Shown here: positions 1-64,000 of the stretch, one piece after another
Layout: each line of letters begins with the position of its first letter
How positions within the stretch are numbered: position 1 is the stretch's first letter
Assembly: GCF_903064525.1 (NCBI RefSeq)
Contig: NZ_LR797830.1
Span: 1,488,001 to 1,552,000, forward strand
Reading direction: 5' to 3'
Source of the DNA: Methylacidimicrobium sp. AP8
Lineage (GTDB): Bacteria > Verrucomicrobiota > Verrucomicrobiia > Methylacidiphilales > Methylacidiphilaceae
Length of the DNA stretch: 64,000 nt
The notes under the pieces: generated by a model
What the model was told of the DNA's origin: nothing
The model's database searches: none
The model's input: the letters and a program-made list of their open reading frames with translations, nothing else
Translations under genes and position numbers: made by a program

Positions 1-833
1 CGGACCCGCCGGAGCTCCCTCTCCCGGTAATTGGCTTCCACCCAGAGGTAGTCTAGCGGCACGACGGCCATGAGCGCCGTGTCCGGGTGAACCTCGTCTC
101 CGGGCTGCACGCGGCGGTTGGCGATGAACCCGGTGACCGGAGCCCGAACTTCCCGGCGGACGAAATCGAGATAGGCCTTCTTGAGGACGCTCGCCGCTTC
201 GAGCACTTCCGGATGCGTCTCGACGGTGGTTCGGCTGATTTGGGCTTCGGCCGACTGGAGATCCGCCTCGGCTTCCCGGACGCTCGCCTCGAGTTCCCGG
301 ACCTGACACTCGGTGTCATCGACCAGCTGAGCCGGGATCGCCCCGTAGGGAGCCACCTGCCGGTATCGCTCCAGGTCGTGGCGGAGCCGTTCCAGCCGCG
401 CCTTCTGGGCCAAGATGCGCTGCCGGTCCAGAGCCGCCTGGCTGAAAAGCGTCTCTACCCGCCGGACCGCCTCCCCGAGTCTCGCTTCGGCTCCCTCCAA
501 GGCTACCCGGGAATCGAGGCCGTCGAGCCGGACGAGCACGGCCCCTTGCCGGACGAACTGCGTGTTCTCGTAGCGCACCTCGACGACCCTGCCGTTGACT
601 TGGGACTTCACCGGCACGAGATTGCCGGTCACATAGGCGTCGTTGGTCACCACCCACCGGCTGGCGAAAAGCCACCACCACAGGAAGAGGACTACCGAAC
701 CCAAGGCCGCGAAGCCCCCGAAGAGAAAGAGCCGCCGGTTCCGGAGCACCCGCCGCCGGAAGCGCGGGGGCGTGCTGGAGAGCAGCCGGCGGGAGAAGGC
801 CCTTTCCCACCGTTCCCAAAGCATGCCGCTCAT
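1..833 (-). CDS. HlyD/EmrA-family efflux adaptor (partial, runs off left edge)
   Basis: Periplasmic membrane-fusion subunit of a tripartite efflux pump, expected to link an inner-membrane exporter to the outer-membrane channel encoded immediately upstream. About 277 N-terminal codons are visible. From the ATG at 833: a basic cytoplasmic head, one membrane segment (about residues 34-58, ending WWWLF), the first lipoyl half (VTNDAYVTGNLVPVKSQV), a long helical hairpin, then the second lipoyl half (APVTGFIANRRVQPGDEV) and VVPLDYLWVEANYRERE. The ATG overlaps the stop of the channel gene as ATGA, so translation is probably coupled. It is a paralogue of the adaptor at 61.4-62.8 kb. The inner-membrane transporter is presumably beyond the left edge. 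Confidence 0.88.
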   Translation of the reverse strand, partial: MSGMLWERWERAFSRRLLSSTPPRFRRRVLRNRRLFLFGGFAALGSVVLFLWWWLFASRWVVTNDAYVTGNLVPVKSQVNGRVVEVRYENTQFVRQGAVLVRLDGLDSRVALEGAEARLGEAVRRVETLFSQAALDRQRILAQKARLERLRHDLERYRQVAPYGAIPAQLVDDTECQVRELEASVREAEADLQSAEAQISRTTVETHPEVLEAASVLKKAYLDFVRREVRAPVTGFIANRRVQPGDEVHPDTALMAVVPLDYLWVEANYRERELRRV

Positions 834-2355
834 AACCGCTTGTCCGGGAACTCCGGCGTCAAGGGGGGCTCGAAGCCTCCGCCCAGAGCGACCAGAAGAG
901 AAACGGCGGCATCCACGTGCTGGGCGCGGCGCGTGCTGAGCCGGCTCTCCTCTTCGGCCAACCGGTACTCCATCTCGAGCAGATCCTGGCGCATGTTGAG
1001 CCCGGAGCCGAAGAGCCGGCGGGAAAGCTCGAGGTTGGCGGCGGCGGCCGCCACCGCCCTCTCCTGCGCTTCCAGGTCCTGGATCGCTTCCTGCCAGTAG
1101 GCGAGCGCGTCGGCGACCTGCTGCAGCGCCGAGAGGAGGACGCTGTTATACCGTTCCACGGCGATATGATACTCTTCGGTAACGGCCTCGAGCTGGGCCG
1201 TCAGCCGCCCGCCTTCGAAGATCGGCAGCGTGAGCGCGGGCCCGGCCATGTACATGAGCGGGACTCCAGGGGAAAGGAAGAGCGTCGGAAAATTGAGGGT
1301 CTGGAAGCCGAACCAGGCGACCAGGTTGAGATTCGGGTAGAAGGCGGTCTTGGCCACCTTCACCCGGTTGGCGGCCGCCTGCGCCCGCCATCGGGCGACG
1401 GCGACGTCGGGCCGATGGCCCAGCACATCGAAGGCGATCCGCTCCGGCAGGGGAAAGCGTCGGGGAAAGCTCGCCTCGGCCACCGCCAGCGACCGGCCCC
1501 AGTCCGGTCCCTGTCCGGCGAGCCGGGCGATCTCATTCCGCAGGCTTAGGCTCTCCCGCTCGAGCCCGGCCGCCTCCTGGCGCGCCGCCTCCACCCTTTC
1601 CTCCGCCGTATGCACCGGAATGAGGCTGTCGATTCCCCGGCCGCCGCGCACCCGCGAGAGGGAGAGCAGCTCTCCGGCGATCGCCTCGCGCCGCCGCGCC
1701 AGCCGGAGCTCGTCTTCGACCGCGGCAAGACGAATGAAGCGGCGGGCGACGGTCGCGGCGAGGAGCAGCCGGGCCACGGCGACTTCGGACTCCGCCGCGC
1801 GCGCCTCCCCGCGGCCGCGCGGATCCGGGCCCGATCCTCTCCCCAGAGATCGACGTGATAGCTCGTGAACATGGGGAGGATATCCCAAAAGAAGAACGAG
1901 TTCTCGCCGAAGGGGCCGAAGAAGCTCGAGCCCGGAAAGCCCCAGACCCCGAAGATCGAATTGGCTAGCCACGGGCGCACCTGCGCCGAGGGAAGATAGC
2001 GGCTGCGCTCGCCCGCGGCCATCACCCACGCCTGGTGGACCCGGTCGAGGGCGGCCCGGAGATCCGGGTTGCTCGTGAGCGCCAGCTGCATGATCCGATC
2101 GAGCTCCGAACATTCGAGCTTGCGCCACCAGAAGTTCCGCGGCCACCCGTCCGCGACGGAAACCGCCTCCGGGGCTACGGAGGCGACGGTCTTGGCCATC
2201 GCGGGCGGGTCGATCGGGGTCGCGGGCCGGCTATCTTTCGGCAGGTAGGCGCAGCCGGCCGGCAAAAGAGAAGCTACCCCGACCCAGAGGGCACGGGGGA
2301 ATCGGCACGCCCGCGGCCGCGCGCGTCCCCCGCCGCTTCGACGGCGGCGCCGCAC
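830..2355 (-). CDS. NodT-type outer-membrane efflux lipoprotein, frame broken near 1820
   Basis: TolC/NodT-family outer-membrane channel of the efflux pump. A GTG at 2355 gives a short signal peptide with lipobox LLPAGC (Cys about residue 35). The N-terminal half reads to DLWGEDRARIRAAA and the family-like C-terminal half continues one frame over with EARAAESEVAVARLLL and later PLLMYMAGPALTLPIFEGG-like strands. The two halves join with exactly the usual family spacing if one G is added to a G4 run near 1820. So either the gene is a recent pseudogene or the assembly misses one base. It is the first gene of the operon; the HlyD gene follows with a 4-base overlap. The start is uncertain because no ATG lies in a sensible place; GTG is preceded by GAGAGG. 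Confidence 0.75.
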
Positions 2356-2716
2356 CCCTTTGGTCCTCTCCCGCTCTCCCCGACTTTCGATCGGAGCCCC
2401 GAAAAGGGCGCGCACGGATCGCGGCCACGCCAGCTGACAACAAACCGCCATTTGCGCACGATGCGCACTTACGGAAAGTATGCGCTTACTTATCCAACGG
2501 TGCTCTCTATTACCTTCCCCGCTTCTCTCCGCAATCCGCTCCCCTTGTGACCCATTTCTGCACTGCGCGGTAGCGCAATCTCGGGGCGCGGCCGCAAAAG
2601 TCAAGCGAGCGCAAGAGAGCCGCGAAGGCAGAGCCCTTGCGCTTCTCCAGGGCGGCCCCGGGCCAGGGCGCGGCCCGAGGCCGCCCCAAAGGCGGAATTC
2701 CTCTCGCCCGGCCGGG
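2356..2716. other. Intergenic region upstream of the first efflux operon
   Basis: About 360 bases without a gene. The only structure seen is a locally AT-richer stretch around 2460-2520 carrying a 16-base palindrome (listed separately) and related TGCGCA repeats. The rest is GC-rich with no recognisable coding sequence. Confidence 0.5.
2476..2491. promoter_or_regulatory. Candidate repressor operator upstream of the efflux operon
   Basis: The 16-base sequence AAGTATGCGCTTACTT is a near-perfect palindrome (AAGTA-N-GCGC-N-TACTT, 14 of 16 positions symmetric). A related half (TGCGCACTTAC) lies just to its left. It sits about 120 bases upstream of the efflux channel start, as operators of TetR/AcrR-type efflux repressors often do. 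No such regulator gene is in the window, so the binding protein is unknown. Confidence 0.4.
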
Positions 2717-3454
2717 CTAGGGCTTCACTTCCTCGAGCCACGCGGCGACCGCATTCGCCATGGTCGTGGCGTGGGCATCCGGGAAGAGGTGATCCGCCTC
2801 CGGAATTTCGACAAGCCGCTTCGGTCCGGATGCGACCGCGTAGAGATCCCGGGAATCCTGCGGCGGAACCACGTCGTCGGCCAGGCCATGGACGAAAAGC
2901 CAGGGCACACGGATCTTCCGCGCGGTCTCCACGACATTGTCGATCCGGTTCATGTCCTCGATGAACGCCCGCGAGAGCGGAAACTGCGGCATATCCCACA
3001 TACAGCCCTCTCCCGGCGTCACCCCGCCGAACTCGCGCTTGGCAAAGGCGGCCGAATGGGCCATCCCGGCGATCGAAATCAGGAAGCGGATCCGCGGATC
3101 CTCGCTGGCGCGCAGGACGCCGACGAGCGCGCCTAGGCTATGCCCGGCATAGCCCACGTGCCAGTCCCCGAGCGTGTCGAGAACCGCGCCGAGATCCTCC
3201 ACTTCTTTGTGCGGCGTCGATTCCTCGAATTTCCCCTCCGAGGCCCCGTTGCCGGAAAAGGAAAAGCGCAGAGTATGGATGCCGTGACGGAAGAGCACGT
3301 TGGCCAGTTCGATCAGCATCGGCCGGTCCTTGTGGGCGGTGATCCCGTGGCCGATGACGACCAGCACCGGATTGTCGGCCGAGCCCCCTTGGTAGGCGAA
3401 GTTGAGTCGTTCCCCTCGGGCATTGCGAATTTCGTTCGGAATGGATCGTTTCAT
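2717..3454 (-). CDS. Alpha/beta-hydrolase
   Basis: A 245-residue single-domain serine hydrolase of the alpha/beta fold, probably cytoplasmic since no signal peptide is seen. Visible elements: oxyanion region VVIGHGITAHKD, nucleophile elbow AGHSLGAL (GxSxG, about residue 105), the acid in HGLADDVVP and the catalytic histidine in EADHLFPDA near the C-terminus. The length matches small esterase or acyl-peptidase-like family members; substrate cannot be told from sequence. It stands alone, about 360 bases from the efflux operon and 108 bases from the DUF2017 gene, all on the same strand. Confidence 0.85.
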   Translation of the reverse strand: MKRSIPNEIRNARGERLNFAYQGGSADNPVLVVIGHGITAHKDRPMLIELANVLFRHGIHTLRFSFSGNGASEGKFEESTPHKEVEDLGAVLDTLGDWHVGYAGHSLGALVGVLRASEDPRIRFLISIAGMAHSAAFAKREFGGVTPGEGCMWDMPQFPLSRAFIEDMNRIDNVVETARKIRVPWLFVHGLADDVVPPQDSRDLYAVASGPKRLVEIPEADHLFPDAHATTMANAVAAWLEEVKP

Positions 3455-3562
3455 GCCATGGGTTTACCATGGCCGGAGGGGTTACCGCAACCACCGGCCT
3501 TCGGATTCCGGGCGCGCACGCAAGCGGGGGCGGAACGCCGGGAAAGCCGGACGAAGCGCTTT

Positions 3563-4081
3563 CTACTCCTCCAGGAGCGCCGAGATGCAGCTTTCCTGGA
3601 GATAGGCCAGAAAATGGATTTCCCAGAGCGATCGCTGGAGGTCGCGCGACTTGACCATCAGCGGATTCCACTCCATCTGCTCATCGGTAATCCCCTGAGC
3701 GATCGCGAGCGTGAGCCTCCGGTCGTTGAGCATCGAAAGAAATTCGTCGATCTCTCCTCGACTCAGCCGCAGGGAGGGATCCAAAGGATTGTGGAGGGAA
3801 CTCTCCGGAGCCAGCCACCGGTTGAGCAGCGCAACCCGCTCCGGGCGCCAGCTGAGTCGCTCGGCCTCCAGCACATCGGCCCCGTCGGCCATCTCCTCGT
3901 CATCCTCGATCCCCTCGCTGCGGGTCAGCACACCCCGCCAGTACTGCTGCAGCGGCTCCGACAGCTGGGAAACGTCGGTCTGGTAGTGCTTGCGCAGCTC
4001 CAGGAGAGAAGATACGAGGATCTCCCGCTCCCCCGGATCGAAATGGAGCACGGCAGCATCCGGATGCCGTTCGATCTTCAC
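3563..4081 (-). CDS. DUF2017-type protein, partner gene of clpS
   Basis: A 172-residue soluble protein starting MKIERHPDAAVLHF and ending in a helical segment with QESCISALLEE. The helix rich in leucine and acidic residues after residue 20 (EREILVSSLLELRKHY) and the clpS neighbour match the DUF2017 family, which is commonly encoded directly after clpS in other phyla. Biochemical function is unknown; a role in ClpS/ClpA-dependent proteolysis is inferred only from the gene order. The ATG overlaps the clpS stop as ATGA. Confidence 0.75.
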   Translation of the reverse strand: MKIERHPDAAVLHFDPGEREILVSSLLELRKHYQTDVSQLSEPLQQYWRGVLTRSEGIEDDEEMADGADVLEAERLSWRPERVALLNRWLAPESSLHNPLDPSLRLSRGEIDEFLSMLNDRRLTLAIAQGITDEQMEWNPLMVKSRDLQRSLWEIHFLAYLQESCISALLEE

Positions 4082-4377
4082 CCGCGTTCCATGGTCGCCT
4101 GCAACCCGAATCGCTGCAGCTGATGTACGAGAAATTCGGCGCGCTCCCGGGTTTCCTGGGCGACCACACTCCTCCCGTTATGGTGGACCTCCAGCATATG
4201 CCGGGTTGCCTCCTGCTTGCTCATCTTGAGCACGCGCTGGAAAACATAGACCACATAACTCATGAGGTTGACCGGATCATTCCAGACGACCACACCCCAG
4301 CGACGCTCAAAGGCGTCGCGGACTTTTTCGTCGACAACCTCCTCGTGGATCGTCTCCGGGAACGCTACCTGCTGCAT
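4078..4377 (-). CDS. clpS: ClpS adaptor for N-degron recognition
   Basis: A 99-residue adaptor that binds proteins with destabilising N-termini and delivers them to the ClpA/ClpC-ClpP protease. The core is clear: VVVWNDPVNLMSYVVYVF, containing the N-degron pocket (ND, M), then LKMSKQEATRHMLEVHHNG with the conserved His pair and RERAEFLVHQLQRFGL at the end. The chosen ATG at 4377 is preceded by TTAGGAG 11 bases upstream; longer in-frame extensions are not family-like. It is followed by the DUF2017 gene with a 4-base overlap. No clpA or clpP lies in the window. Confidence 0.93.
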   Translation of the reverse strand: MQQVAFPETIHEEVVDEKVRDAFERRWGVVVWNDPVNLMSYVVYVFQRVLKMSKQEATRHMLEVHHNGRSVVAQETRERAEFLVHQLQRFGLQATMERG

Positions 4378-4571
4378 CGTATCCGTAACTCCTAACGTTT
4401 CCGGGGTTGAGCCCACTTTGCAAGCAAGGAAATATAGCATCGGCGGCGCAGTCCACAACTCCGAAAGCATCCCCTTCTTTCCGCCGGCCGGAAGCCCCGG
4501 GGAGCGAAGGAAAGCGGCCCAGCCCGGCTTTCGGTACACACTCCGTGCCGGCCGGCGGCCGGAGAGGCGGG

Positions 4572-5747
4572 CTAGTAACGCGGCACCGACGGATCGATCT
4601 CCAGGCTCCACGCATCGATTCCGCCCGCGAGGTTCTGCACCTTTCGGAACCCCGCGTCCAAGAGCAGCCGGCAGGCCTTCGCGGAGCGGATGCCGGCCTT
4701 GCAGTGGACCACGATCTCCCGCGACGGGTCGAGCTCGTGCATGCGCCGGGGGAACTCCGAAAGGGGGATCATCTTGGCCCCGGGAATCCTCGCGATCTGC
4801 TGCTCGTGGGGCTCGCGCACGTCGATCAGGTCGAAGTCCGCCATCTGGTCAAGCCGCCGCTTGAGCTCCTGGACGCTCAGCTCCGGCAGCCCCTCGGAGA
4901 CGGCGGGAGCCGTCATCCCGCAAAAGGCCTCGTAGTCAATCAGCTCCCGGATCGTCCGCTCGGCTCCGCAGATCGGGCACGCCGGATCCTTCCGCAGCCG
5001 GAACTCGCGGAACTCCATGCCGAGGGCCTCGAAGAGGAGCAGCCTTCCGATCAGGGGGTCGCCGAGACCCAGGATCAGCTTCACGGTCTCGATCGCCTGC
5101 ACTATGCCGATGAGTCCCGGCAGAACGCCGAGCACGCCCCCTTCGGCGCAGCTCGGTACCATGCCTGGATCGGGGGGTTCCGGGTAGAGGCAACGATAGC
5201 AAGGCCCCTTTTCCGCCCAGAAAACCGTCGCCTGCCCCTCGAAGCGGAAGATGCTCCCGTAGACATTCGGCTTGCCCAAGAGGACGCAGGCGTCGTTGAC
5301 CAGGTAGCGCGTGGGAAAATTGTCGGTGCCGTCGACGATGACGTCGTAGTCCCGGAGGATCTCGAGCGCGTTTTCCGAGCGGAGAGCCGTCGGATAGGGC
5401 ACGACCTCCACGTTGGGATTGAGATCACGGATCGCCTCGATCGCCGACTCGATCTTCGGTTTGCCGACGTTGCGGGTCTTGTGGATGATCTGGCGCTGCA
5501 GGTTCGAATCGTCGACCGTGTCGAAATCGACGATGCCGAGCCTCCCCACGCCGGCCGCGGCGAGGTAGAGGAGCAGGGGCGAGCCGAGCCCTCCGGTCCC
5601 GACGGCGAGCACGCGCGCGGCCTTGAGCTTCTTCTGCCCGTCGAGGGTGACCTCGGGCATGATCAGGTGCCGGCCGTAGCGCCGGATCTCCTCGCGGGAA
5701 AAGCCCGCGGCGGGGAATACCTTATCGATACGCGGCAAATAACTCAT
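4572..5747 (-). CDS. moeZ: MoeB/ThiF-type adenylyltransferase fused to a rhodanese domain
   Basis: A 391-residue E1-like enzyme that adenylates the C-terminal glycine of a sulfur-carrier protein (MoaD, ThiS or CysO type) and transfers sulfur from its C-terminal rhodanese domain. Seen: RYGRHLIMPEV, the nucleotide loop GTGGLGSP, DFDTVDDSNLQRQ, DGTDNFPTRY, Zn-binding pairs CYRC and CPIC, then a rhodanese domain with active-site loop CKAGIRS. The ATG at 5747 has AGGAGAGG 7 bases upstream. It is divergent from the RNase D gene. Which carrier it serves (molybdopterin, thiamine, cysteine) cannot be decided here; no partner gene is adjacent. Confidence 0.92.
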   Translation of the reverse strand: MSYLPRIDKVFPAAGFSREEIRRYGRHLIMPEVTLDGQKKLKAARVLAVGTGGLGSPLLLYLAAAGVGRLGIVDFDTVDDSNLQRQIIHKTRNVGKPKIESAIEAIRDLNPNVEVVPYPTALRSENALEILRDYDVIVDGTDNFPTRYLVNDACVLLGKPNVYGSIFRFEGQATVFWAEKGPCYRCLYPEPPDPGMVPSCAEGGVLGVLPGLIGIVQAIETVKLILGLGDPLIGRLLLFEALGMEFREFRLRKDPACPICGAERTIRELIDYEAFCGMTAPAVSEGLPELSVQELKRRLDQMADFDLIDVREPHEQQIARIPGAKMIPLSEFPRRMHELDPSREIVVHCKAGIRSAKACRLLLDAGFRKVQNLAGGIDAWSLEIDPSVPRY

Positions 5748-5889
5748 CCATCCTCTCCTGTTCTCTCGCTTTCCGGGCTTGCGGCCGTGCGGACTCCCGC
5801 CCCTTCTGCGGGCCTCCTCCACCTCTTTTTGACCCTTTTCTACCTCCTAAGGCTTGCGAAAGAGAAATTCTACTCATCTACTGCACGCA

Positions 5890-7032
5890 ATGACGTTTCG
5901 CAAGTTTCTCCTTGGAAGGTCCGAAACGACCTCCCGAGCGGCACCGCAGGCCGTGGCCTGGATCGATTCGGTTCCGGAACTCTCCGCCTTTTCGAAAAAG
6001 CTTCGGCCGGGCCTCCCGATCGCGATCGATGCCGAATCGGCCTCCTTCCATCACTACCAGGCTCGACTCTGCGTCCTCTCGATCCGGCAGGGCGAGGTCG
6101 CGGCCGTGGTCGACACGCTCCGGCTCGACCCCGCGCCCTTGTGGGAGCCGCTTTCCCGATCGCCCTGGATCCTCCACGGGATGGATTTCGATCGGAGGCT
6201 CCTGCGGGAGGCAGGCGCGCCCGATCCCCCCTCGGTCTTCGATACGATGATCGCCGCGCAGCTTTGCGGCCTTCCCGCCATCGGCTACGCGGCCTTGGTC
6301 CAGCGGTTCTTCGGTGTGGAGATCGCCAAGCAGAGCCAGAAAGCCGACTGGGCCAGGCGCCCCCTTTCTCCGGCGATGCTCGACTACGCCGCCCAGGATG
6401 TCCGCTACCTCGAATCCCTCCAAGAACGGCTCACGGGCGAGCTCGACCGGTTGGGACGGCGCGAATGGCACCGGGAGAGCTGCGCCCGCCTCTTGCGCAA
6501 GACGGGCGAAGCCGCGGCGGAGAAGTCGGGCGCTTGGCGGATCCGGGGATGGCGCGACCTTCCTCCCGAGGCGCTTCCGTTTCTCCGCTCTCTCTGGGAA
6601 TGGCGGGAAGAGGAGGCCGCCCGCCGCGACCTGGCTCCGTTCCGGCTGGTCCCTCCGGAGCTGCTGCTCCGATTGGCGGCTTGGGCGGCCGCCCGCAGGG
6701 GGCCCCTCCCGGGCAGATGGCTGCCGCGCCACCTGGGCGAGGCGGAGCGCTCCCGGTTGGCCGAGGCGCTCTCCCATCCGAAGGGAACGCCCGAGGAGCT
6801 CCTGCCCCCGGCGAAGCCGAGGCTGCGGCTGACCGCGGAAGCGAAGCGGCGGCTGGAGGCCCTTACGGCGACCCGCTCCCGCCTGGCCGCGCGGCTGGGG
6901 ATCGATCCGGGAGTCCTGGCCCCCAAGCCGATCCTTCTTGATCTGGCTCAAGATCCGCAAGGCGCGCCGGAACGGCTCGTGGCCGAAGGGCGCTGGTGCC
7001 GCTGGCAACGCGACCTCTTCGTCGGCGTGTGA
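5890..7032 (+). CDS. rnd: Ribonuclease D-type 3'-5' exonuclease
   Basis: A 380-residue DEDD exoribonuclease expected to trim tRNA and other RNA 3' ends. The three exonuclease motifs are visible: IAIDAESASFHHYQ (DE), HGMDFDRRLL, and DYAAQDVRYL (Y-x3-D). Two C-terminal HRDC-like helical segments follow, the second around ERSRLAEALSHPKGTPEE and IDPGVLAPKPILLDLA. The ATG at 5890 was preferred over an upstream TTG at 5854 because the exonuclease domain begins soon after it, although no strong ribosome binding site precedes either. It is divergent from the rhodanese-fusion gene with about 140 bases between. Confidence 0.9.
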   Translation: MTFRKFLLGRSETTSRAAPQAVAWIDSVPELSAFSKKLRPGLPIAIDAESASFHHYQARLCVLSIRQGEVAAVVDTLRLDPAPLWEPLSRSPWILHGMDFDRRLLREAGAPDPPSVFDTMIAAQLCGLPAIGYAALVQRFFGVEIAKQSQKADWARRPLSPAMLDYAAQDVRYLESLQERLTGELDRLGRREWHRESCARLLRKTGEAAAEKSGAWRIRGWRDLPPEALPFLRSLWEWREEEAARRDLAPFRLVPPELLLRLAAWAAARRGPLPGRWLPRHLGEAERSRLAEALSHPKGTPEELLPPAKPRLRLTAEAKRRLEALTATRSRLAARLGIDPGVLAPKPILLDLAQDPQGAPERLVAEGRWCRWQRDLFVGV

Positions 7033-7142
7033 AGTGGCAATCCGGAGCCGGGGCCCCTGCGCGCGGAAGGACCTCCGTAGGGCGTCCGCAGGGTTGACTT
7101 TGTCCGGTCTCTCCCGCCAATTGATACAGGAAGGGAGGCGGG

Positions 7143-7910
7143 ATGGCGGGACATAGCCACTGGGCGAAGGTGCGGCACCAAAAAGGGGTGACCGACGCGC
7201 GGAAAGGGAAGCTCTTTAGCAAGCTGGCGCGGGAGATCGCGCTGGCCGCCAAGCTCGGCGGCGGGGATCCCGACTTTAATCCCCGCCTCCGGCGCGCCAT
7301 CGAGGCCGCCAAGAGCGAGGGGGTGAGCGCCGAAAGCATCGGAAGGGCCATCCAGCGGGGCACGGGCGAGGTCGCCGGCCAAGCCTACGAAGAGATCCTC
7401 TACGAGGGCTACGCCCCCGGCGGCGTCGCGGTCCTGGTCGAAGCGGCCACGGACAACCGCAACCGAACGGCCGCCGAGATCCGCAGCCTCTTCACCCGCC
7501 ACGGGGGGAACCTGGCCGGATCCGGCAGCGTTTCCTGGCTTTTCCAGCGGAAGGGCGTCATCCGCGTCGACGCGAGCCGGGCCTCCTTCGACCGCGTCTT
7601 CGAGATCGCCCTGGAAGCTTCGGCCGACGAGGTCGAGCCCGCCGACGGATCGATCGAGATCTTCTCCGCCCCCGACCGGCTGGAGGAGATCGTCAAGAGC
7701 TTGGAAGCCGCGAAGGTCCCCGTCCAGTCGGCCGCCCTCGCCTACGTGCCGCAGACCCTCGTCCCGGTCCAGGACGTGGAGGTGGCCCGCTCGCTGCTTC
7801 GCCTGCTCGAGGCGCTGGAGGAGCACGACGACGTCCAGCACCTCTTCGCCAACTTCGAAATGACGCCGGAAACGATGGCCGTTGCGGAAGCCTCGGTCCC
7901 GGGGAAATAA
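7143..7910 (+). CDS. YebC/PmpR-family protein
   Basis: A 255-residue protein beginning with the invariant MAGHSHWAKVRHQKGVTDA signature and continuing with LFSKLAREI and YEGYAPGGVAVLVEAATDNRNRT, all hallmarks of the family. Members act as DNA-binding regulators or as translation factors that relieve ribosome stalling; which applies here is unknown. GGGAGGCGGG precedes the ATG. It lies 8 bases upstream of alaS and is probably cotranscribed with it. Full family length, no anomalies. Confidence 0.95.
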   Translation: MAGHSHWAKVRHQKGVTDARKGKLFSKLAREIALAAKLGGGDPDFNPRLRRAIEAAKSEGVSAESIGRAIQRGTGEVAGQAYEEILYEGYAPGGVAVLVEAATDNRNRTAAEIRSLFTRHGGNLAGSGSVSWLFQRKGVIRVDASRASFDRVFEIALEASADEVEPADGSIEIFSAPDRLEEIVKSLEAAKVPVQSAALAYVPQTLVPVQDVEVARSLLRLLEALEEHDDVQHLFANFEMTPETMAVAEASVPGK

Positions 7911-7918
7911 GAGAGGCG

Positions 7919-10663
<2,745 letters not shown>

Positions 10664-10674
10664 ACACCCTTGTT

Positions 10675-10887
10675 ATGCAACCGATCGGACGCTTTCTGGT
10701 GATCGCCGGCCTTCTGCTCGCCGGAATCGGGCTGCTGATCAGCCTCGGAGTCGGCACCAAGTGGATCGGGAGGCTGCCGGGGGATATCCGGATCGAGAAG
10801 GGCGACGTCCACTTCTACTTCCCGATCACCACCTGCCTGCTTGCCAGCCTCCTGCTGAGCGCGATTCTCTGGCTTTTCCGGCGCTGA
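10675..10887 (+). CDS. DUF2905 small membrane protein
   Basis: A 70-residue protein with two membrane segments (FLVIAGLLLAGIGLLISLG and the C-terminal TTCLLASLLLSAILWLF) separated by the family signature LPGDIRIEKGDVHFYFP. Function is unknown. It lies 11 bases downstream of alaS and is probably the last gene of the yebC-alaS unit. It is short and overlapped by a longer reading in the same frame; the ATG at 10675 gives exactly the family length. Confidence 0.88.
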   Translation: MQPIGRFLVIAGLLLAGIGLLISLGVGTKWIGRLPGDIRIEKGDVHFYFPITTCLLASLLLSAILWLFRR

Positions 10888-10910
10888 CCCGGATACGGGA
10901 TCCCCCTTCC

Positions 10911-10929
10911 CCGGCGGGAGCTCCGCCGG
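10911..10929. terminator. Hairpin between convergent genes
   Basis: CCGGCGG-GAGCT-CCGCCGG forms a perfect 7-base-pair stem with a 5-base loop, between the ends of the DUF2905 gene and the convergent cytochrome gene. There is no T tract, so it would be at best a weak or factor-dependent bidirectional terminator. Confidence 0.35.
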
Positions 10930-10968
10930 AAAGCCGGGATCCCGCCGGGGCCGACGACGACAAGCCGG

Positions 10969-11496
10969 CTACGGCTTGATGTCTTCGTCCGGAATCGCGT
11001 TGAGGTCGGCCTCCGTCAAGGGGGTGGTGCGCTGGGCGTACTCCGCACGGGCCGCCTTCACCTGCTCCGGGGTCACCGGGGTTCCCTTGTTGCCCCAGGC
11101 CTGCCGGGCGTAGGTCAAGATCGCTGCGATCTTCTCGTCCGAGAGGATCGCTTTCCAGGGCTGCATCGGCCCGTTGAACTGCATCCCGTTGACCGTGATC
11201 GGGCCCTGCAAGCCGTTGAGGACGATCGCCACCGCCCGCTTGGAGCCGCCCGTCATCAGGGGGGAGCCGGCCAGCGGCGGATAGACGGCCGGGATCCCGG
11301 CGCCGTTCGGCTGGTGGCAGGCGGCGCAGTTCATCATGTAAAGCTGCTCGCCCTGCTTCACGTCCTGGGCGGAGACGGCCAGCGGAGCCAGCAGCAGCGC
11401 TCCGCCCGCGAGGGCGAGCCGCCGGCTTCGCCGGGCTGCTTCCGGAGAAAGAAACGGGAGACGAAAGCCAATCCGATCGGGCAAGGGTGTCTTCAT
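10969..11496 (-). CDS. Periplasmic c-type cytochrome
   Basis: A 175-residue exported monohaem cytochrome, presumably a periplasmic electron carrier or a subunit of a respiratory complex. Twin-basic region followed by a hydrophobic stretch (ALAGGALLLAPLAVSA) is the signal peptide; CAACH is the haem attachment site, with proline-rich GIPAVYPPLAGSP and a candidate Met ligand in FNGPMQPW. The fold resembles cytochromes with an MQP ligand loop found as oxidase partners. No oxidase subunit is adjacent. The ATG at 11496 starts the signal peptide; its ribosome binding site is weak. Confidence 0.87.
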   Translation of the reverse strand: MKTPLPDRIGFRLPFLSPEAARRSRRLALAGGALLLAPLAVSAQDVKQGEQLYMMNCAACHQPNGAGIPAVYPPLAGSPLMTGGSKRAVAIVLNGLQGPITVNGMQFNGPMQPWKAILSDEKIAAILTYARQAWGNKGTPVTPEQVKAARAEYAQRTTPLTEADLNAIPDEDIKP

Positions 11497-11573
11497 CGTA
11501 ACCCACTGATGAGTCGGTTCGTTATGCCTTTTGTCAATCCCAAAGCGCCGATGCGCTTTATTTCCCCGACGGC

Positions 11574-12218
11574 CTACGGCGCCAGCCGCTGGATCTTCCA
11601 TCCCCCGGTCGGCGCGCGCAGGTACTGGAAGCGGTCGTGCAGGCGGTTGCTCCGGCCTTGCCAAAATTCGATCTCGTCGGGCAGCAGGCGGTAGCCCCCC
11701 CAATGGGGAGGAAGGGGAATCTCGCCGGAGGCGAACCGTTCCTCCATCTCCCGAAAGCGCCTCTCCAAGAATGCGCGCTCGGGGGGGATCGGCTCGCTCT
11801 GCGGGGATGCCCAAGCGGAGAGGCGGCTCGCCACCGGCCGGCTTTGAAAATAGCGCGCCGACTCCTCCGCGCTCGTCTTTTCCACGGCGCCGCGGGCGCA
11901 CACCTGCCGCCGGGAAGCCGGCCAGAAGCAGGTGAAGGCCGCCTGGGGATTCTCCTCGAGATCCCTCCCCTTGCGGCTGCGGTAATTCGTAAAAAAAATA
12001 AAGCCCCGGTCGTCGACCGCCTTGAGCAGCACCATCCGGTTCCGCACTCTCCCCTCCCGGGACGCGGTGGCCAGCGCGGCCGCGGAGGGATCGCCCGCCT
12101 CGAGGCGCCGCGCCTCCTCGTACCAGGAAAGAAACTGCCGCAAGGGGTCGTCGTCGAGATCCGCCCGTTCCAGCGGGGGCCCCGCCAGCTCCTTGCCCGA
12201 ACCCTCGAGATACCTCAT
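11574..12218 (-). CDS. pdxH: Pyridoxamine 5'-phosphate oxidase
   Basis: A 214-residue FMN enzyme that oxidises pyridoxamine/pyridoxine 5'-phosphate to pyridoxal 5'-phosphate, the last step of vitamin B6 synthesis and salvage. Visible: DPLRQFLSWYEEA, RNRMVLLKAVDDRGFIFFTNY (FMN binding), FQSRPVASRLSAWASPQSE, PLPPHWGGYRLLPDEIEFWQG and the C-terminal RLHDRFQY. The ATG at 12218 is preceded by AAAGGAG at good spacing. It is divergent from the DUF1460 gene with about 170 bases between. Confidence 0.95.
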   Translation of the reverse strand: MRYLEGSGKELAGPPLERADLDDDPLRQFLSWYEEARRLEAGDPSAAALATASREGRVRNRMVLLKAVDDRGFIFFTNYRSRKGRDLEENPQAAFTCFWPASRRQVCARGAVEKTSAEESARYFQSRPVASRLSAWASPQSEPIPPERAFLERRFREMEERFASGEIPLPPHWGGYRLLPDEIEFWQGRSNRLHDRFQYLRAPTGGWKIQRLAP

Positions 12219-12387
12219 CGCCGTTTCTCCTTTCTTCCCGCCGAGTCCCGCGGCCCGCGCAAGGCTATCCCGCCTCCTTCGGAGCGGCAAGAAAGGGTTG
12301 CGATCGCGACGCGGGTTGCCGTCCCGGAGGAGATCGGCGCGCAATCTCCTTTCCCCCCGAGCGGTGATAACGTATTCTCGGTCCTGC

Positions 12388-13380
12388 ATGGCAAGCCGAT
12401 CCGCCTTTCCGCTGCTGTTGCTCCTGCCGCTGCTTCCGGTTTCCGCCCGGGCTGCCCAGGACGGCTCCGGCCCGTCACTGCCGCGCTCAATCGTTTTCCG
12501 GGGGGAGGAAATCTTCCTGCGCCTGGTTTCGGAAGCGGAAAGGGGCGGCTGGCGGGCGCTCCCGATCGGCGACCGGACGGCTCGGGTCGGGTTGGCGCTG
12601 GTGGGAACCCCCTACAAGAACTGGACGCTGGAGATCGACGACCATATCGAAGCCCCTTCGGTCGATCTTTACGAGATGGACTGCTGGACCTTCTTTGAGA
12701 TCGCGCTCGGCTTCGCCCGGATGCTGCGGCAAAAGGCGGACGGCTACCGGCCCGAAGACCTCCTCCGGATGATCGAGCTCGACCGGTATCGCGGGGGGCA
12801 TTGCGACGGAACCTACTACTCCCGTTTGCACCACCTCGAGGACTGGATCCGGGACAATGCTCGCCGGGGCCTGGTCATCGACCTGACCCGGCGGCTGGGC
12901 GGAGTTCCGATGACCGGCCACTCCCTCCATTACATGGGCGAGCACTGGCAGGAGTTCCGTTATCTCCGCCACAACCCCGATCTCATTCCTCGTTTCCGCG
13001 AGCTCGAAAGACGGATCTCCTCCCAGCCGGTCTACTACGTCCCCAAGGACCGGGTGCCGCCGATCGAGCCGGAGCTCCGGAACGGGGATGTGATCTGCAT
13101 CGCAAGCGCCTGGCCGGACACCTTCACCTCGCACGTCGGGTTGGCCTACCGCGACCCCCGGGGCGTCCTCCATTTCCTCCATGCCACCTCGGTCCGGGCC
13201 GAGCGGCGCGTCGTGATCGGTCCCCGGCTCAGCGACTACCTTTTCGCCCACCCGAAGGCGGCGGGCATCCTGGTCGCCCGTCCGCTCGATCTTCCCGCCC
13301 CGGGCTCTCCGCAGCCGCCGGCCGAGGCGGCGGGAAAGCGGCCCTCCGGCGCGGAAGCCCCCTCCGGCCTCGGCTCCTGA
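12388..13380 (+). CDS. DUF1460 secreted amidase-like protein
   Basis: A 330-residue exported protein with signal peptide (FPLLLLLPLLPVSARAA) and a DUF1460 domain, a branch of the NlpC/P60-like cysteine peptidases proposed to act on cell-wall amides. The likely catalytic Cys is in YEMDCWTFFE and the His in FTSHVGLAY. LVGTPYKNWTLE, HCDGTYYSRLHHLEDW and GDVICIASAWPD are also typical. The last 35 residues are proline-rich and probably disordered. The ATG at 12388 begins the signal peptide; upstream in-frame sequence opposes pdxH and is not expected to be translated. Confidence 0.88.
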   Translation: MASRSAFPLLLLLPLLPVSARAAQDGSGPSLPRSIVFRGEEIFLRLVSEAERGGWRALPIGDRTARVGLALVGTPYKNWTLEIDDHIEAPSVDLYEMDCWTFFEIALGFARMLRQKADGYRPEDLLRMIELDRYRGGHCDGTYYSRLHHLEDWIRDNARRGLVIDLTRRLGGVPMTGHSLHYMGEHWQEFRYLRHNPDLIPRFRELERRISSQPVYYVPKDRVPPIEPELRNGDVICIASAWPDTFTSHVGLAYRDPRGVLHFLHATSVRAERRVVIGPRLSDYLFAHPKAAGILVARPLDLPAPGSPQPPAEAAGKRPSGAEAPSGLGS

Positions 13381-13417
13381 ACCCAGGGGAGCTTGGGCCC
13401 CGGCAGCCGGGAAGCGA

Positions 13418-14095
13418 TCACCTCCGCCCTTCCGAACGGCGGAAGGGCGGCAGGAGCCAGTCCGGGGGATCGGCGGCGAGCGCGTCCGCGTCGGGAAAGC
13501 CCGCCACCGGCAGCCCCGTGAGCCGCCGCAATAACGCGGCGGTTTCCGCGAGGGTCTCGGGCGAGGTCTCCGGGAAGCCGTTGAGAAGGATTCCGGCCGT
13601 GCGCAAGCCGGCCGCGCGGATGCTCTCCACGGTCAGCAGCGCATGATTTAAGACCCCGAGCCGGCATCGGGCGACGACCACCACGGGAAGCCCGAGGCGC
13701 GCAGCCAGGTCGGATACCGCCTCGGCGGAGGTCAACGGAGTTTTCCATCCCCCGACTCCCTCGACGATCGCGCAGGAAAAGCGGGCGAGCAGCGGCCGGA
13801 GCCGGGCTTCGACCTCCGGAAGGGCCAGCTCCCGCCCCTCGGCCTCGGCGGCGAGGGCCGGAGCCGCTGGACGGCGAAAGAAAAAAGGATTAATTTCCGA
13901 TAGGGACAGAGGAGTTCGGGCCGCTTCCTGCAGGCGGAGGGCGTCGGCCCGGGAACCGGTCGCAATCGGCTTGAGGCCGATCGCCGGCAGCCCCGAAAGG
14001 CGCCAGGCGGCAAGCAGCGCGGCGCCGAATCGGGTCTTGCCGACGTCGGTGTCCGTGCCGGTCATGAAGAGATGGAGTCGATTTTCGATTTGCAA
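13418..14095 (-). CDS. bioD: Dethiobiotin synthetase
   Basis: A 225-residue ATP-dependent carboxylase closing the ureido ring of dethiobiotin in biotin synthesis. The P-loop GTDTDVGKT lies at about residues 13-21, followed by GLKPIATG, EVEARL..., IVEGVGGWKTPLT and VVVVARCRLGVLNHALLTVE, all typical of BioD. No other bio gene is in the window, so the pathway is dispersed. It is convergent with the DUF1460 gene and divergent from ferredoxin. Confidence 0.93.
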   Translation of the reverse strand: MQIENRLHLFMTGTDTDVGKTRFGAALLAAWRLSGLPAIGLKPIATGSRADALRLQEAARTPLSLSEINPFFFRRPAAPALAAEAEGRELALPEVEARLRPLLARFSCAIVEGVGGWKTPLTSAEAVSDLAARLGLPVVVVARCRLGVLNHALLTVESIRAAGLRTAGILLNGFPETSPETLAETAALLRRLTGLPVAGFPDADALAADPPDWLLPPFRRSEGRR

Positions 14096-14166
14096 ACCCC
14101 GAGACGCTCCGTAAGCTTACTCGATCGATCCGGGAGGCGGTAGAACGGGATCCTTCCGGAAAGCAA

Positions 14167-14463
14167 ATGGAAACACAAGCGAATATGGCTGATCTCACCA
14201 ATCGATACCCCGACAACGTTCCCGGAAAGTACTACGTAGATTCCCAGTGCATCGACTGCGACCTATGCCGGGAAACCGCCCCGTCGAACTTCAAGAGGAA
14301 CGACGACGGCGGGCATTCCTACGTCTACAAGCAGCCGGAGACCCCCGAAGAAGAGGAGCAGTGCCGCGAGGCTAAGGAAGGATGCCCGGTGGAAGCGATC
14401 GGAGATGACGGGGACCTGGCCGCCGAGGTAGGGACGCAGACGGCGGGAGCGCGGCAGGACTGA
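14167..14463 (+). CDS. Single-cluster 4Fe-4S ferredoxin
   Basis: A 98-residue acidic electron carrier. The cluster ligands are in CIDCDLC plus a C-terminal GCPVEAIG, giving C-x2-C-x2-C...CP for one [4Fe-4S] cluster; an extra Cys occurs in EEQCREA. Acidic stretches (ETPEEEEQ) are usual for ferredoxins. Start may be here or at the in-frame ATG at 14191 or nearby. It stands between bioD (divergent) and an RluD-type synthase; its redox partner is unknown, though BioB or other radical enzymes elsewhere are possible users. Confidence 0.85.
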   Translation: METQANMADLTNRYPDNVPGKYYVDSQCIDCDLCRETAPSNFKRNDDGGHSYVYKQPETPEEEEQCREAKEGCPVEAIGDDGDLAAEVGTQTAGARQD

Positions 14464-14602
14464 CGATTCCGGTTGGCGCCCAGGCTGCGGCCGACGACGG
14501 CCGGAAGAGCCGCGATGGCCTATTGCGATCGGCGGTGCGCATTTGCGATCCGTCCGCTCCCCGCCGCCCGGCACCGTACGCAATCGGCGGGAGGAGACGC
14601 TG

Positions 14603-15598
14603 ATGCCAGCCCCGGTGGGAGCAGCTTGCAGCTCGAGCGGTGCGCCGGAACCCCTTTGCGGGAATCCCGCATTTTCTCGGGAACCGGTGGTTCTCCGCCC
14701 GGACCGCTCCGGACAGCGGCTTGACCGCTACCTAGCGGCATCCCTCGGCCTGTCGCGGGCGGCCGTGCAGCGCCGACTCCGGTCCGCGGCCGTCCGCATC
14801 CGGGGACTCGCAGCGATCCCCTCGGCTTCCTACCGGCTTCGGGGAGACGAAGAGATCGAGGTCGATCTCTCCGCGCGGGCATCCCGCCCGGAGGAGCTTC
14901 CGCCCGCGGCGGAACCGATCCCGCTGGCGGTGGTCTACGAGGACGACGATCTCCTCCTGATCGACAAGCCTTGGGGGCTGGTCGTCCATCCGGCCTACGG
15001 CCACCGGACCGGAACCCTCGTCAACGCCCTGCTCGACCGTCTCCCGCGGCTGCCCGGAGCGGAAACGATCCGGCCCGGCATCGTCCACCGGCTCGATCGG
15101 GAAACCAGCGGGCTTCTGGTCGTGGCGAAGACCGAGGCTGCGCGCAGGAGCCTGCTCGATCAGTTCGCCGCGCGCACGGTCGAGAAACGGTATGAGGCGG
15201 TGGTCGAGGGCGTCTTTCCCCCGAATCCGATCTCCTGCTCTGGGAACATCGGCCGCGATCCGCGCAACCGCCGCCGGATGGCGGTCCTCGCCCGCGGGGG
15301 GCGGCCCGCGCTCACCGAGTTCCGCCTGCTCGCGCAGCATCGGGACGCCGCCCGGATCGAATGCCTCCCGCGGACCGGGCGGATGCACCAGATCCGCGTG
15401 CACCTGGCTTCGCTCGGCCATCCGGTCGTCGGCGACCCGCTCTACGGGAGGAGGCAGCGGCCCGCCCCGCGACTGCTCCTCCACGCCTGCAGCCTGGGCT
15501 TCCTGCATCCGCGCTCGGGGAGGAGGGTCCGCTTCGAGAGCCCCCTCCCGGAAGAGTTCCTAACGTGGCTACGGAGGAAGGATGCGGAAGGACCCTGA
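14603..15598 (+). CDS. RluD-family 23S rRNA pseudouridine synthase
   Basis: A 331-residue RNA pseudouridine synthase. An S4 RNA-binding domain (SGQRLDRYLAASLGLSRAAV) precedes the catalytic domain with YEDDDLLLIDKPWGLVVHP, the active-site motif GIVHRLDRETSGLLVVAKT (catalytic Asp in RLDRET) and GRMHQIRVHLASLGHPVVGD. The family modifies large-subunit rRNA helix 69 or similar sites; the exact position is not predictable here. The ATG at 14603 has GGGAGGAG at good spacing. Its end overlaps the start of the uracil-DNA glycosylase by 17 bases. Confidence 0.93.
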   Translation: MPAPVGAACSSSGAPEPLCGNPAFSREPVVLRPDRSGQRLDRYLAASLGLSRAAVQRRLRSAAVRIRGLAAIPSASYRLRGDEEIEVDLSARASRPEELPPAAEPIPLAVVYEDDDLLLIDKPWGLVVHPAYGHRTGTLVNALLDRLPRLPGAETIRPGIVHRLDRETSGLLVVAKTEAARRSLLDQFAARTVEKRYEAVVEGVFPPNPISCSGNIGRDPRNRRRMAVLARGGRPALTEFRLLAQHRDAARIECLPRTGRMHQIRVHLASLGHPVVGDPLYGRRQRPAPRLLLHACSLGFLHPRSGRRVRFESPLPEEFLTWLRRKDAEGP

Positions 15599-16468
15599 GG
15601 CCTTGCGCGCGGCCCTCCTCGCCTATCTCGAGGCCCTGCGGCGCACCGGCCGACGCTCGATCCGCCTGCCTTCGGGCTGGCAACGGGCCCTGGGCCCAAG
15701 CCCACCGCCGAATGTCGCCCCCGGACGGCCGCCGGCCGCTTCCCTCCGCAGCCGCCCACGACCTCGCCCTCTCCGCGGCCTCCGGCGCCCCCGGCCGCGA
15801 CTCCGCCGGCGGCCGGAGCCGAGGCGGCCGCCGCGCGGGAAGATCGCGCCGCGCGGCTCGCAGCGCTCCGCGCCCAGACAATGGGCTGCCGCCGCTGCGC
15901 GCACCTCGCCGCGTTCCGCTCCCAGGTGGTCTTCGGCGTCGGCAATCCGCATGCCCGCCTGCTTTTTGCCGGCGAAGCGCCGGGAGCCGAGGAAGACCGG
16001 CTGGGGGAGCCGTTCGTCGGGCCGGCCGGAAGGCTCTTGACCCGCATGATCGAGGCGATGGGGCTGACAAGAGAAGAAGTGTATATCGCCAACGTCCTCA
16101 AGTGCCGCCCCGACCTTCCCCCGGGAGCTCCGGGCAACCGGAAACCCACTCCGGAAGAGATGGAGACCTGCCTCCCCTATCTCCGCAGCCAGATCGAAAT
16201 CATCCAGCCGGAGGTCATCGTCGCATTGGGGACGACCGCTCTCGAAGGATTGACCGGGCTGCGGAGGGGTATTAGCACCCTGCGGGGCACCTTTCTCGAC
16301 TTTCAAGGGATCCCGCTTCTCCCGACCTTCCATCCCAGCTATCTGCTCCACAATCCGAGCTTGCATCTCAAGCGGAAGGTCTGGGAAGATCTTCTTCTGG
16401 TGATGGAGCGGCTCCGGCTCCCGATCAGCGAGCGCCAGCGCGGCTTTTTCCTGCCGAAGAAGGGCTAG
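15582..16468 (+). CDS. Type 4/5 uracil-DNA glycosylase, frame break in N-terminal linker
   Basis: Iron-sulfur uracil-DNA glycosylase of the base-excision repair pathway. The catalytic part from 15881 onward has CRRC, GEAPGAEEDRLGEPFVGPAG (motif with water-activating acid), the further cluster cysteines in NVLKCRP and METCLPY, and the C-terminal FHPSYLLHN. A family-like N-terminus (DPEALRAALLAYLEALRRTG) starts at 15582 with GGAGGAAGG in front but lies in a different frame; a proline-rich linker joins them. One missing base, perhaps at the C5 run near 15716-15722, would unite both. Alternatively translation starts at 15881 and all four cysteines remain. Confidence 0.82.
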
Positions 16469-16545
16469 CGGTGGCGGTGCACGAGAGCCTTCGATGTCTT
16501 TTTTTTCGACAATCGGTCTTCGGGACGGAAAGCTTCTTTATATTG

Positions 16546-18480
16546 ATGATGAGGATCCCCCCCTCGGCGGGAAAGCCGCTTCCTCCCCGCAAGGACGGCC
16601 CGGATAAGAAGCAGCCGGAGAGCTTCTTGGGCGCTCCCTGGCAGATTCTCATCCAAGTCTTGGTCGCCCTCCTGCTCGTCTGGCTCTGGCAGGAGAGCCT
16701 CCAGCGGGCGACGGTCACGACGATTCCCTACAGCACCTTCCTCGACAAGCTCGCCAAGAAGGAAATCCTCGAGTGCACCATCACCCCCGACGAGATCCTC
16801 GGAAAGATGGCCGTTCCCGGCACGGCGAAGCCGGGAGAAAGGGCCAAGCCTGCGCCGAAGACGGCCCTCTTCCGGACGGTCCGGGTTGAGGATCCCAACC
16901 TGGTCGCCGAGCTGCAGAGCGCCGGCACCGTCTATGCCAGCGTCCGGCCGAGCCTCCTCTCGCAGCTGATCTTTTCCTGGATCCTTCCCATCGGCATCTT
17001 TTTCTTGATCTGGGTGGGCCTGAGCCGCTGGATGACGCGCGGAACGGGCTACTCCCTCCTTAACATAGGCAAGAGCCGCGCCCGGCTCGTCGCCGAGGAG
17101 GGCACCGGCGTCACCTTCGCCGATGTCGCCGGATGCGAGGAAGCGAAGGTCGAGCTGCAAGAAGTCGTCGATTTCCTCCGGAGCCCCGGCCGGTACCGGG
17201 CGCTCGGCGCCAAGATCCCCAAGGGGGTACTGCTCATCGGCCCTCCGGGCACCGGCAAAACCCTTCTGGCCCGCGCGGTCGCCGGAGAGGCGCACGTGCC
17301 CTTCTTTTCCCTCAGCGGGAGCGAGTTCGTCGAGATGTTCGTGGGCGTGGGCGCCTCCCGGGTGCGCGACCTCTTTGCGCAAGCGAAGGGGCGGGCACCC
17401 TGCATCATCTTCATCGACGAGATCGATGCGATCGGACGCCAGCGGGGGATGCGGATCGCCATGGGACACGACGAACAGGAGCAGACGCTCAACCAGCTTT
17501 TGGTGGAGATGGACGGCTTCGATCCGAACGAGGGGATCATCCTTCTGGCCGCCACCAACCGTCCCGACATCCTCGACCGGGCCCTCCTGCGCCCGGGGCG
17601 CTTCGACCGGCACGTCGTGGTCGATCTCCCGGACGCCCAGGGCCGGGAGGCGATCCTCGCGGTCCACGCCCGCGGAAAGCCCCTGGCGCCGACGGTGAAC
17701 CTCTCCGAAATCGCGCATGCCACCTCCGGATTCTCGGGCGCCGATCTGGCCAACGTGATGAACGAGGCGGCCCTTCTGGCCGCCCGGCGGAAGGCGCAGC
17801 AAATCGAGCAGTCCGATCTTCTCGAGGCCTTGGAGAAGGTGGTCGCGGGCCCCGAACGCCGCAGCCTGCGCCTCGCGGAAGCCGAAAAGCGGCGGGTCGC
17901 CTACCATGAGGTCGGCCACGCCCTGGTGGCCGCCTTCACTCCGGGGGCGGATCCGGTCCGCAAGGTCAGCATTATCCCCCGCGGCCGAGGGGCCTTGGGC
18001 TACACCCTCCAGCTCCCTCCTGCCCAGCAGTACCTCATGACCCGCACCCAGCTGCTCGCCAAGATCCGGTGCGCCATGGGAGGGAGGGCGGCCGAAGAAG
18101 TGGTGTACGGGGAGGTGAGCACCGGCGCCGAAAACGACCTGGAGGTGGCGACCACCCTGGCGCGCCAAATGGTCTGCCTCTACGGCATGAGCGAGTCGGT
18201 CGGCTTGGCCCACCTGATTCCGAGCCGCCCCGGGATGCCGGAGATGCCGGGGGTCAACGGTCGCGTCGAATATAGCGGAGAGACCGCGCGGCTGGTCGAC
18301 CAGGAAGTCCGGCGCCTGCTGGAGACCGCCTACCGGGAAGCCAAGGCGATTCTCCAAGAGGAGCGCCCGACGCTGGAGGCGGTGACCGCCGAGCTCCTTC
18401 GGAAGGAGACGCTGGACGCCGCGGAGTTCTTCGCCTTTCTGCCCGACTCTGCAAAGAAATCCTTAACCACTCCTCCATAG
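16546..18480 (+). CDS. ftsH: ATP-dependent zinc metalloprotease FtsH
   Basis: A membrane-anchored AAA+ protease of about 644 residues that degrades membrane and short-lived cytosolic proteins. Order of elements: first membrane segment ([15 protein letters not shown]), periplasmic domain, second segment ([15 protein letters not shown]), Walker A GPPGTGKT at about 232, Walker B IIFIDEID, second region of homology [18 protein letters not shown], and zinc site HEVGH at about 454-458. The C-terminus lacks a long extension. Start is one of the two adjacent ATG codons at 16546/16549; a longer in-frame ATG at 16471 adds a non-family leader. Confidence 0.96.
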
Positions 18481-18508
18481 CATCTTAGCAGGCATTTTTC
18501 ATTTCCGA

Positions 18509-18537
18509 TTGACCTGCTTGCCGACTCTCCCTTATCT
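18509..18537 (+). promoter_or_regulatory. Housekeeping-type promoter for the proline-rich protein
   Basis: TTGACC, 17 bases, TTATCT. The predicted start of transcription (about 18544) is only some five bases before the ATG at 18549, so the mRNA would be nearly leaderless. Confidence 0.55.
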
Positions 18538-18548
18538 TTCCGGACCGG

Positions 18549-19635
18549 ATGAGTGCCCTTCCGCCAGAGTCCGACGCGGGTCAGGTTCCCCCGTTCCCGG
18601 GGAATCCACAGGCTTGGCCCCCGCCGGAGGAGGAAGCGGCTCGGCACGAGAACGGCGGACCGCAGCCTTCCGCGGAATCGACGCCGGCGCCGACCTCCCC
18701 CTGGCCTCCGCCGTTTTTCCTCCGCCCGAATCCTCCCGGCCCGCAGGCTGAGCGTCCTCAGCCGGCACCGCCTCCGCCGGGCACCCGTCCGTCCTCCTAT
18801 CCGCCGGTGGATCGGGCGGCTCCGCCGCAGAACGGCGGGAACGGCCATCCGCCCCCCTGGAAGCTTTCTTCCCCGACCCGGGAGGGGCATGCGCAATCGT
18901 GGCGGCGCCCCGTGCCCGTCGCCTCTCCGGTTCCTCCGCATCCGGGACCCGCCCGGCAGCCGGGGGCCTACTCCCCGCCGCCGCAACCCGGACCCCAGCT
19001 TCCTCCCCCAGGTTCCTGCCCCGCAAGCGTTCCGGCCCTCTCCGGCGCAGGAGCGCCCGGCACCGGCGCCGCAGGCCTACGCGCCCCCGCCGCCGCCATA
19101 CCCGCCGCCCGTCCCGCGGCCGAGCGCCTATCCCCTCCTCCCGCGCCCGTGCATGCGGCGGTCCCGCCGCCTCCCGAGCGCCCGGCATCCCCGCCTCCGC
19201 CCTATCCGGCACACCCCGCGCATCCGGCGCCCGCCCGGCAGCCGGGGCCTACTCCCCGCCGCCGCAACCCGGACCCCAACCCCTTCGCAGGCCGCGGCGC
19301 CCCTGCACCCGAATCACCGCTCCGCACCGGCGCAAGGAGCGTCCGCCGCTCATCCCAACGGAACCCAGCCCGTGAGCCCCCCTTCTCCAAGCCGGGGTTC
19401 GATCGCCTCTGCTAGGGGCTCGGAGCCTCCGCCCTACGCGGTGCGGCCGCCCGCGCGCACGGGGGAGAAGTCCGCCACGACCCGCGAACGCGCAAAACCG
19501 AAAACCCCGGACCTGGAAGAGGCGGGCGGCGGGTCCAAAGGGAGGTTCGGCGACGTTGCGCTCGCGCTGGCCGCCGCGCTGATTAGCACCCTTACCGCGA
19601 TATATCTTGCCCTCGTCTACGCCGACGTGTTCTAA
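18549..19635 (+). CDS. Proline-rich protein with C-terminal membrane anchor, frame interrupted
   Basis: Low-complexity Pro/Ala/Gln protein of unknown function. Translation from the ATG at 18549 (MSALPPESDAGQVPPFPGN) looks coherent to about 19010; the coherent reading then moves between frames, and the C-terminus is in a different frame: charged KPKTPDLEEAGGGSKGRF followed by one membrane segment (VALALAAALISTLTAIYLAL) and the stop at 19635. An internal near-duplicate (about 18950-19005 and 19228-19283) differs by one G in a run (five versus four), exactly the type of change that shifts the frame. I read this as one gene of about 360 codons with several indels, real or from assembly. Perhaps an envelope-spanning TonB-like spacer protein, but no TonB C-terminal domain is seen. 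Confidence 0.55.
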
Positions 19636-19684
19636 ACCATAAAGCGCCGCCAAGCGGCAGCGAACCCGACTCTGGAGGTTGCAT

Positions 19685-20011
19685 ATGACCGGTTCCGTAC
19701 AAGAAATCACCCAAGCCGATTTTGACCGCGAGGTCCTCCAATCCCCCATTCCCGTCGTTCTCGATTTCTGGGCGGAATGGTGCGGGCCCTGCCGCATGGT
19801 GGCACCGGTCATCGACGAGCTCGCCAAGGAGTTCTCCGGAAAGGTGAAGTTCGGCAAGGTCAACGTCGACCAAGAGCAGGAGCTCGCCCGGCGCTTTTCG
19901 ATCCAGTCGATCCCGACCCTTTTGATCCTGAAAAACGGCGAGGTCAAAGGCCGTCAAGTAGGAGCGGCCTCCAAAAGCCACATCCTTGCCAAGATCCAAC
20001 AGGCCCTCTAG
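19685..20011 (+). CDS. trxA: Thioredoxin
   Basis: A 108-residue thiol-disulfide oxidoreductase with active site WCGPC in FWAEWCGPCRMVAP, the buried Asp in VVLDFWAEW, the cis-Pro loop SIQSIPTLLIL and a final helix. No signal peptide, so cytoplasmic. The ATG at 19685 has TGGAGG six bases upstream. A T-rich hairpin follows it and then tRNA-Met. Confidence 0.95.
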   Translation: MTGSVQEITQADFDREVLQSPIPVVLDFWAEWCGPCRMVAPVIDELAKEFSGKVKFGKVNVDQEQELARRFSIQSIPTLLILKNGEVKGRQVGAASKSHILAKIQQAL

Positions 20012-20059
20012 CCGCCGTTCCCGCCAAGGGCGTCCCAAAGGCGGCTTGAGCTGTTTTTT
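20012..20059 (+). terminator. Terminator-like element after thioredoxin
   Basis: GCCGCC just after the stop can pair with GGCGGC about 25 bases later, followed by TTGAGCTG and a run of nine T. The loop is long, so this is a plausible but not textbook intrinsic terminator. Confidence 0.5.
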
Positions 20060-20109
20060 TTTGCTTGCGGAGCGCCGGCTCCTATCGCAAATTCAGCTGC
20101 GCACGACAC

Positions 20110-20186
<77 letters not shown>

Positions 20187-20334
20187 ATTTCTCCCGCAAC
20201 CGTCTGCCGGAATTCCCAAGCGTCTCCCGTAGCGGCCGACCTTCCGGGCTTTCTCCAATCGGGTAGACATCACAAGTCCGGGCATGGTAGCTTCGTCGCC
20301 GGCGCGGGCTTGCCCGCCCGCCGGAGGAACTGCC

Positions 20335-21723
20335 ATGGCCGTGGAATTCAATGTCGATGTGATGATCCTCGGGGCGGGCGGAGGCGGATATCCGGCCGCC
20401 TTTCGTCTGGCCGCCGCCGGGCGGTCGGTCGTCATGGCCGACCCGATCGGGAATCTCGGCGGGGACTGCCTGGCGGAGGGCTGCGTCCCTTCCAAGACCG
20501 TCCGGGAGGCCTCCCTCGCCCGCACCTGGCCGGATAAGTATCCCCTCTTCGGCTTGCGGGGGTCGAAGCCGGAGGCCGACTGGCGCGCCGTCCTCGCGCA
20601 CAAGGACCGGGTCCAATCGCTCCGGTACGCCCAACACCGCAAGCAGATCGAGGAATCGCCGCTGGTCTTCCACAAAGGGACCGGCCGCATCGTCGACGAG
20701 CGGACGGTGGAGGTAGCCGCCGAGGGCGGGGAGCTCTACCGCTACCATGCCAAGCACCTGATTCTGGCCACGGGCTCCCGGCCCCATATCCTTCCGATCC
20801 CGGGCGCGGAGCTCGCCGTCACCTCCCACCATTTTTTCCGGCTCGGCGCCGATCTCCCCTTTCCGCGCCGGCTGGTGGCGATCGGCGGAGGCTACATCGG
20901 CCTGGAAACCGCCTCCATGCTGCAGAACCTCGGCGCCGAAGCCACCGTCCTGGAGGCCACGGGGGAAATCCTCCCCGGGGTCGACCTCGCGATCGCCCGT
21001 TTCCTCCACCAGGCCCTCGCCCGGCGGCTCCGCATCCTGGTCCACGCCAAGGTGACGGCGATCGAGCGGGGGGCGGCCGGCGATCTTGTCGTCCGGTACG
21101 AGCAGGCGGGGGAGCCGAAGTCGATCGAGGCCGACTGCGTCCTGATGGCGACGGGGCGCGAGCCGGTCCTCCCCGAAGGGTGCTCCCTCCTCGGCCTTCC
21201 GACCCAGGGGAAGATCGAGGTCGACGACCGGCTCCGCACCAAGCACGCGCACATCTATGCCCCGGGCGACGTCAACGGCCGGAGCATGCTCTTCCACTCC
21301 GCGGTCTACCAGAGCCTGGTCGCGGCCGACGACATCCTCCGCGAGGGGCGCGGCCATCAGGCGATGGACTTCCGGTCGGTCCCCTTCACCGTCTTCACCG
21401 AACCCGAGGCCGCCTGGGTCGGGCTCACCGAGGCCGAAGCCGAGCGGGAGGGCCTGGAGACCTTCGGGGCGACCTATCCGTACCGGTCGGATACGCGGGC
21501 CCAGATCTTCGACGAGGACGGCTTCCTCAAGCTGCTCTTCGAAAGGAAGACCGGCCGGCTGATCGGCGCGCAGATTGCGGGGATGGACGCCGCGCAGCTG
21601 ATTGCACCCCTGGCCCTTGCGGTCCGGCAGGGAGCGACCGCGGAAACCCTCAGCTACATGGCGTTCCCGCACCCGATGCTCAGCGAAGGGATCAACCACG
21701 CCGCCCGGGCCGTCGGTTTGTGA
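20335..21723 (+). CDS. Dihydrolipoamide dehydrogenase-like flavoprotein disulfide reductase
   Basis: A 462-residue class I pyridine-nucleotide-disulfide oxidoreductase. FAD site ILGAGGGGYPAAFRLA, redox-active pair in GGDCLAEGCVPSK (C-x4-C), NAD(P) site AIGGGYIGLETASML, second FAD site HIYAPGDVNG, and the dimer-interface FPHPMLSEGI with the catalytic His-Glu-like pair. The family includes lipoamide dehydrogenase, mercuric reductase and soluble transhydrogenase; no E2 component is nearby, and mercury-binding C-terminal cysteines are absent. The ATG at 20335 follows CCGGAGGAA. Substrate is uncertain. Confidence 0.85.
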   Translation: MAVEFNVDVMILGAGGGGYPAAFRLAAAGRSVVMADPIGNLGGDCLAEGCVPSKTVREASLARTWPDKYPLFGLRGSKPEADWRAVLAHKDRVQSLRYAQHRKQIEESPLVFHKGTGRIVDERTVEVAAEGGELYRYHAKHLILATGSRPHILPIPGAELAVTSHHFFRLGADLPFPRRLVAIGGGYIGLETASMLQNLGAEATVLEATGEILPGVDLAIARFLHQALARRLRILVHAKVTAIERGAAGDLVVRYEQAGEPKSIEADCVLMATGREPVLPEGCSLLGLPTQGKIEVDDRLRTKHAHIYAPGDVNGRSMLFHSAVYQSLVAADDILREGRGHQAMDFRSVPFTVFTEPEAAWVGLTEAEAEREGLETFGATYPYRSDTRAQIFDEDGFLKLLFERKTGRLIGAQIAGMDAAQLIAPLALAVRQGATAETLSYMAFPHPMLSEGINHAARAVGL

Positions 21724-21762
21724 GGCGATCGAGCCGGGCCGCCGGCTTCCCGCCCCCGCCGC

Positions 21763-22782
21763 TCAGGGGGAAAAGAGCCGCACCAGCGGCGAAAAGAAGT
21801 CCTTGGCGCCGTTCTCCCCCCCAGGGGGTTCGATCTTGGGCCTTTCTTCGAGATCGAGCCGCACCAGCAGCCCTCCGGCCGGCACGATTTCCCGGACCGG
21901 AGCCGGATGCTCCTTGTCGATTTCGATCACCGCCTTCCGTTCGATCCGCAAGCCCGAAAGATGCGAGGAGAAGATGGCGGTATCGAAGCGCTCGCCGAAG
22001 GGGAAGATCGCCGCGCTGGCGAGCAATCCTTCGATTGTCCGCCGCGTCGCCAAGCCCGCTTCATGGGCGATGAAGAGTCCTCCTTTCGCATCGGTATCGA
22101 CGAAGAACCGGCCATAGACCCAGGTCTGGGCCGGATGGCTTCCCCGTTCCTTCCAGACGCGCGCGATGTCGGAGAAATGCAGGAGGATCGGGTGGTTCGC
22201 AGGGCCGGCCTTCCCCGGCCTCCGGCGACGATCGGCGCTTTCCTCCGGTTCGGCTCTTTCGGCTGCCGACTCCGCTCCCGCCTCTTTCCCGTTGCACTTC
22301 CAGAGCGGTTCGGGCGGCGCCGAAAGCCGGAGCCGCGCATAAAAGGACCTTCCCTGCAACATCTCCAGGACCTGGGCCGGCGCGTCCCGCGCGATGGCGA
22401 AACGCCTCCCTTCCTGGAGCCCGGGGATCGGAAACTCCGTTTCGCAAATGACGATTTGCACGATGGGCTCTGTCGGCAGGACGGAGAACGACGAGATCTT
22501 TTGCAGCACGGTGTAGCTCAAGAGCCGAGGAAAACTGGCGGCAAAGACCCCTTCCCGGACGGGCCCCCAGGCGGTGAACTCGCCGTAGGTCCAAAGATTG
22601 CGCGGCCGGTTGCCGAACTTCGCGATTTTTTTGTGGAGCTCGGGGAAGGGCAGCACGGCATCCTGGGCGCCGTGGGCAGGGGCGCCGGAAAGGACCGGCC
22701 AGCCGAGCAGCGCGAAGGCGAGCCAGGCCATGGCCGGCCCGCCTCTTCTCTTTCCGCCGGAAGTCCTTCGCGTCCCGTGCAT
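21763..22782 (-). CDS. Exported protein of unknown function
   Basis: A 339-residue protein with an N-terminal signal peptide (AMAWLAFALLGWPVLSGAPAHGA). No domain is recognised. Two related-looking halves each contain W-Y/V-G-x-F motifs (LWTYGEFTAWG, WVYGRFFVDTD), separated by a charged Arg/Glu-rich linker around residue 170. It ends PLVRLFSP. It is convergent with the flavoprotein gene and upstream-neighbour of the PDZ protein on the same strand, 116 bases away. Likely periplasmic; nothing more can be said. Confidence 0.7.
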   Translation of the reverse strand: MHGTRRTSGGKRRGGPAMAWLAFALLGWPVLSGAPAHGAQDAVLPFPELHKKIAKFGNRPRNLWTYGEFTAWGPVREGVFAASFPRLLSYTVLQKISSFSVLPTEPIVQIVICETEFPIPGLQEGRRFAIARDAPAQVLEMLQGRSFYARLRLSAPPEPLWKCNGKEAGAESAAERAEPEESADRRRRPGKAGPANHPILLHFSDIARVWKERGSHPAQTWVYGRFFVDTDAKGGLFIAHEAGLATRRTIEGLLASAAIFPFGERFDTAIFSSHLSGLRIERKAVIEIDKEHPAPVREIVPAGGLLVRLDLEERPKIEPPGGENGAKDFFSPLVRLFSP

Positions 22783-22898
22783 TCGAACCTTTGCGCAGAA
22801 GGTTGTATCAAGATTCGGCTAAGAACACATTCCTTTTTCCGGCAGGCCGCCGGCCGCGTCCCGCCCGGGCACCCGCATCCCCCCGCATCCGGCCGGCC

Positions 22899-23858
22899 CT
22901 ACCGCTCCGGCCCGTCGAGGAGACTCCCCTTTGACACGGGAGGCAGAGGCACGGTCAAGGAAACCGGGGCGGGATTCCCCGCCCGCGCGACGGCCAGGGT
23001 CAGCTCCGTTCTCCCGGCGGCCCTCTCCCGCCGATAGAGGGCCAAAAAGGCCGAGAGCTTCCGGGGGCAAGGCTTCCCGTCCAGGGAAACGATTCGATCC
23101 TGCGCCCGGAGACCCGCCTGCTGCCCGGCGCTCCCGGCTTCGACCGCGAGCACGGTCGGAGCCCCCCGGCGCTCAGCCAGGAGCAAGCCGAGCGGGAGCG
23201 CCAGCGGCTCGTCGCGGACCCGCCTCCTCCCCTTCCGCCGGTCCTTGCCGGGCGTGCTTCCCCTTTCCGCCGCCTTTCCCGGATGCTGCGGCGCCGCGGC
23301 GGGAAGGGAGAAGACCAGCCGCAGATCGGAGCCGTCCAGCCGGTCCAACGCCTCTCGGAAAGCTGCGGCGGAAGTCCAGGCCTCGGTCCCTCCGGCCCCG
23401 CCCTTTCCGTTCCCGTTCCGGCCCGTTCCCCGCATCCCGGCGGTGATGCCCATCGGCAGCCCCCCGAGCCGGATGCCCCCGAGCGGCATCGGCAGGCGCC
23501 GGGGCGCCTTCCCCGTCCGGTCTTCCCCGTCGGAATCCCGGGCGTCCTTCGGTCTCGCATACAGGCGGTGCAGCCGGGCCTCGGGAGGAACGACGGTCCG
23601 TTCGTTGACGGCTAGGGGATAGCGCACGCGGACCTCGGGCCCCCGTTGCACGAGCGGAAAGGCGGCGGAGAGCGGAGGGACGGTTTTGAGCGGAGCGGTT
23701 TCCTGGGCCGGAACCGAGGAAACGGTCCACCAGCCGGAAAGGAAGAACGCCGCCATGGCGGCCGCCGCCCGGCGGACGGCACCGCCCGGCAAGCAGGGCC
23801 TCTTCTCCGGCCGCCGCATCCGCCATCGCTGCATCCGGCACCTCAAAGGCATCCCCAT
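22899..23858 (-). CDS. Exported PDZ-domain protein
   Basis: About 319 residues. A signal-type segment (AAAAMAAFFLSGWWTVSSVPAQE) is followed by a basic/glycine-rich middle with GRNGNGKGG and a C-terminal PDZ-like domain (LAVEAGSAGQQAGLRAQDRIVSLDGKPCP). No protease catalytic triad is visible, so it is probably a scaffold or peptidoglycan/secretion-related periplasmic factor rather than an active protease. Starts at 23858 or 23852 are both ATG. It is divergent from the methyltransferase gene at 23960. Confidence 0.65.
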   Translation of the reverse strand: MGMPLRCRMQRWRMRRPEKRPCLPGGAVRRAAAAMAAFFLSGWWTVSSVPAQETAPLKTVPPLSAAFPLVQRGPEVRVRYPLAVNERTVVPPEARLHRLYARPKDARDSDGEDRTGKAPRRLPMPLGGIRLGGLPMGITAGMRGTGRNGNGKGGAGGTEAWTSAAAFREALDRLDGSDLRLVFSLPAAAPQHPGKAAERGSTPGKDRRKGRRRVRDEPLALPLGLLLAERRGAPTVLAVEAGSAGQQAGLRAQDRIVSLDGKPCPRKLSAFLALYRRERAAGRTELTLAVARAGNPAPVSLTVPLPPVSKGSLLDGPER

Positions 23859-23959
23859 CGCGACCTCACAACCTAGCCGGCCGGTTGCGCCAAAGAGCAA
23901 ATCTCTTGCCACGGTCGCTTCGCTCCGGGCAAAACCTTTCTTGCGCGAGACGGATCAAG

Positions 23960-24868
23960 ATGGCCTGTATCGGCCGATCGATGCAACCGCCGCGATCGTC
24001 CTTCCCGAAGAGCCGGTTCCGGCTGCTCCCGGCCTTCACCTTTTCCTTGTTCCTTTTCGCGAACGCAGCGGCGCCGGGCAAGCCCGTGGTCTGGGATTCC
24101 CCCCGCCTCGCGCGGGAGTACGAACGGAAGAGCGGGGCGCAATACGAAATGGGCATCCGGCTCGTCGCCCTCCTGGGGATTTCCCCGGGCAGCTCCGTTC
24201 TCGACCTGGGCTGCGGCACGGGGGAACTCGCCTCCGCCGTCGCCCGGATCGTCGGGCCCCGGGGCAAGGTCCTCGGCATGGATCCTTCCCCCTACCGGAT
24301 CGCCCTCGCCGAGCGGCGGGCGCGGAAGGGCCTCGCCTTCGCCGTGGGCGGCTCCGAGGATCTCCGCTCCTTGCCTTCTCGATCGTTCGATGTCGTCTAC
24401 CTCAATTACGTCTTGCACTGGATCGACGACCGGCGCCGGACGCTCCGAGAGATCCACCGGATCCTCAAGCCCGGGGGCAAGCTCGGGATCAGCTTCGAGG
24501 ACACCAGCCGGCCCTCGGAGATCGATGCGATCATCGAGCGGTCGGCCAAGGAGGCCCTGGGCACGCTTCCTTCCGGCCTCTTCCTGGCCACGGCTCCTTT
24601 AGGCCGCGCGCAGCTCGAGGAAATGCTGCGGGAGGCCGGCTTCCGGCTCCTTCGGATCCAGGCCGTCCAATCGGAAGATTGCGCCCGGACGCCCGCGGAG
24701 CTGCTCGCCTTTTGGCGGGCGAGCAGCGCAGGGAGGTTCCTCTCGGGCGTCTCCCGGGAGGAGCGCCGGCGGATCGAAGCCCGGATCTCCGAGCGGCTGG
24801 CGGCCTTGGCCGGCTCCGAGATCCGCATCACGAGCGAAACGTTTCTCCTCGTGGCCGAGCGAGAGTAA
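23960..24868 (+). CDS. SAM-dependent methyltransferase (paralogue 1)
   Basis: A 302-residue class I methyltransferase with SAM-binding LDLGCGTGELASAV, acidic loop GMDPSPYRI, DVVYLNYVLHWIDDRRRTL and ILKPGGKLGISFED. An N-terminal hydrophobic stretch (FRLLPAFTFSLFLFANAA) may be a membrane anchor or an overextended start. It is clearly related to the gene at 28222-29022 (same order of motifs, same C-terminal EFF/AFWRASSxGxFL element), and the two flank the TonB receptor and a hydrolase. Small-molecule substrate is likely but unidentified. Confidence 0.82.
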   Translation: MACIGRSMQPPRSSFPKSRFRLLPAFTFSLFLFANAAAPGKPVVWDSPRLAREYERKSGAQYEMGIRLVALLGISPGSSVLDLGCGTGELASAVARIVGPRGKVLGMDPSPYRIALAERRARKGLAFAVGGSEDLRSLPSRSFDVVYLNYVLHWIDDRRRTLREIHRILKPGGKLGISFEDTSRPSEIDAIIERSAKEALGTLPSGLFLATAPLGRAQLEEMLREAGFRLLRIQAVQSEDCARTPAELLAFWRASSAGRFLSGVSREERRRIEARISERLAALAGSEIRITSETFLLVAERE

Positions 24869-24995
24869 GCCGGCAGACGGCTCGGCTCCGGCCTTCGGAA
24901 AAGAAGGCAAGCGCGCGCTAAAAATTGGCAAGCCGCCGTTAGCGGCCGGGCGGAGGGCTCCGCTATTCTCTCCCATCCGCAGTCCCCCAAGGAAG

Positions 24996-27481
24996 ATGGT
25001 TCGAAAATACAGCGCCGCCTGCTGGGCCTGCCTCAGCCTCCTGGCCTCCGTGGGCTTCGCGGAAGCTCGGGACTCCGCGTCCGACCTGAGCTCCTCTCCG
25101 CCCTATGCCGAACCGACCCGGCTTCCCGAGGTGACGGTCAGCGCCGTCCAGGAACAACCCCCCGCTCCCGCCCGGGAAGCGACCTCGGTCTACGGGCCCG
25201 ACCTCTCCATTATGGATACTCCCCGCGACGTTCTCCCGGTCTCCCGGGAGGAGCTCGATACCGTGATGGCCCAGCAGGTCAATGACCTGGTCGCCTTCAG
25301 CCCCTCGGTCAACCCCACCGAGGCGACGGGAAACGTCGTGAGCGAGCCCGTGGTCCGCGGGCTCCCCGCGACAGCCTTCCGGAACGGGATGCTCGTCGGC
25401 TTCTCCAGCGGAGGGAACTGGGGACCGCTCCTCAACATCAACGCCGACGATTCGCTCGACGTCGTCACGGGGCCGGTGAGCATCGTCTTCGGCCCCCAGG
25501 AGTTCGCCGGAGGGTATGTCAATGAGGTGACCAAGCAGCCGTTTTTCGACCGCTTCCGGGGCGACGCTTACTACAGCTTGGGGATGTACGACACCAACCT
25601 ATGGAACATCGATATCGGCGGCCCCGTCGGGAAGGACAAAAAGCTCGCCTACCGCTTCGACTACTTCGGCCAGGAAGGCTATGCGCCTTACAACTATTAC
25701 GATGGTTCCTACTTGGACCGGGAGTGCGCCTACCTCGCCCTTTCCTGGAAGCCGACCGAGGAGGTTCAGGTCGACTGGAACGGAGAGATCGACCGGAATT
25801 CCTTTCTCCCCTACGCCGGGGTCAATCGACCGACCCAGGCCCTGATCGACAGCGGCCTCTACCAGAGCGGACCCTGGATCGGCTACTACACCCCTCCGGC
25901 GACCGCGGCGCAGCCCTTCGGCCGGTTTCATCCCGGCCGGGGGACTCCCCCTCCGGGCTCCGGATATGCTGTCGCCTGGGGACCCGAGGTTCCGATCGGC
26001 GGCCGCGCCAACCTTTTCGACACCTCGCTCGACTCCTCGCGTCAGCTCTACGCCGTGAGCCAGGCAATCGCCACGATCCGGCTCAATGAGCGGTTGACCC
26101 TCGTGAACAACACGCTTTTTGAGTATTTCCAAGCGAACGCCGCCCAGCCGGTCCCCGACCCGACCTGGGTCGTCCTGCCCTACGGGGTCGATCTGGCCGA
26201 CCGGCTCGAAATCCGCTGGGAACCCGAACAAAAGAGTTCCTGGTTCTCGCAAAGCGTGGACGGCGGCCTCGCCTTCCGCTTTCTGAGCGACGAGGAGTAT
26301 TCGGGAAGCTGGCACCCGACGAGCAACCAGGCCGACATGAGCAAGCCGATCACGGCAAGCGACGCCTCGCTCCCCGTTCCTTACTCCCTGGCGATCAGTC
26401 CCGCCTACGACAACCCGTTCCTCACCGACATCCCGATTCCGGGCTATCCGGGAGAATATTACAACGTCGACAACTTCGCCTCGACCCGGTGCAACTTCCA
26501 GGAGATCTCGCCCTTCCTCCAGGACATCCTCCATTTCGGAGAAAAGGCGACTCTCTTCCTCGGAGCCCGGCTTGACGCCTACTTCGTCGACGCCCGCCCC
26601 CGTCCGGCACCCCCGCCCTGCTCATCGGCCCCGCCTATGACGCCACCGCGACGAGCGCCCTCCTGCCGCAGCTGACCGCCAGCCCCACCTACCGGATCTT
26701 TCCCTGGATGTCCTGGTATGCGACCTACTATTTCGGGCAGACGACCGCCCAGTCGATCTTCGGCTCCTTCGCGCCCGAGTTCACCAGCACCTACTACCAT
26801 CAGACCCAGACCCTCTACGAAACCGGCCTCAAGTTCTCCCTCCTCCGGGACACCCTCTTCCTCGCCCTCTCGGCCTACGCCCAATCGGGCTTCATCCCGG
26901 CCTTCGTCCTCCCCGGAGGCGCCACTCCGACCGTGTCGGCCAACGTCCAAGGAGTCCAACTCGAGGGGAGCTACCGGCCGAGCCGCCGTTTTTGGGCGAA
27001 CTTCGGCTTCAACTACATGCAAGGATACGAAAACTGGACCAACACCGACGGCGTCGGCCCCACCACCTTCACCCCCTATCCGGCCGACGTGGCCGCGCAG
27101 TACGGCCTTCCGGTCAGCCAGATCGTCTCCCTCGCCCCGGGCATCTATCCCTTCATCGGCTTCCCCAAGGAGTACGGCAACCTGATGCTCACCTACAAGA
27201 CCGACGCGGGCTTCGGTGCCTCCTTCTGGGCGATCGGGCAGGGCGGCCAGTTCCTCTCCTACGACTACGCGGTCCGGGCTCCGGCCTGGTACACCCTGAA
27301 CGCGAGCCTCTTTTATGCCGCCGAGCACTGGGAGGCGCGGATCTGGCTCTACAACCTCACCGACAACCACTACTGGATCGCCGGGGCGCCGGGCTTTACC
27401 CCCGCCCGGACCGCGAACCTCGAATATGCCGCGCTCCAAATGCCCTTTTGGGTCCAGGCCATGATCCGCGTCTCCTTCTAG
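24996..27481 (+). CDS. TonB-dependent outer-membrane receptor, frame break near 26600
   Basis: An energised outer-membrane uptake channel for a siderophore or other ligand. Signal peptide (MVRKYSAACWACLSLLASVG), plug domain with PRDVLPVSREELDTVMAQQ and VVTGPVSIVFGPQEFAGG, then beta-barrel strands ending VQAMIRVSF with the terminal Phe required for barrel assembly. The first frame ends at 26675; the barrel continues in the next frame from before LIGPAYDATATSALLPQLT. Adding one C to the C5 run at 26597-26601 joins them seamlessly. Either a recent frameshift mutation or a homopolymer error. Methyltransferases and a hydrolase surround it; no TonB or regulator is adjacent. Confidence 0.85.
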
Positions 27482-28183
27482 CGGAGGCGATGGCCGAAAA
27501 ACTCCAGGAGGAGCAGCCAGGACATCCGCGCCGCCTCGGGCTCGTAGCTGCCCCGATCCTCGCAAAAGAATCCGTGGCCCGCCTCCGAAAAGCTCACCTC
27601 GATGAAGCTCTTCCCCGCCGCCCGAAGCGCGTCGGCGGTCGCGCGCGCATCCGCCGGCGGCACGTGCTGGTCGCGCCCTCCCCAGAAAAGCAGAAGCGGC
27701 GCCTGCACATCCTTCGCCCGCCCCAGGAGCCCCGGCGCGATCCCCGCCGTAAAAGGAGCAGGCGGCGCGCAGGGGAGCGACCGTGCTGCTCAGAAAGGCG
27801 ACCCGGCCCCCGAAGCAGAAGCCGACCGCCCCGACCGCTCCGCTCCCGTTGACGCTCAGCCACCGGTAGCCGCCTTGCACGTCGGCGGAAAGCTGCTCGA
27901 GGGTAACCTGCCGGAGATGGGCGAGCGCTTGCGGAAAGTCCTCGTAGCTCCCCTCCCACCGCGGAGCGCTCCGGTGGTAGAGATCCGGGGCGAGCGCCAG
28001 ATAGCCCTCTCCGGCGATCCGCTCGGTGACGTTCCGGATGTGGTGGTTGACCCCGAAGGCCTCCATGAAGACGAGCACACCCGGATAGGCTCCGGGAGCG
28101 GAGGGCCGCGCCAGGAAACCCGAAAACCGGCTCCCGTCGGCGGCTTCAAGATCCACCCAATGCGAATCGACTTCGGTTTTCAT
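27478..28183 (-). CDS. Dienelactone hydrolase-family protein, frame break near 27750
   Basis: About 235 residues, cytoplasmic, hydrolysing lactone or ester substrates. N-terminal half: GVLVFMEAFGVNHHIRNV, YLALAPDLYHRSAP and the nucleophile VGFCFGGRVA, where Cys replaces Ser as is usual in this family. The C-terminal half is one frame over: LLLFWGGRDQHVPPADARA (acid) and SEAGHGFFCEDRGSYEP (His). The break falls at GGCGGGGATC near 27750; removing one G restores SFYGGIAPGLLGRAKD. Its stop codon overlaps the convergent TonB receptor end by four bases. Confidence 0.82.
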
Positions 28184-28221
28184 CGCCGCGCCCTTCCCTT
28201 AGGTTTTTCCAAAAGCCGCGC

Positions 28222-29022
28222 TTAGTCCTTACGCTCGGCGACCAACAGCAGCCGCCGGAATCTTCTCTCGATCCCTCGTGCCGTCCGGAGCTTTTCGAGC
28301 TCTCGGCGGATTCTTCCCGTGACTGCCGCCCGGCGCTCGGCGGGAACTAGGGCCAAAAAGTTTCCGAAGCTGCTCGCTTGAAAGAATTCGAGGAGATCGT
28401 CCACGCGATCCACAAAGTCGCTGTGGAGGGTAGACTCCACCTCGACGAACGGAAAGCCCGCCGCGAGGACCAGCGCGCGCAGCTCCTCGGCCGAAAGCAG
28501 GAAGGGAGAGATCCGCGCGCCCTCCGGAATCCCGCCCATGACCGAAGCGATCGCCTCCCGGATGATCGCAGAAAAGGGATTGGGCTGCTCCTTGTCTCCG
28601 GTCGCGATCCCGAGCCTCCCGCCCGGCCGGAGAATCCGGCGGATCTCCCGCAGCGCCTCCTCCTTCCGTTCGATCCAGTGGAAGACGCTGTTGAGGCAGA
28701 CGGCATCCCACGACCGGTCGGCGAAGCGGGGGAGATCGTCGCTCCCCCCGAGCGCGAAGGAGAGGCCCGGCCGGGCCCGCTTCCGGGCGATCTCGAGGCG
28801 AAAGGGGAGCGGGTCGATCCCGAGGACCTCTCCGGAAGGGCCGACCCGCTGCGCCAGATGCTCCGCCAGCCGGCCCGTGCCGCAACCGACGTCGAGCACC
28901 CGTTGCCCCGGCCGGATCCCCAAGCGGTCGACCAAGAGCGTCCCGAAGCGGAACTGCGTGTCGCTCAAGCGATCGTAGCTTTCGGCAAGCTCCCGCGTAT
29001 CCAAGTCGAATTGGGTCGTCAT
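28222..29022 (-). CDS. SAM-dependent methyltransferase (paralogue 2)
   Basis: A 266-residue class I methyltransferase: VLDVGCGTGRLAEHLAQ, GIDPLPFRLEIARKRA, DAVCLNSVFHWIERKEEAL, ILRPGGRLGIATGDKE. It shares order and wording of motifs with the gene at 23960-24868 and lacks that protein's hydrophobic N-terminus. It follows the hydrolase gene on the same strand after 38 bases and may be cotranscribed. Substrate unknown; related proteins methylate small organic or metalloid compounds. Confidence 0.85.
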   Translation of the reverse strand: MTTQFDLDTRELAESYDRLSDTQFRFGTLLVDRLGIRPGQRVLDVGCGTGRLAEHLAQRVGPSGEVLGIDPLPFRLEIARKRARPGLSFALGGSDDLPRFADRSWDAVCLNSVFHWIERKEEALREIRRILRPGGRLGIATGDKEQPNPFSAIIREAIASVMGGIPEGARISPFLLSAEELRALVLAAGFPFVEVESTLHSDFVDRVDDLLEFFQASSFGNFLALVPAERRAAVTGRIRRELEKLRTARGIERRFRRLLLVAERKD

Positions 29023-29149
29023 CCCGCCCAATGTATGTACGCCTCCGCGGGCGGCCGGGCGAATGCAAAGGGCCGGATCGGGCCTCCCCGTCGCGGAGGA
29101 TCGGGGCGGCCGGCCGGCGCCCAAAGGAAATCCCGGGGAGCGCGACGCC

Positions 29150-30133
29150 CTACCGGGCGGACTTTTTCCTTTCCCGATCCCGCGCCACCTGCTCGGAGAT
29201 CCAGGCGTAGGTGCGCGCGATCCCCTTTTCCAACGGCTCCGAGGGCGCCCAGCCGAGCTTTTCCCGGATCAGCCGGTTGTCCGAGTTCCTTCCCCGGACT
29301 CCCAAGGGGCCGGGAATATTCCGGATCGAAATGCTCTTGCCGGCCACCCGGGCGATCAGCCGGGCCAAGTCGTTGATCCGGATCATCTCCTCGGAGCCGA
29401 CGTTGACCGGTCCGGGGAAATCCGACCGCATCAGCCGGCGGGTGGCCTCCACGCATTCGTCGATGTAGAGGAAGGAGCGGGTCTGCCGGCCGTCCCCCCA
29501 AACCTCGATCTCCCCCCCGTCGGGGACCTCCGCGATCTTCCGGCAGAGGGCGGCCGGAGCCTTCTCCCCCCCCTTCCAGGTCCCCTCCGGCCCGAAGATG
29601 TTGTGGTAGCGCGCCACCCGCACCTCCATCCCGTAGTTCCGGGCGAAGGAGAGGTAGAGGCGCTCGCTGAAGAGCTTTTCCCAGCCGTACTCGCTGTCGG
29701 GCGCGGCGGGGTAGGCGCTCTCCTCGGCGCAGAGGGGATTCTCGGGGTCTTCCTGGTTGTAGGCCGGATAGATGCAGGCCGAGGAGGAGTAGAAGATCCG
29801 CTTGACCCGCCTCCTCCGGCAGGCGTCGAGCATGTTCAGGTTGATGGTCGCCGAATTGTGGAGGATGTCGGCGTCGTGCTCGCCGGTGAACACAAATCCC
29901 GCCCCCCCCATGTCGGCCGCAAGCTGGTAGACCTCGTCGAACCCCCGGTCGACCACGAGCCGGCAGAAATCCTGGTCCCGCAGATCCCCCTGCACGAAAT
30001 CATCGGCCTCGGTCGGGGAGAACTCGGGGAACTTGAGATCGACCCCCCGGACCCAATAGCCCTCTCTCTTGAGCCTCCGAACCAAGTGGCTCCCGATGAA
30101 CCCTCCCGCTCCGCAAACCAGCGCATCCGGCAT
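29150..30133 (-). CDS. NAD-dependent sugar epimerase, GDP-mannose 3,5-epimerase-like
   Basis: A 327-residue extended short-chain dehydrogenase acting on nucleotide sugars. NAD-binding VCGAGGFIGSHLVRRL, the family-specific LAADMGGAGFVFTGEHDADI that resembles GDP-mannose 3,5-epimerases, catalytic YGWEKLFSERLYL (Y-x3-K) and GDGRQTRSFLYIDE. The ATG at 30133 has an excellent AAGGAGG seven bases upstream. It forms a likely unit with the upstream glycosyltransferase gene on the same strand, pointing to exopolysaccharide or lipopolysaccharide sugar supply. Exact product sugar is uncertain. Confidence 0.88.
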   Translation of the reverse strand: MPDALVCGAGGFIGSHLVRRLKREGYWVRGVDLKFPEFSPTEADDFVQGDLRDQDFCRLVVDRGFDEVYQLAADMGGAGFVFTGEHDADILHNSATINLNMLDACRRRRVKRIFYSSSACIYPAYNQEDPENPLCAEESAYPAAPDSEYGWEKLFSERLYLSFARNYGMEVRVARYHNIFGPEGTWKGGEKAPAALCRKIAEVPDGGEIEVWGDGRQTRSFLYIDECVEATRRLMRSDFPGPVNVGSEEMIRINDLARLIARVAGKSISIRNIPGPLGVRGRNSDNRLIREKLGWAPSEPLEKGIARTYAWISEQVARDRERKKSAR

Positions 30134-30233
30134 AATTCCTCCTTGTCGGCCCGCCTCCGCTCCTCCTCTTCTGCGGCGCAAAGGCCCTCCGGTCAAGCCC
30201 GGCGAACTCCGGACCCTTCCCGGGGATCGGGCG

Positions 30234-31479
30234 CTATCCGGCTCCTTTCCGGGAGGCCAGCTCCGCGAGCGCCCGCTCCATCCGGAAGAGAGCGGCCTCC
30301 CGCGACCAGCGGGCCTCGGCATAGCTCCGGCCCGCCGCCCCCATCCGCCGCCGTCGCTCGGGATCCCGCCGGAGGTTCGCAAACCGCCTCGGCCAGCGCC
30401 CCGCCGTCCTCCGCCGGGACGCGCACCCCCGCACCCGCTTCCTCGGCCACGCGCGCCACCTCGCTCCCCGGGCTCACCGAGACGACCAGCGGCCTGCCGG
30501 CCGCCAAAAGGGTCATCACCTTCGAGGGGAAGACGATATCACCCACCTCGCGCTTCTGGGTGACCAGGCAGAGATCCGCCGCAGCCAGCATCCGATGGAA
30601 CTCCTCGCGCGGCAGGAGGGGCAAGAACGCCAGATTCGCCAGCCCCAGCGCGCGCGCCCGCTCCTCGAGAGCCGGCCGCGCCGCCCCGTCTCCGACGAGC
30701 AGGTAGAGAATTCCGGGATCGTCCACCGTAGCCCGGGCGGCCGCGAGCACGACCTCCAGCCCCTGTTTGACTCCCATGTTGCCCGAGTGGACGACCAGGA
30801 AACGACCCTGCCACCCTCTCTCCTCGCGGAAGGCGCCGCCCCCGCCCTCCAAGGGGATGGCAAAGAGGCTCGGATCGGCCCAATCGGGAAGGAGCAGAAC
30901 CTTATCCGGGGCCAAGCCTTTCCCGAGGATTCGCCGCCGCATCCCCTCGGTCAGGGTGCCTACCCTTCCGGCCCCCGTGTAGGCCGCCTTCTCGATCCCG
31001 TAGAGCAAGGAGAGGAACAGCCCCGGCCGGAGCATCCCCAAATCGCGGGCGGCGTCCGGCTGGAGGTCGGCGACGTGGAAGAGATAAGGCGCTCCCCAAA
31101 GCCGGGAGAGGAGCCGCGCCGCCAGGCCCAGGGCCAAGGGGGGCGAGGCCACCCAAAGGACCTCCGGCTTCCCGGAGCCGAGGGCCCGCAGCGTCGCCGA
31201 GGCGACGAAGCTGGCCTCGTGGAGGATCCGCTTCTTGGCGTCGACCCGCTCGGGCACGTAGAGGGGAGCGCGGAGGATGCGGACTCCGTTCCGCTCTTCG
31301 GAAACCAAGCCCCTGCCCCGGTACCCTTCGGCCACCTTCCACCGGGGGTAGTAGGGGAGGCCCGTGACCATCGTCACCTCGTGGCCCCGGCCCGCCAGAT
31401 ATTCGCAGCGGCCGGTGTTGAAGACCGCGATCCCGGTCTCCTCCGGCCAGTAGTTGATGCCCAGGAAAAGAATCCGCAT
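30234..31479 (-). CDS. Glycosyltransferase family 4 (WcaI-like), C-terminal frame break
   Basis: About 415 residues, GT-B fold, expected to transfer a sugar from a nucleotide donor during surface polysaccharide synthesis. Start MRILFLGINYWPEETGI matches WcaI/WbuB-like enzymes; HSGNMGVKQGLEVVLAA and FLPLLPREEFHRMLAAADL are typical acceptor/donor loops, and DIVFPSKVMTLLAAGRPLV is the E/K-containing donor site. The last 65 residues (RRDPERRRRMGAAGRSYAE...) are in another frame; deleting one G near 30388 gives ALAEAFANLRRDPERR. The tail is family-typical, so the break is recent or an error. Confidence 0.84.
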
Positions 31480-31689
31480 GGCTCGCCGATCCGCCGGCCA
31501 CGCGGCGGACGCCGGCCGCGACCTCCGGCAGAGGATACAAGCCCCCGCCCCGTTTGACGAGACGTATCGGAAAGCCGGCTCCCGCCCGGACCTCCTCCTG
31601 CCGCGGGGGAAGCCGGACCTGCCGGCCGATTCTCGGGGCAGCCGGATCTTTTTTGAACGCCGCCGCCCCATTCCGCGTCTCAACCACCA

Positions 31690-31770
31690 GAAACCTCGAA
31701 GAATCGTTTTCCTCCTCAAACGATTCCCGAAAAGAGCGGCGCGGCGCAAAACCGCGCCGCTTCTTTTTTT
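31690..31770 (+). ncRNA. Predicted anti-SD small RNA, copy 0 (edge copy)
   Basis: Promoter TTGAAC (31653-31658), 17 bases, CGTCTC (31676-31681); predicted start eight bases later at GAAAC. Stem-loop 1 at 31701-31726: GAATCGTTT, loop TCCTCCTC, AAACGATTC. Stem-loop 2: GCGGCGCGG, loop CGCAAAA, CCGCGCCGC, then TTCTTTTTTT. Compared with inner copies the stem 2 base pair A-T is G-C, a compensatory change. Confidence 0.75.
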
Positions 31771-31860
31771 CCGCAGGACGACCGCGCACGGCCGCAGCCC
31801 GGGGCGGTTGCGGCCTTCCGCGGGCTCCTCCCTTCCTTGGGCGCTACAAATAATAAGGAA

Positions 31861-32040
31861 CGGACCGGCCGCCAACCCTCACCCTCCTCGGCGGCCCAGC
31901 CCCCCTTCTCCGGAGCCTTTTCCATTCGTCCGGCAAGCGCTTCGAGCGGGTCGACAAGAGAATGGGCGGCTTGCGGGCCGTCCCCGCGAAGCTGCTGCCG
32001 GAGGCTCTCGGAAGGAACGCCGGCAGCCGCGGGGCTGAGC
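31861..32040 (+). pseudogene. Degenerate copy of the coiled-coil ORF at the left edge
   Basis: Nucleotide similarity to the intact ORFs (CCCTCACCCTCCTCGGCGGC, GCAAGCGCTTCGAGC, GTCGACAAGAGAATG) but the start codon position reads ACG, indels disrupt the frame, and only one heptad unit can be recognised. It lies between RNA copies 0 and 1. Confidence 0.6.
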
Positions 32041-32090
32041 GGACAAAGATTTTTTGAACCTCTCCGCACCGAGCCGCGTCTCAACCGGCA

Positions 32091-32170
32091 GAAGCTTCCA
32101 ACGAATCGTTTTCCTCCTCTTGACGATTCCCGGAAGGACGGCGCGGCGCAAAACCGCGCCGTTCTTTTTT
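32091..32170 (+). ncRNA. Predicted anti-SD small RNA, copy 1
   Basis: Promoter TTGAAC 32054-32059, N17, CGTCTC 32077-32082; start at GAAGC. Stem-loop 1 at 32103-32129: GAATCGT/ACGATTC with loop containing TTTCCTCCTC; CTTCC and GGAAG outside it can extend the stem. Stem-loop 2: ACGGCGCGG, CGCAAAA, CCGCGCCGT followed by TCTTTTTT. Confidence 0.75.
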
Positions 32171-32245
32171 CTCTCGAGTCCTTGCGCACGGCGGGCTTTG
32201 TTCCGGTTGCCCTCCCCCCCCTTCCGCGCTAAAAAGAAGTAAGAC

Positions 32246-32512
32246 ATGGATTGGCCCCAAACCCTCACCCTCCTCGGCGGCCTAGCCGCCATCCTGTTCA
32301 GCCTCTTCCATCAGTTCGACAAGCGCTTCGAACAGGTGGACAAGCGCTTCGAGCAGGTCGATAAGAGAATTGACGACCTTCGCCTCGAAATGGTGCAGCG
32401 CTTCGCGCAGGTCGACAAGAGGATCGACGACTTGCGCGCCGATACGACCGGCCGCCTCGATCGGATCGAGCGGCTCCTCGAGCGCCTCCTCAAGCCGGAA
32501 TTGAAGCCCTGA
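32246..32512 (+). CDS. Membrane-anchored coiled-coil protein, two heptads
   Basis: 88 residues. Start MDWPQ, one membrane segment (TLTLLGGLAAILFSLFHQ), then DKRFEQV heptads (two), a fixed segment DKRIDDLRLEMVQRFAQV, a second DKRIDDLRAD and the C-terminal LDRIERLLERLLKPELKP. The heptad pattern predicts a coiled coil. Function unknown; proteins with similar DKRFEQ repeats exist in many bacteria without known role, and I name no family. No standard ribosome binding site precedes ATG (AAAAAGAAGTAAGAC only). It begins about 75 bases after the terminator of RNA copy 1. Confidence 0.75.
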   Translation: MDWPQTLTLLGGLAAILFSLFHQFDKRFEQVDKRFEQVDKRIDDLRLEMVQRFAQVDKRIDDLRADTTGRLDRIERLLERLLKPELKP

Positions 32513-32645
32513 AGATCCGGCCCGGGCCGCCTCCGCAAAGGTTCTTCTCCCGGGGCCCTTGCGGCGGTACCGGGGCGGCCGTGAGAGAGGCGGGCGCGCG
32601 AAGAAATTTTGAACCTCTCCGCACCGAGCCGCGTCTCAACCGGCA

Positions 32646-32725
32646 GAAGCTTCCAACGAATCGTTTTCCTCCTCTTGACGATTCCCGGAAGGACGGCGCG
32701 GCGCAAAACCGCGCCGTTCTTTTTT
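32646..32725 (+). ncRNA. Predicted anti-SD small RNA, copy 2
   Basis: Promoter TTGAAC 32609-32614, N17, CGTCTC 32632-32637. The transcript region is identical to copy 1, including the TTTTCCTCCTC loop and the GC-rich terminator hairpin with T6. Confidence 0.75.
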
Positions 32726-32800
32726 CTCTCGAGTCCTTGCGCACGGCGGGCTTTGTTCCGGTTGCCCTTCCCCCCCTTCCGCGCTAAAAAGAAGTAAGAC

Positions 32801-33109
32801 ATGGATTGGCCCCAAACCCTCACCCTCCTCGGCGGCCTAGCCGCCATCCTGTTCAGCCTCTTCCATCAGTTCGACAAGCGCTTCGAACAGGTGGACAAGC
32901 GCTTCGAGCAGGTGGACAAGCGCTTCGAACAGGTGGACAAGCGCTTCGAGCAGGTCGATAAGAGAATTGACGACCTTCGCCTCGAAATGGTGCAGCGCTT
33001 CGCGCAGGTCGACAAGAGGATCGACGACTTGCGCGCCGATACGACCGGCCGCCTCGATCGGATCGAGCGGCTCCTCGAGCGCCTCCTCAAGCCGGAATTG
33101 AAGCCCTGA
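32801..33109 (+). CDS. Membrane-anchored coiled-coil protein, four heptads
   Basis: 102 residues, identical in layout to the first copy (membrane segment, heptads, fixed RIDDLRLEM block, C-terminal helix), but with four DKRFEQV heptads. The 42-base length difference from copy 1 is exactly two 21-base repeat units. Unknown function. Confidence 0.75.
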   Translation: MDWPQTLTLLGGLAAILFSLFHQFDKRFEQVDKRFEQVDKRFEQVDKRFEQVDKRIDDLRLEMVQRFAQVDKRIDDLRADTTGRLDRIERLLERLLKPELKP

Positions 33110-33242
33110 AGATCCGGCCCGGGCCGCCTCCGCAAAGGTTCTTCTCCCGGGGCCCTTGCGGCGGTACCGGGGCGGCCGTGAGAGAGGCGGGCGCGCGAAG
33201 AAATTTTGAACCTCTCCGCACCGAGCCGCGTCTCAACCGGCA

Positions 33243-33322
33243 GAAGCTTCCAACGAATCGTTTTCCTCCTCTTGACGATTCCCGGAAGGACGGCGCGGCG
33301 CAAAACCGCGCCGTTCTTTTTT
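33243..33322 (+). ncRNA. Predicted anti-SD small RNA, copy 3
   Basis: Promoter TTGAAC 33206-33211, N17, CGTCTC 33229-33234. Transcript identical to copies 1 and 2; ends in the T run at 33322. Confidence 0.75.
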
Positions 33323-33397
33323 CTCTCGAGTCCTTGCGCACGGCGGGCTTTGTTCCGGTTGCCCTCCCCCCCCTTCCGCGCTAAAAAGAAGTAAGAC

Positions 33398-33727
33398 ATG
33401 GATTGGCCCCAAACCCTCACCCTCCTCGGCGGCCTAGCCGCCATCCTGTTCAGCCTTTTCCATCAGTTCGACAAGCGCTTCGAACAGGTGGACAAGCGCT
33501 TCGAACAGGTGGACAAACGCTTCGAACAGGTCGACAAACGCTTCGAACAGGTCGACAAACGCTTCGAACAGGTCGATAAGAGAATTGACGACCTTCGCCT
33601 CGAAATGGTGCAGCGCTTCGCGCAGGTCGACAAGAGGATCGACGACTTGCGCGCCGATACGACCGGCCGCCTCGATCGGATCGAGCGGCTCCTCGAGCGC
33701 CTCCTCAAGCCGGAATTGAAGCCCTGA
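33398..33727 (+). CDS. Membrane-anchored coiled-coil protein, five heptads
   Basis: 109 residues, five DKRFEQV heptads, otherwise as the other copies. Repeat units vary at silent positions (GTG/GTC, CGC/AAACGC), so the heptads were not all copied in one event. Unknown function. Confidence 0.75.
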   Translation: MDWPQTLTLLGGLAAILFSLFHQFDKRFEQVDKRFEQVDKRFEQVDKRFEQVDKRFEQVDKRIDDLRLEMVQRFAQVDKRIDDLRADTTGRLDRIERLLERLLKPELKP

Positions 33728-33860
33728 AGATCCGGCCCGGGCCGCCTCCGCAAAGGTTCTTCTCCCGGGGCCCTTGCGGCGGTACCGGGGCGGCCGTGAG
33801 AGAGGCGGGCGCGCGAAGAAATTTTGAACATCGTCGCCGGCAGCTGCGTTTCAATGGTTA

Positions 33861-33939
33861 GAAGCCTCGAACGAATCGTTTTCCTCCTCAAACGATTCCC
33901 GGAAGGACGGCGCGGCGCAAAACCGCGCCGTTCTTTTTT
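33861..33939 (+). ncRNA. Predicted anti-SD small RNA, copy 4
   Basis: Promoter TTGAAC 33824-33829, N17 of different sequence from copies 1-3, CGTTTC 33847-33852. Stem-loop 1 is a perfect nine-pair stem GAATCGTTT/AAACGATTC with loop TCCTCCTC; stem-loop 2 as in copy 1, ending in T6. Confidence 0.75.
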
Positions 33940-34014
33940 CTCTCGAGTCCTTGCGCACGGCGGGCTCCGTTCCGGTTGCCCTTCCCCGCCTTCCGCGCTA
34001 AAAAGAAGTAAGAC

Positions 34015-34407
34015 ATGGATTGGCCCCAAACCCTCACCCTCCTCGGCGGCCTAGCCGCCATCCTGTTCAGCCTTTTCCATCAGTTCGACAAGCGCTTCGA
34101 ACAGGTCGACAAACGCTTCGAGCAGTTCGACAAGCGCTTCGAACAGGTCGACAAGCGCTTCGAACAGGTGGACAAGCGCTTCGAACAGGTGGACAAGCGC
34201 TTCGAACAGGTCGACAAACGCTTCGAACAGGTCGATAAACGCTTCGAGCAGGTCGATAAGAGAATTGACGACCTTCGCCTCGAAATGGTGCAGCGCTTCG
34301 CGCAGGTCGACAAGAGGATCGACGACTTGCGCGCCGATACGACCGGCCGCCTCGATCGGATCGAGCGGCTCCTCGAGCGCCTCCTCAAGCCGGAATTGAA
34401 GCCCTGA
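34015..34407 (+). CDS. Membrane-anchored coiled-coil protein, eight heptads
   Basis: 130 residues, the longest copy, with eight heptads; the second linker reads EQFDKRFEQ instead of EQVDKRFEQ. N-terminal membrane segment and C-terminal LDRIERLLERLL are unchanged. Unknown function. Confidence 0.75.
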   Translation: MDWPQTLTLLGGLAAILFSLFHQFDKRFEQVDKRFEQFDKRFEQVDKRFEQVDKRFEQVDKRFEQVDKRFEQVDKRFEQVDKRIDDLRLEMVQRFAQVDKRIDDLRADTTGRLDRIERLLERLLKPELKP

Positions 34408-34540
34408 AGATCCGGCCCGGGCCGCCTCCGCAAAGGTTCTTCTCCCGGGGTCCTTGCGGCGGTACCGGGGCGGCCGTGAGAGAGGCGGGCGCGCGAAGAA
34501 ATTTTGAACATCGTCGCCGGCAGCTGCGTTTCAATGGTTA

Positions 34541-34620
34541 GAAGCCTCGAACGAATCGTTTTCCTCCTCAAACGATTCCCGGAAGAGCGGCGCGGCGCAA
34601 AACTGCGCTGTTCTTTTTTT
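34541..34620 (+). ncRNA. Predicted anti-SD small RNA, copy 5
   Basis: Promoter TTGAAC 34504-34509, N17, CGTTTC 34527-34532. Stem-loop 1 as copy 4. Stem-loop 2 reads GCGGCGCGG, CGCAAAA, CTGCGCTGT: several bases changed yet every pair is kept by G-U wobbles. T7 tail. Confidence 0.75.
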
Positions 34621-34732
34621 CCGGAAGCCGCCATCCTTGCGGCGCCGCTCCTCTCACCTCCTTTCGGCCGGCGGGTTCCCTTCCGGTTGCTCCTCGCTCC
34701 CTTTTCCGGCGACAAGGAAGCAAGCCCGGGAA

Positions 34733-34908
34733 CGGGCGCAAAACCTCGGCTTGCCCGCTGCGGCGGCTGTCCTCTTCGGCCTTTTCCGTCGGTGCCGCAA
34801 GCGCTTCGCGCAGGTCGACAAGAGGATCGACGACTTGCGCGCCGATACGGCCGGCCATCTCGATCGGATCGAGCGGCTCCCCAAGCCGGACGGGAAGCCC
34901 CGAGGATC
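34733..34908 (+). pseudogene. Degenerate copy of the coiled-coil ORF at the right edge
   Basis: Reads KRFAQVDKRIDDLRADTAGHLDRIERLPKPD in frame but has lost the start codon context and all DKRFEQV heptads; the membrane segment is replaced by an Ala-rich stretch. It lies between RNA copies 5 and 6. Confidence 0.65.
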
Positions 34909-35027
34909 CGGCGCGGGCCGCCTCCGGAGGGATTCCACCCCCGACTCCGCGGAAACCGGCAGCTTCGCAAGGCGGGCGGGGAACGAAACTTTGAACGTCG
35001 CCGCCGGAAGCGGCGTCTCACTCATTA

Positions 35028-35105
35028 GAAGCCTCGAACGAATCGTTTTCCTCCTCTCAACGATTCCCGGAAGAGCGGCGCGGCAAAACCGTGCCGCTCT
35101 TTTTT
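35028..35105 (+). ncRNA. Predicted anti-SD small RNA, copy 6 (edge copy)
   Basis: Promoter TTGAAC 34991-34996, N17, CGTCTC 35014-35019. Stem-loop 1 has GAATCGTT/AACGATTC with loop TTCCTCCTCTC. Stem-loop 2 is AGAGCGGCGCGG, CAAAA, CCGTGCCGCTCT, twelve pairs including one G-U, then T6. Sequence differs from inner copies but both structures are kept. Confidence 0.72.
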
Positions 35106-35250
35106 GCAGAGCTTGCCCGGCGAGGAAGGCGCCCCGGTCGACTCTTTCGGCTCGGGGCCCCTTCCCACGCTCCGGGCAAAACGGAACCGAACTTCCGCTG
35201 TGTAGTGTCGCAAGTGATTGTAGCAGAACGTTAAGACTTTTTCGTTCTGC

Positions 35251-36870
35251 CTACATGGCCCATTTGGGCGGGCGAGCAAAGAGGGGGAGCAGGTCGAGCT
35301 TTTGGAGCAGTGCGTTGATGTCGGCGGGGATCTTGGAGAAGAACCCGATCAAAGGCCGTCCGTTTGGGGCAAGCCGGATCAAGCGGATCGCCTGAAGGCG
35401 GCGGAGCACCTTGGGCACCTCTTCGGTAAACCCTTTGGCCACCCATTCGGTCCTGAGGCGGGCATTCATCCAGAAAGCCAAGAAGCAGATTCTCACGTGG
35501 TTGCGGACCCGATCGGGCCGCCAATGATAGACCGGACGGACTTCGAGGTAGCTCTTGAGTTCTGAAAAAGCGGCCTCGACCTCTGCGAGCCGCTTGTAGT
35601 GGGTCAGCACCTCCTGAGGAGAAGCCTTGGCGGACGGGAGGTTGGTCTCCAAAAGATACCAGCCGCCCTTCGCCTCTTCTTCTTTGACCCGCTCTTGGTC
35701 AAGCTTCCACCAGAACCGGCCCTTGGCGTCGACTCCATACTGAAAGTACTTATGGGCCTGGATCCGCTGGAGCGCCCGGCCGATCCGGCTGCCGAGCTCG
35801 ACCGGGTCTGCCCCCTTGCGCGTTGCCTTGGCAATCTGGCGCAGCTCTTCCTCTCCTCGGGCGATGCGGCTCTGCCGCCGCTCCCGATCGCGCATCGCGC
35901 GCCACTCCCCTCCGGCAACGACGTAGCGAACCCCTTGGTGCTCGATCTCCATCACCCGGGTTCGATCCGTCAGCCAGAGCTGCCGATCTTTGGGAAGTCG
36001 CCGAACGATCTCCTGGAGCTTGGTCCCAGTTGATCGGGTCACGTACTCAAGCTCCATGCCGGTGAGCATCTCCAGATTCCACCGGCTCTTCATCCCGCCA
36101 TCGAAGACGAAGGTAGCCTCTCGGATCCCGAGTCGGCGTCTGAGAGTCACCAAGAGCCCCGTCAGCGTCGTGCTCTCCGCCCGGTTCCCCCGCAGGACCT
36201 CCACATGGATCGGGATCCCCCGGGCATCGGTGGCGACCGCAAGAAGCACCTGCCGCCGATCTTGCCGGTGATCCCGGCTGTAGCCGTACTGCGCCAATCC
36301 CTCGGGGCCGTCCCCCTCGAAGTAGACACTCGAAAGGTCATAGAGCACCAAGCTCGCTCCCTCTGGTTGGGCTTCCCGGTAAAGCTTCTTCTCGATCCCG
36401 CTCCAAACGCCGTTGAGCCCATCCATCGCCCGGTAGAGATCGTCTTCTTCCAGGTCCTTCTCCTCCAGCCCGCATACCTTAGCCAAAAGCGTCCCGCCTG
36501 CTTCCTCCCGAAGGGCGAGCTTGGAAGAGGAAAAGAGAATCCGTCCAAAGATCATCGCTTTCAAAAGCCGCCCCTTCCGCTCCGAACCCACCCCGGAAAG
36601 AACCTGATCGAGTCCAAATCGCTGCCACGCTTGCTCGAGGACCGCGATTCCTCCGTAATCCAGAGCTTCCTGCCCGTCCAGTCCGTCCAGGGGCACCAGC
36701 TTCTTCCCCTGCAGCAGCGCTCGGACCGCCTGCTGGACCTCCACCGGCATCCGGGTCAGATTGGACAGGATCCTCGTCTTGACCTGCTTGCCCACCCGAT
36801 ACGACTCCCGGACAAGAACGGATCGGTAGACTTTGCCCCTCTGGCAAGTGCGCACCTCTTGCACGTACAT
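35251..36870 (-). CDS. IS1634/IS4-superfamily transposase, full length
   Basis: A 539-residue DDE transposase. Catalytic acids can be placed in LVLYDLSSVYFEG, TFVFDGGMKSRW and the YKRLAEVEAAFSELKSYLEV signature (Y-x2-E region). The GYSRDHRQDRRQVLLAVATD block is characteristic of the IS1634 group. It appears intact, so the element may be active. Approximate element limits are 35200 to 36960, but terminal inverted repeats could not be settled by eye. It sits between the RNA/coiled-coil array and IS607 copy 1. Confidence 0.88.
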   Translation of the reverse strand: MYVQEVRTCQRGKVYRSVLVRESYRVGKQVKTRILSNLTRMPVEVQQAVRALLQGKKLVPLDGLDGQEALDYGGIAVLEQAWQRFGLDQVLSGVGSERKGRLLKAMIFGRILFSSSKLALREEAGGTLLAKVCGLEEKDLEEDDLYRAMDGLNGVWSGIEKKLYREAQPEGASLVLYDLSSVYFEGDGPEGLAQYGYSRDHRQDRRQVLLAVATDARGIPIHVEVLRGNRAESTTLTGLLVTLRRRLGIREATFVFDGGMKSRWNLEMLTGMELEYVTRSTGTKLQEIVRRLPKDRQLWLTDRTRVMEIEHQGVRYVVAGGEWRAMRDRERRQSRIARGEEELRQIAKATRKGADPVELGSRIGRALQRIQAHKYFQYGVDAKGRFWWKLDQERVKEEEAKGGWYLLETNLPSAKASPQEVLTHYKRLAEVEAAFSELKSYLEVRPVYHWRPDRVRNHVRICFLAFWMNARLRTEWVAKGFTEEVPKVLRRLQAIRLIRLAPNGRPLIGFFSKIPADINALLQKLDLLPLFARPPKWAM

Positions 36871-36983
36871 GCCTACAATATGCCAAGAGCATGATGCTTA
36901 TGCAAACAAATGTTATTCACATTGTATTCGCATTACACGTCCTACATTATTTTGCGTAAGTCCTTCATCTGCCGAAACAATCC

Positions 36984-38261
36984 TCAAAATTGTGCGGAAG
37001 ATGGGTTGACCGCGCCGATCACGGAAGTGTAGGCCGGGTCGACTTCGATCCGTTTGACTCCGGCACGAAAGGAAGCCGCCTTGAGCATGGAGATCGTCTT
37101 GGCGTAGGCGAAGGATGAGAGCGAGCGAGCCCGGACGCAATCGACCGCCTCCAGCTCGGCCCTCCGCTTGCGAAGATCCAATCGCTCGATCACGAGCGGC
37201 TTGCCCGATTCGGCGCAGGCCCGGGCGATCTGCCGGCACGCATCGCCGATCGCGGCTTTCGCCTGCTCCTCGCTCTTCCCATAGAGATGCAATCCGATCC
37301 GGCGCATTTCCACGAGATTCCCGAAGCGATCCGTTTCGGCCAAGGCAAGATGATCCGGGTTGCTGTCAACGCCGATTGCTCCGGCAAGGCGGCGTGTCAC
37401 CAGGGCAACCGGTTGCGCCTCGACGCTTGCGAACAGCCGCCAGCCCTTCCGGTCCCGCACGAAGCGGTAGCTCACGGCAGCTCCCTCCCGCTTGCGGAAG
37501 AGCTTCCCCGTCTTGGTTTGTGCGGTCACGACCCGGCCGGCGGAGAGGGCCTGGAGGATTTCCTCCTGGCCGTAGGCCAAGCGCACGCCCTCGAGCACCA
37601 GGTGTTTGCTCGTGCTTCCCCATCCGTACGGCAGCCGCAACCGCAGCCGCAGGCTGCCCTCCGGAGCGACTGCGGCTTGGCAGGACTGGTTGCCCGAGGC
37701 CTCGTCCTTCGATCCGAGCACGAAGAACTGGCTGCTCCGCTCTGCCTGCCAATCCTTCTTCCATGCGGCATGGTCCGCATAGCCGTTCTTTTCCCGGGCA
37801 AAGTGCTTGCGGAAGAGGCGTCGGGAACCGAAACAGAGCCGGACCCGGCCGGACTCCTGATCGGCCAGAAGCGCCTCGAGCTTCGCCCGCAGGACGGCAA
37901 GCCGCCGCTTTTTCTGGTGCACGACATCCGATCCCGGATGCTTCTTCTCCAGCCGGCCGACCGCCTCTTCCGCTTTCTGGATCCGCCATTTGGCTTCCTC
38001 TATCAACTCGGGCCGCCTTTCCCGGATCGAGGCGATCTTGCCTTCGAGCTCGACCCGAATGGCGTTGAACTGCCGGGCGGTGAGGCCGAACCGGCGCAGA
38101 AACGACCGCTTGAGCTCGTTTATGGGAACGCCCGCCCGCATCCTGGCCAAAAGAGTCCGCTGCGCCCGCCCGTAGAGCGCCGCATAGGCGTCAAGACACG
38201 AAGTCTGCTCATGCGTCAACCTCAACCGGGTCTAGTAGGTGAAAACAGGGAGCTTACTCAT
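36984..38261 (-). pseudogene. IS607-type TnpB, copy 1 (stop at codon 10, C-terminus lost)
   Basis: RNA-guided nuclease family TnpB of an IS607-like element. RuvC-like motifs GVDSNPDHLALAE (first Asp) and LVIERLDLRKR (Glu) are visible. Compared with copy 2, codon 10 (CAG) is TAG here, and homology stops near 37004 so the end after VIGAVN is missing. A shortened product could start at the internal ATG at 38225. The canonical C4 zinc ribbon is not present in this branch. The coding start overlaps the end of the tnpA gene by eight bases. Confidence 0.8.
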
Positions 38262-38869
38262 GGATCGCTTTGAGCGCCTTCTCGGCGCGGTCCTGAGCGG
38301 ATCGCTTCCCGTAAAGCCTGGCACACATCGAAACGATGACCTCATGCAGGTCGCCCACGATGTCATCAGTCCTGTCGTCCGACTTCACCACCAGGACCGA
38401 TCGGCTCTGCGCGGCCAATGCCGCTTCCACGTACTCCAAGCCGAAGCGCATCAGCCGGTCGCGATGCTCGACCAGGATGACGCCGATATTCGGATCACGG
38501 AGCAGCTCGATCAGGCCCTTCCGATGGCCGTTCATTCCGGAGCCGACCTCCTTGACGGCCTTGACGATCGGCAACCGTTTGCTTGAGCGCAAATTCGGTC
38601 AGCCGAGCCAATTGCCGGTCCAGATCCGCTTTCTGATCGGAGCTCGATACCCGTGCGTAAAGGGCGACCCCATTGGGTTGTGAGGGCTCCGCATGCACGA
38701 TCACCGTTCCGGTCGGCAACTGCTCAGCCGGGACGGGCAAACGCCCTTCCTTCCACATCCGCCAAGCCGTCTTGTAGCAAATGCCCTGCCGCTTGGCCCA
38801 GACACTCAACTTCACTCGGACATACTGCCATTAAACTGGCTATGTGTCCATATATTGTTTAGCTGCTGG
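37004..38869 (-). mobile_element. IS607-family element, copy 1 (truncated)
   Basis: About 1.87 kb closely matching copy 2 (40976-42846) base for base. The left limit is a truncation within tnpB; the right limit of identity is after GCTGCTGGCA at about 38869. IS607 elements have no terminal inverted repeats or target duplications, so true ends cannot be read directly. Confidence 0.75.
38254..38815 (-). pseudogene. IS607-type serine recombinase TnpA, copy 1 (frameshifted)
   Basis: N-terminal MerR-like helix-turn-helix (MKLSVWAKRQGICYKTAWRM), then the serine-recombinase start VALYARVSSSDQKADLDRQL with the nucleophile in RVSSSDQ. After LTEFALKQ the frame changes; the rest (RLPIVKAVKEVGSGMNGHRK ... 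GVILVEHRDRLMRFGLEYVE) is one base off. Deleting one A of the CAAACGG sequence would restore it. The same lesion is in copy 2. Confidence 0.8.
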
Positions 38870-39019
38870 CAGCCCCTCTTCCGCGATCCTCGCCTGAAGC
38901 CGATTTCCCGATTCGATCCGAACCCGTCCCCAAAAACCCGATGCTCCACCTCCGAAGACGGCCTCCCGCATGCGAGACTTGGCAAAGATCCTTATCTTAT
39001 GGTAAAGCAATTGCCAATC

Positions 39020-39292
39020 ATGAGTACCAGAATCACTTTGGACAAGTTGGGCCGGATCGTGATTCCGAAGCCCGTTCGCGAGGAGCTGCAGCTCTCTCCG
39101 GGTGACCAGCTGGAGTTGGAGAAGCTCGACGAGCAGATCCTCCTTCGTCCGTTACGCGGCACAGCGCCGCTGCGGAAAAAGCACGGCATCTGGGTCTTCC
39201 GTTCCGGAGAACCGCTCTCCGCCGAGACGGTCGAGAGAACGATCGCGGCGGTACGCCGGGACCGAGACAGCCAGAACCTGGGGACCCATTGA
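39020..39292 (+). CDS. vapB: AbrB/VapB-type antitoxin
   Basis: A 90-residue protein with an N-terminal swapped-hairpin AbrB DNA-binding domain (TRITLDKLGRIVIPKPVREE, GDQLELEKLDEQILLRPL) and a C-terminal tail that would wrap the toxin (SAETVERTIAAVRRDRD). As antitoxin it should neutralise VapC and repress the operon. An in-frame ATG at 38999 is an alternative start. The stop overlaps the toxin start as TTGA, so translation is coupled. It lies between two IS607 copies. Confidence 0.88.
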   Translation: MSTRITLDKLGRIVIPKPVREELQLSPGDQLELEKLDEQILLRPLRGTAPLRKKHGIWVFRSGEPLSAETVERTIAAVRRDRDSQNLGTH

Positions 39293-39714
39293 GGGCTCTT
39301 TTCGATACATCGGTCCTGATTCCCGTCTTCCTGGAGGATCACGAGCATCACGAACCGAGCCTGCAAGCCTTTCTCGACGCCGAGAAGAGCCTCGACTGCT
39401 GCGCAGCGCACAGCCTGGCCGAGGTCTACTCCGTGATGACCCGCTTCCCTGGCCGGCACCGGCTCAGCGGCGAGCAAGTTCTTCTCTTCCTCGCACAGAT
39501 CCGCGAGCGGCTAACCCTTGTTGCTCTTAGTCCGGAGGAATATTACACGGCCGTCGAGCGGGCCGCCGACGCGGGGATCGTGGGCGGAACGGTCTACGAT
39601 GGACTGATCGTGCACTGCGCCCGGAAGGCGAAGGCGGAGGCAATCTACACCTGGAACAAGAGGAACTTTGCGCGCTTCGGCCCCGAGATCGAGGCACGCC
39701 TCCGGATTCCCTGA
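39289..39714 (+). CDS. vapC: VapC-type PIN-domain ribonuclease toxin
   Basis: A 141-residue PIN domain expected to cleave tRNA or other RNA. Acidic residues are in ALFDTSVLIPVF, SLAEVYSVMTRFPG (Glu), TVYDGLIVHCARKA (Asp) and YTWNKRNFARF. The start is TTG, sharing bases with the antitoxin stop. Complete and apparently functional. With the antitoxin it forms a type II toxin-antitoxin module. Confidence 0.9.
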   Translation: MRALFDTSVLIPVFLEDHEHHEPSLQAFLDAEKSLDCCAAHSLAEVYSVMTRFPGRHRLSGEQVLLFLAQIRERLTLVALSPEEYYTAVERAADAGIVGGTVYDGLIVHCARKAKAEAIYTWNKRNFARFGPEIEARLRIP

Positions 39715-39778
39715 CGCCGATCCGCGCGCTCTCAGCCGGTCGAAGTTCGGAGATCCGGCCCGATGCGCCTCCGCTCTC

Positions 39779-40510
39779 TTATCGGGACCGGCGCACGAAG
39801 AAGAAATCCCCCTGGATCGCCCTTCCGTCCGGGGCATAAGCAAGGTTGTAGACACCCTCCAGCCGCCACCCCCTCTCCCGCAAGAACGAGACGACCTGGT
39901 CCGCAAGCTCCTGGCCTTGGTAGAGTTCGACGAACGACGCCTCGACATAGACGTAAGCAAAACGCTCCAGGAGCCCTTCACAACCGCGCAGGACTTCCGC
40001 TTCGAATCCCTGGACGTCGATCTTGAGAAAAGCCGGGCTCTCGATCTCCTTGGCCGAAAGCCACTCCCCCAGGGGACCCACTTCGACGTCCACCCGACCG
40101 GCCTCCTCGGTTCCGGGGAAGAACTCGGCCTGGGCACCGATCGGCAAAAGAGAGGAGGAGTCCTCCTTCCGGGAGAGATGGATGGTGCGGCGCTCCCGCT
40201 CGGGCGCGATCCCCGCCGGGAAGAGACGGACCCGGGAGTCCCCGGCGAAGAGCTTCCGGAAGCGCCGGCAAGGCTCCGCCAAGGGCTCAAAGGAGTAGAT
40301 CCGGGCCTCGGGCCAAGCGCGCCGCGCGACAAGCGCAAACTGCCCCCGGTTGGCTCCGACATCGACCAGTGTGGAGCAGGAATGGCACGCTAAAAGCCGC
40401 TCATGCTCGATCCCGGCCGCGACCCCGAACCGGAGCCCCCGCCGGTAGAGCGGCTCCTGCAAGAGGGCCGCAAGCTTAATCCCCTTCCGGATCAGCTCCC
40501 GGCCCCTCAC
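39779..40510 (-). CDS. FkbM-family methyltransferase
   Basis: A 243-residue SAM-dependent O-methyltransferase of the FkbM type, often modifying sugars or glycoconjugates. Visible: LVDVGANRGQFALVARRAW (SAM loop), YSFEPLAEPCRRF, and FLKIDVQGFEAEVLRG, the family signature. The GTG at 40510 has GGGGGAG in front; a TTG at 40549 would add 13 residues. It starts just beside the left end of IS607 copy 2, which may supply or disrupt its promoter. Confidence 0.86.
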   Translation of the reverse strand: MRGRELIRKGIKLAALLQEPLYRRGLRFGVAAGIEHERLLACHSCSTLVDVGANRGQFALVARRAWPEARIYSFEPLAEPCRRFRKLFAGDSRVRLFPAGIAPERERRTIHLSRKEDSSSLLPIGAQAEFFPGTEEAGRVDVEVGPLGEWLSAKEIESPAFLKIDVQGFEAEVLRGCEGLLERFAYVYVEASFVELYQGQELADQVVSFLRERGWRLEGVYNLAYAPDGRAIQGDFFFVRRSR

Positions 40511-40579
40511 CGCCGCTCCCCCTTCCCGCTCCCGCGGCCTCCGGCACAATTTCCTCCCATGGTCCTCGGCACGCCGTTC

Positions 40580-42232
40580 CTAAAACCATAGACAACCATT
40601 CCCCCACCAGGGGAGATCGTCCACGACGTCGGCCGAACAGTGCTGCCGGCGGTTCGCGTGCCGGGGTTTCGCCGGCAAAGTCCGGGTAGCGCCCAATGCT
40701 CGCGCTTTCGGGGACAGAGGCGCGGGAGGCAAGCGGTTGCCTCCCGACCGGGCATGCGCTGCATGCGCGGCTTTGAGCCCCTTTCGAACGGCCGCCCAGA
40801 ACGACCATAGATGCTTCGCCCGATTCGTCGCGGGTAGGGCGAAGGTGAGATGGCCGCCATTGCGGGTCGGCACGACCGCCTCCCGCACGGACGGGCGCTC
40901 GGATAGGCCCAATCCTCTCCGGGCGACGGCGTAGGCCGCGCCCTGGTGAGAACCGATGCCATGACGGCGCGCGTGGTTGACCGCGCCGATCACGGAAGTG
41001 TAGGCCGGGTCGACTTCGATCCGTTAGACTCCGGCACGAAAGGAAGCCGCCTTGAGCATGGAGATCGTCTTGGCGTAGGCGAAGGAAGAGAGCGAGCGAG
41101 CCCGGACACCATCGACCGCCTCGAGCTCGGCCCCCCGCTTGCGAAGATCCAATCGCTCGATCACGAGCGGCTTGCCCGATTCGGCGCAGGCCCGGGCGAT
41201 CTGCCGGCACGCATCGCCGATCGCGGCTTTCGCCTGCTCCTCGCTCTTCCCATAGAGATGCAATCCGATCCGGCGGATTTCCACGAGATTCCCGAAGCGA
41301 TCCGTTTCGGCCAAGGCAAGATGATCCGGGTTGCTGTCAACGCCGATCGCTCCGGCAAGGCGGCGTGTCACCAGGGCAACCGGTTGCGCCTCGACGCTTG
41401 CGAACAGCCGCCAGCCCTTCCGGTCCCGCACGAAGCGGTAGCTCACGGCAGCTCCCTCCCGCTTGCGGAAGAGCTTCCCCGTCTTGGTTTGTGCGGTCAC
41501 GACCCGGCCGGCGGAGAGGGCCTGGAGGATTTCCTCCTGGCCGTAGGCCAAGCGCACGCCCTCGAGCACCAGGTGTTTGCTCGTGCTTCCCCATCCGTAC
41601 GGCAGCCGCAACCGCAGCCGCAGGCTGCCGTCCGGAGCGACTGCGGCTTGGCAGGACTGGTTGCCCGAGGCCTCGTCCTTCGATCCGAGCACGAAGAACT
41701 GGCTGCTCCGCTCCGCCTGCCAATCCTTCTTCCATGCGGCATGGTCCGCATAGCCGTTCTCTTCCCGGGAAAACTGCTTGCGGAAGAGGCGTCGGGAACC
41801 GAAACAGAGCCGGACCCGGCCGGACTCCTGATCGGCCAGAAGCGCCTCGAGCTTCGCCCGCAGGACGGCAAGCCGCCGCTTTTTCTGGTGCACGACATTC
41901 GATCCCGGATGCTTCTTCTCCAGCCGGCCGACCGCCTCTTCCGCTTTCCGGATCCGCCATTTGGCTTCCTCGATCAACTCGGGCCGCCTTTCCCGGATCG
42001 AGGCGATCTTCCCCCCAAGCTCGACCCGAATGGCGTTGAACTGCCGGGCGGTGAGGCCGAATCGGCGCAGGAACGACCGCTTGAGCTCGTTCAGGGGAAC
42101 GCCCGCCCGCATCCTGGCGAAAAGAGTCCGCTGCGCCCGCCCGTAGAGCGCCGCATAGGCGTCAAGACACGAAGTCTGCTCATGCGTCAACCTCAACCGG
42201 GTCTGGTAGGTGAAAACAGGGAGCTTACTCAT
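40580..42232 (-). pseudogene. IS607-type TnpB, copy 2 (internal stop)
   Basis: Starts MSKLPVFTYQTRLRLTHEQT and is open to FRAGV, where an AAA codon of copy 1 is TAA (stop at 41024-41026). In-frame homology continues after the stop: RIEVDPAYTSVIGAVNHARR, then GIGSHQGAAYAVARRGLG. The region corresponding to the usual zinc ribbon and third catalytic Asp instead carries this His/Gln/Ala-rich sequence. The product made would lack the C-terminal quarter. Confidence 0.8.
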
Positions 42233-42790
42233 GGATCGCTATCAGCGCCTTCTCGGCGCGGTCCTGGGCGGATCGCTTCCCGTAAAGCCTGGCACACATC
42301 GAAACGATGACCTCATGCAGGTCGCCCACGATGTCATCAGTCCTGTCGTCCGACTCCACCACCAGGACCGATCGGCTCTGCGCGGCCAATGCCGCTTCCA
42401 CGTACTCCAAGCCGAAGCGCATCAGCCGGTCGCGATGCTCGACCAGGATGACGCCGATATTGGGATCACGGAGCAGCCCGATCATGCCCTCTTCCGATGG
42501 CCGTTCATTCCGGAGCCGACCTCCTTGACGGCCTTGACGATCGGCAACCGTTTGCTTGAGCGCAAATTCGGTCAGCCGAGCCAATTGCCGGTCCAGATCC
42601 CCGCTTTTTGATCGGAGCTGGATACCCGTGCGTAAAGGGCGACCCCATTGGGTTGTGAGGGCTCCGCATGCACGATCACCGTTCCGGTCGGCAACTGCTC
42701 AGCCGGGACGGGCAAACGCCCTTCCTTCCACATCCGCCAAGCCGTCTTGTAGCAAATGCCCTGCCGCTTGGCCCAGACACTCAACTTCAC
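42225..42790 (-). pseudogene. IS607-type serine recombinase TnpA, copy 2 (multiply frameshifted)
   Basis: As copy 1, with the same extra base after FALKQ, plus an insertion near 42490 and another near 42604 (SSSDQKAGIWTGNWLG). Domains recognised: N-terminal helix-turn-helix, YARVSSSDQK, and GVILVEHRDRLMRFGLEYVE. Confidence 0.78.
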
Positions 42791-43002
42791 TCGGACATAC
42801 TGCCATTACACTTGCTATGTGTCCATATATTGTTTAGCTGCTGGCAACCCTCTTCTCCCGCGCGCCCGCGCGGCCTCCCCGGACTCCGCATCCATGAAGG
42901 AACTCTGTCGGGATGTCGAGGGGAGAGTGGGCGCCGGCGGCTCGGCCCCGGATCCCCCGAAGCCGGATTGCCAACCGCCCCGGCTTGCCCGATGCTTGCG
43001 GC

Positions 43003-43629
43003 ATGGAAGCCGACGCCGCCTCGCCGGATCCCGGGCCGCCCTCCCCTGCGGCGGCGATCCCCCCTCTGCCGGGAGACTTCCCCATCCTCCTCGACCGGAT
43101 CCTCCTGCGGCCGCTGGAAGAGGGCGACAAGGAGAGCGTCCGCGCCTTCGCGGGCGATCCGGAGATCTCCCGCTTCACCCGCTCGCTCACCTATCCGGAA
43201 GATCCCGAGAAAGCCGCCGCCTGGGTGGAGGAGCACATCGCCATGACCCGAAGCGGCCGGACCGTGAGCGCCGCCATCCTCGAGAAGGAGCCCCGCCGGT
43301 TTGCGGGCGCCGGGATCCTTTTCCTAGAGCCCAACCACCGCCGCGCGGAAATCGGCCTCTGGCTGGGGAGGCCCTTCTGGGCCCGAGGCTATGGGCCGGA
43401 GGCCTCCCGCGGCCTCATCGATTATGCGTTCGCGGTCCTCGGGCTCCGCAAGATCTGCGCCTACTGCCTGGCGAGCAACCTCCGTTCCCGCCGGCTCATC
43501 CAGAAGCTCGGCTTCCGGTGGGAAGGCACCCAGCGAAAGCAGCTCCTGGTCCGGGGCGTCTTCGAAGACCTGCTGCTCTTCGGCCTGCTGGCCGAGGAAT
43601 GGGCTCCTCTCTCCCACCGGAAGGGCTGA
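43003..43629 (+). CDS. GNAT acetyltransferase (RimJ/RimL-like)
   Basis: A 208-residue N-acetyltransferase. RILLRPLEEGDKESVRAFAG opens the domain, FTRSLTYPEDPEKAAAWVEE and EIGLWLGRPFWARGYGPEAS (acetyl-CoA binding) follow, then NLRSRRLIQKLGFRWEGTQR with the GF-x-x-EG ending typical of RimJ/RimL proteins. The acceptor could be a protein N-terminus, an amino acid or a drug; not predictable. The ATG at 43003 was chosen over an upstream one at 42913 because the extra leader is low-complexity. Confidence 0.87.
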   Translation: MEADAASPDPGPPSPAAAIPPLPGDFPILLDRILLRPLEEGDKESVRAFAGDPEISRFTRSLTYPEDPEKAAAWVEEHIAMTRSGRTVSAAILEKEPRRFAGAGILFLEPNHRRAEIGLWLGRPFWARGYGPEASRGLIDYAFAVLGLRKICAYCLASNLRSRRLIQKLGFRWEGTQRKQLLVRGVFEDLLLFGLLAEEWAPLSHRKG

Positions 43630-43837
43630 CCGCTTCTTCTGCTGCCCGCGGGGAGCAACCGTTTCCACGGCGCAGGAAGAATCGCGGCTACCGTCGCGAG
43701 CCGTCGGTGCGTTGTCTAGTCTCTCCGCCGGAAGGATTGGCTAGAGTCGATCCTTTGCGCTAAAACCCGGCGGAGGGGGAAAAAGCGAGGCCGGAAGAGG
43801 AAGCGCAAGCGGAATTGAGACATCGGCAATCCGTATC

Positions 43838-44299
43838 ATGAGCTTCCGATACCGCTCTGATCAGATCATCGAAATCGTGCGGGCGGAAAAGGTCTTCCGG
43901 CATGGTCAGACCGAATTGACGTTTACGCGTTATGGAGAAAAAGGACGTCGATTTGACGCGGATCTCGATCTTAAGGAAGGTATCCTTGTCGACTTGCGGT
44001 TGCACGTGCGGGGAGGGGTGGTGGACGAGCCGGCGACCTACGAAGCCGCGCTGCTCCCCGCGGGCGTGCGGGTCCGAGGAATCGGCTACTCGCCAACGCG
44101 GCGGCGAAGATTCCACAAGGACTACGTCCCGAAGGGATGGCATGAAAACCGGATCGATCCGAGCTTATCGGGTCGAGATGCGGGGCGCAACCGGCACGAG
44201 CCTCTCGCCGATTTTGCTCCGACTGACTTGATAGATTTCTTCCGAAAGGTCTGCCATCACTGGCGCATTCAGTCGATTCCGGAGGGAGAGCTGTTATGA
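43838..44299 (+). CDS. Unknown protein paired with a DUF1828-like gene
   Basis: A 153-residue soluble protein: SFRYRSDQIIEIVRAEKVFR, FDADLDLKEGILVDLRLHVR, then a basic segment (SPTRRRRFHKDYVPKGWHEN) and PTDLIDFFRKVCHHW at the end. The His/Arg/Asp-rich pattern recalls small nuclease-type toxins, but I do not recognise the family. The following gene overlaps by four bases (ATGA), so both act together. Its partner is cut by an IS element, so the module is probably inactive. Confidence 0.6.
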   Translation: MSFRYRSDQIIEIVRAEKVFRHGQTELTFTRYGEKGRRFDADLDLKEGILVDLRLHVRGGVVDEPATYEAALLPAGVRVRGIGYSPTRRRRFHKDYVPKGWHENRIDPSLSGRDAGRNRHEPLADFAPTDLIDFFRKVCHHWRIQSIPEGELL

Positions 44300-44493
44300 A
44301 AAGTTTCGAAAGCTTGCTGACCGTGGATCGATGCCGTGAGACGCTTCTCCGCTTTTGGACCGAGCAGACCGACGTGGACCAGGCAGGCGAAGGGCTCGCC
44401 ATCGCGCTCCCTCTCCTCTATCCGGATGGATGGCAGGTCCAGGTCTTCGTGGAGCCGATCTCCCCAGCCCATGTTTGGGGGAAGGTCTCGTAA
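44296..44493 (+). pseudogene. DUF1828-like gene, truncated by an IS element
   Basis: Starts MKSFESLLTVDRCRETLLRF and reads GLAIALPLLYPDGWQVQVFV, similar to the N-terminal part of DUF1828 proteins. Similarity ends at EPISPAHVWG; the following bases are the end of the inserted IS1634-like element, where a stop occurs by chance. Confidence 0.6.
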
Positions 44494-44562
44494 GTCGTTG
44501 CGAGACAGTATCCGTTATTTCCAATTGGCACTACAGGGCCCATTTTTGCCCTTTGCGGTCGG

Positions 44563-45598
44563 CTACGGCTCCCGGGCAGAGATGCGTAAGGTAGAGAGGA
44601 TTTGCCGGGCCTGATGATTCCCGGCGGTGACCCCACGACGTTTTTCACTCCCGAAGGCGAACTCCACCAGATGGATGGTTCGGAGGGCAACCCAAGCTTG
44701 CTCGCTGGAGAAGGGCAGATTGGCCGCCTTGAGTTTCTTCTCCAGGAGCCGGTCGAGCAGGAAGGCCAAGGCGGCGACGAAGACGTGCGCCCGCACCCGT
44801 TGGGGATTGTGGTGGTAGATCGGACGAAGCTCCAGGACGTCCTTGAGCTTCCGGAAGGCTCTTTCCACCTCGGAGAGCTCCTTGTAGGCCCGGACCGCCT
44901 CGAGCGGGGAGAGATCCTTTTCCTCGGTGAGGATCACGTACTTCCCCTCCAGAAGCTTTTCGGTCTCCACCGGCTCTTCGGACACTTGGAGCTTGCCTGC
45001 CCGCAGACTCCAGCGGAAGTAGCGGTGGCCGCGATGGAGAGAGAGGATTCGGGCGACGGAGCTGCCGATCTCTTCCCGATTCCGAAGCTCTCCTTTTTCG
45101 ATACGCTTGGCGAGTTTGCCCAACTCTTCCCGGGTCTTCGTGACATCCCTCTCCCGCATGGCCTGCTCGTAGGCCAGCCGCTCGGCGCTTTCGACCACGA
45201 AGATCCGCTGCCCGGGAAGCGCTCCCTCGACTTCGCAGACCCGATCCTTTTCCTCCGGAGAGCAGGGCTGCCAGGAACCGCTCTGGGCCTTGCGGACATA
45301 CTCCAAGACCTCCGGGCTCCTTCGTCGGCGTAAGCCGAACAAAAACCCATGCCCCTGGCTCCACAGGAAGCCCAAGTTGGCCGTGCTCACCATCCCCCGG
45401 TCCCCGACGAAGACGATCCGACGCAACCCGAAGCCTTTCTCCAAATCGGCGACGATCGGCAGAACTGTTTCCGAATCGTGCCGATTGCCCCGGAAGACAT
45501 GGTGGGCAATCGGCCAGCCATTGGCCATGACGACCCCCAAGAGGATCTGCCGGTTTCCCTCCCGCTGATCCCGGCTGTATGAAGTTTCTTCGATTTTG
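44563..45598 (-). pseudogene. IS1634/IS4-like transposase, N-terminus lost
   Basis: About 345 family-like residues from YSRDQREGNRQILLGVVMAN to the C-terminus, including VFVGDRGMVSTANLGFL (Asp) and YKELSEVERAFRKLKDVLEL (Glu). Sequence upstream of the GYSRD block is missing: the IS3-family element begins there (about 45600). It is a different sequence group from the element at 35.2 kb. Its downstream end disrupts the DUF1828-like gene. GTCTCG and CGAGAC near 44490 form a short hairpin at the element end. Confidence 0.82.
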
Positions 45599-45636
45599 CG
45601 GACAGGGGCTTTGGGGGTTAGAAAGGAAAACTCCAA

Positions 45637-46161
45637 ATGAACAACGGAAAGAGCAGCAGCAAGTTCGCGCGGCGTTATGACCGCGAGTTTAACGAGAATG
45701 CGGTGGCCCTGGTGCGAGGGGGGCGTTCGATTCACGAGGTAGCTCGCGATCTGGGCGTTTCCCATTGGTCGCTGAATCTGTGGGTCAAGGAAGCCCAAGG
45801 CGGTCGGGCTTTCAGCGATCCCAAGACGTTGGCGGCCGAATCGCCCGAGCAGCGCGAGCTGCGGAGGTTGCGCCAGGAAAACGACTATCTGCGCCGTCAG
45901 CGCGACATTTTACAAAAAGCATTGGGTCGGCCGAGATGCCTGCCAGCGATATGCGGTGATGCAAAAAATGACCAAAGATTATTGCCTCACCGAATTGGCC
46001 GAAGCTCTGGAGGTTTCCCGGAGCGGCTTCCATGCTCACCGGCACAAGGACCGGGGAAGCCGTCGGCAACGGGACAAGCAACTGCTTGCGGCCATCCATC
46101 CAGTTTTCCTGGAAAGCCGGAGAACCTATGGCAGCCCGCGCATCACCTGGGCACTGCGTAA
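45637..46161 (+). CDS. IS3-family transposase OrfA
   Basis: Only the first 95 or so codons are family-like: FARRYDREFNENAVALVRGG and VARDLGVSHWSLNLWVKEAQ (helix-turn-helix), then the leucine-zipper RELRRLRQENDYLRRQRDIL. The rest of this reading frame overlaps OrfB and is not meaningful. As in other IS3 elements, a fused OrfAB protein requires a frame change, here around the A5 run at 45914-45918. Confidence 0.82.
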   Translation: MNNGKSSSKFARRYDREFNENAVALVRGGRSIHEVARDLGVSHWSLNLWVKEAQGGRAFSDPKTLAAESPEQRELRRLRQENDYLRRQRDILQKALGRPRCLPAICGDAKNDQRLLPHRIGRSSGGFPERLPCSPAQGPGKPSATGQATACGHPSSFPGKPENLWQPAHHLGTA

Positions 46162-47098
46162 GGCCGGAGAGCCTTGCGGCAAAAATCGGGTGGCCCGCTT
46201 AATGCGGGAGCTCGGTCTGCGCGCGAAACAAAAACGCCGCTTCCGTCCCCAAACCACCGATAGCGCTCATCGCCTTCCGGTCGCCGACAACTGGCTGGCC
46301 CGGATGCCCGCGCCGGATCGCCCCAACCAGATCTGGATCGGTGACATCACCTCCATCCTCACCGCCGAGGGCTGGCTTTCTCTTTCCGCCATCCTCGATG
46401 GTGGTTCCCGCCGGTGTGTCGGCTGGCATGCCGAGGACTCGCTCTCTACGTCTTTGGTGACAAGAGCCTGGAAGAAGGCCTGGAAAAGCCGGCGCCCTGA
46501 CCCAGGGCTCTTGCACCATTCCGACCGCGGCGTCCAGTATGCCAGCGGAGAGTTCAACGCACTACTGCACTCCTGCGGTGCCGTCGCCTCCATGAGCCGC
46601 AAGGGACAGTGTTATGACAATGCCATGATGGAATCCTTCTGGGCCACGCTCAAAACCGAGTGCTTCGGCTCCTTCCTCCCGAAAACAAAACAAGAGGCCA
46701 AGATCATGATCTTCGATTACATTGAATGCTTCTACAACCGCCGCCGCCTTCATAGCGGCCTCCATTACCAATCCCCGCTGGACTTCGAAAATAATGCCTC
46801 CTCGCTGTTTCATGTGGCCAAGGCGGGAATATCCAACCTCAGCTTTCCGGCTTTGAGGAAAGCGGCGATTCGCAAGCACCGGAAGCTTCGGAAGCTTCCG
46901 GTCATCCTTTTGGCAAGCTGGATAAGGCCGCATGTCGCCTCGATGAGGCCATTGGTCACCCGGCTCTGGAGGAGACCAAGGACACCGTCCATGTGCTCTT
47001 TGATCGTCTTGGAAAGTTTTCGGAAGGGAGCAAAGCAAGACCGCTGCGGTCGGCCCACTGGAGACAAGAGCTTCGCTCTTGGACATTCGCATGGATAA
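45956..47098 (+). CDS. IS3-family transposase OrfB, C-terminus run on into ISL3 remnant
   Basis: DDE integrase-like catalytic subunit: PNQIWIGDITSILTAEGWLS (first Asp), LLHHSDRGVQYASGEF (second Asp), and MMESFWATLKTECFGS (Glu). Family homology ends at about LHYQSPLDFENN near 46800; the remaining 98 residues are the complement of the adjacent ISL3 gene. The frame is open upstream of the GTG at 45956 through CQRYAVMQKM, as expected for a frameshift fusion with OrfA. Confidence 0.83.
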   Translation: MMQKMTKDYCLTELAEALEVSRSGFHAHRHKDRGSRRQRDKQLLAAIHPVFLESRRTYGSPRITWALRKAGEPCGKNRVARLMRELGLRAKQKRRFRPQTTDSAHRLPVADNWLARMPAPDRPNQIWIGDITSILTAEGWLSLSAILDGGSRRCVGWHAEDSLSTSLVTRAWKKAWKSRRPDPGLLHHSDRGVQYASGEFNALLHSCGAVASMSRKGQCYDNAMMESFWATLKTECFGSFLPKTKQEAKIMIFDYIECFYNRRRLHSGLHYQSPLDFENNASSLFHVAKAGISNLSFPALRKAAIRKHRKLRKLPVILLASWIRPHVASMRPLVTRLWRRPRTPSMCSLIVLESFRKGAKQDRCGRPTGDKSFALGHSHG

Positions 47099-47620
47099 GC
47101 ATCTTTTGCCGAGCCGCCCGTAGCCCATGCCAGTCGCGGGTAGGCGGCGGAGATGAAAGTTCGCGGACTCTTCTGCTCTCCGCTCCGCGTCCATTCGTTG
47201 CCTCACGAAGCCCAGAGGCTTCCCTTCTGCGGCAGGCCCTGACGCGCGAGCTCATTGCGCACCTGGTCGACGGTCTCTCCCGCCATCGGCATGCGGGAGA
47301 AGCGGTCAAAAAAAAGACCTCCGCCCTAAGGAAGCGCTCCTTGGCTCCGAAAATGTAGGAGGTACCCATGTCCATGGAGATGCGCTCGATCGGCTCGGCA
47401 TCCGCTCCGTGCTCGCGCATCCCCTTGGCCGATGCCTGCAAAGTCTCCTTCCCTTCGCCCTTCGCCAAGAAGAGGAGCTTCCGGCTCTCTGCGGCGGTAC
47501 GGCGGCACCTTCCGGTGGTCACCTTTCGTTCCGGACTCAACGGTAAGGTCATTGCAGAAAGCTTGTCCGCCTGCCTGCCCAAAGCATCGGAAAAGGCCCC
47601 GAGCTTGGTCATCCGCCGTC
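46810..47620 (-). pseudogene. ISL3-family transposase remnant
   Basis: Pieces of an ISL3 transposase in three frames: GADAEPIERISMDMGTSYIF and RFLRAEVFF, then SPFRKLSKTIKEHMDGVLGL-like text and SRVTNGLIEATCGLIQLAKR, ending LRLDIPALAT at 46810. Several frameshifts and stops make it non-functional. The IS3 element abuts its 3' end. Confidence 0.78.
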
Positions 47621-47929
47621 AAGGAGGATCGACGAAGTCGAAGTGTCCTTCGGCGAATCGCCTAGACGCAAAATCCCGCATAGACGGATGGCAAGAACAC
47701 CGTTTCTTGCCATCCCTCATTGGCAAATCTGCCCCCTCCATCCACTCCACACAGCGAAGAGCTCTTTTCTCGTTCGCCGTCCGCTCTCGAACCATCCCAT
47801 GCCCGTTCCATGACGAACCGTGCTTCTCCACAGCTCCTCCGCAGCAATCCTAAGAGGCCACGCCGGCAGCTTCCCAAAACCGCTTCCGCTCTCCCTACCG
47901 GCGGCCAAAGTGCACCGGCTACCCTTCTC
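47621..47929. other. Gene-free stretch between IS remnants and the propeller gene
   Basis: About 310 bases. A weak minus-strand reading with GHFDFVDPP may be a further scrap of the ISL3 element. No complete gene, tRNA or clear regulatory signal seen. Confidence 0.4.
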
Positions 47930-49051
47930 TCACCGCTCGAAAAAGACCACCAGATCATTCCCGACATAGCCCGGCACGCTTCCCACCCCCCAGACCGAAT
48001 CCGGCCCCAGCGAAAAGAAGGCATTGACGTTTTTTGCGCCGTCCAGCAGTCCTCGCCACGTTTGCCCGCCGTCCGAAGTAGCGAACACGGCCGTGCCGAG
48101 CCGCCCAAGCTGGGAATTCTCCACAGCCGCATAGCCGCGGCCCAAGGAATCGAACCAGAGCGCTTGGATCGCACGCCTCTCGGGAAAAGGCAGCCTCCGC
48201 CAGCTCTCTCCTCCATCCTTGGTAGCTAAGAGCACCCCGTCCTCCAATCCGATCCATCCCTCTAGGCTCGTGGAGAAAAAAATCGTCCGCGGCCAGGGAA
48301 GCCCTTGGAACAAGACCAACTCTTTCCACGACCGGCCCGAATCGGTGCTCTTGAAGACTTGGGGTGCGCGCGGTTGCTGTGGGCCGCCGGCACAAAGGAC
48401 ATATGCAATGAATCCCGCTTCCGGCCGGACGTCCCCGGGGACGGCCGCCCGGATCACTCCGGTGAAAGGGAGCGGTTTCCAGGTCTCCCCCCGATCAAGG
48501 CTCCAAAAGCTCGTGAAGTCCCCGCAGAGAACCGCTCTCAGATTGCCTCTGCAGACAAGGTCGCTGGCGCTCCGGAGCTTTCCCGGTAAAACTTCACTCC
48601 ACGACCTGCCGTCGTCCGTCGAATGCCAGAGCCAGGCTTGGGGTTGCCCGTGGACCCCTTCGAGCAGCCAGATCTCCCGGGGGCCGGTCATCTGCAGATG
48701 ATACCATCCACCCCGGGGCTTTTTTCGAATCCAGTGCCAGCCGCCGTCCCGCGTTTGAAAGACCCCGCCAAAGCCACAGGCCCAGCCGATCTCCCGGTTC
48801 CAAAAAAAGACATCCCAGAGATGATCGTGAACCGGTTCGGATTCCGACCCTTTGCCCCCGGTATTGGTATTGGTGATCCAATAATGAAGTGGGCGCGCCG
48901 ATGACGCCGCGGCAGCCTCTGCCTCCTCCATGCCCTGCCACTGGCCCTGCCCATAGCCTGACTCCGCCGCCAGCCAGACGCCAAGCGCGATCAGCAGAGC
49001 CCATGGCCTGTGCCGTAGCGGAAGAGTCGATCGGGATTCGGCCGGATTCAT
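47930..49051 (-). CDS. Exported BNR/YCF48-like beta-propeller protein
   Basis: A 373-residue exported protein. Signal peptide (PWALLIALGVWLAAESGYG), then repeated BNR/Asp-box-like units: FQTRDGGWHW, HSTDDGRSWSE, SLDRGETWKPL, KSTDSGRSWKEL, ATKDGGESWRRL, ATSDGGQTWRGL. Six such motifs imply a six- or seven-bladed propeller similar to the photosystem II assembly factor YCF48 group, though no sialidase catalytic residues are apparent. It overlaps the preceding gene's stop as ATGA, so the two are probably one unit. Role unknown, perhaps envelope assembly or glycan binding. Confidence 0.84.
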   Translation of the reverse strand: MNPAESRSTLPLRHRPWALLIALGVWLAAESGYGQGQWQGMEEAEAAAASSARPLHYWITNTNTGGKGSESEPVHDHLWDVFFWNREIGWACGFGGVFQTRDGGWHWIRKKPRGGWYHLQMTGPREIWLLEGVHGQPQAWLWHSTDDGRSWSEVLPGKLRSASDLVCRGNLRAVLCGDFTSFWSLDRGETWKPLPFTGVIRAAVPGDVRPEAGFIAYVLCAGGPQQPRAPQVFKSTDSGRSWKELVLFQGLPWPRTIFFSTSLEGWIGLEDGVLLATKDGGESWRRLPFPERRAIQALWFDSLGRGYAAVENSQLGRLGTAVFATSDGGQTWRGLLDGAKNVNAFFSLGPDSVWGVGSVPGYVGNDLVVFFER

Positions 49052-49857
49052 CGCTCGATCGAGAAAAGCCCCCATTGGGAGGGATCTATCGCCGCCTCGG
49101 TGGCCAGGTCGCTGACCATGCCTGTCCGGCGGTTGGCCCAGAACATCCGCAACTGGTCGCCGGTTCCCGTGGGATCGGAGTAGATGACGCCAAAATCCCC
49201 CCGATAGACGCTGCCGGGAACCGGATGCACCCCGAGGGCGGCAAGAGGGATGGCCGCATAGAGGGAGTACCCGCCGCCCTCCCGCTCCCACTCGACGCGT
49301 GCTTCGGCGATTCGCTCGACCCGGTCGATCCGCGTGACCCCGATGGGAGAGGCAAACTCGACGGGCTCCCGGACTCCGGGTTCCCGATACCGGTAGAGGA
49401 CCGCAATCGGCTTCCCCTGGTAGACGCTCAAAAGGAGGCGCAGATCCCCTTCCTGGAAGGTGGACGTCTCCCCGGAGCGGCTCCTTCCAAGCTCGAAGAC
49501 CAGGCAGTCCCCGGTTTTGAAGAGCCGGGTCGGATCCTTGCCCAGATTGATCATGGGCGTGGAATCCTTGACCGATCGAAAGCCAAGGTAAAGGAAGCGG
49601 TCGTCAAAGGTCCAACTTGCCGAGGCGCAGTGGCTTGGGTCAAAGGCCCAGCGGGCAACCCGGGCGGGGGAGGACCAGTCAAAGAGCCCTGAACCCGGAA
49701 CGCCTCCCGCCGGATTCTTTAGGGGAACGATCGAAAGACGCGGCCGCTCGCTCTCTCCGCTGCTTGTCTGAGCCGCTGCCGGGGGCGCCTCCGCCAGATG
49801 AATGGACCGGGTCGGCAGCCGATGAATGCTCTCCAGCCCGCGGACCCGGGCGATCAC
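49048..49857 (-). CDS. CBM9/DOMON-like domain protein, N-terminus uncertain
   Basis: The last 190 residues look like a carbohydrate-binding-module-9-type beta-sandwich: ASASWTFDDRFLYLGFRSVK, FKTGDCLVFELGRS, EARVEWEREGGGYSLYAAIP, VYRGDFGVIYSDPTGTGDQL, and the end SQWGLFSIER. Such domains terminate many secreted proteins. The upstream sequence (from the GTG at 49857) has no signal peptide, so either the start is wrong or the gene has lost its 5' part. Directly upstream of the propeller gene, with a four-base overlap. Confidence 0.6.
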   Translation of the reverse strand: MIARVRGLESIHRLPTRSIHLAEAPPAAAQTSSGESERPRLSIVPLKNPAGGVPGSGLFDWSSPARVARWAFDPSHCASASWTFDDRFLYLGFRSVKDSTPMINLGKDPTRLFKTGDCLVFELGRSRSGETSTFQEGDLRLLLSVYQGKPIAVLYRYREPGVREPVEFASPIGVTRIDRVERIAEARVEWEREGGGYSLYAAIPLAALGVHPVPGSVYRGDFGVIYSDPTGTGDQLRMFWANRRTGMVSDLATEAAIDPSQWGLFSIER

Positions 49858-50193
49858 GGAGCACTCCCGCGCCTCGGAAACCGGCCCGCAAAGGTTCTTC
49901 TTCTTGCGCCCGCGTTTTTCTCTGGCGGGGAAAGACGCCCGCCGGCCTTCCCGAACCCGACTCCCGGCTGCCGACCCGGTGCGACCGGGAGGCTCGCCGC
50001 CGCGGCCGTCCGTGCAGAGGACACCCCGCCTCTTCGGGGATCCTCCGCCGGCGGGCCCGGGACCCTTTCCCGGAAGCCGGGCCGAACAGGCGGCCCGGCG
50101 CCGTTGCCTTTGCCCGTCCCCCGGGCACGAGGATCGTTTCGGGTTTTCCGTTGACCGGTACGGATCTTGGGGAGACTCTGCCGGAGAGCGGCT
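49858..50193. other. Region between divergent CBM9-like and rmuC genes
   Basis: About 335 bases, GC-rich, opposite the likely lost 5' part of the CBM9-like gene. No start signals, hairpins or convincing promoter seen except the ribosome binding site of rmuC at its right end. Confidence 0.35.
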
Positions 50194-51678
50194 ATGGACG
50201 GCTGGTGGATAGGCTTGGCGGGGGCGGCGGCCGGGGCGGCGGCGGCCTGGCTCTGGGCGCGGGGCGGCCGGACGGCCCTGCGAACCCGGATCGCGGAGGA
50301 GGAGCGGAGCCGGGCCCGGTTGGAAGCCGACCTTGCGGAAAGCCGGCGGGCCGGGGAGGAGGCTGCGGAGGCGCTGCGGCGGGAGACCGAACGGCGGGCG
50401 GCGGCCGAGGCGAAGGCGGGCCGGCTGGCGGAAATCGAAGCGGAGCTTGCGGAAGCCCGAAGGGAGCTCGGGGAGGCGCGGGCGCGGCTGGCCGAGCTGG
50501 CGAGCCGGCTGGCCGAGTCGGAAAAGGCGGCCCGGGAAAAGCTCCAGCTCCTCGAGGAGGCCCGGGCCCGGCTGGGCGAGGCCTTCCGCGGCCTCTCGGC
50601 GGAGGCGCTCCGGCAGAACAACGAGGCGTTCCTGGCGCTCGCCCGGGAGAACTTCGCCCGGTGGCAGGAAGGGGCGCAGGCCGAGCTCGAGGCCCGCAGG
50701 AAGGCGGTCGAGGCCCTGACCGAGCCGATCCGCGAATCGCTCCAGAAGGTCGACGGGAAGCTCGGGGAGATCGAGCGGAGCCGGATCGGGGCCTACAGCG
50801 CGATCCACGAGCAGCTCAAGGCCTTGGTGGAGACCCATCTGCCCCAGCTCCGCAGCGAGACCGCCAGCCTGGTCAAGGCCCTCCGGCAGCCGGTGGCGCG
50901 CGGCCGGTGGGGCGAGATGCAGCTCCGCCGGGTCGTCGAGATGGCGGGGATGGTCGAGCGGTGCGACTTCCTCGAGCAGGCGAGCGTGGAGGCGGAAGCG
51001 GGCCGGCTGCGGCCCGACCTGGTCGTCCGGCTTCCCGGGGGAAAGCAGATCGTCGTCGACGCGAAGGCGCCGGTCGCCGCCTACCTGGAAGCGGCCGAGG
51101 CTCCCGACGAGCCGACGCGGCTCGCCCGGCTGGCCGACCACGCCCGGCAGGTCCGGGAGCATATCGCCAACCTGAGCAAGAAGGCCTACTGGGAGCAGTT
51201 CGCGCCGACGCCCGAGTTCGTCGTCCTCTTCCTGCCGGGGGAGATGTTCTTCTCGGCGGCCCTCCAGCAGGACCCTGGGCTCCTCGACTACGGGGTCGGC
51301 AAGCGGGTGATCCCGGCCACGCCGACGACCTTGATCGCGCTTCTGCAGGCGGTCGCCTACGGCTGGCAGCAGGAAGCGCTCGCCGAGAACGCCCGGGCGA
51401 TCAGCGAGCTGGGCCGGACCCTCTACAAGCGGATCGCGACGCTGGCCGGCCATTGGGCCGGGGTCGGCAAGGGGATCGAGCAGGCGATCAAGGCCTACAA
51501 CAAGGCGACGGCGACCCTCGAATCGCGGGTGCTCGTGACGGCGCGGCGGTTGACCGGGCTCCAGGCGGCCCCGGAAGGGGAGGTGATCGAGACCCCGGAG
51601 CCGGTCGACCACTCCGCCCGGCTGCTGCAGGAGCCGGAGCTGCGGGAGGAAGGCCCGGGGAACGGAGGGGCCGGATAG
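50194..51678 (+). CDS. rmuC: RmuC-family DNA recombination protein
   Basis: A 494-residue protein. One N-terminal membrane segment (WWIGLAGAAAGAAAAWLWA) precedes about 130 residues of Ala/Glu/Arg-rich coiled coil, then the PD-(D/E)xK-like nuclease domain: RGRWGEMQLRRVVEMAGM, RPDLVVRLPGGKQIVVDAKA (catalytic Asp and DAK) and FVVLFLPGEMFFSAAL. RmuC limits inversions at short repeats and may act on blocked replication forks. The ATG at 50194 has CCGGAGAG upstream. Length is normal. Confidence 0.94.
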   Translation: MDGWWIGLAGAAAGAAAAWLWARGGRTALRTRIAEEERSRARLEADLAESRRAGEEAAEALRRETERRAAAEAKAGRLAEIEAELAEARRELGEARARLAELASRLAESEKAAREKLQLLEEARARLGEAFRGLSAEALRQNNEAFLALARENFARWQEGAQAELEARRKAVEALTEPIRESLQKVDGKLGEIERSRIGAYSAIHEQLKALVETHLPQLRSETASLVKALRQPVARGRWGEMQLRRVVEMAGMVERCDFLEQASVEAEAGRLRPDLVVRLPGGKQIVVDAKAPVAAYLEAAEAPDEPTRLARLADHARQVREHIANLSKKAYWEQFAPTPEFVVLFLPGEMFFSAALQQDPGLLDYGVGKRVIPATPTTLIALLQAVAYGWQQEALAENARAISELGRTLYKRIATLAGHWAGVGKGIEQAIKAYNKATATLESRVLVTARRLTGLQAAPEGEVIETPEPVDHSARLLQEPELREEGPGNGGAG

Positions 51679-52562
51679 TCCGGCGCGCGGGCGGGTTCCG
51701 ATCCCGCTCCGGCTTCTCTTGCGGAGAGCCGGCAAGCGCACACGATTCCGCCGGAGGGAGAACAGTTCTCTGCGGGGCCAGCATGCCTCGCCACCTCAAC
51801 CATCGGGGCTACACGCCTGCCGCCATTGGCGACCGGATTGCGCGCGGCCGCCGTCCCGGCCGATCCTTCTCTCCTGGACGTCGTCGAGCGGGTCTGCCGC
51901 GCGTGCACCGCGGATCCCCGGGCGCAACGCTGCCGCTTTTGGATGCGCTCTGTCGAAGAACACCGCTCCCTTGCCTGAGCGGGAGAGGGTCTTGTCGCCG
52001 GCGGGAAAACCGCTCGAGTGCGGCGTCCGGTCCCAATCCAGGCCGTCTCGACGGGATCGAAACCGGAGCGCGCCGGCTCATCCGGGAGGAACCGCCGGAA
52101 ACGACCGCGGTAGACTATCGCGGGGAGCAGATCACCATCCCGGCGGAAGCGGAGATTCCGCGGATCGAGACTGCGTGGATTCTTTGGCGGAATGCGACGC
52201 GAGACTGCATCGACTTCCTCGCGTTCGCGGATCGCATGGGTGCGGAGCGCGTCGCGGAGGCGATCTTCGATCGGATCTCCGATTGGGAGATCGCCACCCG
52301 GCTGCCGCTGCCGCGGCCAAGCCGGGATGCTGATCCGGCTTTGGAATCGGGCGAGCGCCGACGGATGGGGACGCGCATGAGCGGGCCGTTGCTTCGCGAA
52401 TCCGGCAAGGCAATCCGCCCCCCTCCGCTCCCGCCGCCGGCCGGCTCGGGCGGTTGCGGCAGGGAATCGCCCCGGCTCCCCGCGCGGCGGAGCCGGCGGA
52501 GCCCCCGCGCCGACTTGGCGGGGCGGCCGGACACAAAGCGCCCGCGCCGCCCCCGGACCGGC
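51679..52562. other. Gene-poor region with coding-like fragments
   Basis: Nearly 0.9 kb without a complete gene. Two plus-strand stretches read like pieces of real proteins: SLLDVVERVCRACTADPRAQ ... EEHRSLA before a stop at about 51975, and ETTAVDYRGEQITIPAEAEI ... FDRISDWEIATRLPL (about 52090-52310) in another frame. Neither has a clear start, and I recognise neither. They may be remnants of one decayed gene. Confidence 0.45.
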
Positions 52563-52973
52563 TTATTTTTTGTTCACCGAGTACATCTCGGCCAGCAGGT
52601 CGATGTAGGCGTTGGCCGCCTCCGCCAGCTTATGGGTGTAGGCCATTTCCCGGCTCTCCCCCTGCCCCTGCTTGTGGAGCTCGGCCATCGCCTTGCTCTC
52701 CATCACCTTTTTGACCAACGCCTTGGCTTCGCGGATCGCCCCTTTTCCGTGCTCGGCCGCCAGCTCGTCGGTCCCGGGGGCCATCCGCATTTCGCCGAGC
52801 ATCACCAGGTTGGAGCCTTCGGCCGCCATCTCGACCGCATGGTTGATCACCGCATGCATGTGATGGAGGGCCATCGCGTTGTCGGCACGGGTCTCCTGGG
52901 CACGGAGGGCGGGGGCCGCCGCTCCGATGCCCAAGAGCAGGGACAAAGCCAAGAGAAGGGTCGGTCTGTTCAT
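52563..52973 (-). CDS. Exported helical protein of unknown function
   Basis: A 136-residue protein: signal peptide (MNRPTLLLALSLLLGIGAAA, cleavage after ALRAQ-like), then mostly alpha-helical sequence with histidines (MALHHMHAVINHAVEMAAEG) and EAKALVKKVMESKAMAELHK. The His-Met-rich first helix could bind metal or haem, but that is only a guess. AAGGAG lies ten bases before the ATG. Not a family I can name. It is divergent from the NlpC/P60 gene, whose start lies about 80 bases away. Confidence 0.75.
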   Translation of the reverse strand: MNRPTLLLALSLLLGIGAAAPALRAQETRADNAMALHHMHAVINHAVEMAAEGSNLVMLGEMRMAPGTDELAAEHGKGAIREAKALVKKVMESKAMAELHKQGQGESREMAYTHKLAEAANAYIDLLAEMYSVNKK

Positions 52974-53055
52974 GGTCTGCGTTCTCCTTGTTTTTTTGCG
53001 GGTTGTTCCGGGAAAGGAATGTTTTCCTCCCGGCGATAGCCTATCGTAGCGGCCG

Positions 53056-53817
53056 GTGAATCCCAAGCCGCAACCGCAACCGCCGCGGCTTCCCCGTCCC
53101 GGCCCGCGGACCGGAGCGGGCCCCCTGCTCCTCGCCCTGCTCCTGAGCGTGGCGCCCGCCGGGGCGCAGGAGAGAGAGCCGGCGGCCGGCGAGGAGAAGC
53201 GCCCCGCGGGGATGGCGCCCGACGCCTCCCTGCGGCCCGAGGATCTCGCCGACTTCGACCGGCAGCCGGCGCCGGTCCGGGAGCTGATCCGGCAAGCGCT
53301 ACTCTTGACGGGGATGGATCTTACCTACCGGTACGGCTCGGCCGATCCGGCGACGGGCGGGATCGACTGCTCGGGCTTCGTCTACTTCGTGCTCCGCCGG
53401 TGCGGAATCCGGGATGTCCCCCGGACCGCGAGCGGCCAGTACGCCTGGGTCCGGAAGGCCGGCAACTTCCGGGCGGTCCTCAGCCCGAATCCCGACTCTT
53501 TCGAGATGGACGAGCTGCGGCCGGGAGACCTGCTCTTCTGGGAAGGGACCTACGCGACCAAGAACGATCCTCCGGTCAGCCACTCGATGATCTACCTCGG
53601 CCGGGAAAAGGCGACCGGGGAGCGGGTGATGGCCGGGGCGAGCGACGGCCGGACCTACCACGGAAAGCCGCGATGGGGGGCGAGCGTCTTCGACTTCCGG
53701 CCGAAGTTTCCGGGACCGGAGGAGGCTCCGGGCGGCAGCCGGTTCGTGGGCTACGGGAAGATTCCGGGATTGGAGAGCGGAAACGGGCTGCGGGGACCGG
53801 AAGAGAGGGAGGAGTAG
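53056..53817 (+). CDS. Exported NlpC/P60 cell-wall peptidase
   Basis: A 253-residue protein with signal peptide (GPLLLALLLSVAPAGA) and a C-terminal NlpC/P60 domain: GGIDCSGFVYFVLRRCGI (catalytic Cys), RPGDLLFWEG, and VSHSMIYLGREKA (catalytic His). It should cleave peptidoglycan stem peptides. The start is GTG. About 170 gene-free bases follow before the IS1182-type element. Confidence 0.88.
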   Translation: MNPKPQPQPPRLPRPGPRTGAGPLLLALLLSVAPAGAQEREPAAGEEKRPAGMAPDASLRPEDLADFDRQPAPVRELIRQALLLTGMDLTYRYGSADPATGGIDCSGFVYFVLRRCGIRDVPRTASGQYAWVRKAGNFRAVLSPNPDSFEMDELRPGDLLFWEGTYATKNDPPVSHSMIYLGREKATGERVMAGASDGRTYHGKPRWGASVFDFRPKFPGPEEAPGGSRFVGYGKIPGLESGNGLRGPEEREE

Positions 53818-53989
53818 CGGGTTGCGGGGCGGCCGGGTTTCTCGAGCCGCCGGTTCCCGGGTCAGGATGCGGTTCCCGCGCTCCCGAGGCTCGCGCTCGG
53901 GAGCCGTTCCCGCCCCGGGCCGGGCCGGCCCGCGCCCGGTCCGCGGGGGAGCGACTCGGCGCCGGCGGAGCGGATCGCGACTCCCCTAG

Positions 53990-55584
53990 CAGCCTGTCGG
54001 ACTTTCCTTTTCCCTCCGGAATATGGTAAAAGAGGGCATGGCTGAGCGATTTGTGACAGTGGATCGGATGACGCCGATGCTTTTGCCCGAGGACCTGCGG
54101 AATTGGGTGGATGAGGACGACTTGGTGCATTTTGTCATCGAGGCGGTGGAGAGGATGGATCTGCGGGGATTTCGAGTGAACGTGCGCGGGACCGGAGACG
54201 CGCAGTATCCGCCCTCGATGATGCTCTCGCTTTTGATTTATTGCTACGCCAACGGGATCTTTTCGAGTCGACGGATCGAGGCGGCGACGCGGCGGGATGT
54301 GGCGGTCCGTTACCTTTGTGCGAATACCCATCCGGATCACGATACGATCTGCCGGTTCCGGCGGGAGAACTTTGCTGCGGTGGCCGACTGTTTTTTGAAG
54401 GTCTTGGAGCTGGCGCGGGAGATGAAGCTTTTGAAGGTGGGGGTGGTGAGTGTCGACGGGACCAAGATTCGGGCCAACGCCAGCAAGCATCGCAATGTGA
54501 CCTACGAACGGGCCGGAGAACTGGTGGAGCTTCTGCGGGCGGATGTAGCTGAGCTCTTGGAGCAGGCGGAGGAAGCGGACCGGAGAGAGGAAGCGGATCC
54601 GGGCAAGCTGCCCGAGGAGATCGGTCGGCGGCAACGGCTCAAGGAAAAGCTGGAGGAAGCGCAACGCCGGCTGGAGGAGCGGGCCAAGGAGCGAGCGGAG
54701 CGGGAGCGAGCGGAGTACGAGCGGAAGGTAAAAGAACGGGAAGCGCGCAAGGGAAGTGCCAAAGGCCGGCACATCCAGCCTCCGGAGGAGAAGCCTGGGG
54801 CGGAGGAGCAAGCCAACCTGACCGATCCCGAGAGCCGGCTGATGCGCAGGAGCCGAAACGAAGCCTTTGAACAGAGCTACAATGCGCAGGCGGCTGTCGA
54901 TGCGGACGGGAGTGCCTTGGTGCTTTCGGCTCGGGTGAGCGTCTGCGCCAACGACATCGGCGAGTTGGAAGCCGACGTGCGGGCCATTCCTACGGAAGCC
55001 GGTCGGGTCCGTGCAGTGCTGGTGGACACCGGTTATGCCAATGGCGAACAGGTCGAGGCTCTGCAGGCGGAGGGAATCGAAGTCTACTGTGCGATGAGGG
55101 CCGAAGCTCTGGAATGTCGTCGGCGATACGAGTTCCGACCCGCCGATCGTCGTCGGGAGAAGCCTGTTGAATATACCGCCCCGTGGAGACGGAAGATGAT
55201 CGAAAAGCTCGCCAGCCCGGACGGCCGCCGCCTTTATGCTCGACGCAAGCAGACCGTCGAACCAGTCTTCGGCATCATTAAATCGGTGATGGGCTTCCGA
55301 GCGTTTCGGCTCCGCGGGCAAGCCAAAGTCCAGGGCGAATGGTCGTTGGTCTGCTTGGCGTACAACTTCAAGCGCCTTTGGAAGCTTATGGGAGGACGCC
55401 GAATCGGGCCTAGCCAAGGAGGGATTACCGGATCTCCCAGCATCGCCTCGCTCTCCACCCTCCTCGGCGCGCTGGTTGCGGTCTCGACTTCTGCGCTTTT
55501 GGGCTTCGGCAGGAAAATTCTTGCCACCCCGGAAGGGAGGTTTCGCAACCATTGCGGCTCTCTCGCATTAACCCCGACAAGCTG
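53990..55584 (+). mobile_element. IS1182-type insertion sequence with CTAG target duplication
   Basis: Terminal inverted repeats GCAGCCTGTCGG (left) and CCGACAAGCTGC (right), 11 of 12 matching, flanked on both sides by CTAG (53986-53989 and 55585-55588). The transposase gene fills the element. The right CTAG is shared with the left end of the adjoining MITE. Confidence 0.88.
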
Positions 55585-55588
55585 CTAG
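54038..55588 (+). CDS. IS1182-family transposase, stop codon in the target duplication
   Basis: A 516-residue transposase (IS5 superfamily layout) with MTPMLLPEDLRNWVDEDDLV, YCYANGIFSSRRIEAATRRD, the first catalytic Asp in VGVVSVDGTKIRANAS, a long charged coiled coil, VLVDTGYANGEQVEAL (second Asp) and RKQTVEPVFGIIKSVMGFRA (Glu). The last codons ACA AGC TGC are the terminal repeat itself, and the stop TAG belongs to the flanking CTAG. The start at 54038 has GAGGGC in front; ATG at 54023 is an alternative. Confidence 0.9.
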   Translation: MAERFVTVDRMTPMLLPEDLRNWVDEDDLVHFVIEAVERMDLRGFRVNVRGTGDAQYPPSMMLSLLIYCYANGIFSSRRIEAATRRDVAVRYLCANTHPDHDTICRFRRENFAAVADCFLKVLELAREMKLLKVGVVSVDGTKIRANASKHRNVTYERAGELVELLRADVAELLEQAEEADRREEADPGKLPEEIGRRQRLKEKLEEAQRRLEERAKERAERERAEYERKVKEREARKGSAKGRHIQPPEEKPGAEEQANLTDPESRLMRRSRNEAFEQSYNAQAAVDADGSALVLSARVSVCANDIGELEADVRAIPTEAGRVRAVLVDTGYANGEQVEALQAEGIEVYCAMRAEALECRRRYEFRPADRRREKPVEYTAPWRRKMIEKLASPDGRRLYARRKQTVEPVFGIIKSVMGFRAFRLRGQAKVQGEWSLVCLAYNFKRLWKLMGGRRIGPSQGGITGSPSIASLSTLLGALVAVSTSALLGFGRKILATPEGRFRNHCGSLALTPTSC

Positions 55589-55766
55589 CGGCCATTTCTC
55601 ACAAATTTCGTAGCCGAGGCGCCGCAAATGGGCTTGGGTGCGAGGCGGGCGCAGGTTTTCCACCGGAGCTGTATGAAGACATACTGCGAGGATGGAAAAC
55701 CAAGCGGGAGCGAAGCAGACGAGCCCGTTTTGCAAGCCGTAGGAGAAAGCTTGTGAGAAATGGCCG
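55589..55766. mobile_element. Palindromic MITE flanked by CTAG
   Basis: 178 bases with 16-base terminal repeats (GCGGCCATTTCTCACAA and its complement) flanked by CTAG at 55585-55588 and 55767-55770. Inner inverted pairs GGTTTTCCA (55654-55662)/TGGAAAACC (55693-55701) and GTATG/CATAC around the loop AAGA (55676-55679) share the same centre, so the whole element is one long imperfect hairpin. No coding capacity; presumably mobilised by a transposase using CTAG targets. Confidence 0.85.
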
Positions 55767-55770
55767 CTAG

Positions 55771-56010
55771 GCCGACTTCCTCCCCTTTTTCGTAGAGATA
55801 GCCCACCTGCATCAAGACAACCTCGTCGGCCCCCAGCTTGGCCGCCTCCTTGGCGAGCCGCTCGGCCGCGCCCTTGAGGCTGTCGGCCCGGCCGACGACG
55901 ATGCCCAGCTCCGCCGCCCCGACGTGCGAACGGGAGGCCGCCGCACGGAGTATGTAAGGTAAGATGAAGCCGCGGGCCATCCCGCCGGGGAGAATCATCA
56001 AGACCCGCAT
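55771..56010 (-). pseudogene. 5' part of an unknown gene cut by the MITE and IS1182-type element
   Basis: Reads MARGFILPYILRAAASRSHV, GAAELGIVVGRADSLKGAAE, LAKEAAKLGADEVVLMQVGY up to EKGEEVGL at the CTAG. The lysine/alanine helix followed by GADEVV recalls small heavy-metal-binding or YbjQ-like domains, not confidently. The 3' part should lie left of 53986, where a low-complexity Arg/Ala-rich frame continues from the CTAG but is not convincing. Confidence 0.5.
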
Positions 56011-56407
56011 CCAGATCGAGGCCTCCCGGGAGGCGGTCCGGAGCGAGCCGGCGGACTTCCCCTCCTATCCCGACTGGAATCCGTTTTTCTCTGCGGTCTG
56101 GGGCGAGCCGCTCCCCGGAGCCGACCTCCGCGTCTCCCCTCCCGGATCCCGGCCCGTCACGCTCCGCGCCGAGCTGCGCCGGGTCGTCCCTTGCCAGGAA
56201 CTCCGCCGGTTCGGCTCCTGGGTATCTCCGGGACTGGTCGACTGGGACCACCGCTTTCTTTTAGAACCGCGCGGGCCGAAGGCGGAATCCGTGCCCAGCA
56301 GGGCCGCCGGGAGATGGACATTGCGTGCGCTCGACCGGGGCGGGAATTCCCGCGTCCAGGGGGCGCCCGAAGAACGAAGCCTCCCGGGAAAAGCCGAGCC
56401 GGGCTAG
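55964..56407 (+). pseudogene. SRPBCC-fold (START-like) protein, degraded C-terminus
   Basis: Residues 15-110 resemble polyketide-cyclase/SRPBCC proteins: IKTRIQIEASREAV, FPSYPDWNPFFSAVWGEPLP, LRRVVPCQELRRFGSWVSPG, VDWDHRFLLEPRG. The expected final helix is absent; after EPRGPKAES the sequence is Arg/Gly-rich and not family-like, and AVxxxLADF reads AVRSEPADF. Probably frameshifted. Divergent from, and overlapping by a few bases, the interrupted gene at 55771-56010. Confidence 0.55.
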
Positions 56408-56598
56408 GAAGAGCGGTCGCTCCCCTTCTCACTTGCGCTTCCTTTTTCGCAGGAGCCCTTCTTCTTGCCGCACTTTGCTTTGCCGGAGGCCTCCGAGCAC
56501 CCATGGCCCGAGCAGGCGGGCGCGGCCCCGGCGGGCAGCGCGTAGGAGAATCCGGCGGCGAGCAGCAGGCAACAGAGGGCGAGCTTCTTGATGGTCAT
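56404..56598 (-). CDS. Small exported cysteine-rich protein
   Basis: 64 residues: signal peptide (IKKLALCCLLLAAGFSYALP), then a short mature part ACSGHGCSEASGKAKCGKKK followed by GSCEKGSASEKGS. Four cysteines plus a histidine among lysines and serines suggest metal binding or a short lipoprotein-like peptide, unproven. It resembles small Gly/Lys/Cys low-molecular-weight proteins seen near metal-handling genes. It lies 45 bases downstream of the antiporter stop... in transcription order it follows the antiporter on the same strand. Confidence 0.7.
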   Translation of the reverse strand: MTIKKLALCCLLLAAGFSYALPAGAAPACSGHGCSEASGKAKCGKKKGSCEKGSASEKGSDRSS

Positions 56599-56643
56599 GA
56601 ACGCAAAGATACTCCCGGGCCCCTTCCCGTGGCCAGCCCGATT

Positions 56644-57879
56644 TCACGAAGGGCTCGATTCCTTCTTCGCGCCCGGGCCGCCCGAAGCCCCCTTCGGCTT
56701 CTCTGCGGGGTGCGGATCGCCCGCCTCCGGCTTCGGCAGGAGATGGCGCGGGAGGAAGAAGGTGTTGGCGATCACCGTCGGGATGATCGCGGTGCCGATG
56801 ATCGCGGCCACCAGGGTCGAATACTGCCCCTTGTCGATGATCCCGTTGGAGAGCCCGTAGAGCGAGGCGATCGTCCCGAAGGTGAGCCCGGAGGACATCA
56901 GGAGGGTGGTGTACATCGCCTCCTTGTGGGTCGACCCGTAGAACTTCGCGACCGGATAGACGCTGCCGATCTTGGCGATGCCTTCGGCCAGGAGGAAGAA
57001 GAGGACGCCGGCCGGGGCGGCGATCACGGCCGGAATCGAGACGAGGTAGCCGGCGCGGGTGAAGTAGAACGGGGTGAGGAGCCCGATCGTCACCGTGCGC
57101 AGCCGCCGGATCAGCAGGTGGTCGCGTCCGACGCTGCCCGCCAGCGTCATCCCGATCAGATAGGCCGGCAGGACCGCTTCGCTCCCGGCCCAGGAAGCCA
57201 GCGCCCCCATCCCGAGCAGGCAGAGGAGCAGGAACTTGGCCTCGAGCTCCGAGGGCTTCTCCCCGTAGCGCCGGAAGAGCTGCCGGGTGATCCAGGGGAG
57301 CCCCACGAACACGGCCGCCAAGGCGGCCACGAAGATCAGCGTCTTGCGCGTGAACGGGGCGAAGACTAGCCCGAGGGTCACGACCGTGCCCAGATCGGTG
57401 ACGAAGCAGGCGGCCAGGATCGTCTTCCCGAAGTCGGTTCGATTGAAGCCGAACTCCATCATCACGGTGTAGACGACCGCGACCGAGGTCGCCGCGAGGG
57501 CGATGCCGGCGAGGATGCTCGGCATGAGCTTCCAGCCGAGAAGGTAATGGCCGGCGGCCGCGCAGCCGAGCGAGGGGAGCAGGAAGCTCGCCAGGCCCAC
57601 CGCCGCCGCCTCCTTCCACTTCCGCCGGAAGACGTGGGGATCGATCTCGGCACCCGCCAGGAAGGTGAGCAGGATCGCCCCGACGCCGGCGAAGACCTTG
57701 ATCCAAGGCTCGTTGGGCCGGAGCGCGTCGGGGCCGACGGTCGCGCCGAAAAGGATCGAGGCGGCCATCCCGACCATGATTTCGGCGAGAGCCGTCGAAA
57801 TCCGGAGCCAGTTCGCCAAGAGGCTCGCGACCAGGGCCAAGCCGAACCAGAATGCCGCAAGCGCCCAGATCGCCGTCAC
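56644..57879 (-). CDS. Cation/proton antiporter (CPA2, KefB/NapA-like)
   Basis: A 411-residue integral membrane antiporter with about twelve helices. MVGMAASILFGATVGPDALR, GVGAILLTFLAGAEIDPHVF, ATSVAVVYTVMMEFGFNRTD, AACFVTDLGTVVTLGLVF (TDxG motif, ion-binding Asp) and FYFTRAGYLVSIPAVI are characteristic. No Trk-N regulatory domain; a charged, Pro-rich tail ends the protein. The GTG start overlaps the stop of a 33-codon leader ORF (GTGA), and a fluoride riboswitch lies upstream, so its job may be fluoride or proton resistance. A leader-coupled start is favoured over an N-terminal extension, though adding one G to a G7 run would fuse the two. Confidence 0.87.
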   Translation of the reverse strand: MTAIWALAAFWFGLALVASLLANWLRISTALAEIMVGMAASILFGATVGPDALRPNEPWIKVFAGVGAILLTFLAGAEIDPHVFRRKWKEAAAVGLASFLLPSLGCAAAGHYLLGWKLMPSILAGIALAATSVAVVYTVMMEFGFNRTDFGKTILAACFVTDLGTVVTLGLVFAPFTRKTLIFVAALAAVFVGLPWITRQLFRRYGEKPSELEAKFLLLCLLGMGALASWAGSEAVLPAYLIGMTLAGSVGRDHLLIRRLRTVTIGLLTPFYFTRAGYLVSIPAVIAAPAGVLFFLLAEGIAKIGSVYPVAKFYGSTHKEAMYTTLLMSSGLTFGTIASLYGLSNGIIDKGQYSTLVAAIIGTAIIPTVIANTFFLPRHLLPKPEAGDPHPAEKPKGASGGPGAKKESSPS

Positions 57880-57977
57880 AGCCGCCCCCCCTCCCGGAGG
57901 GAAACGCGGCCGGCTCCCGGGCCCGCGCAAGAGCCCGGCGTCCCGATCGGCCCAGCCGCCACCCGCCGCATGACCAT
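57876..57977 (-). CDS. Leader ORF between fluoride riboswitch and antiporter
   Basis: 33 codons, MVMRRVAAGPIGTPGSCAGP then GAGRVSLREGGRL, stop overlapping the antiporter GTG by four bases. AAAGGAG lies five bases before its ATG, the only good ribosome binding site in the leader. It could deliver ribosomes to the antiporter start. If the G7 run at about 57887 had eight G the two would be one protein. Confidence 0.5.
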   Translation of the reverse strand: MVMRRVAAGPIGTPGSCAGPGAGRVSLREGGRL

Positions 57978-58003
57978 AGCTACTCCTTTTCCTGCAAGCG
58001 CAA

Positions 58004-58056
58004 CCGGTAGGAGTTATCAGCCGAGGCGGCGGTTTGCGGGGAACTCCATCCCCTTG
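58004..58056 (-). promoter_or_regulatory. Fluoride (crcB-type) riboswitch aptamer
   Basis: On the minus strand: GGGGATGGAGTTCCCC (58053-58038), then GCAAACCGCC, a short stem GCC/GGC, and GGCTGATAACTCCTACC (down to 58004). This matches the fluoride aptamer pattern GGnGAUGGnnUUCnCC ... ACCnCC ... CUGAUnnCUCCUAC. GGAGTT in the first loop can pair with AACTCC near the 3' end, the ligand-dependent pseudoknot. It lies upstream of the leader ORF and the antiporter. Confidence 0.88.
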
Positions 58057-58314
58057 GCGCAGACATCCTAAAGGGGAGCCGGTCCCTGTCAAGGGGCAAA
58101 CGCGGCGTGTCGTCAGCAAGTGAAGGGACCGCTTCGGCGTCGAAGCGGGGTAGCCGGGCGCGCGGGAGTGGCTTGCGGCCGGCAAGAGCACGACCGCGCT
58201 GCGAGCCGCCGGTTGACGAATCGGAGGCCCGGAGGCAGCATGGCCGCCGGTTCCTGCGGGCGCCGATCCGGCCCGGGACGCCGGCGGCCGGCGGGAACCG
58301 GAGGGGAAGCGGCG
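58057..58314. other. Divergent promoter region between antiporter and PfkB genes
   Basis: About 260 bases without a gene. It should hold promoters for the riboswitch transcript (leftward) and for the kinase gene (rightward), but I could not place either with confidence. A GC-rich hairpin GACCGCTTCGG-CGTCGAAGCGG is near 58130. Confidence 0.35.
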
Positions 58315-59208
58315 ATGGATGTCGATGTGCTCTGCGTCGGCCATGCGTGCTACGACCTCGCGCTTTCGGTCCCCCGCCACCCCGGTCCGGACGAAAAGCT
58401 CTTCGCCGAGCGGCTCGCCCTCGGCGGCGGCGGTCCCGCGGCCAACGCCGCCGTCGCGGTCCGCCGGCTCGGCGGGTCGGCCTCCTTCCTGGGCTATCTC
58501 GGGAACGACGATTGGGGGGAGCGCCACGCCCGGGAGCTGGCGGCGGAGGGCGTCGACACCTCGCTCCTCGTCCGCGGCGACGCCCCCACCCCTCTGGCTG
58601 TCAGCTTGGTCAAGCCGGACGGGGCGCGCAGCGTGGTCAACCACAGCGCGGCGACTCCGAAGCTCGAGGCCGAGCCCGCCGGCCGGCTCCGGCCGGCGGC
58701 CCGGGCCGTCCTCTTCGACGGCCACGAGCCGAAGGTCTCCCCGCCGATCGCCGCCGAGGCCCGCCGGCGCGGGATCCCCACGGTCCTCGACGCCGGCTCC
58801 TGCCACGAGGGGACCCGGACGCTCGCCGGGATGGTCGACTACCTCGTCGCCTCGGAACGGTTCGCGGCGCAAGCCGCCGGCGCGAGCGACCCGGAGGAAG
58901 CCCTCCGCCGGCTCGGCGCCTCCCACCCCTGCGTCGTCGTCACGCTCGGCGAGCGGGGGCTGCTCTGGTCCTTCCGGGGCGAGCGGGGCCGGCTCCCCGC
59001 CTACCGGGTCCGCTGCCTCGATTCGACCGGCGCCGGCGATGCCTTTCACGGGGCGTTTGCGCTCGGGGTCGCCCGCCGGATGGATTGGGAGTCTCTCCTC
59101 CGCTTCGCGTCCGCCGCCGGGGCGCTCGCCTGCACCCGCTTCGGAGCGCGGCAGGGGTTGCCCTCGGCCGAGGAGGTCGCCGGGCTGCTCGGGCGGGCGG
59201 GCCGGTAG
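58315..59208 (+). CDS. PfkB-family sugar or nucleoside kinase
   Basis: A 297-residue ribokinase-fold kinase. MDVDVLCVGHACYDLAL opens the domain; signature 1 GGGGPAANAAVAVRRLGG and signature 2 DSTGAGDAFHGAFALG with catalytic Asp in GAGD are intact. Length suits ribokinase, fructokinase or adenosine-kinase-like enzymes; substrate is not predictable. The ATG at 58315 has GGAGGGGAAG in front. It is convergent with the efflux operon at 59.4 kb. Confidence 0.9.
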   Translation: MDVDVLCVGHACYDLALSVPRHPGPDEKLFAERLALGGGGPAANAAVAVRRLGGSASFLGYLGNDDWGERHARELAAEGVDTSLLVRGDAPTPLAVSLVKPDGARSVVNHSAATPKLEAEPAGRLRPAARAVLFDGHEPKVSPPIAAEARRRGIPTVLDAGSCHEGTRTLAGMVDYLVASERFAAQAAGASDPEEALRRLGASHPCVVVTLGERGLLWSFRGERGRLPAYRVRCLDSTGAGDAFHGAFALGVARRMDWESLLRFASAAGALACTRFGARQGLPSAEEVAGLLGRAGR

Positions 59209-59353
59209 GCGGACCTCCGGCTACTCCTCCCGTCGTCGTCGGAGGAGGAGGGCTCCCGGCAACGATCTTTCGCTCGGGCTTGCGGAAGAACTGGCCCGAG
59301 TGGGGATCGGAGGTCGCGTCGGCCTCCGGGCCCGGATTTTCAACCCGGTGGGC

Positions 59354-60871
59354 CTACCGCGGCGCCGGGGCGGGCTCCCCGAGGGCGGCCGTCCGGACCG
59401 CCCCGCCCGGCTCCGGAGCGCTCCCTCCCAGCGGCGCCGCCTTGGGCGGCAGGGGACCGAAGGAGGCGTCCTCCCATCCCCCGCCGAGCCCTTTGACGAG
59501 CAGCGCGGTTAGCACGAACCGCTTGCCCAGGGTCTGGGCGTCGTCCCGCTGGCTGGTCAGCCACTCCTTGTTGGCCTGGACGATCTCGAAGTAGTTGGCC
59601 AGCCCCCGCCGGTAGCGGTCCATCGTCATCTCGACCTGCCGGCTCGAGGCCCGGACGGCCGCGCCGAAACGCCGCTGCTGCTCCGCAAGGATCCGGATCC
59701 CCGAGAGATAGTCCTCCACCTCCTGGAAGGCGGCGAGAACCTCCTTCCGGTACGCCTGGACCGTCGCCCAGTAGCTCGCCTTGGCCGCATTCAAGCCGGC
59801 GATCAGCCGCCCGCCTTCGAAGATCGGCACGTCGAGCAGCGGGCCGGCGGCCCAGTAGGCGTTGTGCAGCGTCAGCAGCGTGTTGAAGAAGAGGCTTTGA
59901 AAGCCGCCGAATCCCGCAAGGTAGAAGGAGGGGTAGAAGGCGGCCCGGGCCACGCCGATCTGCTGGTTGGCGGCCGCCATCAGCCGCTCCGCCCGCGCGA
60001 CATCGGGTCTCCTTTCCAGCAGGTCGGAGGGCAGGCCCGGAGGCACCTCCGGCGGCTCGCCGGAGAGCGGACGCGGCCGGAGGTGGAAGCTGGAGGCGGA
60101 TTGGCCCGTGAGGGCCGCCAGCCCGTTCTCGACCTTCGCCCGGCTCCACCGGATGCCCTCTCGCTCCCCCTCGACCTGCTCGAGCTGGCTTCGCGCCCGC
60201 TGCACGTCGAGCTGCTGGCCGAGGCCGAGCTTGGTCCGCTCTTCGGTCAGGCGCAGGTCGGTCCGGAAGACCTCGATGATGTGGTCGAGAATCGAGAGCT
60301 CCAGGTCGATCTGCCGCAACAGATAGTAGTTCTGGGCGACTTCCGAGGTGAGCGAAAGCCGGATCGCCTCGAAGGCCGCCTGGACCGCCTTGGCCTGCTC
60401 CTTGGCGGCCTGGAGCTGCGGCAGCTGGCGCCAGAGGGAAAATTCATAGTTGGTGTCGCCCACCACCGCCCAAGGGTCGAGCTGGCGGGGGAACGGGGGA
60501 ACCGGCCATTGGCCCTGCGCCGCGTTGGAGACCGACTTTAGCCAGGGCGTGAAGTCGAGCGTCGGGTAGAACATCGCCTTCACCCCGAGGACTTCGGCCC
60601 GCGCCTGGATCATCCGGGCGAAGGCTTCGGCCAAGGTCGGGTTGGCCGTCAGCGCCGCCGTCTCCAGCCGGTCGAGCTCCGGATCCCGGTACATCTTCCA
60701 CCAGTCCCCCTTTCCGATCAGGTGCTCCCGCGGCTCGGCCACCTTCCACGCGGGCCCGGGCGGACCGTTTACCGGCTTGGCCGGCGGCGCCCACTTGTAG
60801 TGCGGCGCGGTCGGCACCGGCGGCCGCTCGAAGGCGGGGGTCAGGCAGCCGGCGAGCAGGAGCGGAGGCAA
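59354..60871 (-). CDS. NodT-type outer-membrane efflux lipoprotein
   Basis: TolC-like channel of the second efflux pump, about 505 residues. After the lipobox LLLAGC: DWWKMYRDPELDRLETAALT, NPTLAEAFARMIQARAEVLG, SLWRQLPQLQAAKEQAKAVQ, and second half ELSILDHIIEVFRTDL, LLERRPDVARAERLMAAANQ, DVPIFEGGRLIAGLNAAKAS, NYFEIVQANKEWLTSQRDDA. The start is unclear: TTG at 60871 leaves too short a signal peptide; the in-frame RSLRWLLAALPP before it is clearly part of the signal but no start codon precedes it. A frame break or unusual start is likely. Last gene of the operon. Confidence 0.85.
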   Translation of the reverse strand: MPPLLLAGCLTPAFERPPVPTAPHYKWAPPAKPVNGPPGPAWKVAEPREHLIGKGDWWKMYRDPELDRLETAALTANPTLAEAFARMIQARAEVLGVKAMFYPTLDFTPWLKSVSNAAQGQWPVPPFPRQLDPWAVVGDTNYEFSLWRQLPQLQAAKEQAKAVQAAFEAIRLSLTSEVAQNYYLLRQIDLELSILDHIIEVFRTDLRLTEERTKLGLGQQLDVQRARSQLEQVEGEREGIRWSRAKVENGLAALTGQSASSFHLRPRPLSGEPPEVPPGLPSDLLERRPDVARAERLMAAANQQIGVARAAFYPSFYLAGFGGFQSLFFNTLLTLHNAYWAAGPLLDVPIFEGGRLIAGLNAAKASYWATVQAYRKEVLAAFQEVEDYLSGIRILAEQQRRFGAAVRASSRQVEMTMDRYRRGLANYFEIVQANKEWLTSQRDDAQTLGKRFVLTALLVKGLGGGWEDASFGPLPPKAAPLGGSAPEPGGAVRTAALGEPAPAPR

Positions 60872-60909
60872 GGCCGCCAGAAGCCACCGGAGGCTGCGAG
60901 CCGGCTCGG

Positions 60910-61329
60910 CTAGGCGGAAGGCTCGACCACGAGGACCGGGCAGGGCGAATGGCGAATCACCTGCTCGGAGACCGAGCCGAGGATCCAATAGACCGGGCGG
61001 GCGAGCTTCCGCCGGCCGACGACAAGCAGGTCGTATCGGCCACGCCGGGCCGCCTCGAGAATCCGCTGGGCCGGGTCTCCGGTCTCGATCCGCTCGGAAA
61101 ACGGCACCTTCTTTTCCCGGGCGCGCTCGGCGCACCGTTCCAGCGGCTCCCGCAGCAGCGCCCGCTCCTCGGCGGCCGCCAGGTCCCAGTCGGTCACCGA
61201 GGGAGGGAGGACCGCCAGCAGATCCACGGACGCCCCGAAGCGGGCGGCGATCTCGAGGGCCAGCCCGAAAGCCGCTTCGGCCCCCTTCGAGCCGTCGAAC
61301 CCGACGAGAATCCGCTGGAACCCCGGCAT
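60910..61329 (-). CDS. Universal stress protein (UspA-like)
   Basis: A 139-residue single-domain Usp. FQRILVGFDGSKGAEAAFGL opens the fold; the C-terminal ATP-binding pattern is LVVGRRKLARPVYWILGS (G-x2-G-x9-G-S like) followed by SEQVIRHSPCPVLVVEPSA. Encoded between the adaptor and channel genes of the efflux operon, so it is probably expressed with the pump. Its role there is unknown. Confidence 0.9.
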   Translation of the reverse strand: MPGFQRILVGFDGSKGAEAAFGLALEIAARFGASVDLLAVLPPSVTDWDLAAAEERALLREPLERCAERAREKKVPFSERIETGDPAQRILEAARRGRYDLLVVGRRKLARPVYWILGSVSEQVIRHSPCPVLVVEPSA

Positions 61330-61407
61330 CCGTCTCCCCCGTTCTCCATCGTAAGGAAAGCCGGAGCCGCCACAAGCCCCAATCCGATCGCTTCCCCCCG
61401 CCTCTCC

Positions 61408-62758
61408 TCATGGGCCGCTCCTCCCTCCGGCCGGCGGCGCCGGCGCGTCTCCCTTCCGGTTCCGGTTCGCCTCGATGATCTTTCGAATCCGCCCCTCGAT
61501 GGCGGTCAGCTCCTGGAGATAGATTTTCGACTCGTAGTCGGCCTCCCGGGCCTTCCGGGGCACCTCGGTGATCGGCGAGCGGATCGACCGGTCCACCCGG
61601 GTCAGGTGGACGGAGGTCACCATGGTGAGGCCGAGAACCAGGGGATGGCGCTCGAGCTCCTTCGGATCGAGCCTGATCCGAACCGGAACCCGCTCGACGA
61701 TATGGACGTAGTTGCCCGTCGCGTTGTCGGGCGGAAGGAGGGAGAAGACGCTGCCCGATCCCGGCTCGAGCCCTTCGACGACGCCGTGGTAGCGGACGCC
61801 CCAGCCGTAGAGGTCCGACTTGAGCACGACCGGCTGGCCGGGGCGCATCCGCCCGAGCTCCCTCTCCCGGAAGTTGGCGACCACCCAGATGTAGTCGAGC
61901 GGCACCACGGTCATCAGCAGCTTTTCCGGAGTGATCTGGTCTCCGGGCTGGACGGTCCGCCGGGCCACGTAGCCGGTCACCGGGGAGGGGACGTTGCGCC
62001 GGTACCAGTCGAGCCAAGCGTCGCGGACCGCCTGCGCGGCCTGGAGCACCAGCGGGTTGGTCTCGACGGTGGTTCCTTGGACAAGCGCCTCGTTCCCGCG
62101 CAGCTCCGCCTCGAGCGCGGCGATCGCCTGCTCCGTTTCCTGGACCTTCCACTGCGCGTCGACCGACTGCTGTTCGGAAATCACGCCGGTGGCGGTGCCG
62201 CCGCGGTAGAGGCCCAGGTCGTACCGGTAGCGCCCGAGGGCCGCCTTCTCCTCCTCGATCCGGTGGCGGAGCCGGCTGACCTGGCTGAAGAGGTTCTCGA
62301 CCCGGCGGACCGCGGCCGCCAGGTCGGCTTCCGCCTTGCGAAGCGCCACCCAGGACTTGAGGCCGTCGAGCCGGACCAGCGTCTGCCCCTTCTCCACCCG
62401 CTCGGTCTCCTCGACGCAGACCTCGACCACCGTCCCGGCGACCTGGGATTTGACGGGGGCGACGTTCCCGGTCACGTAGGCGTCGTTGGTCACGACCCAG
62501 TTGCGCAGGAAGAGGGCCCAGAAGAGGACTCCGAAGGCGACCAGCCCGAGGATCCAGCGCCGGGCCGCCCCCGGGCCGCGCGGCCGCTTCCCCCCCCCCG
62601 CCGCCGGCCTGGAGCGAGCGGATCAGCCGCCCCCAGATTCTCTCCGGAGCCAGCCGCAGCGCCCGCGGCGGCCGGACGCGCGGCTCCCGCAGATCCCAGG
62701 AGCCCTCCCCGCCGACCTCGGGCTCGGGAGTCGGCCATTCCCATCCTCCGCTCCTCAT
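61408..62758 (-). CDS. HlyD/EmrA-family efflux adaptor, frame broken at a G10 tract
   Basis: Second periplasmic adaptor. The ATG at 62758 overlaps the transporter stop (ATGA) and gives a cytoplasmic head MRSGGWEWPTPEPEVGGEGS ... ERIWGRLIRSLQAGG. At the poly-G tract (62590-62599) the frame is lost; one base fewer would continue KRPRGPGAARRWILGLVAFG with the membrane segment. Then VVTNDAYVTGNVAPVKSQVA, coiled-coil hairpin, SPVTGYVARRTVQPGDQITP and VVPLDYIWVVANFRERELGR, and C-terminal LQELTAIEGRIRKIIEANRN. The part from 62493 could be translated alone but would lack its membrane anchor. Likely phase variable or an assembly error. Confidence 0.85.
62590..62599. repeat. Homopolymer tract of ten C (G on the coding strand)
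   Basis: Longest homopolymer noticed in the window, inside the adaptor gene. With nine or twelve bases the reading frame is continuous; with ten it is interrupted. Confidence 0.85.
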
Positions 62759-64000
62759 CCTCCTCCCCTCCCCGCATCCGCGAGCCGGTCCGGGCCGGGA
62801 CCGGGTCCCGGGGAAGCGGGAGGCCCCGGGCAGAAGAAGGCCAGAGCCGCCAGGAAAAGGAAGGCCCAAGCGGCGACCCGGAAGAGATCCTCGAAGGCGA
62901 GGACCTGCGCATGGGCGAGGGCGTCCCGGTCGAGAAGCCGCAGGCCGACTTCCCAGCCGATCCCCTCCTCCCGCAGGCGGGCGCGCAACGGATCGAGCAG
63001 CGGGTGGGCGGGCGGCATCCACTCGACCAGCCGCCTCTTGTGAAAGGCGGCCTTGTGGTAGAGGACCGTTCCGAGCAGCAGCGACGCCCACCCTTGCGCG
63101 GCGACCCGGAAGCTCCCGGCCAGCTCAATGGCCATCGCCTGGTTTTTCGGAGAGAGGCCGTGCGAGAGGAAGTTGGTCGCCGGGGCCAGGAAGATCCCCA
63201 GAGCGACCCCCTCCACCAGCTGCGGTCCCACGAATTCGAGCCAGAGGTTCCTCTTGCGGTGGATGTCGTAATAGCTCGTCCAGAGCGCGAAGCCCGCGAA
63301 GAGGAGGAGGCTGGCGACCAGCAGAAGCCGGTTGCGGCCCCAGGCGACGACGCGCGCGCTCAGGAGCGCGAAGGGGATCGCCCCCGCCGCCAGCGAGAGC
63401 ATGACCAGGCCGCCGAGCCACGGGCCGTAGCCCCAGACCGATTGGAGGCGGACCAGGAGCAGGCTCCAGAGGCCGTAGAAGAGGAGGAAGCCGCCGCAGA
63501 GGCAGGTCATCCCCACGACGAACCGGGGGCGGAGGAAGAGGGTCAGGCGGACCAGCGGCTCCCGGAACCGGAGCTCCCAGCCGAGGAAGGCGAGCAGGGC
63601 CAGGAAGGCGATCCCCATCAGGACGTCGAGAAGGGAAGAGTTGTACCAGTCGTAGTCGTCCCCCATGTCGATCGCGGTCTGGAAGGCGAAGAAGACAGTC
63701 GCCAGCAGGCCGAGCCCCACCCAGTCGAAGGGGCTTCCCGGGCGGACCGGAGGCCGGGGGGCCAGGAGCCGGGAAGCCTCCGCCGTGCAGAGCAGGACGG
63801 CCAGCCCGTCGACCAGGAACCAGAGCCGCCAGCTCGCCGCTTCCCTCCCCCACCGCTCCTCGAGCCAGCCGCCGAAGAGCGGGCCGAACACAAAGGGGAC
63901 GACCGCGACCACGGCCCAGAGCACCGGGGCGAGGCCGCGCAGGCTCGGCCGGTACTCCTCGAGGAGAAGCACCGGAGCCAGGAGGATCAAGACCCCTCCC
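62755..64000 (-). CDS. EmrB/DHA2-type MFS transporter (partial, runs off right edge)
   Basis: Inner-membrane proton-driven drug exporter of the 14-helix DHA2 family. About 415 C-terminal codons are visible, ending FFCPGPPASPGPGPGPDRLA. WAVVAVVPFVFGPLFGGWLE and WRLWFLVDGLAVLLC belong to the middle helices (motif C region and family-typical WRW/L segment), later ATNFLSHGLSPKNQAMAIEL. Its stop overlaps the adaptor start (ATGA). It should pass substrates through the HlyD adaptor and NodT channel encoded downstream. Confidence 0.9.
   Translation of the reverse strand, partial: GGVLILLAPVLLLEEYRPSLRGLAPVLWAVVAVVPFVFGPLFGGWLEERWGREAASWRLWFLVDGLAVLLCTAEASRLLAPRPPVRPGSPFDWVGLGLLATVFFAFQTAIDMGDDYDWYNSSLLDVLMGIAFLALLAFLGWELRFREPLVRLTLFLRPRFVVGMTCLCGGFLLFYGLWSLLLVRLQSVWGYGPWLGGLVMLSLAAGAIPFALLSARVVAWGRNRLLLVASLLLFAGFALWTSYYDIHRKRNLWLEFVGPQLVEGVALGIFLAPATNFLSHGLSPKNQAMAIELAGSFRVAAQGWASLLLGTVLYHKAAFHKRRLVEWMPPAHPLLDPLRARLREEGIGWEVGLRLLDRDALAHAQVLAFEDLFRVAAWAFLFLAALAFFCPGPPASPGPGPGPDRLADAGRGGG

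Follow-up and report, generated by a model that had tools for sequence, protein, structure and literature searches.

The alphaproteobacterial ar14 family of small RNAs (RF02344; alpha-r14/NfeR1, cuckoo) carries the anti-Shine-Dalgarno (aSD) motif CCUCC in unpaired loops and has three hairpins, each with CCUCCUCCC. NfeR1, an RNA with such an aSD loop, represses by covering the translation start of the mRNA (PMC10746234). The CcsR RNAs arise by processing of a single transcript that also carries the DUF1127 gene ccaF1, and they bind Hfq (PMC8307010); the multicopy LhrC RNAs do not need Hfq for their action (PMC4132741). CcsR1-4 of Rhodobacter sphaeroides are four homologous RNAs with a small ORF alongside and are under stress sigma control; LhrC1-5 of Listeria (Firmicutes) are five near-identical copies with three CU-rich UCCC sites, a C-rich motif of the SD-blocking type, and are induced by envelope stress under control of the two-component system LisRK. 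MicA and RybB are sigma-E-dependent small RNAs that repress porins by Hfq-dependent seed pairing and have no aSD loop.

The locus analyzed here lies in Methylacidimicrobium thermophilum AP8, a verrucomicrobial methanotroph (PMC7907005). The genome of this acid-loving, methane-eating bacterium is closed (2,300,970 bp), and our window is a 64,000-nucleotide stretch of it. At window positions 31653-35105, seven modules on the plus strand are interleaved with six copies of a coiled-coil ORF (Table 1). Each module comprises a promoter, TTGAAC-N17-CGT(C/T), a hairpin with an invariant CCUCCUC loop and an intrinsic terminator. This agrees with an earlier note on this DNA, which had described seven modules in one direction, anti-SD small-RNA genes, and six ORF copies of which four are intact. 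The intact copies encode 88, 102, 109 and 130 aa, and the two degenerate ones lie at the ends. The claim of the note that each RNA has its own promoter and terminator is borne out by the conserved anatomy of all seven copies.

The likeness to ar14 lies in the CCUCC motif of the unpaired loop, but the array RNAs have one aSD hairpin followed by a terminator, instead of three hairpins. Although ar14 is the nearest Rfam model, its scores in the array (26.9 and 24.3 bits) lie far below the gathering cut-off of 58.8, so that score and hairpin number rule out membership. With CcsR, the array shares homologous RNAs next to a small ORF, and the stress sigma control there has a counterpart in an ECF-like promoter here. 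In contrast to CcsR, however, the copies have separate promoters, the ORF has its own promoter-like sequence and no match to DUF1127, and no Hfq gene was found in five genomes, which excludes membership; the note had already pointed to the differing ORF type and host, and the host is indeed unusual. Near-identical copies, a C-rich SD-blocking-type motif and Hfq-free action, here as proposed, recall LhrC; this is a shared design and not model identity, as the LhrC model is not among the Rfam matches of the array with E up to 5. MicA and RybB resemble the array RNAs in the ECF-type promoter, and one copy of the array family adjoins outer-membrane porin genes, but no homology is indicated and porin regulation is only a candidate here. 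By analogy, the array RNA may thus work like the multicopy aSD RNAs (LhrC, NfeR1, CcsR), while the features tested make it a member of none of them.

Table 1. Features of the array (window coordinates) and related features in other genomes (contig:coordinates).
Feature	Position	Strand	Evidence or remark
Promoter copy 1, TTGAAC-N17-CGTC	31653..31679	+	motif match; motif positions conserved in relatives
sRNA copy 1	31682..31768	+	CCTCCTC loop at 31711, terminator; R1 91.9 bits; fold
Degenerate coiled-coil ORF copy	about 31870..32030	+	start codon now ACG; repeat family
Promoter copy 2	32054..32080	+	motif match
sRNA copy 2	32083..32170	+	R1 92.9 bits
Sigma-70-like ORF promoter, TTGCCC-17-TAAAAA	32207..32235	+	-10 end 10 nt before ATG
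Coiled-coil ORF, 88 aa, N-terminal hydrophobic segment	32246..32512	+	no specific Pfam/NCBIfam family
Promoter copy 3	32609..32635	+	motif match
sRNA copy 3	32638..32725	+	R1 92.9 bits
Sigma-70-like ORF promoter	32762..32790	+	pattern match
Coiled-coil ORF, 102 aa	32801..33109	+	ORF listing
Promoter copy 4	33206..33232	+	motif match
sRNA copy 4	33235..33322	+	R1 92.9 bits
Sigma-70-like ORF promoter	33359..33387	+	pattern match
Coiled-coil ORF, 109 aa	33398..33727	+	ORF listing
Promoter copy 5, CGTT variant	33824..33850	+	motif match
sRNA copy 5	33853..33939	+	R1 102.4 bits
Sigma-70-like ORF promoter	33976..34004	+	pattern match
Coiled-coil ORF, 130 aa	34015..34407	+	ORF listing
Promoter copy 6, CGTT variant	34504..34530	+	motif match
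sRNA copy 6	34533..34619	+	R1 95.5 bits
Degenerate coiled-coil ORF copy	about 34716..34905	+	repeat families D5, D8
Promoter copy 7	34991..35017	+	motif match
sRNA copy 7, last of the array	35020..35105	+	R1 96.9 bits
Second anti-SD RNA, Methylacidiphilum	L025:3869-3953, L026:3571-3659, L027:4151-4236, L071:3830-3918, L072:4171-4253		
LuxI-type synthase and LuxR-type regulator genes, relatives	L018:3485-5205, L023:5074-6758, L022:942-2605		

On the 3' side of the last RNA copy lies an insertion sequence (IS) with a DDE transposase, from 35251, and the region beyond is rich in IS elements, with two near-identical TnpB-like transposon-type ORFs (36984-38225 and 41024-42232). Elsewhere in the window, a TonB-receptor-like coding region extends over two ORFs (24996-26675 and 26708-27481), probably due to a frameshift or sequencing error, and a fluoride riboswitch (RF01734, 56.6 bits) is located on the minus strand at 58001-58062.

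In folding, each RNA forms a single hairpin, with UUUUCCUCCUC in the apical loop, and a strong intrinsic terminator behind it; hairpin and terminator of the array copies reach z-scores of -2.8 to -5.7 against dinucleotide shuffles (single-sequence folds). We built a covariance model, R1, on 20 copies; the array copies score 92-102 bits with it, being among the copies from which it was built. Across 32 copies, standard pairs occupy 99.4% of the structure cells, compared to 94.2% in shuffles. Changes on both sides of a pair occur in six pairs, all in the terminator stem, while the first hairpin varies through G-U replacement only and no pair in it is broken. Segment conservation, computed for two loci outside the array (loci A and C below) with the Methylacidiphilum set left out, is high in the -35 box (0.90-0.94), the -10 box (0.90-1.0) and the CCTCCTC loop (1.0), as opposed to the promoter spacer (0.50-0.53) and the flanks (0.42-0.75). 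Selection is visible in this pattern, with promoter boxes and loop kept and the spacer and most flanks drifted. Because boxes and loop are near-invariant amid drifted surroundings, the terminator stem covaries and the copies occupy three syntenic loci, we have little doubt that the module represents a real small-RNA family. We infer from the conserved anatomy that it is transcribed, each copy as a gene in its own right, about 75-85 nt long.

The promoter motif TTGAAC-N17-CGT[CT] has seven matches in the window, all on the plus strand and all preceding RNA copies, and none on the minus strand. In the whole AP8 genome, the exact CGTC form matches seven times, at five array copies, at 225123 and at one other site; since six of the seven matches precede RNA copies, this form is close to RNA-specific. 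With a conserved GAAC in the -35 box, a CGTC-type -10 box and fixed spacing (GAAC-N18-GT is constant in the Methylacidimicrobium copies shown), the promoter has the features of an ECF-type sRNA gene and resembles those of ECF, stress-type sigma factors. ECF-type sigma genes are present in the genomes; the motif is absent upstream of all sigma genes examined, ECF included, which led us to reject autoregulation of an ECF sigma factor through it.

Outside the array, the covariance model found two further copies in AP8, a diverged one (1159747-1159828) and a decayed one (225123-225201). Such a search of related genomes had been proposed in the earlier note, with absence from relatives and random drift of the hairpins as the outcome to fear; instead, 12 of the 13 Methylacidiphilaceae genomes have the RNA, with conserved hairpins, and the model found none in the thirteenth, the sole representative of a third genus. 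In a phylum-wide search of 289 genomes with R1, every strong match was inside this family. We inspected seven of the weaker matches outside it (27-33 bits) and discarded them as terminators without the promoter and mostly without the loop. When 84,980 genomes were scanned for the exact pattern, all matching records were of the Methylacidiphilaceae type except for one gammaproteobacterial match, also discarded, as it scored 17.4 bits, covered the hairpin part only and lay in a coding-like context.

The copies fall into three syntenic loci. Locus A, which Methylacidimicrobium shares with all five Methylacidiphilum genomes, is the gap 3' of two porin-type outer-membrane genes and 5' of lysC; its AP8 copy is decayed (48.6 bits) and adjoins an IS. 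Locus B is the tandem array with coiled-coil ORFs, found in four genomes (G000, G001, G002, G005); in two more (G004, G006) contig ends carry partial copies. In G000, G002 and G005 the array has the same neighbors nearby, epimerase and glycosyltransferase genes. Six Methylacidimicrobium genomes have the RNA at locus C, where a PAP2-like gene lies on one side and a convergent glnA on the other. All five Methylacidiphilum genomes have a second, diverged aSD RNA, TTTCCTCCTCCTC, directly 5' of the first and with identical promoter spacing.

The array ORF encodes a coiled coil with 2-10 DKR repeats and, at the N-terminus, a short hydrophobic segment; in AP8, the main difference between the intact copies is how many 21-nt/7-aa RFEQVDK repeats they have. 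Searches against Pfam and NCBIfam gave generic coiled-coil matches below the cut-offs, no specific family and no DUF1127. A larger coiled-coil relative is encoded near the porin-lysC RNA of one Methylacidiphilum genome (L072:1010-1714). The ORF is preceded by a conserved sigma-70-like promoter-like sequence of its own, TTGCCC-17-TA(A/C)AAA, with a spacer of exactly 17 nt. In nearly all copies its -10 box ends 6-10 nt before the ATG, so that the mRNA is probably leaderless or nearly so; an ORF copy in G002, with TATGAA and a possible SD, is the exception. The ORF start region lacks an SD, and its pairing with the RNA loop is poor (-5.3 kcal/mol), being equaled or surpassed by 89% of sampled genes (background of 254 ORFs from 400 kb of one relative, G005, with heuristic choice of starts). 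The coupling of the RNA to an envelope-protein ORF, proposed in the earlier note, thus appears weak, and the shared array is most readily explained by a co-duplication of RNA and ORF at locus B only.

Within the array, every RNA that precedes an ORF does so directly and on the same strand, as expected of a transcription-attenuation leader, yet we consider this reading very unlikely: loci A and C have the RNA and no ORF beside it, hence it is not an ORF leader. At the porin locus the downstream gene is lysC, the RNA of the glnA locus faces glnA convergently and has no gene to lead into, the final AP8 array copy lacks an ORF, and the ORF has a conserved promoter of its own. The tandem alternation of small membrane-type ORFs with small RNAs could also suggest an array of type I toxin-antitoxin systems, in which the RNA neutralizes a membrane-protein toxin. 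This we judge highly improbable, as the RNA does not lie antisense to the ORF, has little pairing with the ORF start and occurs at two loci without the ORF, which itself is long and consists mostly of variable coiled-coil repeats. Barely plausible is a dispersing element of the REP or MITE kind; the tandem copies are indeed near-identical, but nine copies at only three loci, with the RNA at these same loci in relatives, and a function-like conservation footprint speak for a gene family. RNA loci without the ORF, the separate ORF promoter and synteny thus led us to reject all three.

A quorum-linked set, in which the RNAs would form a module with adjacent LuxI/LuxR genes by analogy to Qrr RNAs, draws on the genomic neighborhood: luxI (PF00765) and luxR (PF03472 and PF00196) genes follow the array in G001, G005 and G004, and in G006 a truncated RNA copy at a contig end lies upstream of luxI. 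This adjacency may be due to chance. AP8 keeps seven RNAs without any luxI match, IS elements occupying the site after the array, and the luxI start has no SD and almost no pairing with the loop (-0.2 kcal/mol). With the RNA but no luxI match in Methylacidiphilum, a link across the family is improbable, and we give this reading little credence.

The reading we prefer, with a probability of roughly 60%, is that of a multicopy RNA of the ECF-sigma type which, without Hfq or ProQ, masks SD sequences through its aSD loop and blocks translation. It draws, by analogy, on the loop sequence, a mimic of the 16S anti-SD, and on tested RNAs of the same design. The array would be a tandem set of one trans-acting small-RNA family, amplified for gene dosage, every copy being transcribed separately, between an ECF-sigma-type promoter and a Rho-independent terminator of its own. 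The hairpin would display UUUUCCUCCUC, whose invariant CCUCCUC part could pair with SD regions of the GAGGAGG type, block ribosome binding and switch off translation of selected proteins. Searches of five family genomes revealed neither Hfq nor ProQ, and the RNA is proposed to act without them. The coiled-coil ORF would be a separate unit, its leaderless, SD-less mRNA being beyond the reach of the loop.

Likely targets would be envelope mRNAs, such as that of the porin gene that adjoins the RNA copy in the porin-lysC gap. In G000, G001, G002 and G005 the start of this gene, GGAGGAGGATGA, is complementary to the loop; by pairing energy, this porin-2 start ranks in the best 3% of the above background in the first three and in the best 0.4% in G005. 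Purine-rich SD sequences are common, however, and the match may be generic. As the Methylacidiphilum porin starts have not kept it and rank near the middle of the sample, the assignment of the porin mRNA as a target is suggestive only. Full complements of the loop in front of a start codon (GAGGAGGAAA-N2-8-ATG) number a handful per genome, with no target set common to the family.

A survey of Rfam in 2022 counted eight small-RNA families in the entire PVC group (PMC9029176). The papers we found describe no small-RNA family in verrucomicrobial methanotrophs, and no Rfam family matches the array RNAs at the curated cut-off, so that the suggestion of the earlier note that the system is undescribed holds as far as checked. 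With its promoter motif, its amplified array and two single-copy loci whose orthologues suit clean genetics, the family makes the action of base-pairing RNAs without Hfq or ProQ testable in cultured methanotrophs. In a broader form of the preferred reading, which we regard as rather unlikely, an ECF sigma factor would turn on up to nine aSD RNA copies as a chaperone-independent global repressor specific to Verrucomicrobiota, masking SD sequences and sparing leaderless mRNAs, those of the coiled-coil ORFs among them. If true, stress would shift translation in these bacteria from SD-led to leaderless messages.
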